A DNA stretch of 45,010 bases. Source: Methylococcaceae bacterium (GTDB taxonomy: Bacteria; Pseudomonadota; Gammaproteobacteria; Methylococcales; Methylomonadaceae). This document shows, in pieces, positions 1-45,010 of the stretch. The first letter of the stretch is position 1; each line of letters opens with the position of its first letter. The notes beneath the pieces were generated by a model, which saw only the letters and a list, made by a program, of their open reading frames with translations, was not told the origin of the DNA and searched no databases. The stretch lies in NCBI GenBank assembly GCA_030626845.1, contig DAOUTG010000012.1, positions 1 through 45,010 on the forward strand. The letters are read 5' to 3'. A program made the position numbers and the translations under genes.

Positions 1-2
1 AA

Positions 3-1142
3 GATAATGCAGTTAAACTTGCAGAAGCTAATATTAAAAACACTTTGCAAGAAGAGCTAGTAAAAAAGGACAAACAATTAACGGAATTAAAAATTAAAAG
101 TGATACTGAACTTGCTGAAAAATTAGCGAAGAAAGAGACAGAAATCGCTGAAATGAAATCCAAAATTCAGAGTGCAGAGACAGAGAAAAAACTAGAGGTT
201 TCAGAAGCAATTAAGAAAATAGAGAAAGAACGTAATGATCTCGCTAATGATTTAAGAGTTAAGGAGACAGAAAAAGAATCACTTGAAATATCAACTAAAG
301 AAAAATTTAGAAATAAGCTAGTTGTAAAAGATGAAACTATAAAAATGAAAGATGAAGAAATAGCTCGTTTAAAAGACTTTAAGCAGAAACTTTCAACAAA
401 AATGGTTGGTGAAACGTTGGAACAACACTGTGAAATCGAGTTCAACAAACTTCGTGCAACAGCTTTTCAAAATGCTTTTTTTGAAAAAGATAACGATTCA
501 AGAGAAGGAACTAAAGGCGATTATATTTATAAAGAGACTGATGATGAAATGGCTATTGAAATTATCTCCATTATGTTCGAAATGAAAAATGAAAATGATG
601 AAACGGCTACGAAAAAGAAAAATGAGGATTTTTTCGCTAAACTTGACAAAGATCGTAATGAAAAGAATTGTGAATATGCGGTTCTTGTTTCGCTTTTAGA
701 ACCTGAAAATGAACTCTTTAATACAGGAATAGTTGATGTATCTTATAAATTTAAAAAAATGTATGTAATACGACCTCAATTTTTTATTCCAATGATTACT
801 CTTCTTCGTAATGCAGCAGTTAATTCTCTTAAAGATAAAAAAGAATTAACTTTGATGAAAAATCAAAATATGGACATTACCAATTTTGAAGAAAAGATAG
901 ATGTATTTAAAACAGGGTTTGCTAAAAATTATGATTTAGCTAGCCGAAAATTTAAAACAGCTATTTCTGAAATTGATAAAACCATTATTCATCTTCAAAA
1001 GACAAAGGATGCTCTTTTATCATCGGAAAATAATTTACGTTTGGCTAATAATAAAGCAGATGAGTTAACAATTAGAAAATTAACTTATGGAAATTTAACA
1101 ATGAAAACAAAATTTAATGAGCTTAAAGATAAAAATGTATAA
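3..1142 (+). CDS. DUF2130 coiled-coil protein, 5' end outside the window
   Basis: The frame is open from the first bases of the window, so the gene starts upstream. The first in-frame start-like codon, a TTG at 45, lies inside a repetitive coiled coil and is not credible as a true start. About 130 visible residues are Lys/Glu-rich heptads. They are followed by a globular part containing [52 protein letters not shown] and the [19 protein letters not shown] stretch, which is the pattern of DUF2130. Family members are soluble coiled-coil proteins of unknown function. The C-terminal 100 residues are again helical. The gene is very AT-rich and ends ten bases before an inverted-repeat element, so the area may be accessory DNA. 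Domain call is good; function unknown. Confidence 0.75.
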
Positions 1143-1151
1143 TTAGCCACC

Positions 1152-1433
1152 TAGGTTGGGTTACATGCTTTTCGTAACCCAACATTTATCCACGCTTAAT
1201 ATTATCTAATAAAGAAATAGGGTATCTACTTTAAATTTCAGGGTAAAATGAAATCCACAAAAAGTATTCATTTATTAATCAATAACTTAGAAACTGAAGG
1301 TTACGATTCTCCCTTGAATTTAAAGTAGATACGAAATAGGGTTATTTTCCTAAGGGAAAATTATTTTTTTTGAATATACCGATGAATGCTTCTTGTGAAA
1401 TGTTGGGTTACGAAAAGCATGTAACCCAACCTA
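1152..1433. repeat. MITE-like element with nested inverted repeats
   Basis: The outer arms at 1152-1184 and 1401-1433 are exact reverse complements of 33 bases. Each arm is itself a hairpin (GTTGGGTTAC / GTAACCCAAC around a short loop). Inside lies a second inverted pair at 1222-1243 and 1311-1332, nearly perfect over 22 bases (GTATCTACTTTAAATTT and its complement). No transposase is encoded. The only reading frame inside is a 26-codon ATG ORF at 1249-1329 whose end lies in the inner right arm. This fills the 381-base gap between the DUF2130 gene and the dynamin-like gene. It looks like a non-autonomous mobile repeat or a structured intergenic repeat; I did not find clear target-site duplications. 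Confidence 0.8.
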
Positions 1434-1523
1434 CGAAACTTTTAATGATTCAAAACCCTCATCGTATTCGTGGAAAAATGATTCGAGGTTGTAAAAAGAA
1501 ATAAAAAAGTAGCCAATAAAGTT

Positions 1524-3464
1524 TTAGGCCTTCTCTTTTTCCTGAAAAGCTTCTATCCGCATTTCTTTAACAATAAACGCCAGCTCTTTTCGTTGTTGTT
1601 TTAAAGGTTCAAGTTCAGACCTAAGATGGGCAATATTTTCAGAAACGCTTCCCTTAGAGTCATTGATTTTTTTCAACATCTGTAAACGGCTTTCAATTTG
1701 TTTTTTATGGTCTTTAATTTGGTGCATTAGAGGAACTAAAACCCCATTACTCCATGTTAATGCATCTTTATAAGCCTGTTTTAAAATATTTCTCGCTTTT
1801 GCAATTAAAGTACTATAAAGTTTATTAACAACAACGCTTTGTTCTGTCATCGTTGTTTTTGCACTACTTCTAAAAGCCTCCCCTTCTGCAAAAATAGTTT
1901 CCAAGTCATCTTGATATTGTTTAATTGAAAATAATTTAGGCTCAATTTCTTTAAAACCATACTCATCATGAAACTTTTTGTGAATAGCTTTGACTAAACG
2001 ACGAGTTTCATTAGTAATATCAATTGAGTCTTGTAATAAATCACGTAAATCATCAAAAAGTTTGCTAATACTCTTTTTCATTCCAAAAGTTGTTAAACTT
2101 TTACTCATTTCACCTTTGGTTTCATGAATAATAATTTCTATTTTTTCTTTTGCAAATGATTCAATTAAAATTTTTGCTTGTACCGTGAAAACACGACGAC
2201 TTGCTTGAAAATTCTCAACGTTTGAGGTATAAGCTTTTTGTCTGTCTCGGGTTTCAGACATTAACTTATCTGTCATGTCTTTATTTTCAAAATCAACCTT
2301 TCTAAATTCGTCTAACTGTTTAGTTGCATTAACTAATTTCGAATCGGTCAAACTTGAAGACTCATTAATTAAAAAGCCAATATCCTTGAGAATAGTTGCC
2401 ATTAAAATCTTTCTGCGTTGCTTCAAAATGTCATTAGAAAGATAATGTTCTAAACCTTTCAAGCGACTTCGTTCTAATAAAGCATTATCTTTTTTAACTT
2501 TGGCTAATAAAGCCTGTTTTGCAGAAACTGGAAAAATTAAACTTTCTTTAAGTTTTAAAATAGAAGCAGAACTGCTAATTTGTTTTTTTATTGAATTTTC
2601 ATAACCTGTCTCACCCGCAAGATCATCCCACATAGAATCAATCTTATTCATGACGACAGCAAGACCTTGCTTATTATTACGCGCACTACAAATATGGTTT
2701 CGCCACATTTCAAGATCACTTTTAGTCACACCAGTATCGGCTGCAAGCACAAAAATAATCGCTTGCGCACTAGGTAACATACTTAAGGTTAATTCCGGTT
2801 CTGTTCCCAAAGCATTAAGCCCTGGTGTATCTAAAATAGATAAACCCTCCTCTAATAAAGGATGAGGGAAACTAATTAACGCATGTCGCCAACAGGGAAC
2901 TTCGACCTCAGTCGCATTAGAAAGTCCTTGTTCAGCTGCTTCATTCTCATTCCATAAGCCCAATTTATCCGCCATATCAACAGGGACTGTTTTAACAGCA
3001 ACCAGATGTTTAAAAGCCTCCTGCATTTGTGTTGGACTCTTACCCTCTAAAGAAATATGTTTCCATTTCTTAGGCATTTGCTTGTATTCTATTAACGACA
3101 AATCTTCAAGACGGGTACTAATATCTAAAACTCGTATATACGCCCCTTCTTTTTTATCAAAAAATATTTCAGTCGGACACATTGTTGTCCGTCCTGGCGA
3201 TGAAGGTAATAATCTAATACCCGTTTCTGCAAAGAATAAGGAATTAATTAATTCGGTCTTTCCACGCGAAAACTCTGCTGCAAATGCAAGCGTAATTCTA
3301 TCATTGTCTAAACCACTAAGAATATTCAATAAAGTATCCGTACTATGAACATCACTCATGCCATAACGCCGCCGCCACTCCCGATACATTTCGATAGAAC
3401 GCGCCAATTGTCCGCGCCATTGCGCGTACTCATGCAACTGTTCTTTGAATTTCAAATTCCCCAT
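1524..3464 (-). CDS. Dynamin-like GTPase
   Basis: A 646-residue bacterial dynamin-family GTPase, expected to act on membranes or as a large self-assembling GTPase. Visible G motifs: P-loop AEFSRGKTEL (residues 63-72), switch threonines in GRTTMCPTE (91-99), G3 DTPGLN (212-217) and G4 NKID (273-276). The first P-loop glycine of GxxxxGKT is replaced by alanine. The C-terminal 280 residues are charged, helical and coiled-coil, as in the stalk of bacterial dynamin-like proteins. No obvious membrane helix is present, so membrane contact, if any, is peripheral. It is followed 125 bases upstream on the same strand by nothing and faces a MITE-like repeat downstream. Some bacterial dynamins protect against membrane damage or phage; that role here is only inference. 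Confidence 0.85.
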   Translation of the reverse strand: MGNLKFKEQLHEYAQWRGQLARSIEMYREWRRRYGMSDVHSTDTLLNILSGLDNDRITLAFAAEFSRGKTELINSLFFAETGIRLLPSSPGRTTMCPTEIFFDKKEGAYIRVLDISTRLEDLSLIEYKQMPKKWKHISLEGKSPTQMQEAFKHLVAVKTVPVDMADKLGLWNENEAAEQGLSNATEVEVPCWRHALISFPHPLLEEGLSILDTPGLNALGTEPELTLSMLPSAQAIIFVLAADTGVTKSDLEMWRNHICSARNNKQGLAVVMNKIDSMWDDLAGETGYENSIKKQISSSASILKLKESLIFPVSAKQALLAKVKKDNALLERSRLKGLEHYLSNDILKQRRKILMATILKDIGFLINESSSLTDSKLVNATKQLDEFRKVDFENKDMTDKLMSETRDRQKAYTSNVENFQASRRVFTVQAKILIESFAKEKIEIIIHETKGEMSKSLTTFGMKKSISKLFDDLRDLLQDSIDITNETRRLVKAIHKKFHDEYGFKEIEPKLFSIKQYQDDLETIFAEGEAFRSSAKTTMTEQSVVVNKLYSTLIAKARNILKQAYKDALTWSNGVLVPLMHQIKDHKKQIESRLQMLKKINDSKGSVSENIAHLRSELEPLKQQRKELAFIVKEMRIEAFQEKEKA

Positions 3465-3588
3465 GGCAAACCTTTTTTCCTAACTAGCACTATTTATATG
3501 AACAAAAGTGATTATTATAACAATCTATTGTAGACTAAAATATTAAAAGCTGTTTGAATATCAACCGTTTTATTGAAAAAGGTTGCCC

Positions 3589-4230
3589 TCAAACTCCATA
3601 TTGTTCTCGGTAGTTTTTAATGATTGCAAGTTGTTCATTATTCTCATCACTCATTTCTAAAAACTCAATAATATTAGCTAAACAGATGATTGCAACAACA
3701 GGAATTTTAAGACGCTGTTCAACTTCTCGCGTTGCAGAGTGTGTATTTTGCCCTTTTTCTTCTCTATCCAAAGCAATAAGTACGCCAGAAGGCACGGCAT
3801 TTGCTTGGGTAATAATTTCAACGGATTCTCGAACCGATGTGCCAGCGGTAATGACATCATCAACGATAACCACATTACCTTGCAAAGGACTTCCCACTAA
3901 AACCCCGCCTTCACCATGGTTTTTAACTTCTTTACGGTTAAATGCAAAGGGCATATCTTTCCCTTGGAGTCTTGCATAAGCTATTGACGTTGTACTCACT
4001 AAAGGAATCCCTTTGTAAGCAGGTCCATAGAGAATATCAACCTCAATAACTGATTTAATTAATGCTTGTGCATAAAAGTGACCTAGTTTGTCAAGTTTTG
4101 CCCCTGTATTGAACAATCCTGTATTAAAAAAATAAGGACTTATTCGCCCCGATTTTAATTGAAATGATCCAAACTTAAGTACACCACATTCAAGTGCATA
4201 TTCAATAAATTGTTTTTGATAATCCAGCAT
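3589..4230 (-). CDS. pyrE: Orotate phosphoribosyltransferase
   Basis: PyrE joins orotate to PRPP to form orotidine 5'-monophosphate in de novo pyrimidine synthesis; cytosolic dimer. The 213-residue length is normal for the gammaproteobacterial enzyme. The PRPP-binding signature VVIVDDVITAGTSVRES is complete at about residues 120-136, and the flexible catalytic loop segment with FNRKEVKNHGEGG precedes it. The start MLDYQKQFIEYALECGVLKFG matches the usual N-terminus. It lies 45 bases downstream of the start-side of nothing else on its strand but follows hemW (4276-5406) in the same direction, so read-through from hemW is possible. Confidence 0.96.
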   Translation of the reverse strand: MLDYQKQFIEYALECGVLKFGSFQLKSGRISPYFFNTGLFNTGAKLDKLGHFYAQALIKSVIEVDILYGPAYKGIPLVSTTSIAYARLQGKDMPFAFNRKEVKNHGEGGVLVGSPLQGNVVIVDDVITAGTSVRESVEIITQANAVPSGVLIALDREEKGQNTHSATREVEQRLKIPVVAIICLANIIEFLEMSDENNEQLAIIKNYREQYGV

Positions 4231-4275
4231 AATTGTTTATTTTGAAAAAAATTTATCCGTATTATAGCCGAAAAA

Positions 4276-5406
4276 TTAAGGAATAAACTTTTCTAAAACT
4301 GTATCAAGAAAATTCCAGCCTTTTTCTGTACAAAAATAGTGTTTTTGTCGCTCATATAGCAGTTTTTGACTAAGCGCAACAGTCAGTGCTGGCTCTAAAG
4401 TCATTTTTGATAAACCGGTCACTTTTTGATAGTTTTCAAGGGAAAATCCTTGTTTTAAACGCAATTGGTTCATCATAAATTCTAATGGCAATGCTTCTAC
4501 TAAAATGGGTTGTGTCATCGCCCTTATTTTTTCCAAATACAATTGAGGATTTTTTATTTTTGAGCTTCGGTAAATTCGGTTGGGTAATTGTTGACTAATT
4601 TTACCATGCGCCCCTGCACCAATCCCTAAATAATCACCAAATTGCCAATAATTAAGGTTGTGCTTACATTGAGAACCTTGTTGAGCATAAGCTGAAACCT
4701 CATATTGTTCAAAATTTTTCGTTGCGAGTATTTGCTGACAACTTTTTTGCATCGTGAAAATCAATTCATCTTGAGGTAATTTAGGCGGAAATTTATGAAA
4801 ATAAGTATTCGGTTCTAAAGTTAATTGATACAGTGATAAGTGGCTCGGTTCAAGAGCTATTGCCCTGTTAATATCCGCTATCGCTTCCTCTTCTGTTTGT
4901 TCTGGTAGCGCAAACATTAAATCTAAATTAAAATCATCAAATCCTGAAACTTTAGCAATTTCAGCGGCTCTCAATGCCTGTAGGCGATCATGTATTCGTC
5001 CTAATTTTTTTAAATGTACTTCATTAAAACTTTGTACACCAATAGAGAGTCGATTAATCCCAGCTTCTCTAAATGCTCGAAACTTTGCACTTTCAATACT
5101 ACCAGGATTTGCTTCTAAGGTAATTTCAGCATCTTCTTTGATAGAAACCAGCTTAGAAACCCCTTCTAACAAACGATAAATACTCTTAGCAGAAAATAAG
5201 CTAGGTGTTCCCCCGCCAATAAAAATACTTTCAATAGGTCGGGTTATTTCAAAGCGTTCAATATCTGCGGCTAAATCGGCTAATAAAATAGAAATATACG
5301 CTGATTCGGGTAATTCTGTATTAAAAGTATGAGAATTAAAATCACAATAAGGGCATTTTTGAATACACCAAGGAATATGAATGTATAAGCTTAATAGCGG
5401 CAACAT
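4276..5406 (-). CDS. hemW: HemW, radical SAM heme chaperone
   Basis: A 376-residue radical SAM protein of the HemN-like family. The cluster-binding CxxxCxxC is seen in PWCIQKCPYCDFNSH near the N-terminus, followed by SIFIGGGTPSLF and the GVQSFNEVHLKKLGRIHD segment. The C-terminal HemN-type domain is present (YEVSAYAQQGSQCKHNLNYW and GIGAGAHGKI). The cysteine spacing and the short N-terminus before the motif fit HemW, which hands heme to respiratory enzymes, rather than a true oxygen-independent coproporphyrinogen oxidase. The start ATG lies 10 bases after the dhaL remnant on the same strand. Confidence 0.93.
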   Translation of the reverse strand: MLPLLSLYIHIPWCIQKCPYCDFNSHTFNTELPESAYISILLADLAADIERFEITRPIESIFIGGGTPSLFSAKSIYRLLEGVSKLVSIKEDAEITLEANPGSIESAKFRAFREAGINRLSIGVQSFNEVHLKKLGRIHDRLQALRAAEIAKVSGFDDFNLDLMFALPEQTEEEAIADINRAIALEPSHLSLYQLTLEPNTYFHKFPPKLPQDELIFTMQKSCQQILATKNFEQYEVSAYAQQGSQCKHNLNYWQFGDYLGIGAGAHGKISQQLPNRIYRSSKIKNPQLYLEKIRAMTQPILVEALPLEFMMNQLRLKQGFSLENYQKVTGLSKMTLEPALTVALSQKLLYERQKHYFCTEKGWNFLDTVLEKFIP

Positions 5407-5416
5407 GCAATGAGAG

Positions 5417-5725
5417 TTAAATTTTTTCTAATGCTTTAACAATCGCACAAATAATTAATTGACAGGTTTTAGCCCCTGCATCAATATAGCCCTGTGACCG
5501 TTCTGCCATAAAAGAAGCTCGTCCTTTGGTCGCAATCATATCACGAGTCGATTTCATACCTGTTACTGCGGTATCACAAATAATAATTAATATTTTTTCA
5601 AATGAAACGCTATCAACAATCACTTGTTGCAAAGATTTTTCAACAGGAATTAATACATCCAACATCGTTTTTTCACCCACATCCGCCTTACCTCGTTTTT
5701 TAACAACCGCTACAATTAATGCGGG
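5417..5725 (-). pseudogene. DhaL remnant (C-terminal third only)
   Basis: The frame from 5725 down to 5417 reads PALIVAVVKKRGKADVGEKT and then MLDVLIPVEKS, KGRASFMAERSQGYIDAGAK. This is the ADP-binding C-terminal end of DhaL, the phosphotransfer subunit of dihydroxyacetone kinase, which is normally about 210 residues long. Only about 100 residues remain. An in-frame TGA at 5726-5728 closes the frame upstream and nothing resembling the DhaL N-terminal half with its Mg-ADP aspartates follows. A GTG at 5678-5680 could start an 87-residue peptide, but half a DhaL fold is unlikely to work. No dhaK or PTS-type dhaM is nearby. I call it a decayed gene. Confidence 0.75.
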
Positions 5726-5886
5726 TCATAATTTCATGATAAATAATTATTATTTTCTAAGCCCTGAAATAGCTGATTATAACGTTAAGGATTATAATTA
5801 GCCACTTTATTCTATAGAGGAAAATATTACACTCTATTTCCTACTAAAATACTAGGTTATAATAACTTTTTTACTTAATTTTCATT

Positions 5887-6624
5887 ATGATACCTATCAG
5901 CCCCAAAATCATTCTTGTTGCTATTACTAAACATGGTGCAAACCAAGTTAAATCATTAGCCAATGAACTGCCTGATGCAACCGTGCTAGTTGCTGAAAAA
6001 TTTCTGCCTCTGATTCAAGATACAAGTAATCCCGTTCATCATTACACAGGTGCATTTCGTCATCAAATAGCCGCACTATTTTCTGAATATGATCAAGTCG
6101 TCTTTTTTGTTTCCTTAGGTGCGGTGGTTAGATTAATCTCCCCTCACCTAAAATCTAAAGATGAAGACCCAGGTATCATTGTCGTTGATGATGCAGGACA
6201 ATTTGTTATCCCTGTTTTATCAGGTCATGTAGGGGGTGCAAATGCTTATGCCGAAAAGATAGCCCACTTATTACAAGCAACCCCAGTTTTAACCACCGCT
6301 TCCGATGTGGGAAAAACCATTCCCGTTGACATTTTAGGTCGTGAATTAGGTTGGACGATTGAAGCCCCTAAAATTAATATTACTCGTGTTTCAGCCCATG
6401 TCGTTAATGAAGAGCTGATCGCTTTTGTACAAGAAACAGGGGAAAAAGACTGGTGGACACGCCCGACCCCATTACCAAAAACGATTCATCTTTTTAATCG
6501 CTTTGAAGCTGTAAACTTAGATAAATATAAAGCTATACTTTGGGTCACTGATCGTAAAATATCGGATAAACTGTGGCAATCACTAGAAGAGCGTTTAGTG
6601 GTTTATCGACCTAAGGAAAAATAA
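5887..6624 (+). CDS. cbiG: CbiG N-terminal/central part (cobalt-precorrin-5A hydrolase)
   Basis: CbiG opens the delta-lactone ring of cobalt-precorrin-5A and releases acetaldehyde during corrin ring synthesis. The 245 residues carry the N-terminal and central CbiG domains: VFFVSLGAVVRLISPHLKSK, then DPGIIVVDDAGQFVIPVLSG, HVGGANAYAEKIAHLL and TTASDVGKTIPVDILG. The usual C-terminal domain is missing here but is encoded by the next gene two bases downstream, so the classical protein is split in two. It is the first gene of a four-gene cassette. A TATAAT at 5858-5863 lies 23 bases before the start but has no convincing -35, and I saw no cobalamin riboswitch. Confidence 0.9.
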   Translation: MIPISPKIILVAITKHGANQVKSLANELPDATVLVAEKFLPLIQDTSNPVHHYTGAFRHQIAALFSEYDQVVFFVSLGAVVRLISPHLKSKDEDPGIIVVDDAGQFVIPVLSGHVGGANAYAEKIAHLLQATPVLTTASDVGKTIPVDILGRELGWTIEAPKINITRVSAHVVNEELIAFVQETGEKDWWTRPTPLPKTIHLFNRFEAVNLDKYKAILWVTDRKISDKLWQSLEERLVVYRPKEK

Positions 6625-6626
6625 TC

Positions 6627-7025
6627 ATGAAACTAGTATTAGGCTTAGGCTGTGATCGAGGAACAACGTTTGCAACCATCGACACGGCCATTAATAAAGC
6701 CTTACAATCCGTTAACTTATCTTCAGATGATATTATTCAATTTGCAACGATTGATAAAAAAAACGATGAGCAAGGATTACTAGAATGCGCGGAAAAATAT
6801 CAATGTCCTTTGAGTTTTTATTCAGCAATACAATTAGCAAAGGTTGATGTCCCTAATCCCTCAGCTATTGTTATGAAATACATGGGAACGCCCTCAGTAT
6901 CAGAAGCTGCCGCCCTTTTAGCTGCAGAAAAAACAAAAGAAAGCTTAGTTGTAGAAAAATTTAAAATGCGTGGCACAGATAATAAAAATGCCACGGTTTC
7001 AATCGTCATCAAACAAATAAAATAA
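6627..7025 (+). CDS. CobE / CbiG C-terminal domain protein
   Basis: A 132-residue stand-alone CobE/CbiG_C domain. Diagnostic parts are LVLGLGCDRGTT at the N-terminus, FATIDKKNDEQGLLECAEKY in the middle and NPSAIVMKYMGTPSVSEAAA near residues 77-95. This domain is the third part of CbiG in fused proteins and is called CobE in aerobic-pathway bacteria. It begins two bases after cbiG and ends one base before cobJ, so translational coupling is likely. Together with the upstream gene it should reconstitute a full CbiG. Confidence 0.87.
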   Translation: MKLVLGLGCDRGTTFATIDTAINKALQSVNLSSDDIIQFATIDKKNDEQGLLECAEKYQCPLSFYSAIQLAKVDVPNPSAIVMKYMGTPSVSEAAALLAAEKTKESLVVEKFKMRGTDNKNATVSIVIKQIK

Positions 7026-7026
7026 A

Positions 7027-8352
7027 ATGAGTGGAAAAATATATTTAGTCGGTTTTGGTCCAGGTGCAGAAGAACACATGAGTTATCGCGCAAAATCTGC
7101 TATCAGTGATGCCGATATCGTCATTGGTTACACAACCTACATTAAACTAGTCAAAGATTTATTAGTGGATAAAGAAGTCATTAAAAAAGGCATGACTGAA
7201 GAAATTGATCGCTGCATTGAAGCCTATGAACATGCTAAATTAGGTAAAAAAGTTGCGTTAATTTCATCGGGAGATATTGGCGTTTATGGCATGGCAGGGC
7301 CTACTTATGAAGTTTTATTAAAATCAGGCTGGACACCTGACAGTGAGATTAGTGTAGAAGTTATTCCCGGAAGCACCGCCTTATCCGCCTGTGCCTCATT
7401 AGTCGGCGCACCTTTAACCCATGATTTCTGTTCAATCTCTTTATCTGATTTACTAACTCCCTGGCCTGTTATCTCAAGGCGATTAGAGGCGGCAGCAAAA
7501 GCGGACTTTGTGATTGCGCTTTATAATCCCAAAAGTGGTCGTAGAGTTCAACAAATTGTTGAAGCACAAAGAATATTATTAAACTATCGCAGTCCTGAAA
7601 CCCCCGTTGCCATTGTTAAATCCGCTTACCGGCGCCGTCAAATGATTCAATTAGTTCGTTTAGATCAAATGTCAGACTGTGATATTGGAATGCTAACGAC
7701 AGTTTTAATTGGTAACTCATCCACTTATGTTGAACAAGGATTAATGATAACCCCAAGAGGTTATGCTAATAAATATGAAACCTTAACAGGTGAAACCAAA
7801 GCAGGTGAACAAGCAGGGCGTTCCTTAACAATGGGTTTAGAAGGTTGGGAAAGTTGCTTAAGACGTTATTTAGCAGAAAACCCTGTAAAAACCCTAGAAA
7901 AAGTTGCTGATTATTTTGGGGTCTCATTAGGGGAAGTACTTGAAGCTGTTGCTGGTGGTGAGGCTGGTGATTATAAAGCGACGAGGATTACTGATGATAA
8001 AATAAATGAAGTTTTAAAACAAGCTAAAAATTGGGGAAAATTACGTGGCATTGTCCGTGCGGAAGCGGGAACAGTCACTGAACTATTTTTACAAGCCGAT
8101 GAATTTAAACATCGAGGGGAATGGTTAAATGTTGAAAATCCATATTTCCATTGTCATATTAATTGGGAAAATGTAAAAGCTGCCTATTTTTCTAGTCGAG
8201 AACAGCATAGTTACAGTGTGAATTTTATTGATTATTTGGGAAGGCTAGTCTTTCGAGTTTCATTAATAAAACAAGAAGGGCAGTTTAACCCAGAATTATT
8301 AGCGCATTACCATCATGCTTGGAATGATTTAAGCCAAAAAGGGAATCAATAA
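7027..8352 (+). CDS. cobJ: CobJ/CbiH C17-methyltransferase fused to a ChuX/HutX-like domain
   Basis: Residues 1-250 are a precorrin-3B (or cobalt-factor III) C17-methyltransferase, which methylates C17 and drives ring contraction with S-adenosylmethionine. Signs: GKIYLVGFGPG at the N-terminus, ISSGDIGVYGMAGPTYEVL (79-97), EVIPGSTALSACASLVGAPL (111-130) and FVIALYNPKSGRR. CobJ alone is about 250 residues; this protein has 441. Residues 271-435 look like the heme-utilisation ChuX/HutX family: YLAENPVKTLEKVADYFGVS (281-300), LGEVLEAVAGGEA, then a strand-rich part ending with YSVNFIDYLGRLVFRVSLI and NPELLAHYHHAWNDL. The tail lacks a cysteine cluster, so it differs from the Fe-S tail of Bacillus megaterium CbiH60. 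The methyltransferase call is firm; the tail is from remembered family patterns and needs a profile search. Confidence 0.85.
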   Translation: MSGKIYLVGFGPGAEEHMSYRAKSAISDADIVIGYTTYIKLVKDLLVDKEVIKKGMTEEIDRCIEAYEHAKLGKKVALISSGDIGVYGMAGPTYEVLLKSGWTPDSEISVEVIPGSTALSACASLVGAPLTHDFCSISLSDLLTPWPVISRRLEAAAKADFVIALYNPKSGRRVQQIVEAQRILLNYRSPETPVAIVKSAYRRRQMIQLVRLDQMSDCDIGMLTTVLIGNSSTYVEQGLMITPRGYANKYETLTGETKAGEQAGRSLTMGLEGWESCLRRYLAENPVKTLEKVADYFGVSLGEVLEAVAGGEAGDYKATRITDDKINEVLKQAKNWGKLRGIVRAEAGTVTELFLQADEFKHRGEWLNVENPYFHCHINWENVKAAYFSSREQHSYSVNFIDYLGRLVFRVSLIKQEGQFNPELLAHYHHAWNDLSQKGNQ

Positions 8353-8691
8353 ATGACTGAAATGATTAAACCTAAAATGATGGATTATCACCGTCAGATA
8401 TTAGTTTGCGTAGGTGATCGGTGTACAGAAAATAGTTCAGGACAAGCTCTTTATGATGAATTAAAAGATAAATTCAAAAAAGCAGGACTAGATCAGGGGA
8501 AATTAAGAGTAAAAAAAACGCGTGCAACCTGTTTTGGAACGTGTAAATCAGGGCCTTTAGTTTGCATACAACCTGATGGAATTTGGTATTACAATGTAAC
8601 CTCGGATAAATTAGATAGAATTATTAACGAACATTTATTAAATAATAAACCTATTTTGGAATGGGTTTATTATCAAAGAATGCACAACTAG
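8353..8691 (+). CDS. Thioredoxin-like [2Fe-2S] ferredoxin of the cobalamin cassette
   Basis: A 112-residue protein with the four-cysteine pattern of thioredoxin-fold 2Fe-2S ferredoxins: C19-x4-C24 in CVGDRC and C60-x3-C64 in CFGTCKSGP, with PDGIWYYNVT following. It begins immediately after the cobJ stop codon, so it is surely co-transcribed and probably coupled. Such ferredoxins occur in cobalamin gene clusters and may supply electrons for a redox step around ring contraction or cobalt reduction. The partner enzyme here is inferred from position only. Confidence 0.85.
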   Translation: MTEMIKPKMMDYHRQILVCVGDRCTENSSGQALYDELKDKFKKAGLDQGKLRVKKTRATCFGTCKSGPLVCIQPDGIWYYNVTSDKLDRIINEHLLNNKPILEWVYYQRMHN

Positions 8692-8704
8692 ATTTGTAGA
8701 TACG

Positions 8705-8728
8705 AGGCTGGGTAAAGATTCCCAGCCT
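8705..8728. terminator. Hairpin between convergent ferredoxin gene and ilvD
   Basis: AGGCTGGG at 8705-8712 pairs perfectly with CCCAGCCT at 8721-8728 around an eight-base loop. It sits between two convergent genes, where it could end both transcripts. The following T-run is poor on either strand, so it may need a factor or may only protect 3' ends. Confidence 0.5.
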
Positions 8729-8740
8729 TATCCAGAGAAA

Positions 8741-10438
8741 CTAATCTAAATTATCGGTCACCGCGCCTTTAGAAGCTGAACTAACTAATTTAGCATATTT
8801 AGCTAAAACTCCACGGGTATAACGCGGGCTAGGTTGTTGCCATAACATTTTACGGCGGGAAATTTCTGCATCATTCACATGTAAGGTTAATTCTTTAGTT
8901 TCTGCATCAATGGTGATTTTATCACCATTTTTAATAATAGCGAGTGTACCACCAACGTAGGCTTCTGGGGTAATATGACCGACAACAAAGCCATGCGTTC
9001 CCCCTGAAAAACGCCCATCGGTAATTAAAGCCACATCATTACCTAATCCTTTACCCATGACGGCGGCTGTGGGTGATAACATTTCGCGCATTCCAGGTCC
9101 ACCTTGCGGCCCTTCATAACGAATAACAATCACATCCCCTTTAACAATTTCACCGTTTAAAATGCTGGTTAACGCTTGTTCTTCGGCTTCATAAACTTTA
9201 GCTGTGCCTGTAAAGACTAAACCTTCTTTTCCTGTAATTTTGGCGACACTGCCTTCTGTTGCAAGATTGCCATAAAGAATGGTTAAGTGACTGTCTTTTT
9301 TAATGGGATTATCAAAGGAGCGAATCATATCTTGTTGTTCAGGATAAGGTTTAACATCGGCTAAATTTTCAGCTAATGTTTTGCCTGTAACCGTTAAGCA
9401 ATCACCATGTAATAACCCTTTATCTAATAATTCTTTCATTAAGGGCTGAATCCCCCCAATTTCAATTAACTCTGCCATTTGATAACGGCCGCTAGGTTTT
9501 AAATCGGCAACCATCGGTACATTTGCGCCAATACGAGTAAAATCATCTAAGCTTAAATCAACCTCCGTGGCATTTGCCATGGCTAATAAATGCAAGACGG
9601 CATTGGTTGACCCGCCTAAAGCAATGACAATCGTAATTGCATTTTCAAAGGCTTCTTTGGTCATGATGTCGCGTGGCTTAATATCTTTTTTCAATAATGC
9701 TAAGACGGCTGCCCCTGCGTGTTCACAATCTAGGCGTTTATCTTCGGAGATTGCCGCTTGTGCTGAACTATTAGGTAAACTCATGCCTAAAGCTTCAATA
9801 GCAGAAGCCATTGTGTTTGCGGTATACATTCCGCCACAAGAACCCGCGCCTGGTATGGCTTTGGTTTCGATAGCTTTAAGTTCAGCATCATCAATCTTAT
9901 TATTAGCTCTTGCGCCTACTGCTTCAAATACGGAGACAACATCCAATTTTTTATTGTTATGACAACCTGGTAAAATCGTCCCCCCATAAACAAAAATACT
10001 GGGTCGATTTAAGCGTGATAAGGCCATTAAACAACCTGGCATGTTTTTGTCACAGCCACCAATCGCAACAATTCCATCAAATCCTTGACAGCCTACTACT
10101 GTTTCTATGGAATCTGCGATCACTTCACGTGAAACGAGGGAATATTTCATTCCTTCCGTTCCCATTGAAATACCATCAGAAATGGTAATGGTATTAAAAA
10201 TAACCGCTTTCCCCATTGCCTTATTAACCCCTTTAGCGGCATCATCGGCTAGTTTATTGATGTGCATGTTACAAGGTGTCACCATGCTCCATGTCGATGC
10301 AATCCCTATTTGGGGCTTTTTAAAATCATCTGGCTCAAAACCTACTGCATATAGCATGGCTCGACTAGGGGCGCGTTCCATACCATCAACGACTTGTGAT
10401 GAAAATTTACGAGTTTGTTTGTCCTTTGAATTAGCCAT
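8741..10438 (-). CDS. ilvD: Dihydroxy-acid dehydratase
   Basis: IlvD removes water from 2,3-dihydroxy-3-methyl(but/pent)anoate to give the 2-keto acids of valine and isoleucine; an Fe-S dehydratase. The 565-residue protein has the cluster and active-site region [20 protein letters not shown] followed by PGCLMAL, the [15 protein letters not shown] motif, and the C-terminal [19 protein letters not shown]. The cysteines in [13 protein letters not shown] and GSCGG are all present. The length of about 560 residues fits the shorter IlvD type found in many bacteria. It lies 124 bases downstream of the SH3-domain gene on the same strand and may have its own promoter. Confidence 0.97.
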
Positions 10439-10562
10439 AGGTTATTTCCTAAAAGATTTGAGATTTAAAGTAGGTACAAATAAAACATGTATTTTACGGT
10501 TCTTATATCGTATAAACTTAGTTTTTCTAATAGAGATTAGGCTTAATCTTTTAAACTAAAAT

Positions 10563-11225
10563 TTAATGCCAACTATTAGAACGTTTATTCCAGCCTAAAT
10601 TAGGTAATAAAAACCCAAGAATAATACTAAAAAAAACGGCCGTTCCCCCATATAAAAACCAATCTAATTTATTATTTGCTTTTAAGGTCTGGTTTTCTAA
10701 TTTGAGTTGCTCGAGATCTTTTTGAGTTTGAACGACTTCTTCTTGTAGTGTGTCACGTCGTTTTTTAATTTTAATAGCATTCGCTGCACTATACCGTATA
10801 TCTTCTAATTCTTGGGTTAATTTTTCGTGATCTATCGTTAATGCGTTTTTAGTGGTTTCAGCCGCTGTTGAATTACCTTTTTGCATTAAAAGCTCATTTT
10901 CTAATTCTTCATTTTCTTGTTTAAGCTTATCGCGCTCAGTAGTTATAGCTGCCAGAGATATTTTATCGGTAGGTTTATTAAGCGTATTTTTCGTCAAAAT
11001 AAAAGCATAACGTCCATTGGGCATCCGTACTTTGGAATAACTTGAACTTTTACGTTTAGACACATAAGTTAGTGGAGTCCCACTGGGAAGTATGGCAATA
11101 ACTTTACTTTTACTACTATCACCCGATCTAAGATTAATGTTTATATTATCAGTAATATAAATTGTTTTGGCATTAACCCAGCTACTGATTGTAAGTAATA
11201 AGAATATCAACGTTATTTTTTTCAC
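10563..11225 (-). CDS. TIGR04211-type SH3 domain membrane protein (YgiM-like)
   Basis: An inner-membrane-anchored periplasmic protein. From a GTG at 11223-11225 it starts VKKITLIFLLLTISSWVNA, a good signal peptide, followed by a bacterial SH3 domain (NINLRSGDSSKSKVIAILPS, about residues 28-90), a long coiled coil with ERDKLKQENEELENELL, and one C-terminal membrane helix (DWFLYGGTAVFFSIILGFLL) with a short basic tail. This order is that of the TIGR04211/YgiM family, whose role is not settled. An ATG at 11274-11276 would add 17 residues before the signal peptide and overlap argF; I prefer the GTG because it puts the signal peptide at the N-terminus. Confidence 0.83.
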   Translation of the reverse strand: MKKITLIFLLLTISSWVNAKTIYITDNININLRSGDSSKSKVIAILPSGTPLTYVSKRKSSSYSKVRMPNGRYAFILTKNTLNKPTDKISLAAITTERDKLKQENEELENELLMQKGNSTAAETTKNALTIDHEKLTQELEDIRYSAANAIKIKKRRDTLQEEVVQTQKDLEQLKLENQTLKANNKLDWFLYGGTAVFFSIILGFLLPNLGWNKRSNSWH

Positions 11226-11266
11226 GAGGTTCTCTGTTATAAATTGAGGAGGTGATTTTAGCGAAT

Positions 11267-12169
11267 TTAACAACATATTAAAAATTCTAATAAGGCTTTT
11301 TGTGCATGAAGCCTATTTTCTGCTTCAATAAAAATCACACTTTGTTTACCATCTATGACTTCAGTCGCAACTTCTTCATTTCTATGTGCAGGTAAGCAGT
11401 GCATGAATAACGCATCCTTATTAGCCTGTGCCATTACTTTTGCATTGACCTGATAATTCTTAAAGGCTTGCTCACGCTTTTGTTGTTCTTGTTCTTGCCC
11501 CATACTAGCCCAAACATCAGTAACAATTAAATCAGCATTGTTTGCCGCTTCTTCAGGGGTATCAAATAATTGTATCCGTTCGTCTGCTGATTCTAAAATA
11601 GACCTAAGGGGTTGATAGTCTTTAGGCGTTGCAATATTAAGTTTAAAATCTAATAACATCGCTGCATTGATATAAGAATGGCACATATTATTGCCATCGC
11701 CTACCCAACAGACGGTTTTTTTTGCAATATCACCGCGTAATTCAAAATAAGTTTGCATATCAGCGAGTAGCTGGCAAGGATGTAACAAGTCGGTTAATGC
11801 GTTGATAATGGGAACACGTGAATGTTGTGCAAAGGTCGTTACGGTCGCATGGTCATAAGTGCGAATCATAATACAATCAACCATACTTGAAATAACTTTG
11901 GCACTATCAGCCAAAGGCTCTCCTCGTCCTAGTTGGGTATCTCTTGATGATAAAAATAAAGCACTTCCCCCTAATTGTGCCATGCCTGTCTCAAAGGAAA
12001 CACGAGTACGGGTTGATGATTTTTCAAAGATCATCGCTAATACTTTCCCTTTTAGCGGTTGAAAATCAGGATTACGATTATTTTTTAAGTCGATGGCTCT
12101 GGCAATTAATGCCCTAAATTCATCGCTGCTAAGGTCGTTCAAACTAATAAAGTGTCTTGGTTGAGTCAT
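11267..12169 (-). CDS. argF: Ornithine carbamoyltransferase
   Basis: ArgF makes citrulline from ornithine and carbamoyl phosphate in arginine synthesis. The 300-residue protein has the carbamoyl-phosphate loop [16 protein letters not shown], the [11 protein letters not shown] motif, and the ornithine-binding MHCLPAHR motif near the C-terminus. The length is typical. It starts two bases after the argD stop, so argD and argF form one operon, with the SH3 gene 41 bases further downstream. Confidence 0.96.
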
Positions 12170-12171
12170 TA

Positions 12172-13344
12172 TTATTGCGTATATTCTTGAATTAGGGATG
12201 ATAATATTTCTACTAGAAGTTCTATTTGTTCATCATCTATCACTAAAGGTGGGAGTAGACGAATGGTTTTTTCATTGGTAACATTAATTAATAAGCTTTT
12301 TTGTAATGCCTGAGTCACTAACTCACTACAAGGAAATGTCAGGTCTAAACCAATCATTAACCCTTGATGGCGAATATGACTAACCTTTGTATTACCTTGT
12401 AATTTTTTTGTTAATAGCGAGGTGATTTTTTCACCTTTTTCTTGCGCTTTGGAGGCTAAATTTTCAGTGTCTAAGGTTTGTAAAACAGCAAGTGCTGCAC
12501 TGCAAGCTAAGGGATTACCGCCAAAAGTAGACCCGTGCATTCCTGCGGTTAATAGGGTTGCAGCTTTCCCTCGCGCTAAACATGCACCAATGGGAACGCC
12601 ATTTCCCAATCCTTTAGCTAAGGTACAAACATCGGGGAGAATATCGTTATGTTGATAAGATAAAAACCGCCCTGTTCGTCCAATACCTGTTTGGATTTCA
12701 TCGACCATCATTAATAATTGATGCTGATTACAAAGGTTACGGATATTATTTAAATAATTTGGTGACGGAATATGCACACCACCTTCCCCTTGTATCGGTT
12801 CAACTAATACAGCAATACACTCTTTATTTTTTGTAATCGCTTTTTTTAATGCAGAAGTATCATTAAATGGGATATGGATAAAGCCTTCAACTAAGGGTGT
12901 AAAACCTTGTTGTATTTTTGGGTTTCCTGTCGCACTTAAAGTCGCCATTGTTCGCCCATGGAAGCTTCTTTCCATGACGATAATCAATGGTTTTTCAATA
13001 CCTTGTTGATGTCCATAAACTCTGGCAATTTTAATAGCGGCTTCATTAGCTTCTGCGCCTGAATTACTGAAAAAAACATTCTCCATGCCACTTTTTTGGC
13101 ATAACTGCTTTGCCAATTGCTCTTGAGTCGCTATACCATATAAATTAGAGGTATGGATTAACGCTTCACTTTGTTTACAAATGGCTTTATGTACCGCAGG
13201 ATGTGCATGACCTAAGTTACAGACGGCAATTCCCGATAAGGCATCTAAATAACGTTTGCCTGCTTCATCCCAAAGCCACGCACCTTTACCGTGACTAAAG
13301 GTAACGGGTAAACGTCCATAGGTTGGCATAATATGACTACTCAT
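12172..13344 (-). CDS. argD: Acetylornithine aminotransferase
   Basis: A PLP-dependent class III aminotransferase of 390 residues that converts N-acetylglutamate semialdehyde to N-acetylornithine. Seen in order: [10 protein letters not shown] and the PLP aspartate segment [15 protein letters not shown], the lysine segment [19 protein letters not shown], and [17 protein letters not shown]. The N-terminal start [20 protein letters not shown] is the usual ArgD start and an AGGA lies eight to nine bases before it. The leader holds a promoter-like pair and an intrinsic-terminator-like hairpin, which could allow attenuation. Confidence 0.95.
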
Positions 13345-13362
13345 GACATTCTATCCTGTGCT

Positions 13363-13391
13363 AAAACAAAAAAGGCAGCCTTAAGCTACCT
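13363..13391 (-). terminator. Intrinsic-terminator-like hairpin in the argD leader
   Basis: On the minus strand AGGTAGC (13391-13385) pairs with GCTGCCT (13379-13373), seven pairs with one G-U, followed at once by TTTTTTGTTTT. It lies between the likely argD promoter and the argD start, so it may be an attenuator. Otherwise it ends transcripts entering from the right. Confidence 0.55.
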
Positions 13392-13406
13392 GTCAAAAAA
13401 CCTTTA

Positions 13407-13435
13407 ATTATAATTTTCTATTTCTTTTCTAGCAA
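13407..13435 (-). promoter_or_regulatory. Likely argD promoter
   Basis: On the minus strand a perfect TATAAT (13412-13407) lies 17 bases after TTGCTA (13435-13430), a four-of-six -35 match. The predicted start near 13400 gives a leader of about 55 bases that contains the terminator-like hairpin. Confidence 0.5.
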
Positions 13436-13463
13436 GCCTTTGTTTTTAAATAAGGCTTTTTTT
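13434..13463 (+). terminator. Plus-strand terminator-like hairpin upstream of grxD
   Basis: AAGCCTT (13434-13440) and AAGGCTT (13452-13458) form a seven-pair stem followed by a run of T to 13463. No plus-strand gene precedes it, so it would stop antisense transcripts crossing argD or condition transcription into grxD. An extended -10-like TGATAGTAT at 13477-13485 lies after it and could start grxD. Confidence 0.45.
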
Positions 13464-13518
13464 ATTATTCTATTCTTGATAGTATTACTGGGTTTTATTA
13501 TTTTTAAGAGTGAACCCT

Positions 13519-13839
13519 ATGGATGTTATTGAAAAAATTAAAGAGCAACTCTCTAATTCTGTTGTTTTATACATGAAAGGCACACCTGATTTTCCACAGT
13601 GTGGTTTTTCAGGACAAGTAATACAAGCATTACAAGCTTGTGGTGCTAAATTTACTTATATCAATATTTTAGAAGATGCTGAATTAAGAGAAGAGTTAAA
13701 AACTTACTCAAACTGGCCAACCTACCCTCAGCTTTATATCAAAGGGGAATTAGTTGGCGGTTGTGATATTATTATGGATCTTCATGGTAAAAAGCAATTA
13801 GAGAAAATGATAACAGCGGCAAATGCTGAGATTAAGTAA
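13519..13839 (+). CDS. grxD: Monothiol glutaredoxin (Grx4 type)
   Basis: A 106-residue CGFS-type glutaredoxin that carries and delivers 2Fe-2S clusters. The active site is PQCGFSGQ, preceded by VVLYMKGTPDFP, with the glutathione-binding WPTYPQLYIKGELVGGCDII. The start was chosen at ATG 13519 (MDVIEKIKEQL) because AAGAG lies eight bases upstream; a GTG at 13510 overlaps that Shine-Dalgarno sequence. It sits before lipB-lipA, whose product LipA is itself an Fe-S protein, which fits a cluster-supply theme, though a terminator separates them. Confidence 0.95.
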   Translation: MDVIEKIKEQLSNSVVLYMKGTPDFPQCGFSGQVIQALQACGAKFTYINILEDAELREELKTYSNWPTYPQLYIKGELVGGCDIIMDLHGKKQLEKMITAANAEIK

Positions 13840-13853
13840 ATAGAACTAAGGTG

Positions 13854-13877
13854 AGCCATCTGGAAAGGATGGCTTTT
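13854..13877 (+). terminator. Terminator of grxD
   Basis: AGCCATC (13854-13860) and GATGGCT (13868-13874) form a perfect seven-pair stem around a seven-base loop, followed by TTTCCTCTTTG. It lies 15 bases after the grxD stop codon. Confidence 0.65.
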
Positions 13878-13913
13878 CCTCTTTGTTTTCATTTTTAAAA
13901 TAATTTCATTTTT

Positions 13914-14522
13914 ATGTCAGCTATTATTCGCAATCAAGGTTTACAAGATTATCACTCTATTTGGCAAGCTATGTTACAGTTCACTCAAGAACGTACCGCT
14001 AATACTAGAGATGAAATATGGGTTGTTGAACATCCCTCTGTTTATACCTTTGGTTTGAATGTTAAAGCAGAACATTTGCTAGAGCGAGTGGATATTCCTA
14101 TTGTCAATTCAGATAGAGGAGGGCAAATTACTTATCATGCACCAGGGCAACTGATTATCTATACATTGCTTAACATTGAGCGTTTAAGATTGAATGTTCG
14201 TCAATTAGTGACTCTGTTAGAGCAGGTAATGATTAGTACATTAGCTCAATATGGTCTTAAAGCAACAGCAAAAGCAGAAGCCCCTGGGGTTTATATTAAT
14301 AATAAAAAAATTGGCTCGATTGGTTTAAGGATCAAAAAAGGCTGTAGTTATCATGGGTTAAGCCTTAATAATACACTAGATTTAACGCCTTTTGATTCTA
14401 TTAATACCTGTGGTTTTAAAGATTTAGAAGTGACTAAACTTCAAAATTTTAACATCAATATTAATAACCACGAATTAGCCATTTCTATTCTTCACGCCTT
14501 ATTTACGGCAATAACACTATGA
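13914..14522 (+). CDS. lipB: Octanoyltransferase
   Basis: LipB moves octanoate from octanoyl-ACP to the lipoyl domains of 2-oxoacid dehydrogenases and GcvH. The 202-residue protein has [16 protein letters not shown], the [20 protein letters not shown] motif, and the catalytic lysine/cysteine region [20 protein letters not shown] and INTCGF. Its stop overlaps the lipA start in an ATGA, so the two are translationally coupled. Confidence 0.95.
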
Positions 14523-15493
14523 GTTTTAAAGCCCCATCACGTTTAACTCCCAGCTCTCATCAACGTAACAGCGAGAAATTAGCAAAAATTCCTATTAAAG
14601 TTCAACCAACAGATAAACCTTTACGAAAACCTGATTGGATCAGAGTTAAATTAGCGGGAAGTGAAAAGGTCCGTCAATTACAGCAGGTTTTGAGAAAGAA
14701 TAATTTACACACCGTTTGTGAAGAAGCAGCTTGCCCTAATATGGGAGAATGTTTTCATCAAGGGACGGCAACTTTTATGATAATGGGAGATTTGTGTACC
14801 CGCCGCTGTCCTTTTTGTGATGTCGCCCATGGAAAACCCTTGGCGTTAGATGCTCAAGAACCGATTATGTTAGCTGAAACAATTAAACAAATGGCTCTTA
14901 ATTATGTCGTCATTACTTCGGTTAATCGTGATGATTTACGTGATGCGGGGGCTGGACATTTTGCTAACTGTATTAATGAAATTCGTCAACTGAGTCCTAA
15001 AACTCGCATTGAAATTTTAGTGCCTGATTTTCGAGGGCGGGTTTTAAAAGCGTTAGACATTTTACAGCAAGCTGCCTGTGATGTTTTTAATCATAATCTT
15101 GAAACCGTTCCAAGACTCTATCCGCAAGCACGTCCAGGGGCAGATTATCACCTTTCGCTACAATTATTACAGCAATATAAACTAAGATTACCTCATGTAG
15201 CGACTAAATCAGGATTAATGCTGGGTTTAGGCGAATTACCCGAAGAAGTGATTCAGGTTATGAAAGATTTACTTGAGCATGGCTGTTCTATGTTAACTTT
15301 AGGACAATATTTACAACCGAGTAGAGATCATTTAGCGGTTAAAGAATATATTCCTCCTGAACAATTTAATGACTATGCAGAAATTGCAAAAGATTTAGGT
15401 TTTAAACAAGTAGCTAGTGCGCCTCTCGTGCGCTCGTCGTATCATGCAGATTTGCAAGCGCAAAATTTATTACTTGCCACGAGTAAAAACTAG
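14519..15493 (+). CDS. lipA: Lipoyl synthase
   Basis: A radical SAM enzyme of 324 residues that inserts two sulfurs into protein-bound octanoate. Both cluster sites are present: the auxiliary cluster [12 protein letters not shown] and the radical SAM cluster [12 protein letters not shown]. The C-terminal RSSYHAD, which supplies the serine ligand of the auxiliary cluster, is also there. It overlaps lipB by four bases. Its product would serve enzymes that use the dihydrolipoyl dehydrogenase encoded at 38162-39565. Confidence 0.97.
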
Positions 15494-15636
15494 CGACTTT
15501 AAGTTCAAGTCTTTAGCGTTACTATGATGAGTCGGATGTAAGAAGCCTTTTAAACTTAACCCCTTTGAAAGATAGAAAAGTGATTATTTACTAATGAAAG
15601 TAATACTTAGTCATAAAATAGCATTAAACCCCGTTA

Positions 15637-16041
15637 TTAACCTTCACGATAACAAGCATTAGAACTAGCTGTTTCCCATAATACGACTTGATCAACATTA
15701 AAGCCTTGTTGTTTAACATATTGAAAAATCATTTGAGCCAAGACTTCTGCAGTAGGGTGTTCCTCTATTGCCATAAAACGTTCATTTTGTGCTTTGAGCA
15801 AAGGAATAATGGGATCATTTTTATGCAGTAAAAAATTATGATCTAAAATTTTATCTACATAGGATTCTACACACGCTTTAACATCAGAAAAATCACAAAC
15901 CATACTTTGCTCATTCAATTGTTGCTGTTTAATTGAAATTGAGGCTTTGACACTGTGTCCGTGTAAGTGGCGGCATTTACCTGAATGATTCATCAAACGG
16001 TGACCGTAACAAAAATAAACTTCTTTAGTAATAATAAACAT
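15637..16041 (-). CDS. queD: 6-carboxytetrahydropterin synthase / PTPS family protein
   Basis: A 134-residue protein of the 6-pyruvoyl-tetrahydropterin synthase fold. Zinc ligands are H14 (CYGHRL) and H27/H29 in CRHLHGHS, with the conserved cysteine C23 four residues before the first, the QueD arrangement. The segment DHNFLLH and the glutamate in LWETASS complete the active site. QueD makes 6-carboxytetrahydropterin for queuosine; gluQ elsewhere in the window also acts on queuosine-type tRNA. No queC or queE is adjacent, so a PTPS-like variant remains possible. It ends 144 bases from the convergent lipA. Confidence 0.8.
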   Translation of the reverse strand: MFIITKEVYFCYGHRLMNHSGKCRHLHGHSVKASISIKQQQLNEQSMVCDFSDVKACVESYVDKILDHNFLLHKNDPIIPLLKAQNERFMAIEEHPTAEVLAQMIFQYVKQQGFNVDQVVLWETASSNACYREG

Positions 16042-16058
16042 AATTTAAATAGCGACTA

Positions 16059-16361
16059 TTATTCAGGAGTTGAGGTTTCAAGGGTTGCCCCTATTTCAAA
16101 TTCACTATTGTCTAAAGCGACAATCCTAATCACGGTGGCTTTTCCTCTCATCGGTGGGGTTAGCGTTTGTTGAGGATTTATAATCACATCAAATAAGTCC
16201 CCAATATTTAAATTGTCGGTCGTAATAAAAGAAACCCCTGCACCACTCAATGTAGTACAACGACCCATATAAACATTTCCCTCCTGATTATCGTGTTTAC
16301 GATGAATTTCACAATCCACCTGCATTCTGAAAAATTCACGCTTTTCTTTAAAATCAGCCAT
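16059..16361 (-). CDS. PilZ domain protein
   Basis: A 100-residue single-domain PilZ protein, expected to bind cyclic di-GMP or act as its degenerate relative. The N-terminal arginine motif is seen in KREFFRMQVDCEIHRK. The second motif, normally (D/N)xSxxG, reads TLSGAG, so its first acidic/amide residue is threonine and c-di-GMP binding may be weak. It is 17 bases upstream of the QueD homologue on the same strand, but a functional link is not evident. Confidence 0.8.
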   Translation of the reverse strand: MADFKEKREFFRMQVDCEIHRKHDNQEGNVYMGRCTTLSGAGVSFITTDNLNIGDLFDVIINPQQTLTPPMRGKATVIRIVALDNSEFEIGATLETSTPE

Positions 16362-16608
16362 TTTAAAAAACCTTATACTAATAACTAAGATTAAATTTTA
16401 CTATAAAAATAGCTTAATAGGGTTTGATTTATAGAGAACACTGACTATTAGGCTAAATTTGTGTAAACTTTACCTTGTAATCGACAACTTATCCTAATAT
16501 AAATAGACAACCTAAAATATAGCCTGATATTTATCAAAAATAACATTTAAGTGTTTACACGGAAAGATGTTTAAGACCTTCCATTAATTTATAGCATCAG
16601 AGTCAATA

Positions 16609-17622
16609 ATGAACAAAAAAACCGTTCTTACAGGTATAACTACGACGGGAACACCGCATTTAGGTAATTATGTGGGGGCTATACGTCCTGCAATTGCTGC
16701 CAGTAAAAATGCAGAACTAACCCCCTTTTATTTTTTAGCCGATTATCACGCGTTGATTAAATGTCAACAACCCGAATTAGTCAAGCAATCCAGTTTGGAA
16801 ATTGCCGCGACATGGCTTGCTTTAGGGTTAGATACCTCTAATGCGGTTTTTTATCGCCAATCTGATGTGCCTGAAATTATGGAACTCACTTGGATGTTGA
16901 CTTGTGTTACCGCAAAAGGGTTAATGAACCGTTCTCATGCTTATAAAGCGGTGGTAGCAGAAAATGAGCAAGCTAAGGATCAAGACCCAGATAAAGGCAT
17001 AACAATGGGTTTATTTAGTTATCCTGTGTTAATGGCGGCGGATATCTTAATGTTTAACGCGCATCAAGTGCCTGTGGGTAAAGATCAAATTCAGCATATT
17101 GAAATGGCAAGAGATATTGCCAGTCGTTTTAATCATATTTATGGGGAACATTTCACCCTGCCCAAAGCTATTATTGATGACAATAGTGCAACCTTACTGG
17201 GTTTAGACGGGCGTAAAATGAGTAAAAGTTATAATAATACCATTCCTCTATTTGCCCCTGAAAAGAAACTTAAAAAATTAATTAATAAGATCAAAACCAA
17301 TTCTTTAGAACCTGGTGAGCCTAAAGAGCCTGATAATTGTACCTTGTTTAGTACCTATAAAGCTTTTGCAAGCACGAGTGAAGTTGAAAATGTACGCAAA
17401 CTTTATGCAGAAGGCATTGCTTGGGGAGAAATGAAAAAGCTATTATTTGAACATATTAATGAGCAAGTCGCCCCGGCAAGAGAACGCTATGATACTTTAT
17501 TAAAAGCTCCTAAACATATTGAAGAGGAATTATTGGAAGGGGCGAAAAAAGCCCGTGCTATTTCTAAGCCTTTTATTAAAGAATTACGCAAAGCGGTCGG
17601 TATTTCGACCATTTCCATTTAG
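16609..17622 (+). CDS. trpS: Tryptophanyl-tRNA synthetase
   Basis: A class I synthetase of 337 residues that charges tRNA-Trp. The HIGH-equivalent is [10 protein letters not shown] at the N-terminus and the KMSKS motif is [10 protein letters not shown] at about residue 204. The [17 protein letters not shown] segment is also typical. The 247-base region upstream, divergent from the PilZ gene, holds AT-rich sequence but no leader element that I could recognise. Three short genes follow closely on the same strand. Confidence 0.97.
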
Positions 17623-17646
17623 ATTATAACTTAACATTTTTTAATT

Positions 17647-17889
17647 ATGACGACAACTATTTCAAATAATGCTTTAATTTATGCGGTTCTCGCTTTAAAT
17701 AGCGAAATTTCTCTACAAAAAGAATACCTAGATTCTCCTGATATTTCAGTTGAAGAACGTGAAGAAGAACAAGAAATTCTTGATGATGTTGAACAAGCTT
17801 TTATGGAATTTATTGATTTATACAAAAAACGTTGCAAGATAGATTCACAATTACCTAAGATTGATGAATTATTAACTGACGAGTTATAA
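17647..17889 (+). CDS. Small acidic protein of unknown function
   Basis: An 80-residue acidic, probably all-helical protein with EEREEEQEILDDVEQAFMEF in the middle. I do not recognise a family. It starts 24 bases after trpS and ends two bases before the ArsC-like gene, so it is very likely a real gene in the trpS-dapE transcript. No signal peptide or membrane helix. Confidence 0.65.
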   Translation: MTTTISNNALIYAVLALNSEISLQKEYLDSPDISVEEREEEQEILDDVEQAFMEFIDLYKKRCKIDSQLPKIDELLTDEL

Positions 17890-17891
17890 AC

Positions 17892-18233
17892 ATGTATACA
17901 CTTTATGGAATCACGAGTTGTAGTACGGTTACTAAAGCCCGCCGTTTTTTGGAAGAAAATAACTGTGATTATCAGTTTTATGATTTAAAAAAACAGCCTG
18001 TTACGATAAAGCTAATCAGTGAATTAGAAGCGCGAGTAGGTTGGGAGCTAATGCTTAATAAGCGCAGTACAACCTGGCGACAACTTGATGAAAATCAAAA
18101 AGAAGACGTGGATCAGCACAAGGCCATTACCTTAATGACTGAAAAACCCACTTTAATTAAACGTCCCTTATTGGATACGGGTGAAAATATATTACTCGGA
18201 TTTAAAACTGAAGCGTATCAAGAAATTTTATGA
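17892..18233 (+). CDS. ArsC/Spx-family protein (YffB-like)
   Basis: A 113-residue thioredoxin-fold protein of the arsenate-reductase/Spx family. The N-terminus MYTLYGITSCSTVTKARRFL has a single active-site cysteine, and WRQLDENQK and the proline-containing KPTLIKRPLL match the YffB branch. In E. coli yffB also lies directly before dapE, and here the stop overlaps the dapE start as ATGA. The biochemical role of YffB is not established; a glutathione-dependent reductase activity is often assumed. Confidence 0.85.
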   Translation: MYTLYGITSCSTVTKARRFLEENNCDYQFYDLKKQPVTIKLISELEARVGWELMLNKRSTTWRQLDENQKEDVDQHKAITLMTEKPTLIKRPLLDTGENILLGFKTEAYQEIL

Positions 18234-19357
18234 GTGAAACATTAACTTTATTAGAAGATTTAATTAAACGTGAATCAGTTACTCCGCTTGATGCAGGTTG
18301 TCAGGCTGTATTAGTTCAACGTTTAAGTCAGTTTGGTTTTAAAGAAGAGCGTTTAGATTTTGGAGACACTCAAAATATTTGGCTTAGACGTGGAAAGGCG
18401 AAACCCTTATTTGTTTTTTTAGGACATACGGATGTTGTCCCTACGGGGGATTTAGACGCATGGGATTTTCCACCGTTTGAACCGACAATTAAAGAAGGTT
18501 TGCTTTACGGCCGTGGCACTGCGGATATGAAAGGGGGAATTGCTTGTTTTATCACTGCGGTAGAACGTTTTGTTCAACAATATCCCGATCATCAAGGCTC
18601 AATTGCATTAATGATTACTAGTGATGAAGAAGGGTGTGCAAAAAATGGCGTGGTTAAAGTTGTTGATGTTTTAGAGCAACGAGGTGAAAAAATTGATTGG
18701 TGTTTGGTCGGTGAGCCTTCAAGTGAAAAACAAGTGGGTGATGTGATTAAAGTAGGGCGGCGCGGATCTTTATGCGCGGTTTTAACCATTCATGGCATAC
18801 AAGGGCATGTTGCCTATCCTCATAAAGCGGATAATCCCATTCATAATTTTGCGCCTGCATTAAAAACATTAACCGAAGAAATTTGGGATCAGGGAAATCA
18901 ATTTTTTCCACCGACAAGCTTACAAGTTTCTAATATTAATAGCGGAACGGGCGCTGAAAATATTATTCCTGGTGATCTTGAAGTCCTGTTTAATCTACGT
19001 TTTTCGACAGAATTAAATGCTGATATTATCAAACAACGAGTTCATGCCATTTTAGATCAATATTCATTTGATTATGATTTAGACTGGCGATTATCTGGAA
19101 ATCCTTTTTTAACTTCCAGCGGCGCATTGATTGATGCAGCCCATGATGCGATTAAAAAAGTAACAGGACTTCAGACTTTAGATGATACAGGGGGGGGGAC
19201 TTCGGACGGGCGTTTTATTGCACCGACAGGGGCTGAGATTATTGAACTAGGACATCTAAATAGCACTATTCATAAAGTCAATGAAAATATAGCGGTGGCT
19301 GATTTAGAAGTTTTAAGTGAAATTTATCAGAGGATGTTAGAGGGTTTGTTGAATTAA
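18230..19357 (+). CDS. dapE: Succinyl-diaminopimelate desuccinylase
   Basis: A di-zinc M20 hydrolase of 375 residues that frees L,L-diaminopimelate for lysine and peptidoglycan synthesis. Metal and catalytic motifs are FLGHTDVVPTGD, GRGTADMKGG and TSDEEG, and the dimerisation domain has GRRGSLCAVLTIHGIQGHVA. The C-terminal histidine segment ELGHLNSTIHKVNE is complete. It overlaps the ArsC-like gene by four bases. A run of nine G lies in the coding region just after 19190. Confidence 0.96.
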   Translation: MSETLTLLEDLIKRESVTPLDAGCQAVLVQRLSQFGFKEERLDFGDTQNIWLRRGKAKPLFVFLGHTDVVPTGDLDAWDFPPFEPTIKEGLLYGRGTADMKGGIACFITAVERFVQQYPDHQGSIALMITSDEEGCAKNGVVKVVDVLEQRGEKIDWCLVGEPSSEKQVGDVIKVGRRGSLCAVLTIHGIQGHVAYPHKADNPIHNFAPALKTLTEEIWDQGNQFFPPTSLQVSNINSGTGAENIIPGDLEVLFNLRFSTELNADIIKQRVHAILDQYSFDYDLDWRLSGNPFLTSSGALIDAAHDAIKKVTGLQTLDDTGGGTSDGRFIAPTGAEIIELGHLNSTIHKVNENIAVADLEVLSEIYQRMLEGLLN

Positions 19358-19417
19358 AATTTCTTAAATTTTTTCCTCATCCCACATGGTTTATGAGACA
19401 ATTTATTAAGAACTAAA

Positions 19418-19594
19418 GTAACTACTTAGGTTATTATTTACTAGGCTATAGAGAAACTTATAGAGAGTAGCCCATATGTAGCTTGCGAAATACGGGGTGT
19501 TTGGCAAAATGTTTTATGATATTTTTAACAAATGATTGTACCCCCTCCCATATTCCGCAAGCTACATACGGGCTACAACTACCTGAGTAGTTAC
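19418..19594. repeat. 177-bp inverted-repeat (MITE-like) element
   Basis: Outer arms 19418-19431 and 19581-19594 (GTAACTACTTAGGT and its complement with one mismatch) enclose inner arms 19467-19492 and 19551-19576 (GTAGCCCATATGTAGCTTGC and its complement with two mismatches). No reading frame of note lies inside. It occupies part of the 547-base gap between dapE and the TerD-nuclease gene. The design of nested arms without transposase resembles the element at 1152-1433 but the sequence is different. Confidence 0.75.
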
Positions 19595-19625
19595 GAATTA
19601 AACTATTAAAAATAATGAACTACAA

Positions 19626-19851
19626 ATGAAACGAACAAAAGTTAGAAACCTTACAGCAAATACGCTACCTGAGATTGTAGAAGTTTATCAACGAGGAAAT
19701 TTTAAGGAAAAATAGCCCATTAATATTTCTTTGAATCTAGTTGATATTAGTTTTGTGAAAGCAAAAGAACAGGAAATAATAATTTTTTCAGGAAATTATT
19801 GGAGCATTAGTGCATAATTATGCAGCAGGGAAAATTAAATTAGAAATTTAG
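19626..19851 (+). pseudogene. Broken ORF of unknown family
   Basis: From ATG 19626 the frame reads MKRTKVRNLTANTLPEIVEV then YQRGNFKEK and hits TAG at 19713. The same frame continues as PINISLNLVDISFVKAKEQE before another stop. A second frame then gives FFQEIIGALVHNYAAGKIKL up to a stop at 19851. These pieces look like one coding sequence of about 75 residues interrupted by an in-frame stop and a frameshift. I do not recognise the family. It could also be chance; the protein-like composition of all three pieces favours decay. Confidence 0.4.
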
Positions 19852-19904
19852 TAAAAAAAAGTGTTTTGAATATATTTAACTAGTTTACATATTGAGAGAA
19901 TAAA

Positions 19905-21149
19905 ATGACACAGGTTTTACAAAAAGGAGCAAATGCTTTATTAACGAATGGTAATGAAGTATTAATTAAAATAGAGTGGTTAAAAAAACAAGATAATGAA
20001 GTTGATCTTGATATTGACGCTAGTGCTTTTATGCTAACTAAAAATAATAAAATTAGACGTGATGAAGATTTCATTTTTTATAACCAATTAAAATCACTAG
20101 GCAGTTCTTTGGAGTTAATACCAGCAACAGAAACCTATACTCAAAACTTTAAAGTTTTACTTAATAAAATTGATTCGAGTATTGATAAAATTGCTTTTGT
20201 TTTAACGATTCATGAAGCGCAGGAGCGACAGCAAAACTTTGGGATACTTGATAAAATAATTATTAGAATACTCAATCCAGTTAGTAAAATTGAATTACTT
20301 AGCTACGTTTTAGATAATGCAATAAAAGAAACAGCTCTTATTTTAGGAGAAGTATATCGCTACAATAGTGAATGGAAATTTAAAGCTATTGGTCAAGGCT
20401 ATATTAATGGCTTAGATGTATTGGCTAATAATTTTGGTGTAAATATTGGTGACTCAAACCCAAACTCAGATAAGCCCTCAGCACCGAAAAATCCCATTAT
20501 TATTAAGTATATTGAAGCAATAAAGCCTAACATATCAAAATTTGCCACGAAAGCTAAAAGAGCAAAGCGTGACAGATTAAATGAGTCAGGCACACGTATA
20601 ATTATTGATAGTATTTTGCAAGATATTTTAGGTTATAAATTACAACACATTAAAACAGAGCATAGAATCCCTAATCGACGCTTACGAATAGATTATTTAA
20701 TTTCAATTAATGAGAAGCCAATTATAGCCGTTGAAGCAAAGCATATTAATCAGAATTTAGGCGAAAGGCATATTTCACAAGCAACTTCTTATGCTTATTA
20801 CATGAAATTAAACTTTGCTTTATTAACTAATGGAATTGAATGGCAACTCTATTATGTTATTCCAAAACGATTAAAAAAATATGAATATCATCATGTTTTC
20901 ACGCTTGATCTTTTAAATTTTAATCACACAGTGGGGGAACAATTATTTAAAATTTCTAGGTTTGGTTTTTTAGAACAAAGTTTAGAAACTATTAAAAATA
21001 AAATGGATACTTTAAATAGGATTGATGATGTTCTTTTAATGGAAGATATTTTAGAAAAAATCACCAATACGGTTAATCAAAAAGGTTCACAAGGGAACGT
21101 AACTTCTATTGAAGTTCGTGATTTTATAGAAAATAATATTTTACAATAA
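19905..21149 (+). CDS. TerD domain fused to a PD-(D/E)XK restriction-type nuclease domain
   Basis: A 414-residue two-domain protein. Residues 1-180 are a TerD (tellurium-resistance/stress) domain: LQKGANALL at the start, the Ca2+-site segment VDLDIDASAFML (33-44), RRDEDFIFYNQL (51-62), FVLTIHEAQERQQNFG (98-113) and GEVYRYNSEWKFKAIGQGY (148-166). After a linker, residues 220-335 match the N-terminal nuclease domain of type I restriction HsdR subunits: helix glutamate E227, D263 in RIDYLI, E277-x-K279 in AVEAKH, the Q292-ATSY-296 motif and ALLTNGIEWQLY. All expected catalytic residues are present. A helical tail follows. No hsdM, hsdS, helicase domain, methyltransferase or other ter gene adjoins. 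AGAGA seven bases before the ATG is a fair Shine-Dalgarno site. Function is inferred: stress- or Ca2+-controlled DNA cleavage, perhaps defence. Confidence 0.85.
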   Translation: MTQVLQKGANALLTNGNEVLIKIEWLKKQDNEVDLDIDASAFMLTKNNKIRRDEDFIFYNQLKSLGSSLELIPATETYTQNFKVLLNKIDSSIDKIAFVLTIHEAQERQQNFGILDKIIIRILNPVSKIELLSYVLDNAIKETALILGEVYRYNSEWKFKAIGQGYINGLDVLANNFGVNIGDSNPNSDKPSAPKNPIIIKYIEAIKPNISKFATKAKRAKRDRLNESGTRIIIDSILQDILGYKLQHIKTEHRIPNRRLRIDYLISINEKPIIAVEAKHINQNLGERHISQATSYAYYMKLNFALLTNGIEWQLYYVIPKRLKKYEYHHVFTLDLLNFNHTVGEQLFKISRFGFLEQSLETIKNKMDTLNRIDDVLLMEDILEKITNTVNQKGSQGNVTSIEVRDFIENNILQ

Positions 21150-21179
21150 TACGCGCTAAATAATTTTTCAAATACCCTT

Positions 21180-21205
21180 GGTGTATGACGCTTCGCTTAT
21201 GCACC
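21180..21205. repeat. Short imperfect palindrome
   Basis: GGTGTATGA at 21180-21188 and TTATGCACC at 21197-21205 are inverted with two mismatches. It lies between the TerD-nuclease gene and dbpA and may act as a weak terminator or be another copy of a dispersed GGTGC...GCACC repeat. Confidence 0.4.
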
Positions 21206-21269
21206 TTACAATTTATCAAATATGAACTTGCTTTAATTCTTAAAATCACTTATCCCAATAAGGCTAAAA

Positions 21270-22655
21270 ATGTCCAACACATTAACTTTTTCCAATCTTC
21301 CTTTATCGCCACAATTACTTGATAACCTGACTTCTTTAGGTTATTTGAATATGACAGCTATTCAGGCACAAGGTTTACCTCATGTTTTAGCAGGTAAAGA
21401 TTTAATTGCAAAGGCAAAAACAGGCAGTGGCAAAACAGCTACATTTGGATTAGGTTTACTGCAACAAATCAACCCGCGTTTTTTTGGCATACAAGCGATG
21501 ATACTCTGTCCTACGCGTGAATTAGCAGACCAAGTAGGTAAAGAATTGCGACGACTCGCGCGTGCGATTCCAAATATAAAAGTCGTAATGCTTACGGGGG
21601 GCAAGCCTTTTCATCCTCAAAAAAGTTCCCTTGAATACGGCGCGCATATAGTCGTTGGCACGCCAGGTCGAATACAAGACCATCTCAGTAAACAAACTTT
21701 AGAGTTGAAAGATTTACAAACTTTAGTGCTTGACGAGGCAGATAGAATGCTAGACATGGGCTTTAGTCAAGAAATTAATCATATCATTTCTCAAACACCT
21801 AAAACTAGACAAACTTTATTATTTTCAGCAACTTATCCAGACTCTATTAATCAAATGAGTCATGCTATTTTAAAAGATCCTATTACTATTCATGTGGAAG
21901 CCGAACACCATAATGAGGTGATTGAACAGATTTTCTATCAGACTAATCAAAAAGAACGTCAAAAAGACCTTCTAAATTTATTTCAACATTACCAGCCTGA
22001 GAATAGTTTAGTCTTTTGTCACACTAAAATACAATGTAATGAAATTGCCCAAAGCTTACGTCAAAATAATATTCAAGCCTTAGCACTTCATGGTGATTTG
22101 GAACAACGTGAACGAGATCAAATATTATTAAGATTTACTAATCATAGTTGTGCCGTTCTCGTTGCAACGGATGTCGCTGCCCGAGGTTTAGATATTAAAT
22201 CCTTACAAGCGGTGATTAACTATGAATTGCCTCATGACCCTGAAATTTATATCCATCGTATTGGACGTACAGGCCGAGCGGGTGAAAAAGGGATTGCCCT
22301 GAGTTTATTTACGTCCTCTGAAAAATTAAGATTAGAAAGTATTACTACTTTTCAAAATAAAGAAGCAAAAATAGGTCAATTGAAAAATCTTAATCAACAA
22401 AAAGAATTTTCATTACACGCCCCTATGGTTACTATTCAATTTGATGCAGGACGAAAAGCTAAAATTAGAGCGGGTGATATCTTAGGGGCATTAACAGGTG
22501 ATGCAGGTTTATCAAATTCTCAAATTGGTAAAATTGATATTTTTGATATTGTTAGTCATGTTGCGGTTGAAAAACAAGCCTTGCCCACGGTTTTAAACTA
22601 TTTTGCTAATGGCAAAATTAAAGGGCGATTCGTCAAAGCACGTAAAATGGGTTAA
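21270..22655 (+). CDS. dbpA: ATP-dependent RNA helicase DbpA
   Basis: A DEAD-box helicase of 461 residues that acts on 23S rRNA during large-subunit assembly. Q-motif region FSNLPLSPQLLDNL, Walker A AKTGSGKTATFGL, VLDEADRMLDMGF, the SAT motif FSATYP and motif VI YIHRIGRTGRAG are in order. The last 75 residues, from VTIQFDAGRKAKIRAGDILG to KGRFVKARKMG, are the DbpA RNA-binding domain, which separates DbpA from other DEAD-box proteins. The gene appears complete and lies between the accessory TerD pocket and hypF. Confidence 0.95.
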   Translation: MSNTLTFSNLPLSPQLLDNLTSLGYLNMTAIQAQGLPHVLAGKDLIAKAKTGSGKTATFGLGLLQQINPRFFGIQAMILCPTRELADQVGKELRRLARAIPNIKVVMLTGGKPFHPQKSSLEYGAHIVVGTPGRIQDHLSKQTLELKDLQTLVLDEADRMLDMGFSQEINHIISQTPKTRQTLLFSATYPDSINQMSHAILKDPITIHVEAEHHNEVIEQIFYQTNQKERQKDLLNLFQHYQPENSLVFCHTKIQCNEIAQSLRQNNIQALALHGDLEQRERDQILLRFTNHSCAVLVATDVAARGLDIKSLQAVINYELPHDPEIYIHRIGRTGRAGEKGIALSLFTSSEKLRLESITTFQNKEAKIGQLKNLNQQKEFSLHAPMVTIQFDAGRKAKIRAGDILGALTGDAGLSNSQIGKIDIFDIVSHVAVEKQALPTVLNYFANGKIKGRFVKARKMG

Positions 22656-22669
22656 AAACTAAGCACAGT

Positions 22670-22701
22670 AAGCTGGGTTGGAGTTTACGGAAACCTAGCT
22701 T
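22670..22701. repeat. Inverted repeat after dbpA
   Basis: AAGCTGGGTT (22670-22679) and AACCTAGCTT (22692-22701) are inverted with one mismatch around a 12-base loop, 14 bases after the dbpA stop. There is no T-run, so it is either a weak terminator or a dispersed repeat. Confidence 0.4.
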
Positions 22702-22756
22702 CTCAAGGTTCTCTGCTGGGTTTCACTATCGCGCCATCCATCCTTTGAGTTATCAA

Positions 22757-24994
22757 ATGATTACAAAAAAACAGCGATTAATCAAACTTCAAGGCTTACT
22801 ACAAGGATTAGGTTTTCGCCCCTTCGTTTACCGTTTAGCAAAGCAATATCAACAAAATGGCTGGATTGCTAATACGAGTGAAGGAATTACGCTTGTTATT
22901 GAAGGCGATACGGTTCAACAGGATATTTTTTTAAAGACATTACAAACTCAATTACCTCCCTTTGCAGAGATACATACGTTATCTATTCAAAAACAACCCT
23001 GCTCTTATTTTAAAGACTTTCAAATAAAATCTAGCGCCATTACAGCACAAAAATCGGCTTTTGTGCTGCCTGATATAAGTCCATGCCCTGAATGTATTAA
23101 AGAGATATTAAACCCACAAAGTCGTTTTTATCGTTATGCTTTTACCAGTTGTTGTTATTGTGGTTCTCGATATAGCATTATGCAGCAACAGCCCTATGAT
23201 CGGGTTCGTACGAGTATGGCGAATTTTATCGCTTGTTCTCGTTGTGAAGCTGAATATAAAGAGCCTGATAATAGACGCTTTCATTCACAAACTATTGCGT
23301 GTCCTGATTGTGGCCCTCAGCTAACTCAGATAGGGTGGGCATTGCCCAGCCTACGCATGACTATTAATTACTTAAAACAAGGTAAAATTATTGCTTTGAA
23401 AGGCGTGGGGGGATTTCAATTAATGGTTGATGCCACTAATCATGAAGCCGTTGAACGATTACGCTTAAGAAAGAAACGACCTCATAAACCCTTTGCGTTA
23501 TTAGTTGAAACACTGGCTGAGGCTCAATCATTGTGTCAGATAAATGCCATAGAACAACAAGCACTAAAATCTCATCAAAGCCCTATTGTGTTATTAAAGC
23601 GTTTAGAAAGCTGTAATCTTCCTAAGTCTGTTGCAGGAGATAGCCATTTATTAGGTATTATGCTACCTGCCTCTCCCTTACATTATTTATTAGCCCATGA
23701 TTTTAAACGTCCTTTAATTGTTACCAGTGGTAATAGATCCAATGAGCCGATTTGTATTAATGATAAGCAAGCATTAGAGCGATTAACTGATATTGCAGAT
23801 TATTTTCTAAGCCATGATCGAGAAATTATAAGACCTTTAGATGATTCGGTTGTTCGCGTTATTAATAATCAGCCCATGGTTTTACGTCGTGCGCGGGGTT
23901 ATACTCCTTTCCCGATTACGATTTCTCAACCTATCAAAGAAGGTCTAGCAGTTGGCGGGCATTTAAAAAATACGCTGGCAATAAGTTTAGGTAAACAACT
24001 TATTTTAAGTCAACATCTTGGGGATTTGAACGCTATTGAATCACAACAGTTATTTCAACAAACATTGACAGATTTACAATCTTTTTATTCGCTTAAACCT
24101 ACTTTTATTAACCACGATTTACATCCCGATTATCATAGCACTCGAATTATTCAACAACTCCCTCAGAAAAAACAAGCCATACAACATCATTATGCTCATA
24201 TTTTATCTTGCATGGCAGAACATAATTTACAAAAAACCGTTCTAGGTTTTGCTTGGGATGGGACGGGATTGGGAACAGATCATACAATATGGGGCAGTGA
24301 ATGTTTATTAGCAACACGAAATGAATTTCAACGGTTTGCTCATTTTAGAGAGTTTTCTTTAGTGGGCGGTGATAAGGTGGCTAATGAACCTCGACGTTCT
24401 GCTTTAGGATTACTTTATGACATTTATGCTGATGAATTATTTAAGCAAAATTTTGAGTTTCTATCGGCTTTTTCAGAACAAGAATTAAAATTATTACAAC
24501 AGAGTTTAAATAAGCAATTCAATACCCCAAAAACCTCCAGCATGGGGAGAATCTTTGATGCCGTATCAAGTTTGTTAGGTTTGTGTCATTTGAATCAATT
24601 TGAAGGACAAGCCGCCATGCGATTGGAACAATTAGCTGAAACGAGTGAAATTAAAGATAAATACCCTGTTAAATTTTTAGGAAATAATCCTATTGTGATT
24701 GATTGGCATGGTTTATTTATAGCGTTAGTTCGTGATTTGAATCAAATAGGTAAAGCAGATATTGCCGCAAAATTTCATCATACGCTGGCAAAAATGATGT
24801 TACAAATAGCTCATCATTCGCAACAACCATTGATTGTATTAACGGGAGGCTGCTTTCAAAATAAATTACTCACTGAAATTTGTGTGAATGAATTAGAGCA
24901 AGCAGGATTTTCTGTTTATACACATCAAAAAATTCCACCCAATGATGGCGGATTGGCATTAGGTCAATTGTATGCTTTAGATCATGAACCATAA
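22757..24994 (+). CDS. hypF: Carbamoyltransferase HypF
   Basis: HypF starts synthesis of the cyanide ligands of [NiFe] hydrogenase: it turns carbamoyl phosphate into carbamoyl-AMP and transfers it to HypE. Domains in order: acylphosphatase (GLLQGLGFRPFVYRLA near the N-terminus), two zinc fingers (CPECIKEIL...CCYCG and CSRCEAEY...CPDCGP), a YrdC-like domain (ALKGVGGFQLMVDATN, RLRLRKKRPHKPFALL) and a Kae1-like domain (HHYAHILSCMAEH, GFAWDGTGLGTD, LTGGCFQNKLL). The ATG at 22757 was taken as start; a TTG at 22745 would add four residues. No other hyp or hydrogenase gene is in the window. A palindromic repeat lies inside the coding sequence at 23331-23353. Confidence 0.95.
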   Translation: MITKKQRLIKLQGLLQGLGFRPFVYRLAKQYQQNGWIANTSEGITLVIEGDTVQQDIFLKTLQTQLPPFAEIHTLSIQKQPCSYFKDFQIKSSAITAQKSAFVLPDISPCPECIKEILNPQSRFYRYAFTSCCYCGSRYSIMQQQPYDRVRTSMANFIACSRCEAEYKEPDNRRFHSQTIACPDCGPQLTQIGWALPSLRMTINYLKQGKIIALKGVGGFQLMVDATNHEAVERLRLRKKRPHKPFALLVETLAEAQSLCQINAIEQQALKSHQSPIVLLKRLESCNLPKSVAGDSHLLGIMLPASPLHYLLAHDFKRPLIVTSGNRSNEPICINDKQALERLTDIADYFLSHDREIIRPLDDSVVRVINNQPMVLRRARGYTPFPITISQPIKEGLAVGGHLKNTLAISLGKQLILSQHLGDLNAIESQQLFQQTLTDLQSFYSLKPTFINHDLHPDYHSTRIIQQLPQKKQAIQHHYAHILSCMAEHNLQKTVLGFAWDGTGLGTDHTIWGSECLLATRNEFQRFAHFREFSLVGGDKVANEPRRSALGLLYDIYADELFKQNFEFLSAFSEQELKLLQQSLNKQFNTPKTSSMGRIFDAVSSLLGLCHLNQFEGQAAMRLEQLAETSEIKDKYPVKFLGNNPIVIDWHGLFIALVRDLNQIGKADIAAKFHHTLAKMMLQIAHHSQQPLIVLTGGCFQNKLLTEICVNELEQAGFSVYTHQKIPPNDGGLALGQLYALDHEP
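23331..23353. repeat. Palindrome inside the hypF reading frame
   Basis: TAGGGTGGGCA and TGCCCAGCCTA flank a single T, an 11-base inverted repeat with one mismatch. It encodes part of QIGWALPSLR, just after the second zinc finger and before the YrdC-like domain. The form matches the GGTGGGCAATGCCCACC-type intergenic repeats common in related bacteria. Confidence 0.6.
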
Positions 24995-25057
24995 GCGATG
25001 TATCGTTAAAACCTGAATCCGCGTACAATGATAATTTTTATTTTCAACGTTTTATAA

Positions 25058-26002
25058 ATGCGTGTAATTAGAGGATTAACTCATATAAAACCTTTGGCAG
25101 CGGGTTGCGTACTGACCATTGGTAATTTCGATGGGCTACATTTGGGTCATCAAGCGGTCATAGATAAACTGGTTAAACAAGGCTTGCAATTGGGATTACC
25201 TGTGGTAATTCTTATTTTTGAACCCCAACCTTTAGAATATTTTTTAGGCAATAATGCGCCTTCACGCTTAATGCGCTTACGTGAAAAAGTGATTCAATTT
25301 TCACACTTATCTGTTGATGATTTATTAATATTACCCTTTAATCGTACGATGGCAGATTATGATGCCAATGCTTTTATTAAAAAATTATTAGTTGAAACAT
25401 TAAATGTAAAATATTTGGTCATTGGTGATGATTTTCATTTTGGTAAAGCGCGTGAGGGAAATTTTTCTTTACTGAAAGAAAAAGGGCGACAATTGGGCTT
25501 TGAAGTTAACAATAGTCAATCTTATTTGCAACAAGGAATGCGTATTAGTAGCACCCTAATTAGGGATGCCTTAGGGGGGGGGGAGCTGAAACGAGCGAGG
25601 CAAATGCTAGGGCGTGATTATTCAATTTGTGGACGTATTTCTCATGGGGATAAACGCGGAAGAACATTAGGATTTCCCACCGCTAATATTCAAATGTTTA
25701 GACGCAATACCCCCATTAGAGGCGTATTTGCAATCACCATGACGGGTATTGACCAGCGTGAAATTCAGGGCATTGCTAATGTCGGTATTCGGCCTACTTT
25801 TAGTGGCGGTTCTAAAGTTATTTTAGAAACCCACTTATTTGAGTTTAATCAGGAAATTTACGGAGCTTACGTGGAAGTACATTTTAAAGATAAAATTAGA
25901 AATGAAATGCGCTTTGAAAGTTTTGAGCAGCTAAAATCACAGATAAAAGAAGATGTTACCCGGGTTAAACAGTTTTTTATCGACACTAAAGCTAATGATT
26001 AA
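25058..26002 (+). CDS. ribF: Bifunctional riboflavin kinase / FAD synthetase
   Basis: A 314-residue enzyme that makes FMN and then FAD. The N-terminal adenylyltransferase has TIGNFDGLHLGHQAVI and VIGDDFHFGKAREG followed by the ISSTLIRDAL motif. The C-terminal flavokinase domain has GRTLGFPTANI and GVRPTFSG-like GIRPTFSGG plus LETHLFEFNQEIYG. The length is usual. A run of ten G at about 25573-25583 is inside the frame. It overlaps the VanZ-like gene downstream. Confidence 0.96.
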   Translation: MRVIRGLTHIKPLAAGCVLTIGNFDGLHLGHQAVIDKLVKQGLQLGLPVVILIFEPQPLEYFLGNNAPSRLMRLREKVIQFSHLSVDDLLILPFNRTMADYDANAFIKKLLVETLNVKYLVIGDDFHFGKAREGNFSLLKEKGRQLGFEVNNSQSYLQQGMRISSTLIRDALGGGELKRARQMLGRDYSICGRISHGDKRGRTLGFPTANIQMFRRNTPIRGVFAITMTGIDQREIQGIANVGIRPTFSGGSKVILETHLFEFNQEIYGAYVEVHFKDKIRNEMRFESFEQLKSQIKEDVTRVKQFFIDTKAND

Positions 26003-26369
26003 GTTACTTGATTTTATTGCACTTATTACTTACTGTGGACTTATCTATTGGTTATCAGATCAACCCGCGCTTCCTGTACCGATGTTATTTCCTCATCAAG
26101 ATAAATTACATCATGCCATTGCCTATTTTATTATGGCAATTTTAGCATGGCGTAATTTTCAGCATATTACCCAACGTTCTTATGGTCTTATTTTATTCAG
26201 TGTATTTTTTTGCAGTTTTTATGGGTTCACCGATGAATGGCATCAATCCTTTGTTAAAGGTCGTCAAGCGGATATTTTTGATTGGTTGGCAGATACCGTC
26301 GGCGCTTTACTAGCCATACTCATGTTGTATAGTTTTTTTAGTTTTTACTTTAAGAAAATAAAGAAATAA
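25995..26369 (+). CDS. VanZ-like membrane protein
   Basis: A 124-residue inner-membrane protein with about four hydrophobic segments. The HQDKLHHAIAYFIMAILAWR and GFTDEWHQSFVKGRQADIFD stretches are the VanZ-like signature. VanZ itself gives low-level teicoplanin resistance, but the chromosomal family has no known general role. The start was set at ATG 25995 (MIKLLDFIALITYCG), which overlaps the ribF stop by eight bases; an upstream in-frame start would lie deep in ribF. Confidence 0.85.
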   Translation: MIKLLDFIALITYCGLIYWLSDQPALPVPMLFPHQDKLHHAIAYFIMAILAWRNFQHITQRSYGLILFSVFFCSFYGFTDEWHQSFVKGRQADIFDWLADTVGALLAILMLYSFFSFYFKKIKK

Positions 26370-26482
26370 AAGTTAGCTCTCTTTCATTTTCCCTAAAAAC
26401 TAGTTGACACATTATTTCTGAAACTCGCCAATAGCTAAAACTATTGAAGGTCTATTTAAATACCAATAAAGGGAACATTCAC

Positions 26483-27058
26483 GTGAAAAAAATTCTTAAT
26501 TATTTCTTAATCGGAATACTTGCTTTTATTCCTATTGTCGTTATCGCTCAAATTGTTTTGTTCGTTAAGGAGGTTATGGGAGAAACTTTTAAAATTGTTT
26601 ATGATTATGCCGATAATTATTTAATTACCTGCATTTTATTAGTGGCTAGTTTTGTAATATTTACTTATGTGGGCTATCGAGTTGCCGAAGGACGTTCTTT
26701 AATTATTTCAGGCATAGATGCGGTTATAGATAGAATCCCCTTATTAAATACGGTTTATAGAGTCACTAAAAAAATTGTTAATATGTTTTCAGGGCATGAA
26801 CAACATACAGCACGGGAAGTGGTTTATATTGAATACCCAAAAGAGGGTTTATGGGTACCCGCTTATGTCACTAATAAAGCAGGGAGTAAATATATTTTAT
26901 TTGTTCCAACATCACCCAATCCCACCTCAGGTTTTACCATTATTGTGGATGAAGCGCGTGTAGTTAAATCTGAAATGGATATTGAAGAGGCCACGAGCTT
27001 TATTATTAGTGTCGGTGTTGATTTTAATAAACCCGAAGAAGCAGAAAGGCTGAATTAA
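26483..27058 (+). CDS. DUF502 membrane protein
   Basis: A 191-residue inner-membrane protein of the DUF502 family, function unknown. Two membrane helices (YFLIGILAFIPIVVIAQIVL and YLITCILLVASFVIFTYVGY) are followed by the family core IPLLNTVYRVTKKIVNMFS and the domain with PTSPNPTSGFTIIVDE. The GTG at 26483 was chosen because AAAGGGA lies about nine bases upstream and the protein then starts VKKILNYF; a TTG at 26444 lacks such a site. It ends one base before the symporter gene, so both are probably co-expressed. Confidence 0.85.
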   Translation: MKKILNYFLIGILAFIPIVVIAQIVLFVKEVMGETFKIVYDYADNYLITCILLVASFVIFTYVGYRVAEGRSLIISGIDAVIDRIPLLNTVYRVTKKIVNMFSGHEQHTAREVVYIEYPKEGLWVPAYVTNKAGSKYILFVPTSPNPTSGFTIIVDEARVVKSEMDIEEATSFIISVGVDFNKPEEAERLN

Positions 27059-27059
27059 A

Positions 27060-28406
27060 ATGGAGGCATTTGAAACTATTCTAAAAGATTTAAGTGCTTT
27101 GATTTGGGGACCTGTTACCCTTGTTTTATTGTTAGGCATTGGTATTTATTTAACCTTAGGTTTAAAGTTATTTACTTGGCGTGAAACGATTCCTGCGATA
27201 AAAATGCTTTGGCAGGGGCGAACATCAAAAAAACAAGGGGATATTACTCCTTTTCAAGCATTAATGACGGCATTATCTGCAACGATTGGCACAGGTAATA
27301 TTGCAGGGGTTGCTACCGCGATTTTTTTAGGCGGTCCTGGCGCTATTTTTTGGATGTGGATTACCGCCCTTTTTGGGATGGCAACTAAATATGGTGAAGC
27401 AGTACTCGCCGTTGAGTATCGAGAAATAGATGAGCAAGGCCGCTATGTGGGTGGACCTATGTATTATATTAAAAATGGTCTACAAACGCATTGGAAATGG
27501 CTGGCGTGGTTATTTGCTTTTTTTGGCACACTGGCCTCGTTTGGTATCGGTAATATGGTGCAAGCAAATTCTGTCGCGGATGCAGTCAATAGTCTTTTCA
27601 ATGTCCCTAGTTGGCAAACAGCAATTGTATTAACTGTTCTCTCAGGCATGGTGATTATTGGCGGTATTGGTCGTATTGCAGAAGTTGCCGCTAAATTAGT
27701 GCCTATTATGGCCATTGCTTATATTGGCTGTGCTTTATTTGTTATTTTTTCTCATATCACTGAAATCCCACAAGCCTTTGCTTTAATTTTTGAAAGTGCT
27801 TTTACGAAAACTGCAGCTATCGGTGGCTTTACAGGAGCTGCGGTTTGGGCTGCGATTCGTTTTGGTGTGGCGCGTGGGATTTTCTCAAATGAAGCGGGTT
27901 TAGGCAGTGCGCCCATTGCTCATGCGGCAGCGAAAACGAATAGTCCTGTACAACAAGGGATGATCGCGATGTTGGGAACATTTATAGATACACTACTTAT
28001 TTGTACGATGACCGCTTTAGTGATTATTTTAACAGGGGCATGGACGAGTGGTGAAACGGGGGCGGCTTTATCTACGCTTGCTTTTAACACGGGATTTCCT
28101 GAAATAGGAGGTTATGTCATTGTTTTTGGGCTGGTTATTTTTGCTTTTACCACAATTTTAGGCTGGAGTTACTATGGGGAACGCTGTGCTGAATATTTAT
28201 TGGGTTCAAAAGTGATTTGGCCTTATAGACTCCTTTGGTTATGTGCCATTCCAGCAGGAGCGATGGGTAAATTAGCGACCATTTGGGTTATTGCAGATGT
28301 GATGAATGGTCTGATGGCTTTACCCAATTTAATTGCCTTGGCATTATTAAGTCCGGTTATTTTTAAATTAACTTTACGCTATCGAAATCAACAATTAGGA
28401 AGATAA
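27060..28406 (+). CDS. Alanine/glycine:cation symporter (AGCS family)
   Basis: A 448-residue polytopic transporter that takes up alanine or glycine with Na+ or H+. The signature SATIGTGNIAGVATAIFLGG followed by PGAIFWMWITALFGMATKYG is complete, as is the GVARGIFSNEAGLGSAPIAH region. About ten membrane helices are visible. Substrate cannot be told from sequence alone. The start ATG lies one base after the DUF502 stop. Confidence 0.93.
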   Translation: MEAFETILKDLSALIWGPVTLVLLLGIGIYLTLGLKLFTWRETIPAIKMLWQGRTSKKQGDITPFQALMTALSATIGTGNIAGVATAIFLGGPGAIFWMWITALFGMATKYGEAVLAVEYREIDEQGRYVGGPMYYIKNGLQTHWKWLAWLFAFFGTLASFGIGNMVQANSVADAVNSLFNVPSWQTAIVLTVLSGMVIIGGIGRIAEVAAKLVPIMAIAYIGCALFVIFSHITEIPQAFALIFESAFTKTAAIGGFTGAAVWAAIRFGVARGIFSNEAGLGSAPIAHAAAKTNSPVQQGMIAMLGTFIDTLLICTMTALVIILTGAWTSGETGAALSTLAFNTGFPEIGGYVIVFGLVIFAFTTILGWSYYGERCAEYLLGSKVIWPYRLLWLCAIPAGAMGKLATIWVIADVMNGLMALPNLIALALLSPVIFKLTLRYRNQQLGR

Positions 28407-28482
28407 TAATAATATTTCTTGCTAACTACTGAGTATTCTGTTAAAAATGCGCAGTTTTTTAATTATGCTTAGGAGCTAATGG

Positions 28483-28914
28483 ATGACCGAGTCTAAAAAG
28501 ATAACAACCCCTTTTAGTTTTAAACCTTATGGTGAAAAAGAAGGTGAAGAATATATGAATGATGAGCAACAGGCTCATTTTAATAAAATTCTTGAAAACT
28601 GGAAAAATGAGTTAAGAGTAGAAGTTGATCGTACAGTACATCATATGCAAGATGATGCCGCTAATTTTCCCGACCCTAATGATAGGGCAACCCAAGAATC
28701 TGAATTTAGTCTAGAATTAAGAACGCGTGATAGAGAACGTCAATTAATAAAAAAAATTGATGAGGCGCTGGAAACGATTGAATCAGGAGATTATGGTTAT
28801 TGTGAATCTTGTGGAGTTGAAATTGGTGTACGTCGTCTTGAAGCAAGACCTACTGCTTCTTTGTGTATAGATTGTAAAACCTTAGACGAAATACGTGAAA
28901 AGCAAATGGGATAA
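28483..28914 (+). CDS. dksA: RNA polymerase-binding transcription factor DksA
   Basis: DksA binds the RNA polymerase secondary channel and works with ppGpp in the stringent response. The 143-residue protein has the coiled coil with the tip aspartates ([19 protein letters not shown], about residues 65-83) and the four-cysteine zinc finger [20 protein letters not shown] followed by LCIDCKTL. Length and motif order are as in E. coli. The gene order dksA-gluQ is the usual gammaproteobacterial one. AGGAG lies eight bases before the ATG. Confidence 0.97.
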
Positions 28915-28922
28915 CTCAGAAA

Positions 28923-29801
28923 ATACTCAATCCTATCACTTATCGAGGGCGATTTGCGCCCTCGCCCACAGGTTGCCTACATTTAGGCTCGCTCTGTACC
29001 GCGATGGCAAGTTTTTTAGAAGCACGGGCAAAACAAGGACAATGGTTGCTTAGAATTGATGACCTTGATACACCTCGTAATGTTATCGGGGCTGCTGATG
29101 AAATCCTAAGGACGCTAGATATTTTTGGTTTGCATTGGGATGAGCCAGTTTTTTATCAAAGTCAACATCACAATGATTATCAGTTGTTTATAGACAGATT
29201 GCAGCAACAAAAATCTATTTATCCTTGTATTTGTAGTCGTAAAACTTTAGCTAATTATCAAGGTATCTATCCACAATTTTGTCGTCATAAAATAATTTCT
29301 ACCGATAAAATTCACGCCTTACGGGTTAAAACGAGACCGTATCAAATTCAATTCCAAGATAAATTACAAGGTCATATGAATCGAGACATTGGTTTCAATG
29401 GTGACTTTATTATTAAGCGTAAAGATAATATTATTGCCTATCAATTAGCTGTGGTTATTGATGATGAGCTGCAACAGGTAAATCATGTTGTTCGGGGTTT
29501 AGATTTACTAAATTCAACCCCGAGACAATTATATTTACAACAATTGTTTAAATTTAATTCGCCTAATTATTTACATATTCCGATTATTATTGATGAAACG
29601 GGTCATAAACTAAGTAAACAAACATTAGCTAAAGCCGTTGATAGAGAACACCCTGGAAAAAGCTTATATTTTGTTCTTAAGATTTTGAGGCAACAACCGC
29701 CAACTGAATTAGAAAAAGTTTCTGTCAGTGAAATTTTAGACTGGGCTATTTCCCATTGGCAAATTAATCGTCTAAAAAATATTAAAACAATCATGACTTG
29801 A
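28923..29801 (+). CDS. gluQ: Glutamyl-Q tRNA(Asp) synthetase, start codon unclear
   Basis: GluQ attaches glutamate to queuosine in tRNA-Asp; it resembles the catalytic half of glutamyl-tRNA synthetase. The catalytic HIGH region is encoded upstream of the first ATG (29004): the frame at 28944-29003 reads RGRFAPSPTGCLHLGSLCTA, an essential family block. This frame is open from the TGA at 28896 but contains no ATG, GTG, TTG or CTG before 29004. Candidate starts are ATA 28911 (overlapping the dksA stop), ATA 28923 or ATC 28935; I set 28923 only as a compromise. The rest is normal: RIDDLDTPR, the zinc site CICSRKTLANYQGIYPQFC and the KMSKS-like GHKLSKQTL. A base error, a frameshift from dksA or a rare start codon could explain this. 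A strong hairpin covers 28944-28964. Confidence 0.8.
   Translation: MLNPITYRGRFAPSPTGCLHLGSLCTAMASFLEARAKQGQWLLRIDDLDTPRNVIGAADEILRTLDIFGLHWDEPVFYQSQHHNDYQLFIDRLQQQKSIYPCICSRKTLANYQGIYPQFCRHKIISTDKIHALRVKTRPYQIQFQDKLQGHMNRDIGFNGDFIIKRKDNIIAYQLAVVIDDELQQVNHVVRGLDLLNSTPRQLYLQQLFKFNSPNYLHIPIIIDETGHKLSKQTLAKAVDREHPGKSLYFVLKILRQQPPTELEKVSVSEILDWAISHWQINRLKNIKTIMT
28944..28964 (+). promoter_or_regulatory. Strong hairpin at the dksA-gluQ junction
   Basis: CGAGGGCG (28944-28951) and CGCCCTCG (28957-28964) form a perfect eight-pair GC-rich stem with an ATTTG loop, 30 bases after the dksA stop. It has no T-run after it. It lies within the codons for the conserved RGRFAPS of GluQ, so it may limit gluQ translation or read-through. 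In enteric bacteria a terminator between dksA and gluQ is known to limit gluQ expression. Confidence 0.6.
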
Positions 29802-29809
29802 AAGCGATA

Positions 29810-30370
29810 TTATAAAAGCTTTTTAATAGGCGAAAAAGATTTTCTGTGCAAATCAGTAACCCCTAGTTGTTGTAATTTTTGCAAATGCAACTTAGTTGAA
29901 TAGCCTTTATGCTTAGAAAATTCATACCCTGGGTATAATTGCTCTAAAACCTGCATTTCATCATCACGATGAACTTTAGCGATAATTGATGCCGCTGAAA
30001 TTTCAGCAACCGTTAAATCGCCTTTAACAATGGTTTCACCTGCACAAGTTATCGGGGGATATTGATTACCATCGACTTTAACCCAATCTGGTTGAATACT
30101 TAGCGCATTAAAAGCCCGTTGCATGGCTAATAATGACGCTTGTAATATATTGATACGATCAATTTCACTCGGCTCGGCTCGTCCAATGCTCCAAGCTAAC
30201 GCATCACGTTTAATTATTGTTGCTAAAGCTTTGCGACGTTTTTCAGTTAATTTTTTAGAATCAGTCAAACCTTCAATAGGAATATTAGGATCTAAAATAA
30301 CTGCTGCGGCAACGACTGCACCGACTAAACAGCCCCGTCCAACTTCATCAATACCTGCTATAATCTGCAT
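29810..30370 (-). CDS. rnhB: Ribonuclease HII
   Basis: RnhB cuts RNA in RNA-DNA hybrids and single ribonucleotides in DNA. The 186-residue protein has the catalytic motif [20 protein letters not shown] at the N-terminus, [13 protein letters not shown], the aspartate in VKVDGNQ, and [11 protein letters not shown]. It is the last gene of the bamA-lpx cluster and begins two bases after the lpxA stop; lpxB, normally between them, is absent. Confidence 0.96.
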
Positions 30371-30372
30371 CT

Positions 30373-31143
30373 TTATCGAAGTAAACCACGGGTAACATTG
30401 CGTAAAAAGCTGACCATCATTGAAATTTCATCGCTTTCTCCCGCTAGGTCTTCAATTTCTTCAATGGCATCTTCTAGGCGGAAATTACTTTTATAAAGAA
30501 GTTTATAAGCTTTGCGGATTTTTCTAATCACTTCAGGAGAAACACCGTTACGCTCCATGCCGACAGAATTAATCCCATGTGGACGTGTAGGACGACCGCC
30601 TACCATAACAAAGGGGGGAATATCTTGAGTCACAGCACTTCCCATGGCCGAAAAACTATATTCTCCAATTTGGGTAAATTGATGTACTAAGGTAAAACCA
30701 CCGAGTATGGCATGACTCCCTAAATGTACATGACCGGCTAAGGAAGCCCCATTTGCCATAATAACTTGATTACCCACGACACAATCATGAGCAACATGCG
30801 TATAAGCCATAAATAAATTATCATTGCCTATTTTAGTCAGGCTATGATCTTGTAATGTTCCTCTATGCAGGGTACTAAATTCACGAACGGTATTTCTATC
30901 ACCAATTTGAAGCTGAGTCACTTCATTGGCATATTTTCTATCTTGTGGGTCTTCGCCTATCGAAGAAAATTGATAAATTTTATTATCTTTACCTATCTTA
31001 GTCGACCCTTTGATGACGACATGCGAACCAATAACTGTTCCACTATCAATTTGCACATCGCCTTCAATAACAGAAAAAGGACCAATGTGTACGTTATCGG
31101 CTATTTCAGCATTAATATCAATCACGGCTTTAGAATCAATCAA
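30373..31143 (-). CDS. lpxA: UDP-N-acetylglucosamine acyltransferase
   Basis: LpxA performs the first step of lipid A synthesis, moving a 3-hydroxyacyl chain from ACP to UDP-GlcNAc. The left-handed beta-helix hexapeptide repeats are plain ([20 protein letters not shown]), as are the catalytic histidine segment [15 protein letters not shown] and the [10 protein letters not shown]-like [17 protein letters not shown]. The TTG at 31143 was chosen because LpxA proteins normally begin MID; it lies just after the fabZ stop. A GTG at 31167 would add eight residues overlapping fabZ. Confidence 0.94.
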
Positions 31144-31145
31144 AA

Positions 31146-31592
31146 TCAGTTCACCGATGCCGCACACATAATATTTGCACTGGCAATAAATTCTCCATCA
31201 ACCTCAGCACGACAAGCAAACGACCAAATGTTACGTTTATTTTTAAGATAGATAATTTCTAGCATTAACTGATCCCCAGGTGTTACAGGTCGTTTAAAAC
31301 GTGCTTTATCAATACCGACTAAATAATAAGTCACCCCTTTACCCAATTCTTCAGGCTCAGTTGCTGAGGCTAATAACCCCGTTCCTTGTGCTAAAGCTTC
31401 CAAAATCAATACGCCAGGCATAATGGGTTCTTTGGGGAAATGTCCTTGGAAGAAAGGTTCGTTAAAGGTAACATTTTTTAACCCTAATAATTTTACCCCA
31501 GGTTCACACTCAAGAACGCGATCTATTAATAGAAAAGGGTAGCGATGGGGTAAAAACTCTTGAATTTCTAAGGTATTTAACTGTCCAGCCAT
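31146..31592 (-). CDS. fabZ: 3-hydroxyacyl-[ACP] dehydratase
   Basis: FabZ dehydrates 3-hydroxyacyl-ACP in fatty acid elongation and competes with LpxA for the same substrate pool. The 148-residue protein has [16 protein letters not shown], the catalytic histidine in [20 protein letters not shown], which also supplies the glutamate, and [17 protein letters not shown]. The stop is two bases before the lpxA TTG. The 320 bases upstream, where lpxD usually lies, hold only an AT-rich stretch and a palindrome. Confidence 0.97.
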
Positions 31593-31792
31593 ATTGTATT
31601 ATTGATTGATATTGATTGAAACTTAAATGAATATTCACTAAAGAATGGAATTTTAATAACTTAAAGTTAAGAATAAAAAACTTTCGCTTTTTTGAAATTA
31701 AGCCAATAGCTAAAAAAGCTATAAAAGTATTTATACAATGCAAAAAACACGATTACAGTGCTTTATAACTTAATTGATTTATTGTAACCTTC

Positions 31793-31818
31793 GGAGTCCA
31801 AAACATATTTTGGACTCC
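31793..31818. repeat. 26-bp palindrome, copy 1
   Basis: GGAGTCCAAAA and TTTTGGACTCC flank CATA, a perfect 11-base inverted repeat in the 320-base gap between fabZ and skp. A second copy, differing in one base, is at 44474-44499. It could form a hairpin on either strand. The rest of the gap is AT-rich with nothing else recognised. Confidence 0.8.
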
Positions 31819-31912
31819 AAATGAGCAATGCTATCACAGACCCTGAAGCTATTGATTGGCTACGAACTTAAGGATATTACATAAATTATTTCTATATAAT
31901 ATAAATCAACCA

Positions 31913-32407
31913 TTAAAATTTTGAAAGTTTTTCTTGTACCCGTGCTGTGACATCAATTTCAGGTTTAGCATGAATTACACCATCAGTAAGTAATAAATCA
32001 TAATCGTCTTCTTTGGCGATTTCTTTAACGGCTTCAATAATACGTTTTTGTAATTTACCTAACTCTTCGTTACGACGTAGACTAAAGTCTTCACTAAATT
32101 CTTGTTGAGCACGTCGCGCTTCACGTTTTTTGGTAATAATATCTTTTTCAAGATCTCTTTTTTTAGAATCACTCATTACACTAGCATCTTTGGAGAAAGT
32201 CTCTTCCAGTTTTTTAATATCTTGTATTTGTGAGGCTAATTGTTTATCACGGGGTGAAAATTCAGTTTCTAAACGTTTTTTAGCTTGTTCTGCTTGAGGC
32301 ACTTTTTCTAGAACTTTAGCAACATTAACAAAACCTATTTTCAATTCTGCATAGCTGACATTTAAGGTAAACATTAAAGCTAAAAACAAGGCTATTTTAT
32401 TTTTCAT
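31913..32407 (-). CDS. skp: Periplasmic chaperone Skp (OmpH)
   Basis: Skp holds unfolded outer-membrane proteins in the periplasm on the way to the Bam complex. The 164-residue protein has the signal peptide MKNKIALFLALMFTLNVSYA, then LKIGFVNVAKVLEKVPQAEQ, a long charged coiled coil (about residues 45-130) and the C-terminal strand segment YDLLLTDGVIHA. It follows bamA by 97 bases, as in most gammaproteobacteria. Confidence 0.94.
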   Translation of the reverse strand: MKNKIALFLALMFTLNVSYAELKIGFVNVAKVLEKVPQAEQAKKRLETEFSPRDKQLASQIQDIKKLEETFSKDASVMSDSKKRDLEKDIITKKREARRAQQEFSEDFSLRRNEELGKLQKRIIEAVKEIAKEDDYDLLLTDGVIHAKPEIDVTARVQEKLSKF

Positions 32408-32504
32408 GATTAAATCTATCTCCAGTATTTTTTAAAAGTGCAATTTTGTAAGGGATTTTAAGTTAATTATAGGGGAAAAGTTAAGGGAACTAAAAGGGAT
32501 TATT

Positions 32505-34781
32505 TTAAAAGCCTGAACCAAAAGAAAATTGAAACATTTGCTCTTCATCTTGATCACCTGCATTTAAGGGTTTAGCGACACTCACAGATAATGCACCAAA
32601 AGGTGACAACCATTCGCCTGATAGACCGACAGAGTAGCGCATATCACCAATATCAAAACCATTAGTCACTGTTCCTGCATCAAAAAAAGCCCCTAATCTT
32701 ACTGAGTGAAGATCGGCAAAGAAAGGCACAGGAAATAAAAGTTCAGCATTTCCGATAATTTTTCCAGACCCTCCAAAAGGATCATCTCTTGAATCTCTAG
32801 GACCTAAAGTATTGTCATCAAATCCCCGTATAGAACGAACCCCGCCTGCAAAGAAATGTTCAAAGAAAGGGAGTGCATCTGTATCGCCATAACCATCGCC
32901 ATAAGCTAAATCTGCATTAAGTCTTAAAGTAAAATCTTTAGAAAGGGGGAAAAAATGTTGATGCTTATAACTTAATTTATAATACTCTAAGTCACTACCA
33001 GGGACAGTAGCTAATGCCGAAAGACGTTGTTGCCCCCCCTTAGTTGGAAAAATGGCGCGATTTAATGTGTCATGTGTCCAACCAACAGAAAAAGAAAGGG
33101 TTAAATATTTATTGCCATTTTTCTCAATAAAATCTAGAATTTCTGTGGAGGAAAAATCAGAAGTATTCAATTTAGTATGACGTAAATCAACATTAAAGCG
33201 TAGACGATCACTTTCATTTAAAGGCAGTCCAAAATTAAAACCACTATTAATAACATCAGTCGAATAACGAGAAATATTAGCTTCTTCTGCATCACGCGCT
33301 CTGTAACCTAAATCATAACCCATACTTACCCCATCTAAAGTAAAATAGGGGTCATAATAGCCAAAGCGATATTGTGTGCTGATGTCACTATTATTGAAGG
33401 CAACATTAATACGTTTACCAGAGCCAAAAATATTATCTTGAGAAACATTGGCATTAAAAATAAGTCCACTGGTTTGTGAAAAACCAATCCCCGCTGATAA
33501 ATTTCCTGAGGCCTTTTCAACCACACTATAATTTATATCAATTTGATCGGCAGTTCCTACAACAGGGGGTGTTTCAACATCAACAGTTTCAAAATAGCCT
33601 AAACGATTTAAGCGGGCTTTAGAACGCTCAATTTGTTTGGTTGATGCCCAGCTTGACTCCATTTGTCGCATTTCTCGACGTATTACTTCATCACGGGTTT
33701 TATCGTTACCGCTAACATTAATATTACGAACATAAATACGTTTTCCAGGATCAACAAAAAAAGTCATATCAATTGTTTTTAGCGTATCATTAATTTCAGG
33801 CACCATGTTGACATTAGCAAAAATATAACCTTCATCACCCAATCTATCAGAGATATTTTTAGACGTTATCGTGGCATTTTTGCGTGAAAAAACTTCTCCA
33901 GGACCGACTTTTACTAAATCAATTAATTTTTCAGGGGCAACAATTAAATTACCTGCTAACTTAACTTTTTCAAGCGTAAAAACATCCCCTTCCTTAATAT
34001 TAACCGTGACATACATTTCTTTTTTATTGGGTGTCATCGAAATTTGTGACGACTCAATAGCAAAATGAATATACCCTCTATCTAAATAATAAGAGGTTAA
34101 GCGTTCTAAGTCAGCGGATAATTTTTGCTTGGCATATTGGTCATCTTTAGTATAAAAAGATAATAAGTTAGTGGTACTCAATTCAAAGTTTTTTAGTAAA
34201 ATATCTGTTCCAAAATTATGATTACCCACAATATTTATTTGTTTTATTTTTGCAGCTTGCCCTTCAGAAATTTCAATATGAACCCCAACCCGATTACGCG
34301 TTAGTTTGGAGACGCTCGTATCAATTTTCACCCCATATTTACCCTGGCTAAAATATTGTCGTCTTAATTCTTGTTCTGTTTTATCTAATATTTGAGGGTT
34401 AAAAACCTTACCTTCTGATAATCCCACAGATTGTAACGCTTTGGTCAATTCTTCAGTTTTTAAATCCTCGTTACCTTCAAAAATAATTTTAGCAATAGAC
34501 GGGTGTTCTTTAACTCTAACAATTAGGGTTGAAGCTTCTCTTTCTAATTGAACATCTTTAAAAAATCCTGTTTTAAATAAGGCTCGAATTGCAGCGCCTA
34601 CCTTATCCAAAGAAAATTCTTCACCCACTTTAACTGGCAAGTAGTTATAAACCGTTCCCACAGGGGTTCTTTGTAAACCTTTAACTTGTATGTTTTCAAC
34701 GATAAAACTTTCTGCTGCATAAATAGTGGGTGAGACCATCAATGTAGTCAGTAATAAGGGGGAAATTATAGAATGTTTCAC
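32505..34781 (-). CDS. bamA: Outer membrane protein assembly factor BamA
   Basis: BamA is the core beta-barrel that folds and inserts outer-membrane proteins. The 758-residue protein has a signal peptide ending before AESFIVENIQVKGLQRTPVG, five POTRA domains to about residue 420, and the 16-strand barrel. The barrel holds the conserved VRSIRGFDDNTLGPR loop with the RGF motif and the terminal phenylalanine in FQFSFGSGF needed for Bam recognition. The length is normal. skp follows on the same strand. Confidence 0.97.
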   Translation of the reverse strand: MKHSIISPLLLTTLMVSPTIYAAESFIVENIQVKGLQRTPVGTVYNYLPVKVGEEFSLDKVGAAIRALFKTGFFKDVQLEREASTLIVRVKEHPSIAKIIFEGNEDLKTEELTKALQSVGLSEGKVFNPQILDKTEQELRRQYFSQGKYGVKIDTSVSKLTRNRVGVHIEISEGQAAKIKQINIVGNHNFGTDILLKNFELSTTNLLSFYTKDDQYAKQKLSADLERLTSYYLDRGYIHFAIESSQISMTPNKKEMYVTVNIKEGDVFTLEKVKLAGNLIVAPEKLIDLVKVGPGEVFSRKNATITSKNISDRLGDEGYIFANVNMVPEINDTLKTIDMTFFVDPGKRIYVRNINVSGNDKTRDEVIRREMRQMESSWASTKQIERSKARLNRLGYFETVDVETPPVVGTADQIDINYSVVEKASGNLSAGIGFSQTSGLIFNANVSQDNIFGSGKRINVAFNNSDISTQYRFGYYDPYFTLDGVSMGYDLGYRARDAEEANISRYSTDVINSGFNFGLPLNESDRLRFNVDLRHTKLNTSDFSSTEILDFIEKNGNKYLTLSFSVGWTHDTLNRAIFPTKGGQQRLSALATVPGSDLEYYKLSYKHQHFFPLSKDFTLRLNADLAYGDGYGDTDALPFFEHFFAGGVRSIRGFDDNTLGPRDSRDDPFGGSGKIIGNAELLFPVPFFADLHSVRLGAFFDAGTVTNGFDIGDMRYSVGLSGEWLSPFGALSVSVAKPLNAGDQDEEQMFQFSFGSGF

Positions 34782-34918
34782 GAAATTACCAAAGTGGGAA
34801 GAACAAGCACAGTTTAGATTATATCACGGTCTTTATTTTAGCAAACACTCTGTAATGATTCGCTTAAAAGTCTGTAAACGTATTTTATACTTCCGTTGAG
34901 TTATGCTTCCACAGCCTC

Positions 34919-35902
34919 TTAAGCTCTATCAAGAGGAAAAGCTAATACATCATCAATGGCAACGTTTGCGGTCGATAGCATAAGTAAACGATCTAATCCG
35001 ATGGCAACCCCGCAGCAATCTGGTAATCCTGCTTTTAATGCCGCTAGAAAGCGACAATCTTTACTAACGAGTGGACGATTATTTGTTTTTCTAAAGGCAA
35101 TTTCTTGTTCAAAACGTAAGGTTTGTTCTGCCTCGTCTGCCAATTCAAAAAAACCGTTACCTAGTTCTATGCCGTTGACAAAGACTTCAAATCTATCGGC
35201 AATAGCGGGGTCATCGGCATTAATTCGTGCTAATGAAGCTTGTGAGGCAAGATAACTATGGACTAGATAAATTTGTTCACCTATTAAAGTAGGTTGAATA
35301 TGATGACTAAAAATAAAATCTAACCATAGATCATGGTTATGTTCACAAAGCGAAATCGCCTCTGGAATAGCATGGGATAATGCGTATTTTTTGTACAAAT
35401 GGGGTTTATATTCTAGTGGATTTAAGCCTGTTTTTTGAAAAAATAATGTAGCGTAGGTTATTTTTATTACTTTTTTGATTACCAGCTTAGGTTCTAAAAG
35501 AGTGCAAATTAATGAGGCCACTTCATCCATTAATTGATTTAAATTAAATTCGATACGATACCATTCTAACAAGGTAAACTCAGGATTATGAAAACGCCCT
35601 TGTTCCCCATTTCTAAAGGCTTTACAAATTTGATAAATTGAACCACTGCCTGCGGCTAATAATCGCTTCATCGCAAATTCTGGCGAGGTTTGTAAAAATA
35701 ACTTTTTTTCAAACGGGGATTGTTGATAAGTGCTAGTAAAAAAATCCAGTTGCGGATCTGTCCCTGTTGCCTGGCATAAAAGCGGGGTTTCAACTTCGAG
35801 AACATTGTTTTTTGCAAAAAAATCACGTATTAACGCCAACATTTGCGCTCGTTTTTGTAATTCTTTTATCGTGCAACTAGGTTGCCATGAATGCTTAGAC
35901 AC
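34919..35902 (-). CDS. epmA: EF-P--(R)-beta-lysine ligase EpmA (GenX/PoxA)
   Basis: EpmA adds (R)-beta-lysine to the key lysine of elongation factor P. It is a 327-residue class II lysyl-tRNA synthetase catalytic core without the anticodon-binding domain. Motif 2 is ICKAFRNGEQGRFHNPEFTL followed by LEWYR, motif 3 GVAIGLDRLLML. The GTG start shares a base with the efp stop (TAGTG), so the ligase and its substrate are translationally coupled. The beta-lysine source EpmB is not in the window. Confidence 0.95.
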   Translation of the reverse strand: MSKHSWQPSCTIKELQKRAQMLALIRDFFAKNNVLEVETPLLCQATGTDPQLDFFTSTYQQSPFEKKLFLQTSPEFAMKRLLAAGSGSIYQICKAFRNGEQGRFHNPEFTLLEWYRIEFNLNQLMDEVASLICTLLEPKLVIKKVIKITYATLFFQKTGLNPLEYKPHLYKKYALSHAIPEAISLCEHNHDLWLDFIFSHHIQPTLIGEQIYLVHSYLASQASLARINADDPAIADRFEVFVNGIELGNGFFELADEAEQTLRFEQEIAFRKTNNRPLVSKDCRFLAALKAGLPDCCGVAIGLDRLLMLSTANVAIDDVLAFPLDRA

Positions 35903-36471
35903 TAGCTTTTAACACGTCCTACATAGTCACCACTACGGGTATCAACTTTAATGACTTCACCAATTTGAACAAATAAAGGAACACGCACAACCGCCCCTGT
36001 TTCTAAAGTTGCAGGTTTGCCGCCACCCCCTGAAGTATCGCCTTTTAAACCAGGGTCAGTTTCTGTAATAGATAATTCAACAAAATTAGGGGGAATAATT
36101 GATAAAGGCACATCATTCCATAAGGTCATGGTGCAAATATCTTGATCTTTGAGCCATTTCATTGCTTCGATCACCGCATTTTTATCCGCTTGATATTGTT
36201 CATAAGTATCAGGTACCATAAAATGCCAAAACTCACCATCGGTGTATAAATATTGCATTTCTATATCAATAACATCTGCCCCTTCAACCGACTCACCTGA
36301 TTTATAGGTACGCTCAATAACGCGTCCTGTTTTTAAGTTTCTAATTTTAACACGGCTAAATGCTTGACCTTTTCCAGGTTTTACAAATTCATTTTCTATG
36401 ATTGCACAAGGATCTGCATCAATCATAATTTTTAAACCTGCTTTAAATTCATTGGTACTATAAGTCGCCAT
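35902..36471 (-). CDS. efp: Elongation factor P
   Basis: EF-P helps ribosomes stalled at consecutive prolines. The 189-residue protein has the usual three beta-barrel domains; the N-terminal loop [14 protein letters not shown] carries the lysine modified by EpmA at about position 34. The C-terminal [10 protein letters not shown] is typical. It lies in front of epmA with a one-base overlap. The proline-rich tail of the L,D-transpeptidase at the right end is an obvious type of EF-P client. Confidence 0.97.
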
Positions 36472-36600
36472 TTTTTTCTCATAAAATCAAACAAAATTTT
36501 CAGTCGCCCATTATAATAGAGCCGACTAATGAGATAAACTAAAATAGGTGTTTATCTTTATTTTTTATATCAATTTAAGTTTAAATCAAAGAGGTGTCTT

Positions 36601-37311
36601 ATGAAAATTATTTTATTATTGGTACTTTTTTTCCCATTGTCATTATTTGCAAATGATTATGATGATGCGAATAAAGTATTTGAATTTGCTGAGAAAAATT
36701 ATTCAGAATTTTTTCGTTCTTTCAATACGGGTACATATCGTTTTGAAGATTATTGGTTGCGTTATTATTCAGAGACTGAAAATTATATTGGGACTAAAAA
36801 TGGAGATATTTATGTTTATGGGGATGTTTTTAATGGGTTGCTTAAAGTAGGTAAAATAGCAGATTATATTGATGTAACACCAGAAAAAAACGTAAATACG
36901 CCTGTTGATAATAGTTCAGATGATACGCCTACCACTAATGATACGCCTGATACCTCAGTTAATAACAACAATGAAGATGCGTTATTAGCTAATTTATTTA
37001 ATACATCTCAAAGTAATGTACAAGTTCAAGGATCAGGAAAGGTTATTAATGTTTTAGCGGATGATTTAAACGGTGATCGTCATCAGCGGTTTATTCTTAA
37101 ATTAGCATCAGGACAAACTCTATTGATGGCTCATAATATTGACTTAGCCCCTAAAATTTTAAATTTATCGGTTAATGATTCTATTGATTTTTTGGGTGAA
37201 TATGAATGGAATGATAAAGGCGGCGTTATTCATTGGACACATGATGACCCTGCTGGCGTTCATGAGGACGGTTGGTTATTGCATCAAGGGGTTTATTATC
37301 CATCACAATAA
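36601..37311 (+). CDS. Exported two-part protein with C-terminal DUF3465
   Basis: A 236-residue secreted or periplasmic protein. Signal peptide MKIILLLVLFFPLSLFA is followed by a 75-residue N-terminal part with FAEKNYSEFFRSFNTGTYRF and the YYSETENYIGTKNGDIYVYG pattern, a module I have seen in other proteobacterial exported proteins but cannot name. A low-complexity linker rich in Asp, Thr and Asn (about residues 100-125) joins it to a DUF3465 domain: GSGKVINVLADDLNGDRHQR, GQTLLMAHNIDLAPK and GGVIHWTHDDPAGVHEDGWL. DUF3465 is an OB-like small domain of unknown role. AGAGGTG six bases before the ATG is a strong ribosome site. Confidence 0.78.
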   Translation: MKIILLLVLFFPLSLFANDYDDANKVFEFAEKNYSEFFRSFNTGTYRFEDYWLRYYSETENYIGTKNGDIYVYGDVFNGLLKVGKIADYIDVTPEKNVNTPVDNSSDDTPTTNDTPDTSVNNNNEDALLANLFNTSQSNVQVQGSGKVINVLADDLNGDRHQRFILKLASGQTLLMAHNIDLAPKILNLSVNDSIDFLGEYEWNDKGGVIHWTHDDPAGVHEDGWLLHQGVYYPSQ

Positions 37312-37327
37312 TATCAAATTTTAATTG

Positions 37328-38113
37328 ATGTATTATCTTTTAAAATCTATTTATGAATCCTTATTAATGGCATTAGGACTGTTATATTGGGCGGTAGTTG
37401 GGCTTATAATTACCTTATTAGGAATAATACTTTATGCCATTTTACCTAAAAAACAATCTCGACCCTATGGACGTTTCCTTTTACAAAAAGCATTTTTAAT
37501 TTTCATTGCCTATTTAAAATCAACACGTCTTATGATTCTTGACAATAGTGCGCTGGATAGTTTGAACACTTATCACACGGGTATAATTATTGCGCCTAAT
37601 CATATTGCTTTATGGGATGCGGTATTTATTATTGCTAAAATACCTAAAACCATTTGTATTATGAAGGGGTCTATTTTAAGAAACCCTTTTTTGGGCGGTG
37701 GTGCGCGTTTAGCAGGTTATATTGCTAATGATTCTGCACTTCAAATGTTACGTGAGAGTTCTAAACAATTATTAGCAGGCGAGATGCTTTTGGTTTTTCC
37801 AGAAGGTACACGGACTAAAAATCAAGCACAATGGCTAAATCCTTTTCAGGGCGCAATTACATTAATGGCAAAAAATGCTAAAGTTCCTATTGTTCCTGTT
37901 TATATCCGTAGTGATAATCGTTTGTTTGAAAAAGGCTCATCATTATTTAAAAAGCCAAAATTTCCTCTACGACTTAGTTTTGAAGTCGGTGAGGCAGTCT
38001 ATTTTTCAGGTGATGAAAAGGTTCAAGAATTTACCCAAAAATTACAACAAGATTATATAAAAATATTAAGTAAACCCCATCCTTTACGCAGAAAAAAATC
38101 TACTGGCTTATAA
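37328..38113 (+). CDS. PlsC-like lysophospholipid acyltransferase
   Basis: A 261-residue membrane-bound acyltransferase of the 1-acyl-glycerol-3-phosphate type. The catalytic HxxxxD is NHIALWDAVF, and the acceptor motif is VFPEGTRTKNQAQW; PIVPVYIRSDN is also typical. One or two N-terminal membrane helices precede. The ATG at 37328 was preferred to the TTG just before it. It is probably not the sole PlsC of the cell: the sequence suggests a related acyltransferase, and the acyl acceptor is unknown. Confidence 0.85.
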   Translation: MYYLLKSIYESLLMALGLLYWAVVGLIITLLGIILYAILPKKQSRPYGRFLLQKAFLIFIAYLKSTRLMILDNSALDSLNTYHTGIIIAPNHIALWDAVFIIAKIPKTICIMKGSILRNPFLGGGARLAGYIANDSALQMLRESSKQLLAGEMLLVFPEGTRTKNQAQWLNPFQGAITLMAKNAKVPIVPVYIRSDNRLFEKGSSLFKKPKFPLRLSFEVGEAVYFSGDEKVQEFTQKLQQDYIKILSKPHPLRRKKSTGL

Positions 38114-38161
38114 TAGTGATTTTAAAAAATACTCCCTTAAAATAGAGATAGAGGCAAAAAA

Positions 38162-39565
38162 GTGAAAACAGAAGTTTTAATCTTAGGTGGCGGTCCTGGT
38201 GGCTATAGTGCAGCATTTAGAGCCGCAGATTTAGGAAAGCAAGTCACTTTAGTTGAACGCTATCCCGTATTAGGCGGTGTGTGCTTGAATGTGGGATGTA
38301 TTCCCTCAAAAACCTTATTGCACGCCGCAGCGGTTATTAATGAAGCGAAAGAAGTTTCAAGTTATGGCATTAGTTTTAACCCCCCTAAAATAGATTTAAA
38401 AAAACTCAAGGCAACTAAAGAAAAGGTCAGTAAACAATTAAATACAGGATTAGCAGGGCTTGCTAAACAGCGTAATGTAACGATTATTCAAGGTTTGGGT
38501 GAGTTTTCATCTTCTAATTCCATGGTCGTTAAAAATGGAGATACGCGTGAAGAGATTGAATTTGAACAGGCGATTATCGCGGTGGGTTCGCAAGCCGTTA
38601 AAATCCCTCCTTTTCCCAATGATGACCCTCGGTTAATGGATTCAACCGATGCTTTAGCTTTAGAAGATGTGCCAGAAAAATTATTAATTATTGGCGGGGG
38701 GATTATCGGTTTAGAAATGGCAACGGTTTATCATGCCTTAGGGAGTAAAATTAGCGTTGTTGAAATGCAAAATCAGATTATTCCAGGTTGTGATAAAGAT
38801 TTAGTCCGCCCTTTAATGCAAAAAATAAAAAAATCTTATGATAAAATTTTACTTTCAACGGCCGTTGAAAGTATTGAAGCTTTAGATGAAGGTTTAAAAG
38901 TGAGCTTTTCAGGTGATAAACAACCCCCTGAGATTTTTGATAAAGTTTTAGTTGCCGTGGGTCGTCGTCCCAATGGACATTTAATTGCGGCTGATAAAGC
39001 AGGTATTAATGTTGATGAGCGAGGGTTTATTCAGGTTGATAAGCAACAGCGCACTAATATAGATAATATCTATGCGATTGGTGATGTAGTGGGAAACCCA
39101 ATGTTAGCGCATAAAGCCGTTCATGAAGGTAAAATTGCCGCAGAAGTGATTGCAGGACATCAATCTCAATGGCAAGCATTAACTATTCCTTCTGTCGCTT
39201 ATACTGATCCTGAAATTGCATGGATGGGATTGACTGAAAATGAAGCTAAAGAACAAGGGATTGATTATGAAAAAGGCGCGTTCCCGTGGGCGGCAAGTGG
39301 TCGTTCATTAAGTATGGGTCGTAAAGAAGGACTAACAAAAATTTTGAGTGATAAGGAAACAGGTCGAATTTTAGGGGCGGGAATGACAGGGACAAATGCG
39401 GGCGAATTGATTGCAGAAGCCGTTCTTGCGTTAGAAATGGGGGCTTGTGTTGATGATATTGCATTGACGGTACATGCTCATCCTACCTTAGCTGAAACTT
39501 TTGCTTTTGCCGCTGAAATGATTGAAGGGACAATCACTGATTTAATGCCTCCGAAGAAAAGATGA
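38162..39565 (+). CDS. lpdA: Dihydrolipoyl dehydrogenase
   Basis: The E3 flavoenzyme of pyruvate and 2-oxoglutarate dehydrogenase, reoxidising dihydrolipoamide with NAD+. FAD motif ILGGGPGGYSAAFRAADLG, redox cysteines GGVCLNVGCIPSKTLLH, NAD motif IIGGGIIGLEMATVYHALGS, and the C-terminal HAHPTLAE catalytic histidine are in place. The GTG start has AGAGG eight bases upstream. The E1 and E2 genes are not in the window. It overlaps the DUF445 gene as ATGA. Confidence 0.96.
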   Translation: MKTEVLILGGGPGGYSAAFRAADLGKQVTLVERYPVLGGVCLNVGCIPSKTLLHAAAVINEAKEVSSYGISFNPPKIDLKKLKATKEKVSKQLNTGLAGLAKQRNVTIIQGLGEFSSSNSMVVKNGDTREEIEFEQAIIAVGSQAVKIPPFPNDDPRLMDSTDALALEDVPEKLLIIGGGIIGLEMATVYHALGSKISVVEMQNQIIPGCDKDLVRPLMQKIKKSYDKILLSTAVESIEALDEGLKVSFSGDKQPPEIFDKVLVAVGRRPNGHLIAADKAGINVDERGFIQVDKQQRTNIDNIYAIGDVVGNPMLAHKAVHEGKIAAEVIAGHQSQWQALTIPSVAYTDPEIAWMGLTENEAKEQGIDYEKGAFPWAASGRSLSMGRKEGLTKILSDKETGRILGAGMTGTNAGELIAEAVLALEMGACVDDIALTVHAHPTLAETFAFAAEMIEGTITDLMPPKKR

Positions 39566-40281
39566 AAAATATATTAACCAATAAAAGCTTCGTTACTAAT
39601 TTAATTGCTTTTTTAATTATTATTATTGCCTATTTATTAGACGCTGATATTTTAAAATCAATCGGTTTTTTTGCTCTATCTGGAGCAATGACCAATTGGT
39701 TAGCAATTCACATGTTATTTGAAAAAGTGCCTTTTCTTTATGGTTCAGGCGTTATTCCACAACGCTTTGAAGAATTTAAAGCCTCCATAAAAAATTTAAT
39801 GATGGAACAGTTTTTTACGGTTGAAAATATTCAGCAATTTATTGAAACTGAAGAGCAGCAAGGAGATAAGGTATTAAACCTTGATCCTCTACTAGAAGTG
39901 GTTGATTACGATAAAATTTATGAAGGTTTGGTTGCCGCTATCATGGAGTCTTCTTTTGGAAGTATGTTACAAATGATGGGAGGGGAAGAAGCATTAGCAC
40001 CCATTAAAGAACCCTTTACTTTAAAAATGCAGCAAACTTTAGCTGAAATGGTTGCCTCTGATAATTTTAAGGCGGCGTTGCAACAAGGTTTAGATGCACA
40101 TAAAATTGGCGAAGATATTAAAGGAAAAATTGAAACAGTCATTAATAAACGGTTGAGTGAGTTAACCCCTGAAATGGTAAAAGAAATGGTACAGGCTATT
40201 ATTCGTGAACATTTAGGTTGGTTAGTTGTTTGGGGAGGTATTTTTGGCGGATTATTGGGCGCAATATTTAGCTTTGCTTAA
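39562..40281 (+). CDS. DUF445 membrane protein
   Basis: A 239-residue protein of the DUF445 family. N-terminal helices (FVTNLIAFLIIIIAYLLDAD and the FALSGAMTNWLAIHMLFEKV segment), a soluble middle with RFEEFKASIKNLMMEQFFTV, and a C-terminal helix (LVVWGGIFGGLLGAIFSFA) are visible. The family is found widely and has no defined biochemical role. The four-base overlap with lpdA indicates co-translation; a link to lpdA's job is not implied. Confidence 0.82.
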   Translation: MKNILTNKSFVTNLIAFLIIIIAYLLDADILKSIGFFALSGAMTNWLAIHMLFEKVPFLYGSGVIPQRFEEFKASIKNLMMEQFFTVENIQQFIETEEQQGDKVLNLDPLLEVVDYDKIYEGLVAAIMESSFGSMLQMMGGEEALAPIKEPFTLKMQQTLAEMVASDNFKAALQQGLDAHKIGEDIKGKIETVINKRLSELTPEMVKEMVQAIIREHLGWLVVWGGIFGGLLGAIFSFA

Positions 40282-40348
40282 GTTTATATTTGAGGAGGGG
40301 CTTGACTCCTCTCACAGCATACATCATTAAAGAATAGGTTTAAAAATT

Positions 40349-40666
40349 ATGAGTCACCAATTAGATCCAAAGGAAGCGTATCTTTATGGGGTTTTGTTAG
40401 AATTGACAAAAAAGCAGGTTAGTGCGATACAAAAGGAATTATCAGGTAGTTTAGGTATTTGGGGGAAATCTAGGCTTAATTCAAGAACGAAAGAAATTGA
40501 AAAAATAATTTTTCATATTTTTAAAAAAAAAGAGTGTTCAAGTAAAGAGATAGTGACAAAAATCTTAGCAGATTTTAATTATATTGAAGCAAATACAGGA
40601 ATATGGGCAGATACAACCATTGAAGAAATAGATTATTTACGAAAAATAGTCACACAACTTGCCTAA
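40349..40666 (+). CDS. Hypothetical protein, 105 aa
   Basis: A small soluble, mostly helical protein. I do not recognise a family. It opens MSHQLDPKEAYLYGVLLELT, with a lysine-rich middle (RTKEIEKIIFHIFKKKEC) and ends YLRKIVTQLA. No signal peptide or membrane helix. It lies 67 bases after DUF445, behind an imperfect GAGGAG/CTCCTC hairpin at 40292-40311. Confidence 0.6.
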   Translation: MSHQLDPKEAYLYGVLLELTKKQVSAIQKELSGSLGIWGKSRLNSRTKEIEKIIFHIFKKKECSSKEIVTKILADFNYIEANTGIWADTTIEEIDYLRKIVTQLA

Positions 40667-40805
40667 TTTTTTAGTGTTTTAGGCTATATTTACAATAGCT
40701 GTTAATAATATGAACAAATAGCGCATAAACTTGTAACAGTCGGTATTTTTCGGCATAATCAAACACATTCTAATTTTAAAGATAAAACAACAGGGGACAA
40801 ATAAA

Positions 40806-41999
40806 ATGAGTCATGTCATTAGAAGTGGCGAAACTTTGGGTGAAATTGCTCAACGTTATAATGTTACCGTTGCACAAATATTAGCTGCAAATCCAAGAGT
40901 TCGTAATGCTAATCGGATTAGAATTGGTCAAGTTATTAAAATTCCTGGTCGTAGAATAAGGTATTCCAATACACCAAGGTCTGTAAGAAGCTCAAAAAAC
41001 CCAAAAAAAACAATAATACCTGATGAAAATACATCAAAAACCTCGGAAACCACTGAAGTTGAAAATGTGTATGCGGTAAGACGCGGAGATAGTTTAGATA
41101 AAATAGCTAGAAGATATAATGTCACTGTTGAAAAGATTTTAAAAGCAAATCCTTCAATAAAAAATGCTAATCGGATTCGTATTGGTCAAAAGATCATTAT
41201 TCCTTCTGATACTTTTTTTACCCAAGTTAAAAATTTTTTCACCTTCAAATGGCTGAGTGAATCTGAAAATAAATATGTTGAAATCAATCCTTATGATGTT
41301 GCCGATGAAAATGAGGTTAGTCCCGCAGAAGTTATTTTAGATAAAGATGGGTCAATTATTCCAGATGGTACGGAGATAACCGAAAATGAGCAATTTAATC
41401 GTAAAAAGTTTTTTACCGCTTATCGAGAAGTTTTTGGCTCTTTAAAACAACATCAAGTCAATGGGCTAGGGTCTTTGTTAATGTCTTTTGAACAGGATGA
41501 AGACATTACTAATCTTCAATATATGGCTTATATGTTAGCAACAATTAAACATGAAACTGCAAATAGGTTTCAACCGATTACAGAATATGGGGGGCGTTCG
41601 TATTTTAATAAATACGATCCTTCATTAGCGAATACTTCACGTCGCAGGGCGCGTGCTAAACGTAATGGAAATACTCGGCGTGGCGATGGTTATAAATATC
41701 GTGGGCGTGGTTTTGTACAAATTACTTGGAAAAATAATTATCAAAAATTAGGGGATGCTTTAGGTCATGATTTAGTTAATCATCCCGAGAAAGCATTAGA
41801 CCCTGTGATCGCTTATAAAATCATGTCTTATGGAATGCGTAAAGGTGTTTTTACAGGGAGACGTTTAAGTCATTATATTTCAGCAGATCATACCGATTAT
41901 AAAAATGCACGAAAAATTATAAATGGCTTGGATAAAGCGCGTTTAGTTCAGCGTCATGCTGAAAATTTTGAAAAAATACTTAGAAAATCTGCCGCTTAA
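40806..41999 (+). CDS. Double-LysM protein with GH19/endolysin-like domain
   Basis: A 397-residue cell-wall-directed protein. LysM 1 is at residues 1-48 (HVIRSGETLGEIAQRYNVTV) and LysM 2 at about 92-137 (YAVRRGDSLDKIARRYNVTV), separated by a basic, serine/threonine-rich linker. Residues 200-397 resemble family 19 glycoside hydrolases and phage endolysins: ATIKHETANRFQPITEYGG with the two likely catalytic glutamates, then GDGYKYRGRGFVQITWKNNY. It should cut peptidoglycan or chitin-like glycans. There is no signal peptide; LysM begins at residue 3. Export must use another route such as lysis, secretion apparatus or a holin, none of which is visible here. Confidence 0.82.
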   Translation: MSHVIRSGETLGEIAQRYNVTVAQILAANPRVRNANRIRIGQVIKIPGRRIRYSNTPRSVRSSKNPKKTIIPDENTSKTSETTEVENVYAVRRGDSLDKIARRYNVTVEKILKANPSIKNANRIRIGQKIIIPSDTFFTQVKNFFTFKWLSESENKYVEINPYDVADENEVSPAEVILDKDGSIIPDGTEITENEQFNRKKFFTAYREVFGSLKQHQVNGLGSLLMSFEQDEDITNLQYMAYMLATIKHETANRFQPITEYGGRSYFNKYDPSLANTSRRRARAKRNGNTRRGDGYKYRGRGFVQITWKNNYQKLGDALGHDLVNHPEKALDPVIAYKIMSYGMRKGVFTGRRLSHYISADHTDYKNARKIINGLDKARLVQRHAENFEKILRKSAA

Positions 42000-42120
42000 T
42001 CTTTAAATCATGTACAAAATAAAAAGGCTTCTTGTCGGCTAATTATCAAAAATAATTTATTGTCGTTTTTCTTATTTGAATTTACGGTAGTTTTCCTTAA
42101 TTAATATTCTTCAATTCTCT

Positions 42121-43029
42121 ATGTGGTTTAAAAATCTTTCTCTCTTTCGTTTTACCGAAGCTTTCACACTTTCTGCAACTGATTTAGCACAAAAACTAGA
42201 ACAAATGCCTTTTCGTCCCTGTGGGAAACATGAAGAATCAAGCTTTGGTTGGACAGCCCCTTTAGGACGTGATTCTGAATTATTGGTTCACCAAGCCAAT
42301 GGTTTTATAATGATTTGTGCTAAAAAGGAAGAAAAAGTTTTACCAACCGTCGTGGTTAATGAAATCGTACAAGAAAGAGTTTTAGAGCTTGAAACTGAAC
42401 AAGGCTCAAAGCTGTCAAGAAAAGAACGTACTTCACTCAAAGATGAAATAATTTTTGAATTATTACCCAAAGCCTTTTCTTTTTCACGTAAAACTTATGC
42501 TTATATAGACCCAAAAGGAGGCTGGGTTGTTGTTGATGCCGCTTCCGCTAAAAAGGCTGAAGACTTATTAAGTAGTTTGCGTCGCTGTTTAGGCTCTTTA
42601 CCTGTGACCCCTATTAATACAGTAGATAGCCCCAGTATGGTGATGACACATTGGTTAATGGAACATGAAGCGCCCACAGGTATTAATATTGAAGATGAAT
42701 GTGAGTTGCGTTCGCCTGAAGATCAGGGTGGCATTGTACGTTGTAAAAACCATGATTTAGCCTTACCTGAAATTAAAAATCATCTCAAAAGTGGTAAATT
42801 AGCGATAAAATTAGCCTTGAATTGGGAGGATAGAATTTCCTTTATTTTGGATGAAGAATTAGCGGTTAAACGTTTGCGTATTTTGGATGTTATTGAAGAT
42901 CAAATAGCCGATATCAATGCTGAAACCGATGCTGAACATTTCGATGCTGATTTTTCGATTATGACTTTGGAGTTGGCTAATTTTTTACCTAAACTACTTG
43001 AACTTTTCGGCGGGGAAATTAAAAACTAA
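42121..43029 (+). CDS. rdgC: Recombination-associated protein RdgC
   Basis: RdgC is a ring-shaped DNA-binding protein that restrains RecA. The 302-residue protein has the family N-terminus MWFKNLSLFRFTEAFTLSA, the FGWTAPLGRDSELLVHQANG segment and the C-terminal NWEDRISFILDEELAVKRLR. The length is normal. The 121 bases upstream contain only AT-rich sequence. The stop overlaps the start of the L,D-transpeptidase gene by one base. Confidence 0.95.
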   Translation: MWFKNLSLFRFTEAFTLSATDLAQKLEQMPFRPCGKHEESSFGWTAPLGRDSELLVHQANGFIMICAKKEEKVLPTVVVNEIVQERVLELETEQGSKLSRKERTSLKDEIIFELLPKAFSFSRKTYAYIDPKGGWVVVDAASAKKAEDLLSSLRRCLGSLPVTPINTVDSPSMVMTHWLMEHEAPTGINIEDECELRSPEDQGGIVRCKNHDLALPEIKNHLKSGKLAIKLALNWEDRISFILDEELAVKRLRILDVIEDQIADINAETDAEHFDADFSIMTLELANFLPKLLELFGGEIKN

Positions 43030-44465
43030 TGCTTAAATTACCCATTAAAAAAAATAACTTAACCGCCCTAATATTATTAGTATTAGCGCATGATGTTAGT
43101 GCAACGGCTTTTCTTTTACCTGCAAATAATGAGGGCTTACTAGGGACTGTTGGTCGAAAGGTTTATGTAAAGGCTGATAAACATGAAACTTTACTTGATA
43201 TTGCTAGAAAACATAATTTAGGACAAAACCAAATTGTAAAAGCGAATAAAAGTGTTGATCGTTGGATGCCTAGTAAATCTGTAGAAAAAAAGATCAATGA
43301 CAAAGAAGGTAATCAGTTTTCGAGTTTAGGTGCAGGTAAAGATATTCATATTCCAGGTAGTTATCTCTTACCTAGTGTTCCTCGTAGAGGTATTGTTTTA
43401 AATTTACCTGAATATAGATTGTATTATTATCGAAATGGTCAAGTGCTTACTCATCCAATTAGTATTGGGCGTGTTGATTGGAATACCCCTTTAGGAAAAA
43501 CTAGCATCATTGCTAAAAAGAAAAATCCAACTTGGACACCCCCTGCATCTATTCGTAGAGAACATGCCGCAAAAGGGGATATATTACCCGCTGTTTTCCC
43601 AGCAGGACCCAATAATCCTTTAGGTTTATTTGCGATGCGTTTGGGGCGTGCAGGTTATTTAATTCATAGTACAAATAAACCGCTAGGCGTTGGAATGCGA
43701 GTTAGTCATGGCTGTATTCGGATGTATCCTGAAGATATAGAGCGGATTTTTCCATCCGTTGCTGTGGGTACTTCGGTGATGATTGTTAATGAACCCATTA
43801 AAGTCGGTTGGTCTCATAATGCGTTGTACATAGAAGTTCATCCTGATTTAGAGGACAAACAACGTAGTTATCAGCAAAGGTTAAGCTCGGCGTTATCTTT
43901 AATTGAAAAAGTGAAAGGGGATACTTTTATTAATGTAAGTGGCAATGTATTAAAGAAAGCTTTAATAGATAACGATGGAATTCCTGTTGCTATTTATCAA
44001 GCAGCAGCACCATTAAATACGCCAATGACTGTTGTTCAACCTCAAGAGCGGGTAATTCAGCCTATAATTTTACCTGTTCAAAAACAGGAAGTAGCTCCAA
44101 TAGTCTCTCCTATTGTTAATCAACAAAAACCAGCAAAAATTCCACCGCCCCCTCGCTTGAATACGCCAGCCCCTGTGGTTGAGAGAAGCTATATACCGCC
44201 ACAACCTCGTGTGCAACAACCGCGTACAGACTATAATAATACGGGAAGCACGACAATAGTCAGACCACAACCGCCAATACCCCCCCCTGTTTTAAATAAT
44301 GTAGCGGATGATAAGCCAGTGATAATAAATACACTGCCGCCTCACCCAGTATTTAAAATTTTGCCGTCTTCAGCACCCAAACTCAAAGTTTTACCAAAAC
44401 CCCCGCCGCCTCGTTTAGAAGAACCTGAGTATTCAATCTTGAAGAGTGCCGTTCCTCCAAAGTAA
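43029..44465 (+). CDS. L,D-transpeptidase (YkuD domain) with proline-rich tail
   Basis: A periplasmic 478-residue enzyme that forms 3-3 cross-links or attaches lipoprotein to peptidoglycan. N-terminal signal sequence with LTALILLVLAHDVSATA; a degenerate LysM-like part at residues 45-110; the YkuD domain at 119-255 with H213, H227 and the nucleophile C229 in SHGCIRMYPEDI. The domain order is like ErfK/YbiS/YcfS enzymes, which are about 310-330 residues. The extra 150 residues are rich in Pro, Val and Gln with clusters such as KIPPPPRLNTPAP and KPPPPRLEEP; such poly-Pro runs would need EF-P to be translated well. Confidence 0.9.
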   Translation: MLKLPIKKNNLTALILLVLAHDVSATAFLLPANNEGLLGTVGRKVYVKADKHETLLDIARKHNLGQNQIVKANKSVDRWMPSKSVEKKINDKEGNQFSSLGAGKDIHIPGSYLLPSVPRRGIVLNLPEYRLYYYRNGQVLTHPISIGRVDWNTPLGKTSIIAKKKNPTWTPPASIRREHAAKGDILPAVFPAGPNNPLGLFAMRLGRAGYLIHSTNKPLGVGMRVSHGCIRMYPEDIERIFPSVAVGTSVMIVNEPIKVGWSHNALYIEVHPDLEDKQRSYQQRLSSALSLIEKVKGDTFINVSGNVLKKALIDNDGIPVAIYQAAAPLNTPMTVVQPQERVIQPIILPVQKQEVAPIVSPIVNQQKPAKIPPPPRLNTPAPVVERSYIPPQPRVQQPRTDYNNTGSTTIVRPQPPIPPPVLNNVADDKPVIINTLPPHPVFKILPSSAPKLKVLPKPPPPRLEEPEYSILKSAVPPK

Positions 44466-44473
44466 AATTTGTT

Positions 44474-44499
44474 GGAGTCCAAAACATGTTTTGGACTCC
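44474..44499. repeat. 26-bp palindrome, copy 2
   Basis: GGAGTCCAAAA and TTTTGGACTCC around CATG, eight bases after the L,D-transpeptidase stop. It differs from the copy at 31793-31818 only in the loop (CATG for CATA). It may serve as a 3'-end hairpin but has no T-run. Confidence 0.8.
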
Positions 44500-44533
44500 C
44501 GCGCTTTAATTACGCTTTTGAGTTACCAACTAT

Positions 44534-44573
44534 TATGTCTCGTTCCCAAGCTCCAGCTTGGGAACGAGACATA
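44534..44573. repeat. 40-bp perfect palindrome
   Basis: TATGTCTCGTTCCCAAGCT at 44534-44552 is exactly complementary to 44555-44573, with only CC between. This type of long palindrome is abundant in the genomes of large sulfur bacteria, methanotrophs and some cyanobacteria. Not followed by T-run. Confidence 0.8.
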
Positions 44574-44696
44574 TAAATGCCTTTGAGTTTTTATTGACAC
44601 CACTAATCAAAACAGGTAATCTAACGCCAGCTTCAAAAAACTTTGAAGTTACTCGACCAGATTGTCGATACTGATTTAGAACTTCAGTTTAGCAAG

Positions 44697-44835
44697 GGTG
44701 CATGTAGGCGCACCATTCGGTTACGCGCTTTTTTTATGCCCAAAATTTACCATTGTTATGGTGGGTTGTGTTGGAGACCTTTGGGTCGCCGATTCCTTTG
44801 CTTCGGTAGTTCTAATCTAATTCAACCTACCACCC
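44697..44835. repeat. Further intergenic inverted repeats
   Basis: GGTGC...GCACC at 44697-44714, and an imperfect pair with GGTGGGTTG at 44760 facing CAACCTACCACC near 44824. The 421-base gap between the L,D-transpeptidase gene and the HTH gene contains only these palindromes; a 66-codon frame at 44643-44843 runs through them and is not credible. Confidence 0.45.
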
Positions 44836-44886
44836 GTATTTAGAACTTATGGGGGTAGCTTATAATTTAGCAAAGGGAACGTCATC

Positions 44887-45010
44887 ATGAGCTTCAAAGC
44901 CGTAAGCTGGGCATTCAATCAAAGCCCGAATAAAGCAATTCAAAAACACCTTCTTTTCATCCTCGCTTATCGCGCAGACGATAACTATCAATGCTACCCA
45001 TCAATAACAT
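44887..45010 (+). CDS. Helix-turn-helix protein, 3' end outside the window
   Basis: The visible 41 codons read MSFKAVSWAFNQSPNKAIQK, then HLLFILAYRADDNYQCYPSIT. This is the start of the HTH_36-type domains found in replication or regulatory proteins of phages, plasmids and integrative elements, where the (L/Y)RAD..G.CYPS segment leads into a winged helix. AAAGGGA nine bases before the ATG is a good ribosome site. The partial length limits the call; it could mark the left edge of a mobile element to the right. Confidence 0.65.
   Translation, partial: MSFKAVSWAFNQSPNKAIQKHLLFILAYRADDNYQCYPSIT

Follow-up and report, generated by a model that had tools for sequence, protein, structure and literature searches.

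We analyzed a 45,010-nt stretch of DNA from a Methylococcaceae bacterium, referred to below as the window. Positions 7027–8352 (+) make up a single frame of 441 aa with no interruption, while the opposite strand is full of stops. As the original prediction had stated, the product is a CobJ protein with an extra C-terminal domain. Its N-terminal half (residues 1–250, 7027–7776, +) is, by curated equivalog score, a CobJ/CbiH C-17 methyltransferase/ring-contraction domain: in profile searches TIGR01466 (cobJ_cbiH) covered residues 5–247 with 323.8 bits (equivalog-domain cut-off 246.35, E = 6e-97), leaving the tail beyond, and PF00590 scored 117 bits; Foldseek matched this half to Thermus CobJ 2zvb (E = 7.5e-24, 50% identity). 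The predicted activities are methylation at C-17 and contraction of the ring, by which a porphyrin-type macrocycle becomes a corrin. A conserved linker, GEqAGxSLxMGL (residues 251–270, 7777–7836, +), leads into the tail; its G260, E261, A263, G264, L267, M269 and G270 are invariant in 27 orthologues.

Directly upstream lie the two parts of a split cbiG, whose products the original prediction had expected as partners: a gene for the N-terminal and central part of cobalt-precorrin-5A hydrolase (5887–6624, +; PF11760 E = 2e-33, PF11761 E = 3e-14) and a gene for the CbiG C-terminal part/CobE (6627–7025, +; PF01890 E = 8e-36). A thioredoxin-like [2Fe-2S] ferredoxin gene (8353–8691, +; PF01257 27.4 bits, cut-off 24.8) begins right after the cobJ stop codon. 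In an alignment its cysteines, C19-x4-C24-x35-C60-x3-C64, have the arrangement of thioredoxin-like 2Fe-2S ferredoxins. Between a hemW-like gene and cbiG, positions 5417–5680 (−) encode an 87-aa fragment with the C-terminal half only of a Dak2 (DhaL-type) domain (PF02734, 70 bits), by its sequence a truncated gene relic. The right end of the window carries a C4 antisense RNA (44754–44837, +; RF01695 62.9 bits, cut-off 45), an RNA known from immunity regions of P1/P4-kind phages. An Rfam scan at gathering threshold detected no cobalamin riboswitch in the window or in four cbi loci.

The tail (residues 271–435, 7837–8331, +) consists of a helical N-terminal part followed by a beta-sheet. Both its boundaries and its likeness to ChuX/HutX proteins had been proposed from the sequence, and both were borne out. 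PF06228 (ChuX_HutX) matched residues 296–428 with 42.9 bits (gathering cut-off 25, E = 5.5e-11), PF05171 (HemS) matched residues 313–415 with 27.6 bits (cut-off 24), and no competing family appeared. A profile of 24 orthologous tails searched against the PDB returned HemS, ChuS, ChuX, HutX-like and PhuS-type chains (best E = 5e-8), and profile–profile comparison with three standalone HutX proteins gave 97.7% probability (E = 2e-12, 137 columns). Modelled alone with AF2, the tail gave a confident structure (pLDDT 89.9, pTM 0.86). All 27 of its Foldseek matches in the PDB at E ≤ 1e-3 are members of the superfamily or putative heme-binding or unknown-function relatives, and TM-scores normalized by target length are 0.76–0.84 for ChuX (2ovi/6u9j), 2ph0 and HutX (5exv); the predicted fold is of ChuX type. 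By profiles, predicted structure and fold search the tail is thus a true domain of the ChuX/HutX/HemS superfamily. TIGR04108 (HutX) aligned with residues 278–415 at 39.5 bits (42.4 bits in a second search) and its equivalog cut-off of 110 bits was not reached; we therefore assign the tail to the superfamily rather than to the heme carriers as a demonstrated identity. In the AF2 model of the full-length protein the CobJ half is poor because the alignment is shallow, and residues 220–272 have low confidence; therefore we make no claim on the relative orientation of the two domains.

Conservation was counted over 116 distinct fused proteins. In the WGxLRxxVR motif (residues 336–344, 8032–8058, +) W336 is kept in 109, G337 in 114, R340 in 115 and R344 in 112 of them. 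A near-invariant HxH motif, H375-C376-H377 (8149–8157, +), has its first histidine in 111 and its second in 113 proteins; E352 is present in 112 and W366 in 106. In hhalign alignments FHCHI of the fusion tails paired with LHGHL of HutX, placing H377 at the position of the conserved GH histidine of HutX/ChuX and H375 at a position that is His in some HutX proteins. The heme ligands of ChuX we take to be H65 and H98; with these assumed positions, the profile alignment shows the H98 equivalent kept as H377 and the H65 equivalent replaced by Gly. Presence of H375/H377, R340, R344, E352, W336 and W366 at 91–99% suggests that the tail keeps a site for a ligand and is no structural relic. Both histidines were lost in three members (L164 of genome G322 and two Magnetococcia-like proteins), which also have no ferredoxin of the cobJ-linked subfamily. 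A coupling of HxH loss to ferredoxin loss is unconvincing, as about a dozen His-bearing members have no such ferredoxin either.

The same fusion was sought in other cobJ genes and was found widely. Within the order, 48 of 201 genomes, spread over 13 genera, have a ChuX tail on CobJ. Of 369 genomes sampled across the class, 40 had CobJ above the cut-off and 21 of these 40 were ChuX fusions; a scan of public genomes showed the fusion in all 80 loci kept, out of 246 encoding relatives; and a phylum sample added further families, one having divergent tails. Hosts in the Methylococcales include Methylomonas, Methylobacter, Methylococcus, Methylotuvimicrobium and mussel symbionts; others are Mariprofundaceae/Ghiorsea (Zetaproteobacteria), Chromatiales, Sideroxydans and more. 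A sequencing or assembly artefact is ruled out by the 116 distinct fused proteins, which come from closed as well as draft genomes. The fusion is genuine and of long standing, and it is common among methanotrophs and their relatives. In a maximum-likelihood tree built from the CobJ portion, fused and un-fused proteins cluster apart, which fits a single origin of the fusion and is no proof of it. In one relative (G143, locus L037, 7342–8654) the CobJ part and the tail are encoded in two frames that overlap, owing to a frameshift or to an error in sequencing. The original prediction knew of no characterized fusion of this kind, and we found no publication describing CobJ::ChuX in the open-access literature searched; the architecture is apparently an undescribed variant of a known enzyme.

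In loci with flanking sequence the fused gene belongs to a cbi operon that also encodes CbiX, CbiD and CbiG. Most loci whose flanks were read have the order cbiF-cbiX-cbiC-cbiD-cbiET-cbiL-cbiG(N)-cbiG(C)-cobJ::ChuX-ferredoxin. In the window genome the cluster is spread over three contigs. C6 (the window) has cbiG(N), cbiG(C), cobJ::ChuX and the ferredoxin gene; C114 has cbiC, cbiD, cbiET and cbiL at one end; and C17 carries cbiX and cbiF. A DUF2130 gene with internal repeats of coiled-coil segments is found at 45–1142 (+) of the window and at 9663–10286 of L007. Its 3′ part opens the window, and a similar 5′ part closes C114 after cbiL; C114 and C6 are thus probably neighbours, with the assembly broken at the repeat.

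Among 113 distinct loci with room for it, the ferredoxin gene lies directly 3′ of the fused gene in 98; in ∼13% none adjoins. The cobJ-linked ferredoxin subfamily was absent from 20 genomes with un-fused CobJ (best score 63 bits), whereas it scored 90–217 bits in fused genomes possessing one. Several Zetaproteobacteria and relatives have two tandem ferredoxin genes 3′ of cobJ::ChuX (L124, 8545–9194; L126, L132, L137, L143, L154). Triple fusions of CobJ, ChuX and a BluB-like nitroreductase, and one fusion of ferredoxin with a BluB-like protein, were also observed in cbi operons (L150, 3265–5364; L073; L083, 1877–3106); the BluB-like fusions are consistent with aerobic life.

Fusion follows the type of B12 pathway. 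CobN, the late cobaltochelatase, was detected in 2 of 21 fused versus 17 of 20 un-fused genomes, while CbiD and CbiX are present in nearly all fused ones; the pathway is therefore cobalt-early. The window genome conforms, with CbiX beside CbiF, CbiD on C114, CbiG in the window and CobN absent. Substitution of the tail and ferredoxin for the precorrin-3B synthases CobG/CobZ was set aside because, with CbiX, CbiD and CbiG present and CobN absent, the pathway is cobalt-early and the oxygenation is superfluous.

The precorrin-6A reductase CbiJ/CobK (PF02571) was absent from 34 of 34 fused genomes and present in 20 of 20 un-fused ones (Fisher P = 3e-15, with co-occurrence statistics uncorrected for shared descent). 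PF02571 had no match anywhere in the window genome, including the fused protein itself, which could only work like CbiJ and not be CbiJ. Since the rest of the operon's ring-assembly enzymes have assigned roles, the parts that stand out as unassigned are the ChuX domain and the ferredoxin; given the distribution of CbiJ/CobK, one or both are candidates for precorrin-6A reduction. The methanotroph Methylocaldum marinum has been described as having the genes for de novo B12 synthesis complete except for cbiJ-cobK, which is also missing from most archaea (PMC10974252). The downstream 2Fe-2S ferredoxin and the absence of CbiJ/CobK, both missed by the original prediction, point to redox chemistry on corrin intermediates.

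Some relatives do without the ChuX beta-domain. In the betaproteobacteria Ideonella, Methylibium and Vitreoscilla the operon and the ferredoxin are the same and CobJ is 63–70% identical, but its tail keeps just the helical start. No cbiJ is annotated within these three cbi clusters, nor in the cobalt-early clusters of Thermus and Leptospira, which likewise have no ChuX domain and whose CbiX proteins carry ferredoxin-like regions; none was seen for records of these groups among the plasmid matches listed (60 of 181). The link between ferredoxin and missing cbiJ is therefore wider than that of ChuX. These ferredoxin-only betaproteobacterial operons, together with the ferredoxin-less fused genes, weaken the idea of ChuX domain and ferredoxin as an obligate pair. 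In a Leptospira interrogans plasmid record (L274, 11992–13485) CobJ has another tail, of ∼230 residues with no Pfam match; in its cluster a ferredoxin-like domain is part of CbiX, and a gene for an FAD-binding oxidoreductase lies close by.

Among known systems, the ChuX/HutX carriers (ChuX of E. coli O157, 2ovi/6u9j; HutX of V. cholerae, 5exv) share with the tail the fold, with its helical N-terminal part and beta-sheet, and the GH histidine (Foldseek E 7e-12 to 3e-8, 15–22% identity). In contrast to them, the tail is fused to CobJ within a cbi operon, lacks conservation at one presumed heme-ligand position and scores below the HutX equivalog cut-off. HemS, ChuS, PhuS and HmuS (PF05171) belong to the same superfamily, with a weaker match that is still above the gathering cut-off; these are heme-degrading or chaperone proteins that have two tandem domains and act on heme, whereas the fusion tail is a single domain. 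Thermus CobJ TT0207 (2zvb), from a CbiX-CbiD-type cluster without cbiJ, has 287 aa and stops where the ChuX tail would start; a weak 2Fe-2S ferredoxin-like region follows the CbiX of its cluster. CbiH60 of Bacillus (Priestia) megaterium (Moore et al. 2013) reportedly has a redox-active C-terminal extension, nitrite/sulfite-reductase-like and with a 4Fe-4S cluster, that is required for conversion of cobalt-factor III to cobalt-precorrin-4. If so, it is a characterized precedent for the reading favoured below: like our protein it is a cobalt-early CbiH of an aerobe, extended at its C-terminus and tied to redox chemistry. It differs from the fusion, whose tail is ChuX-like and has no cysteine cluster and whose Fe-S partner comes from a separate gene.

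What the tail binds and does can be read from homology, conservation and co-occurrence. We see an even chance that it is a ChuX/HutX-fold domain repurposed to hold a cobalt-tetrapyrrole intermediate of B12 synthesis on a cobalt-early CbiH-type enzyme, in a section of the pathway that uses ferredoxin electrons. The tail would bind cobalt-factor III, cobalt-precorrin-4 or a later corrinoid, with no part in heme trafficking, and would keep it beside the CobJ active site, the HxH histidines being candidate axial ligands to cobalt. There the intermediate may be shielded, or offered to the reductive steps of the pathway, whose electrons would come from the 2Fe-2S ferredoxin encoded next to cobJ. We favour this reading because the HxH, R, R, E and W set is conserved and the cobalt-early operon is fixed; the first idea of the original prediction, a tail holding a labile tetrapyrrole intermediate, is plausible in this light. 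The true ChuX/HutX fold, the scarcity of CobN in fused genomes, the single PF06228 protein of the window genome and the adjoining ferredoxin gene also count in its favour. Counting against it are the Gly at the second presumed ChuX heme-ligand position, the dispensability of the ChuX domain in the Ideonella, Methylibium and Vitreoscilla operons, the loss of both histidines in the Magnetococcia-like and G322 members, and the fused genes with room for a ferredoxin that have none adjoining. The conserved residues also bear on whether the tail is a ligand-free structural or oligomerization module that stabilizes CobJ or docks CbiG, CbiL or CbiF. Such a role would agree with the adjoining split cbiG genes and with close relatives that retain the helical start and miss the beta-domain, but near-invariance of these residues in 116 proteins exceeds the needs of a scaffold, and we regard it as quite unlikely.

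The strict exclusion of CbiJ/CobK by the fusion could mean that the ChuX domain and its dedicated 2Fe-2S ferredoxin are a non-orthologous replacement of that enzyme, a ferredoxin-dependent cobalt-precorrin-6A reductase residing on CobJ. The tail stands where cbiJ is found beside or fused to cobJ in other bacteria: a CobJ-CbiJ fusion occurs in one of the un-fused genomes (L238), and cobK overlaps cobJ in several plasmid records. The otherwise assigned operon and the gap in M. marinum speak for it as well. Still, clusters with neither cbiJ nor ChuX make the loss of CbiJ look wider than the fusion, the ferredoxin-linked chemistry could serve another acceptor, and the separate clustering of fused and un-fused CobJ in the tree reduces the association to few independent events; a replacement thus appears unlikely. 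As for heme, the fold and the position of H377 are common to heme-binding ChuX/HutX proteins, which bind ferric heme 1:1 (PMC10404700), and the tail might be a regulatory or trafficking domain that matches B12 synthesis to heme supply. This second idea of the original prediction, heme sensing or heme balance, has lost ground. The fused protein is the only PF06228 protein of the 2.5-Mb draft genome, which thus has no separate heme carrier of the ChuX/HutX kind, and therefore heme trafficking or sensing is unlikely; a search for standalone HutX in the class sample with TIGR04108 returned fused proteins alone. With the HutX equivalog score not reached, one presumed heme histidine not kept and the fusion tracking the corrin pathway type (CobN, CbiJ), a heme domain is improbable.

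A replacement of CbiJ, if true, would fill the cbiJ/cobK hole of methanotroph B12 pathways; the archaeal hole would require another protein, and the fusion was not found in archaea here. The strict exclusion of CbiJ ties the fusion to a documented gap in B12 synthesis (PMC10974252) and makes the link testable through named genes in tractable methanotrophs. Little is known about how aerobes such as methanotrophs handle oxygen-sensitive intermediates of the cobalt-early pathway, and a conserved domain of heme-carrier type on CobJ offers a concrete handle on how such intermediates may be held or channelled.
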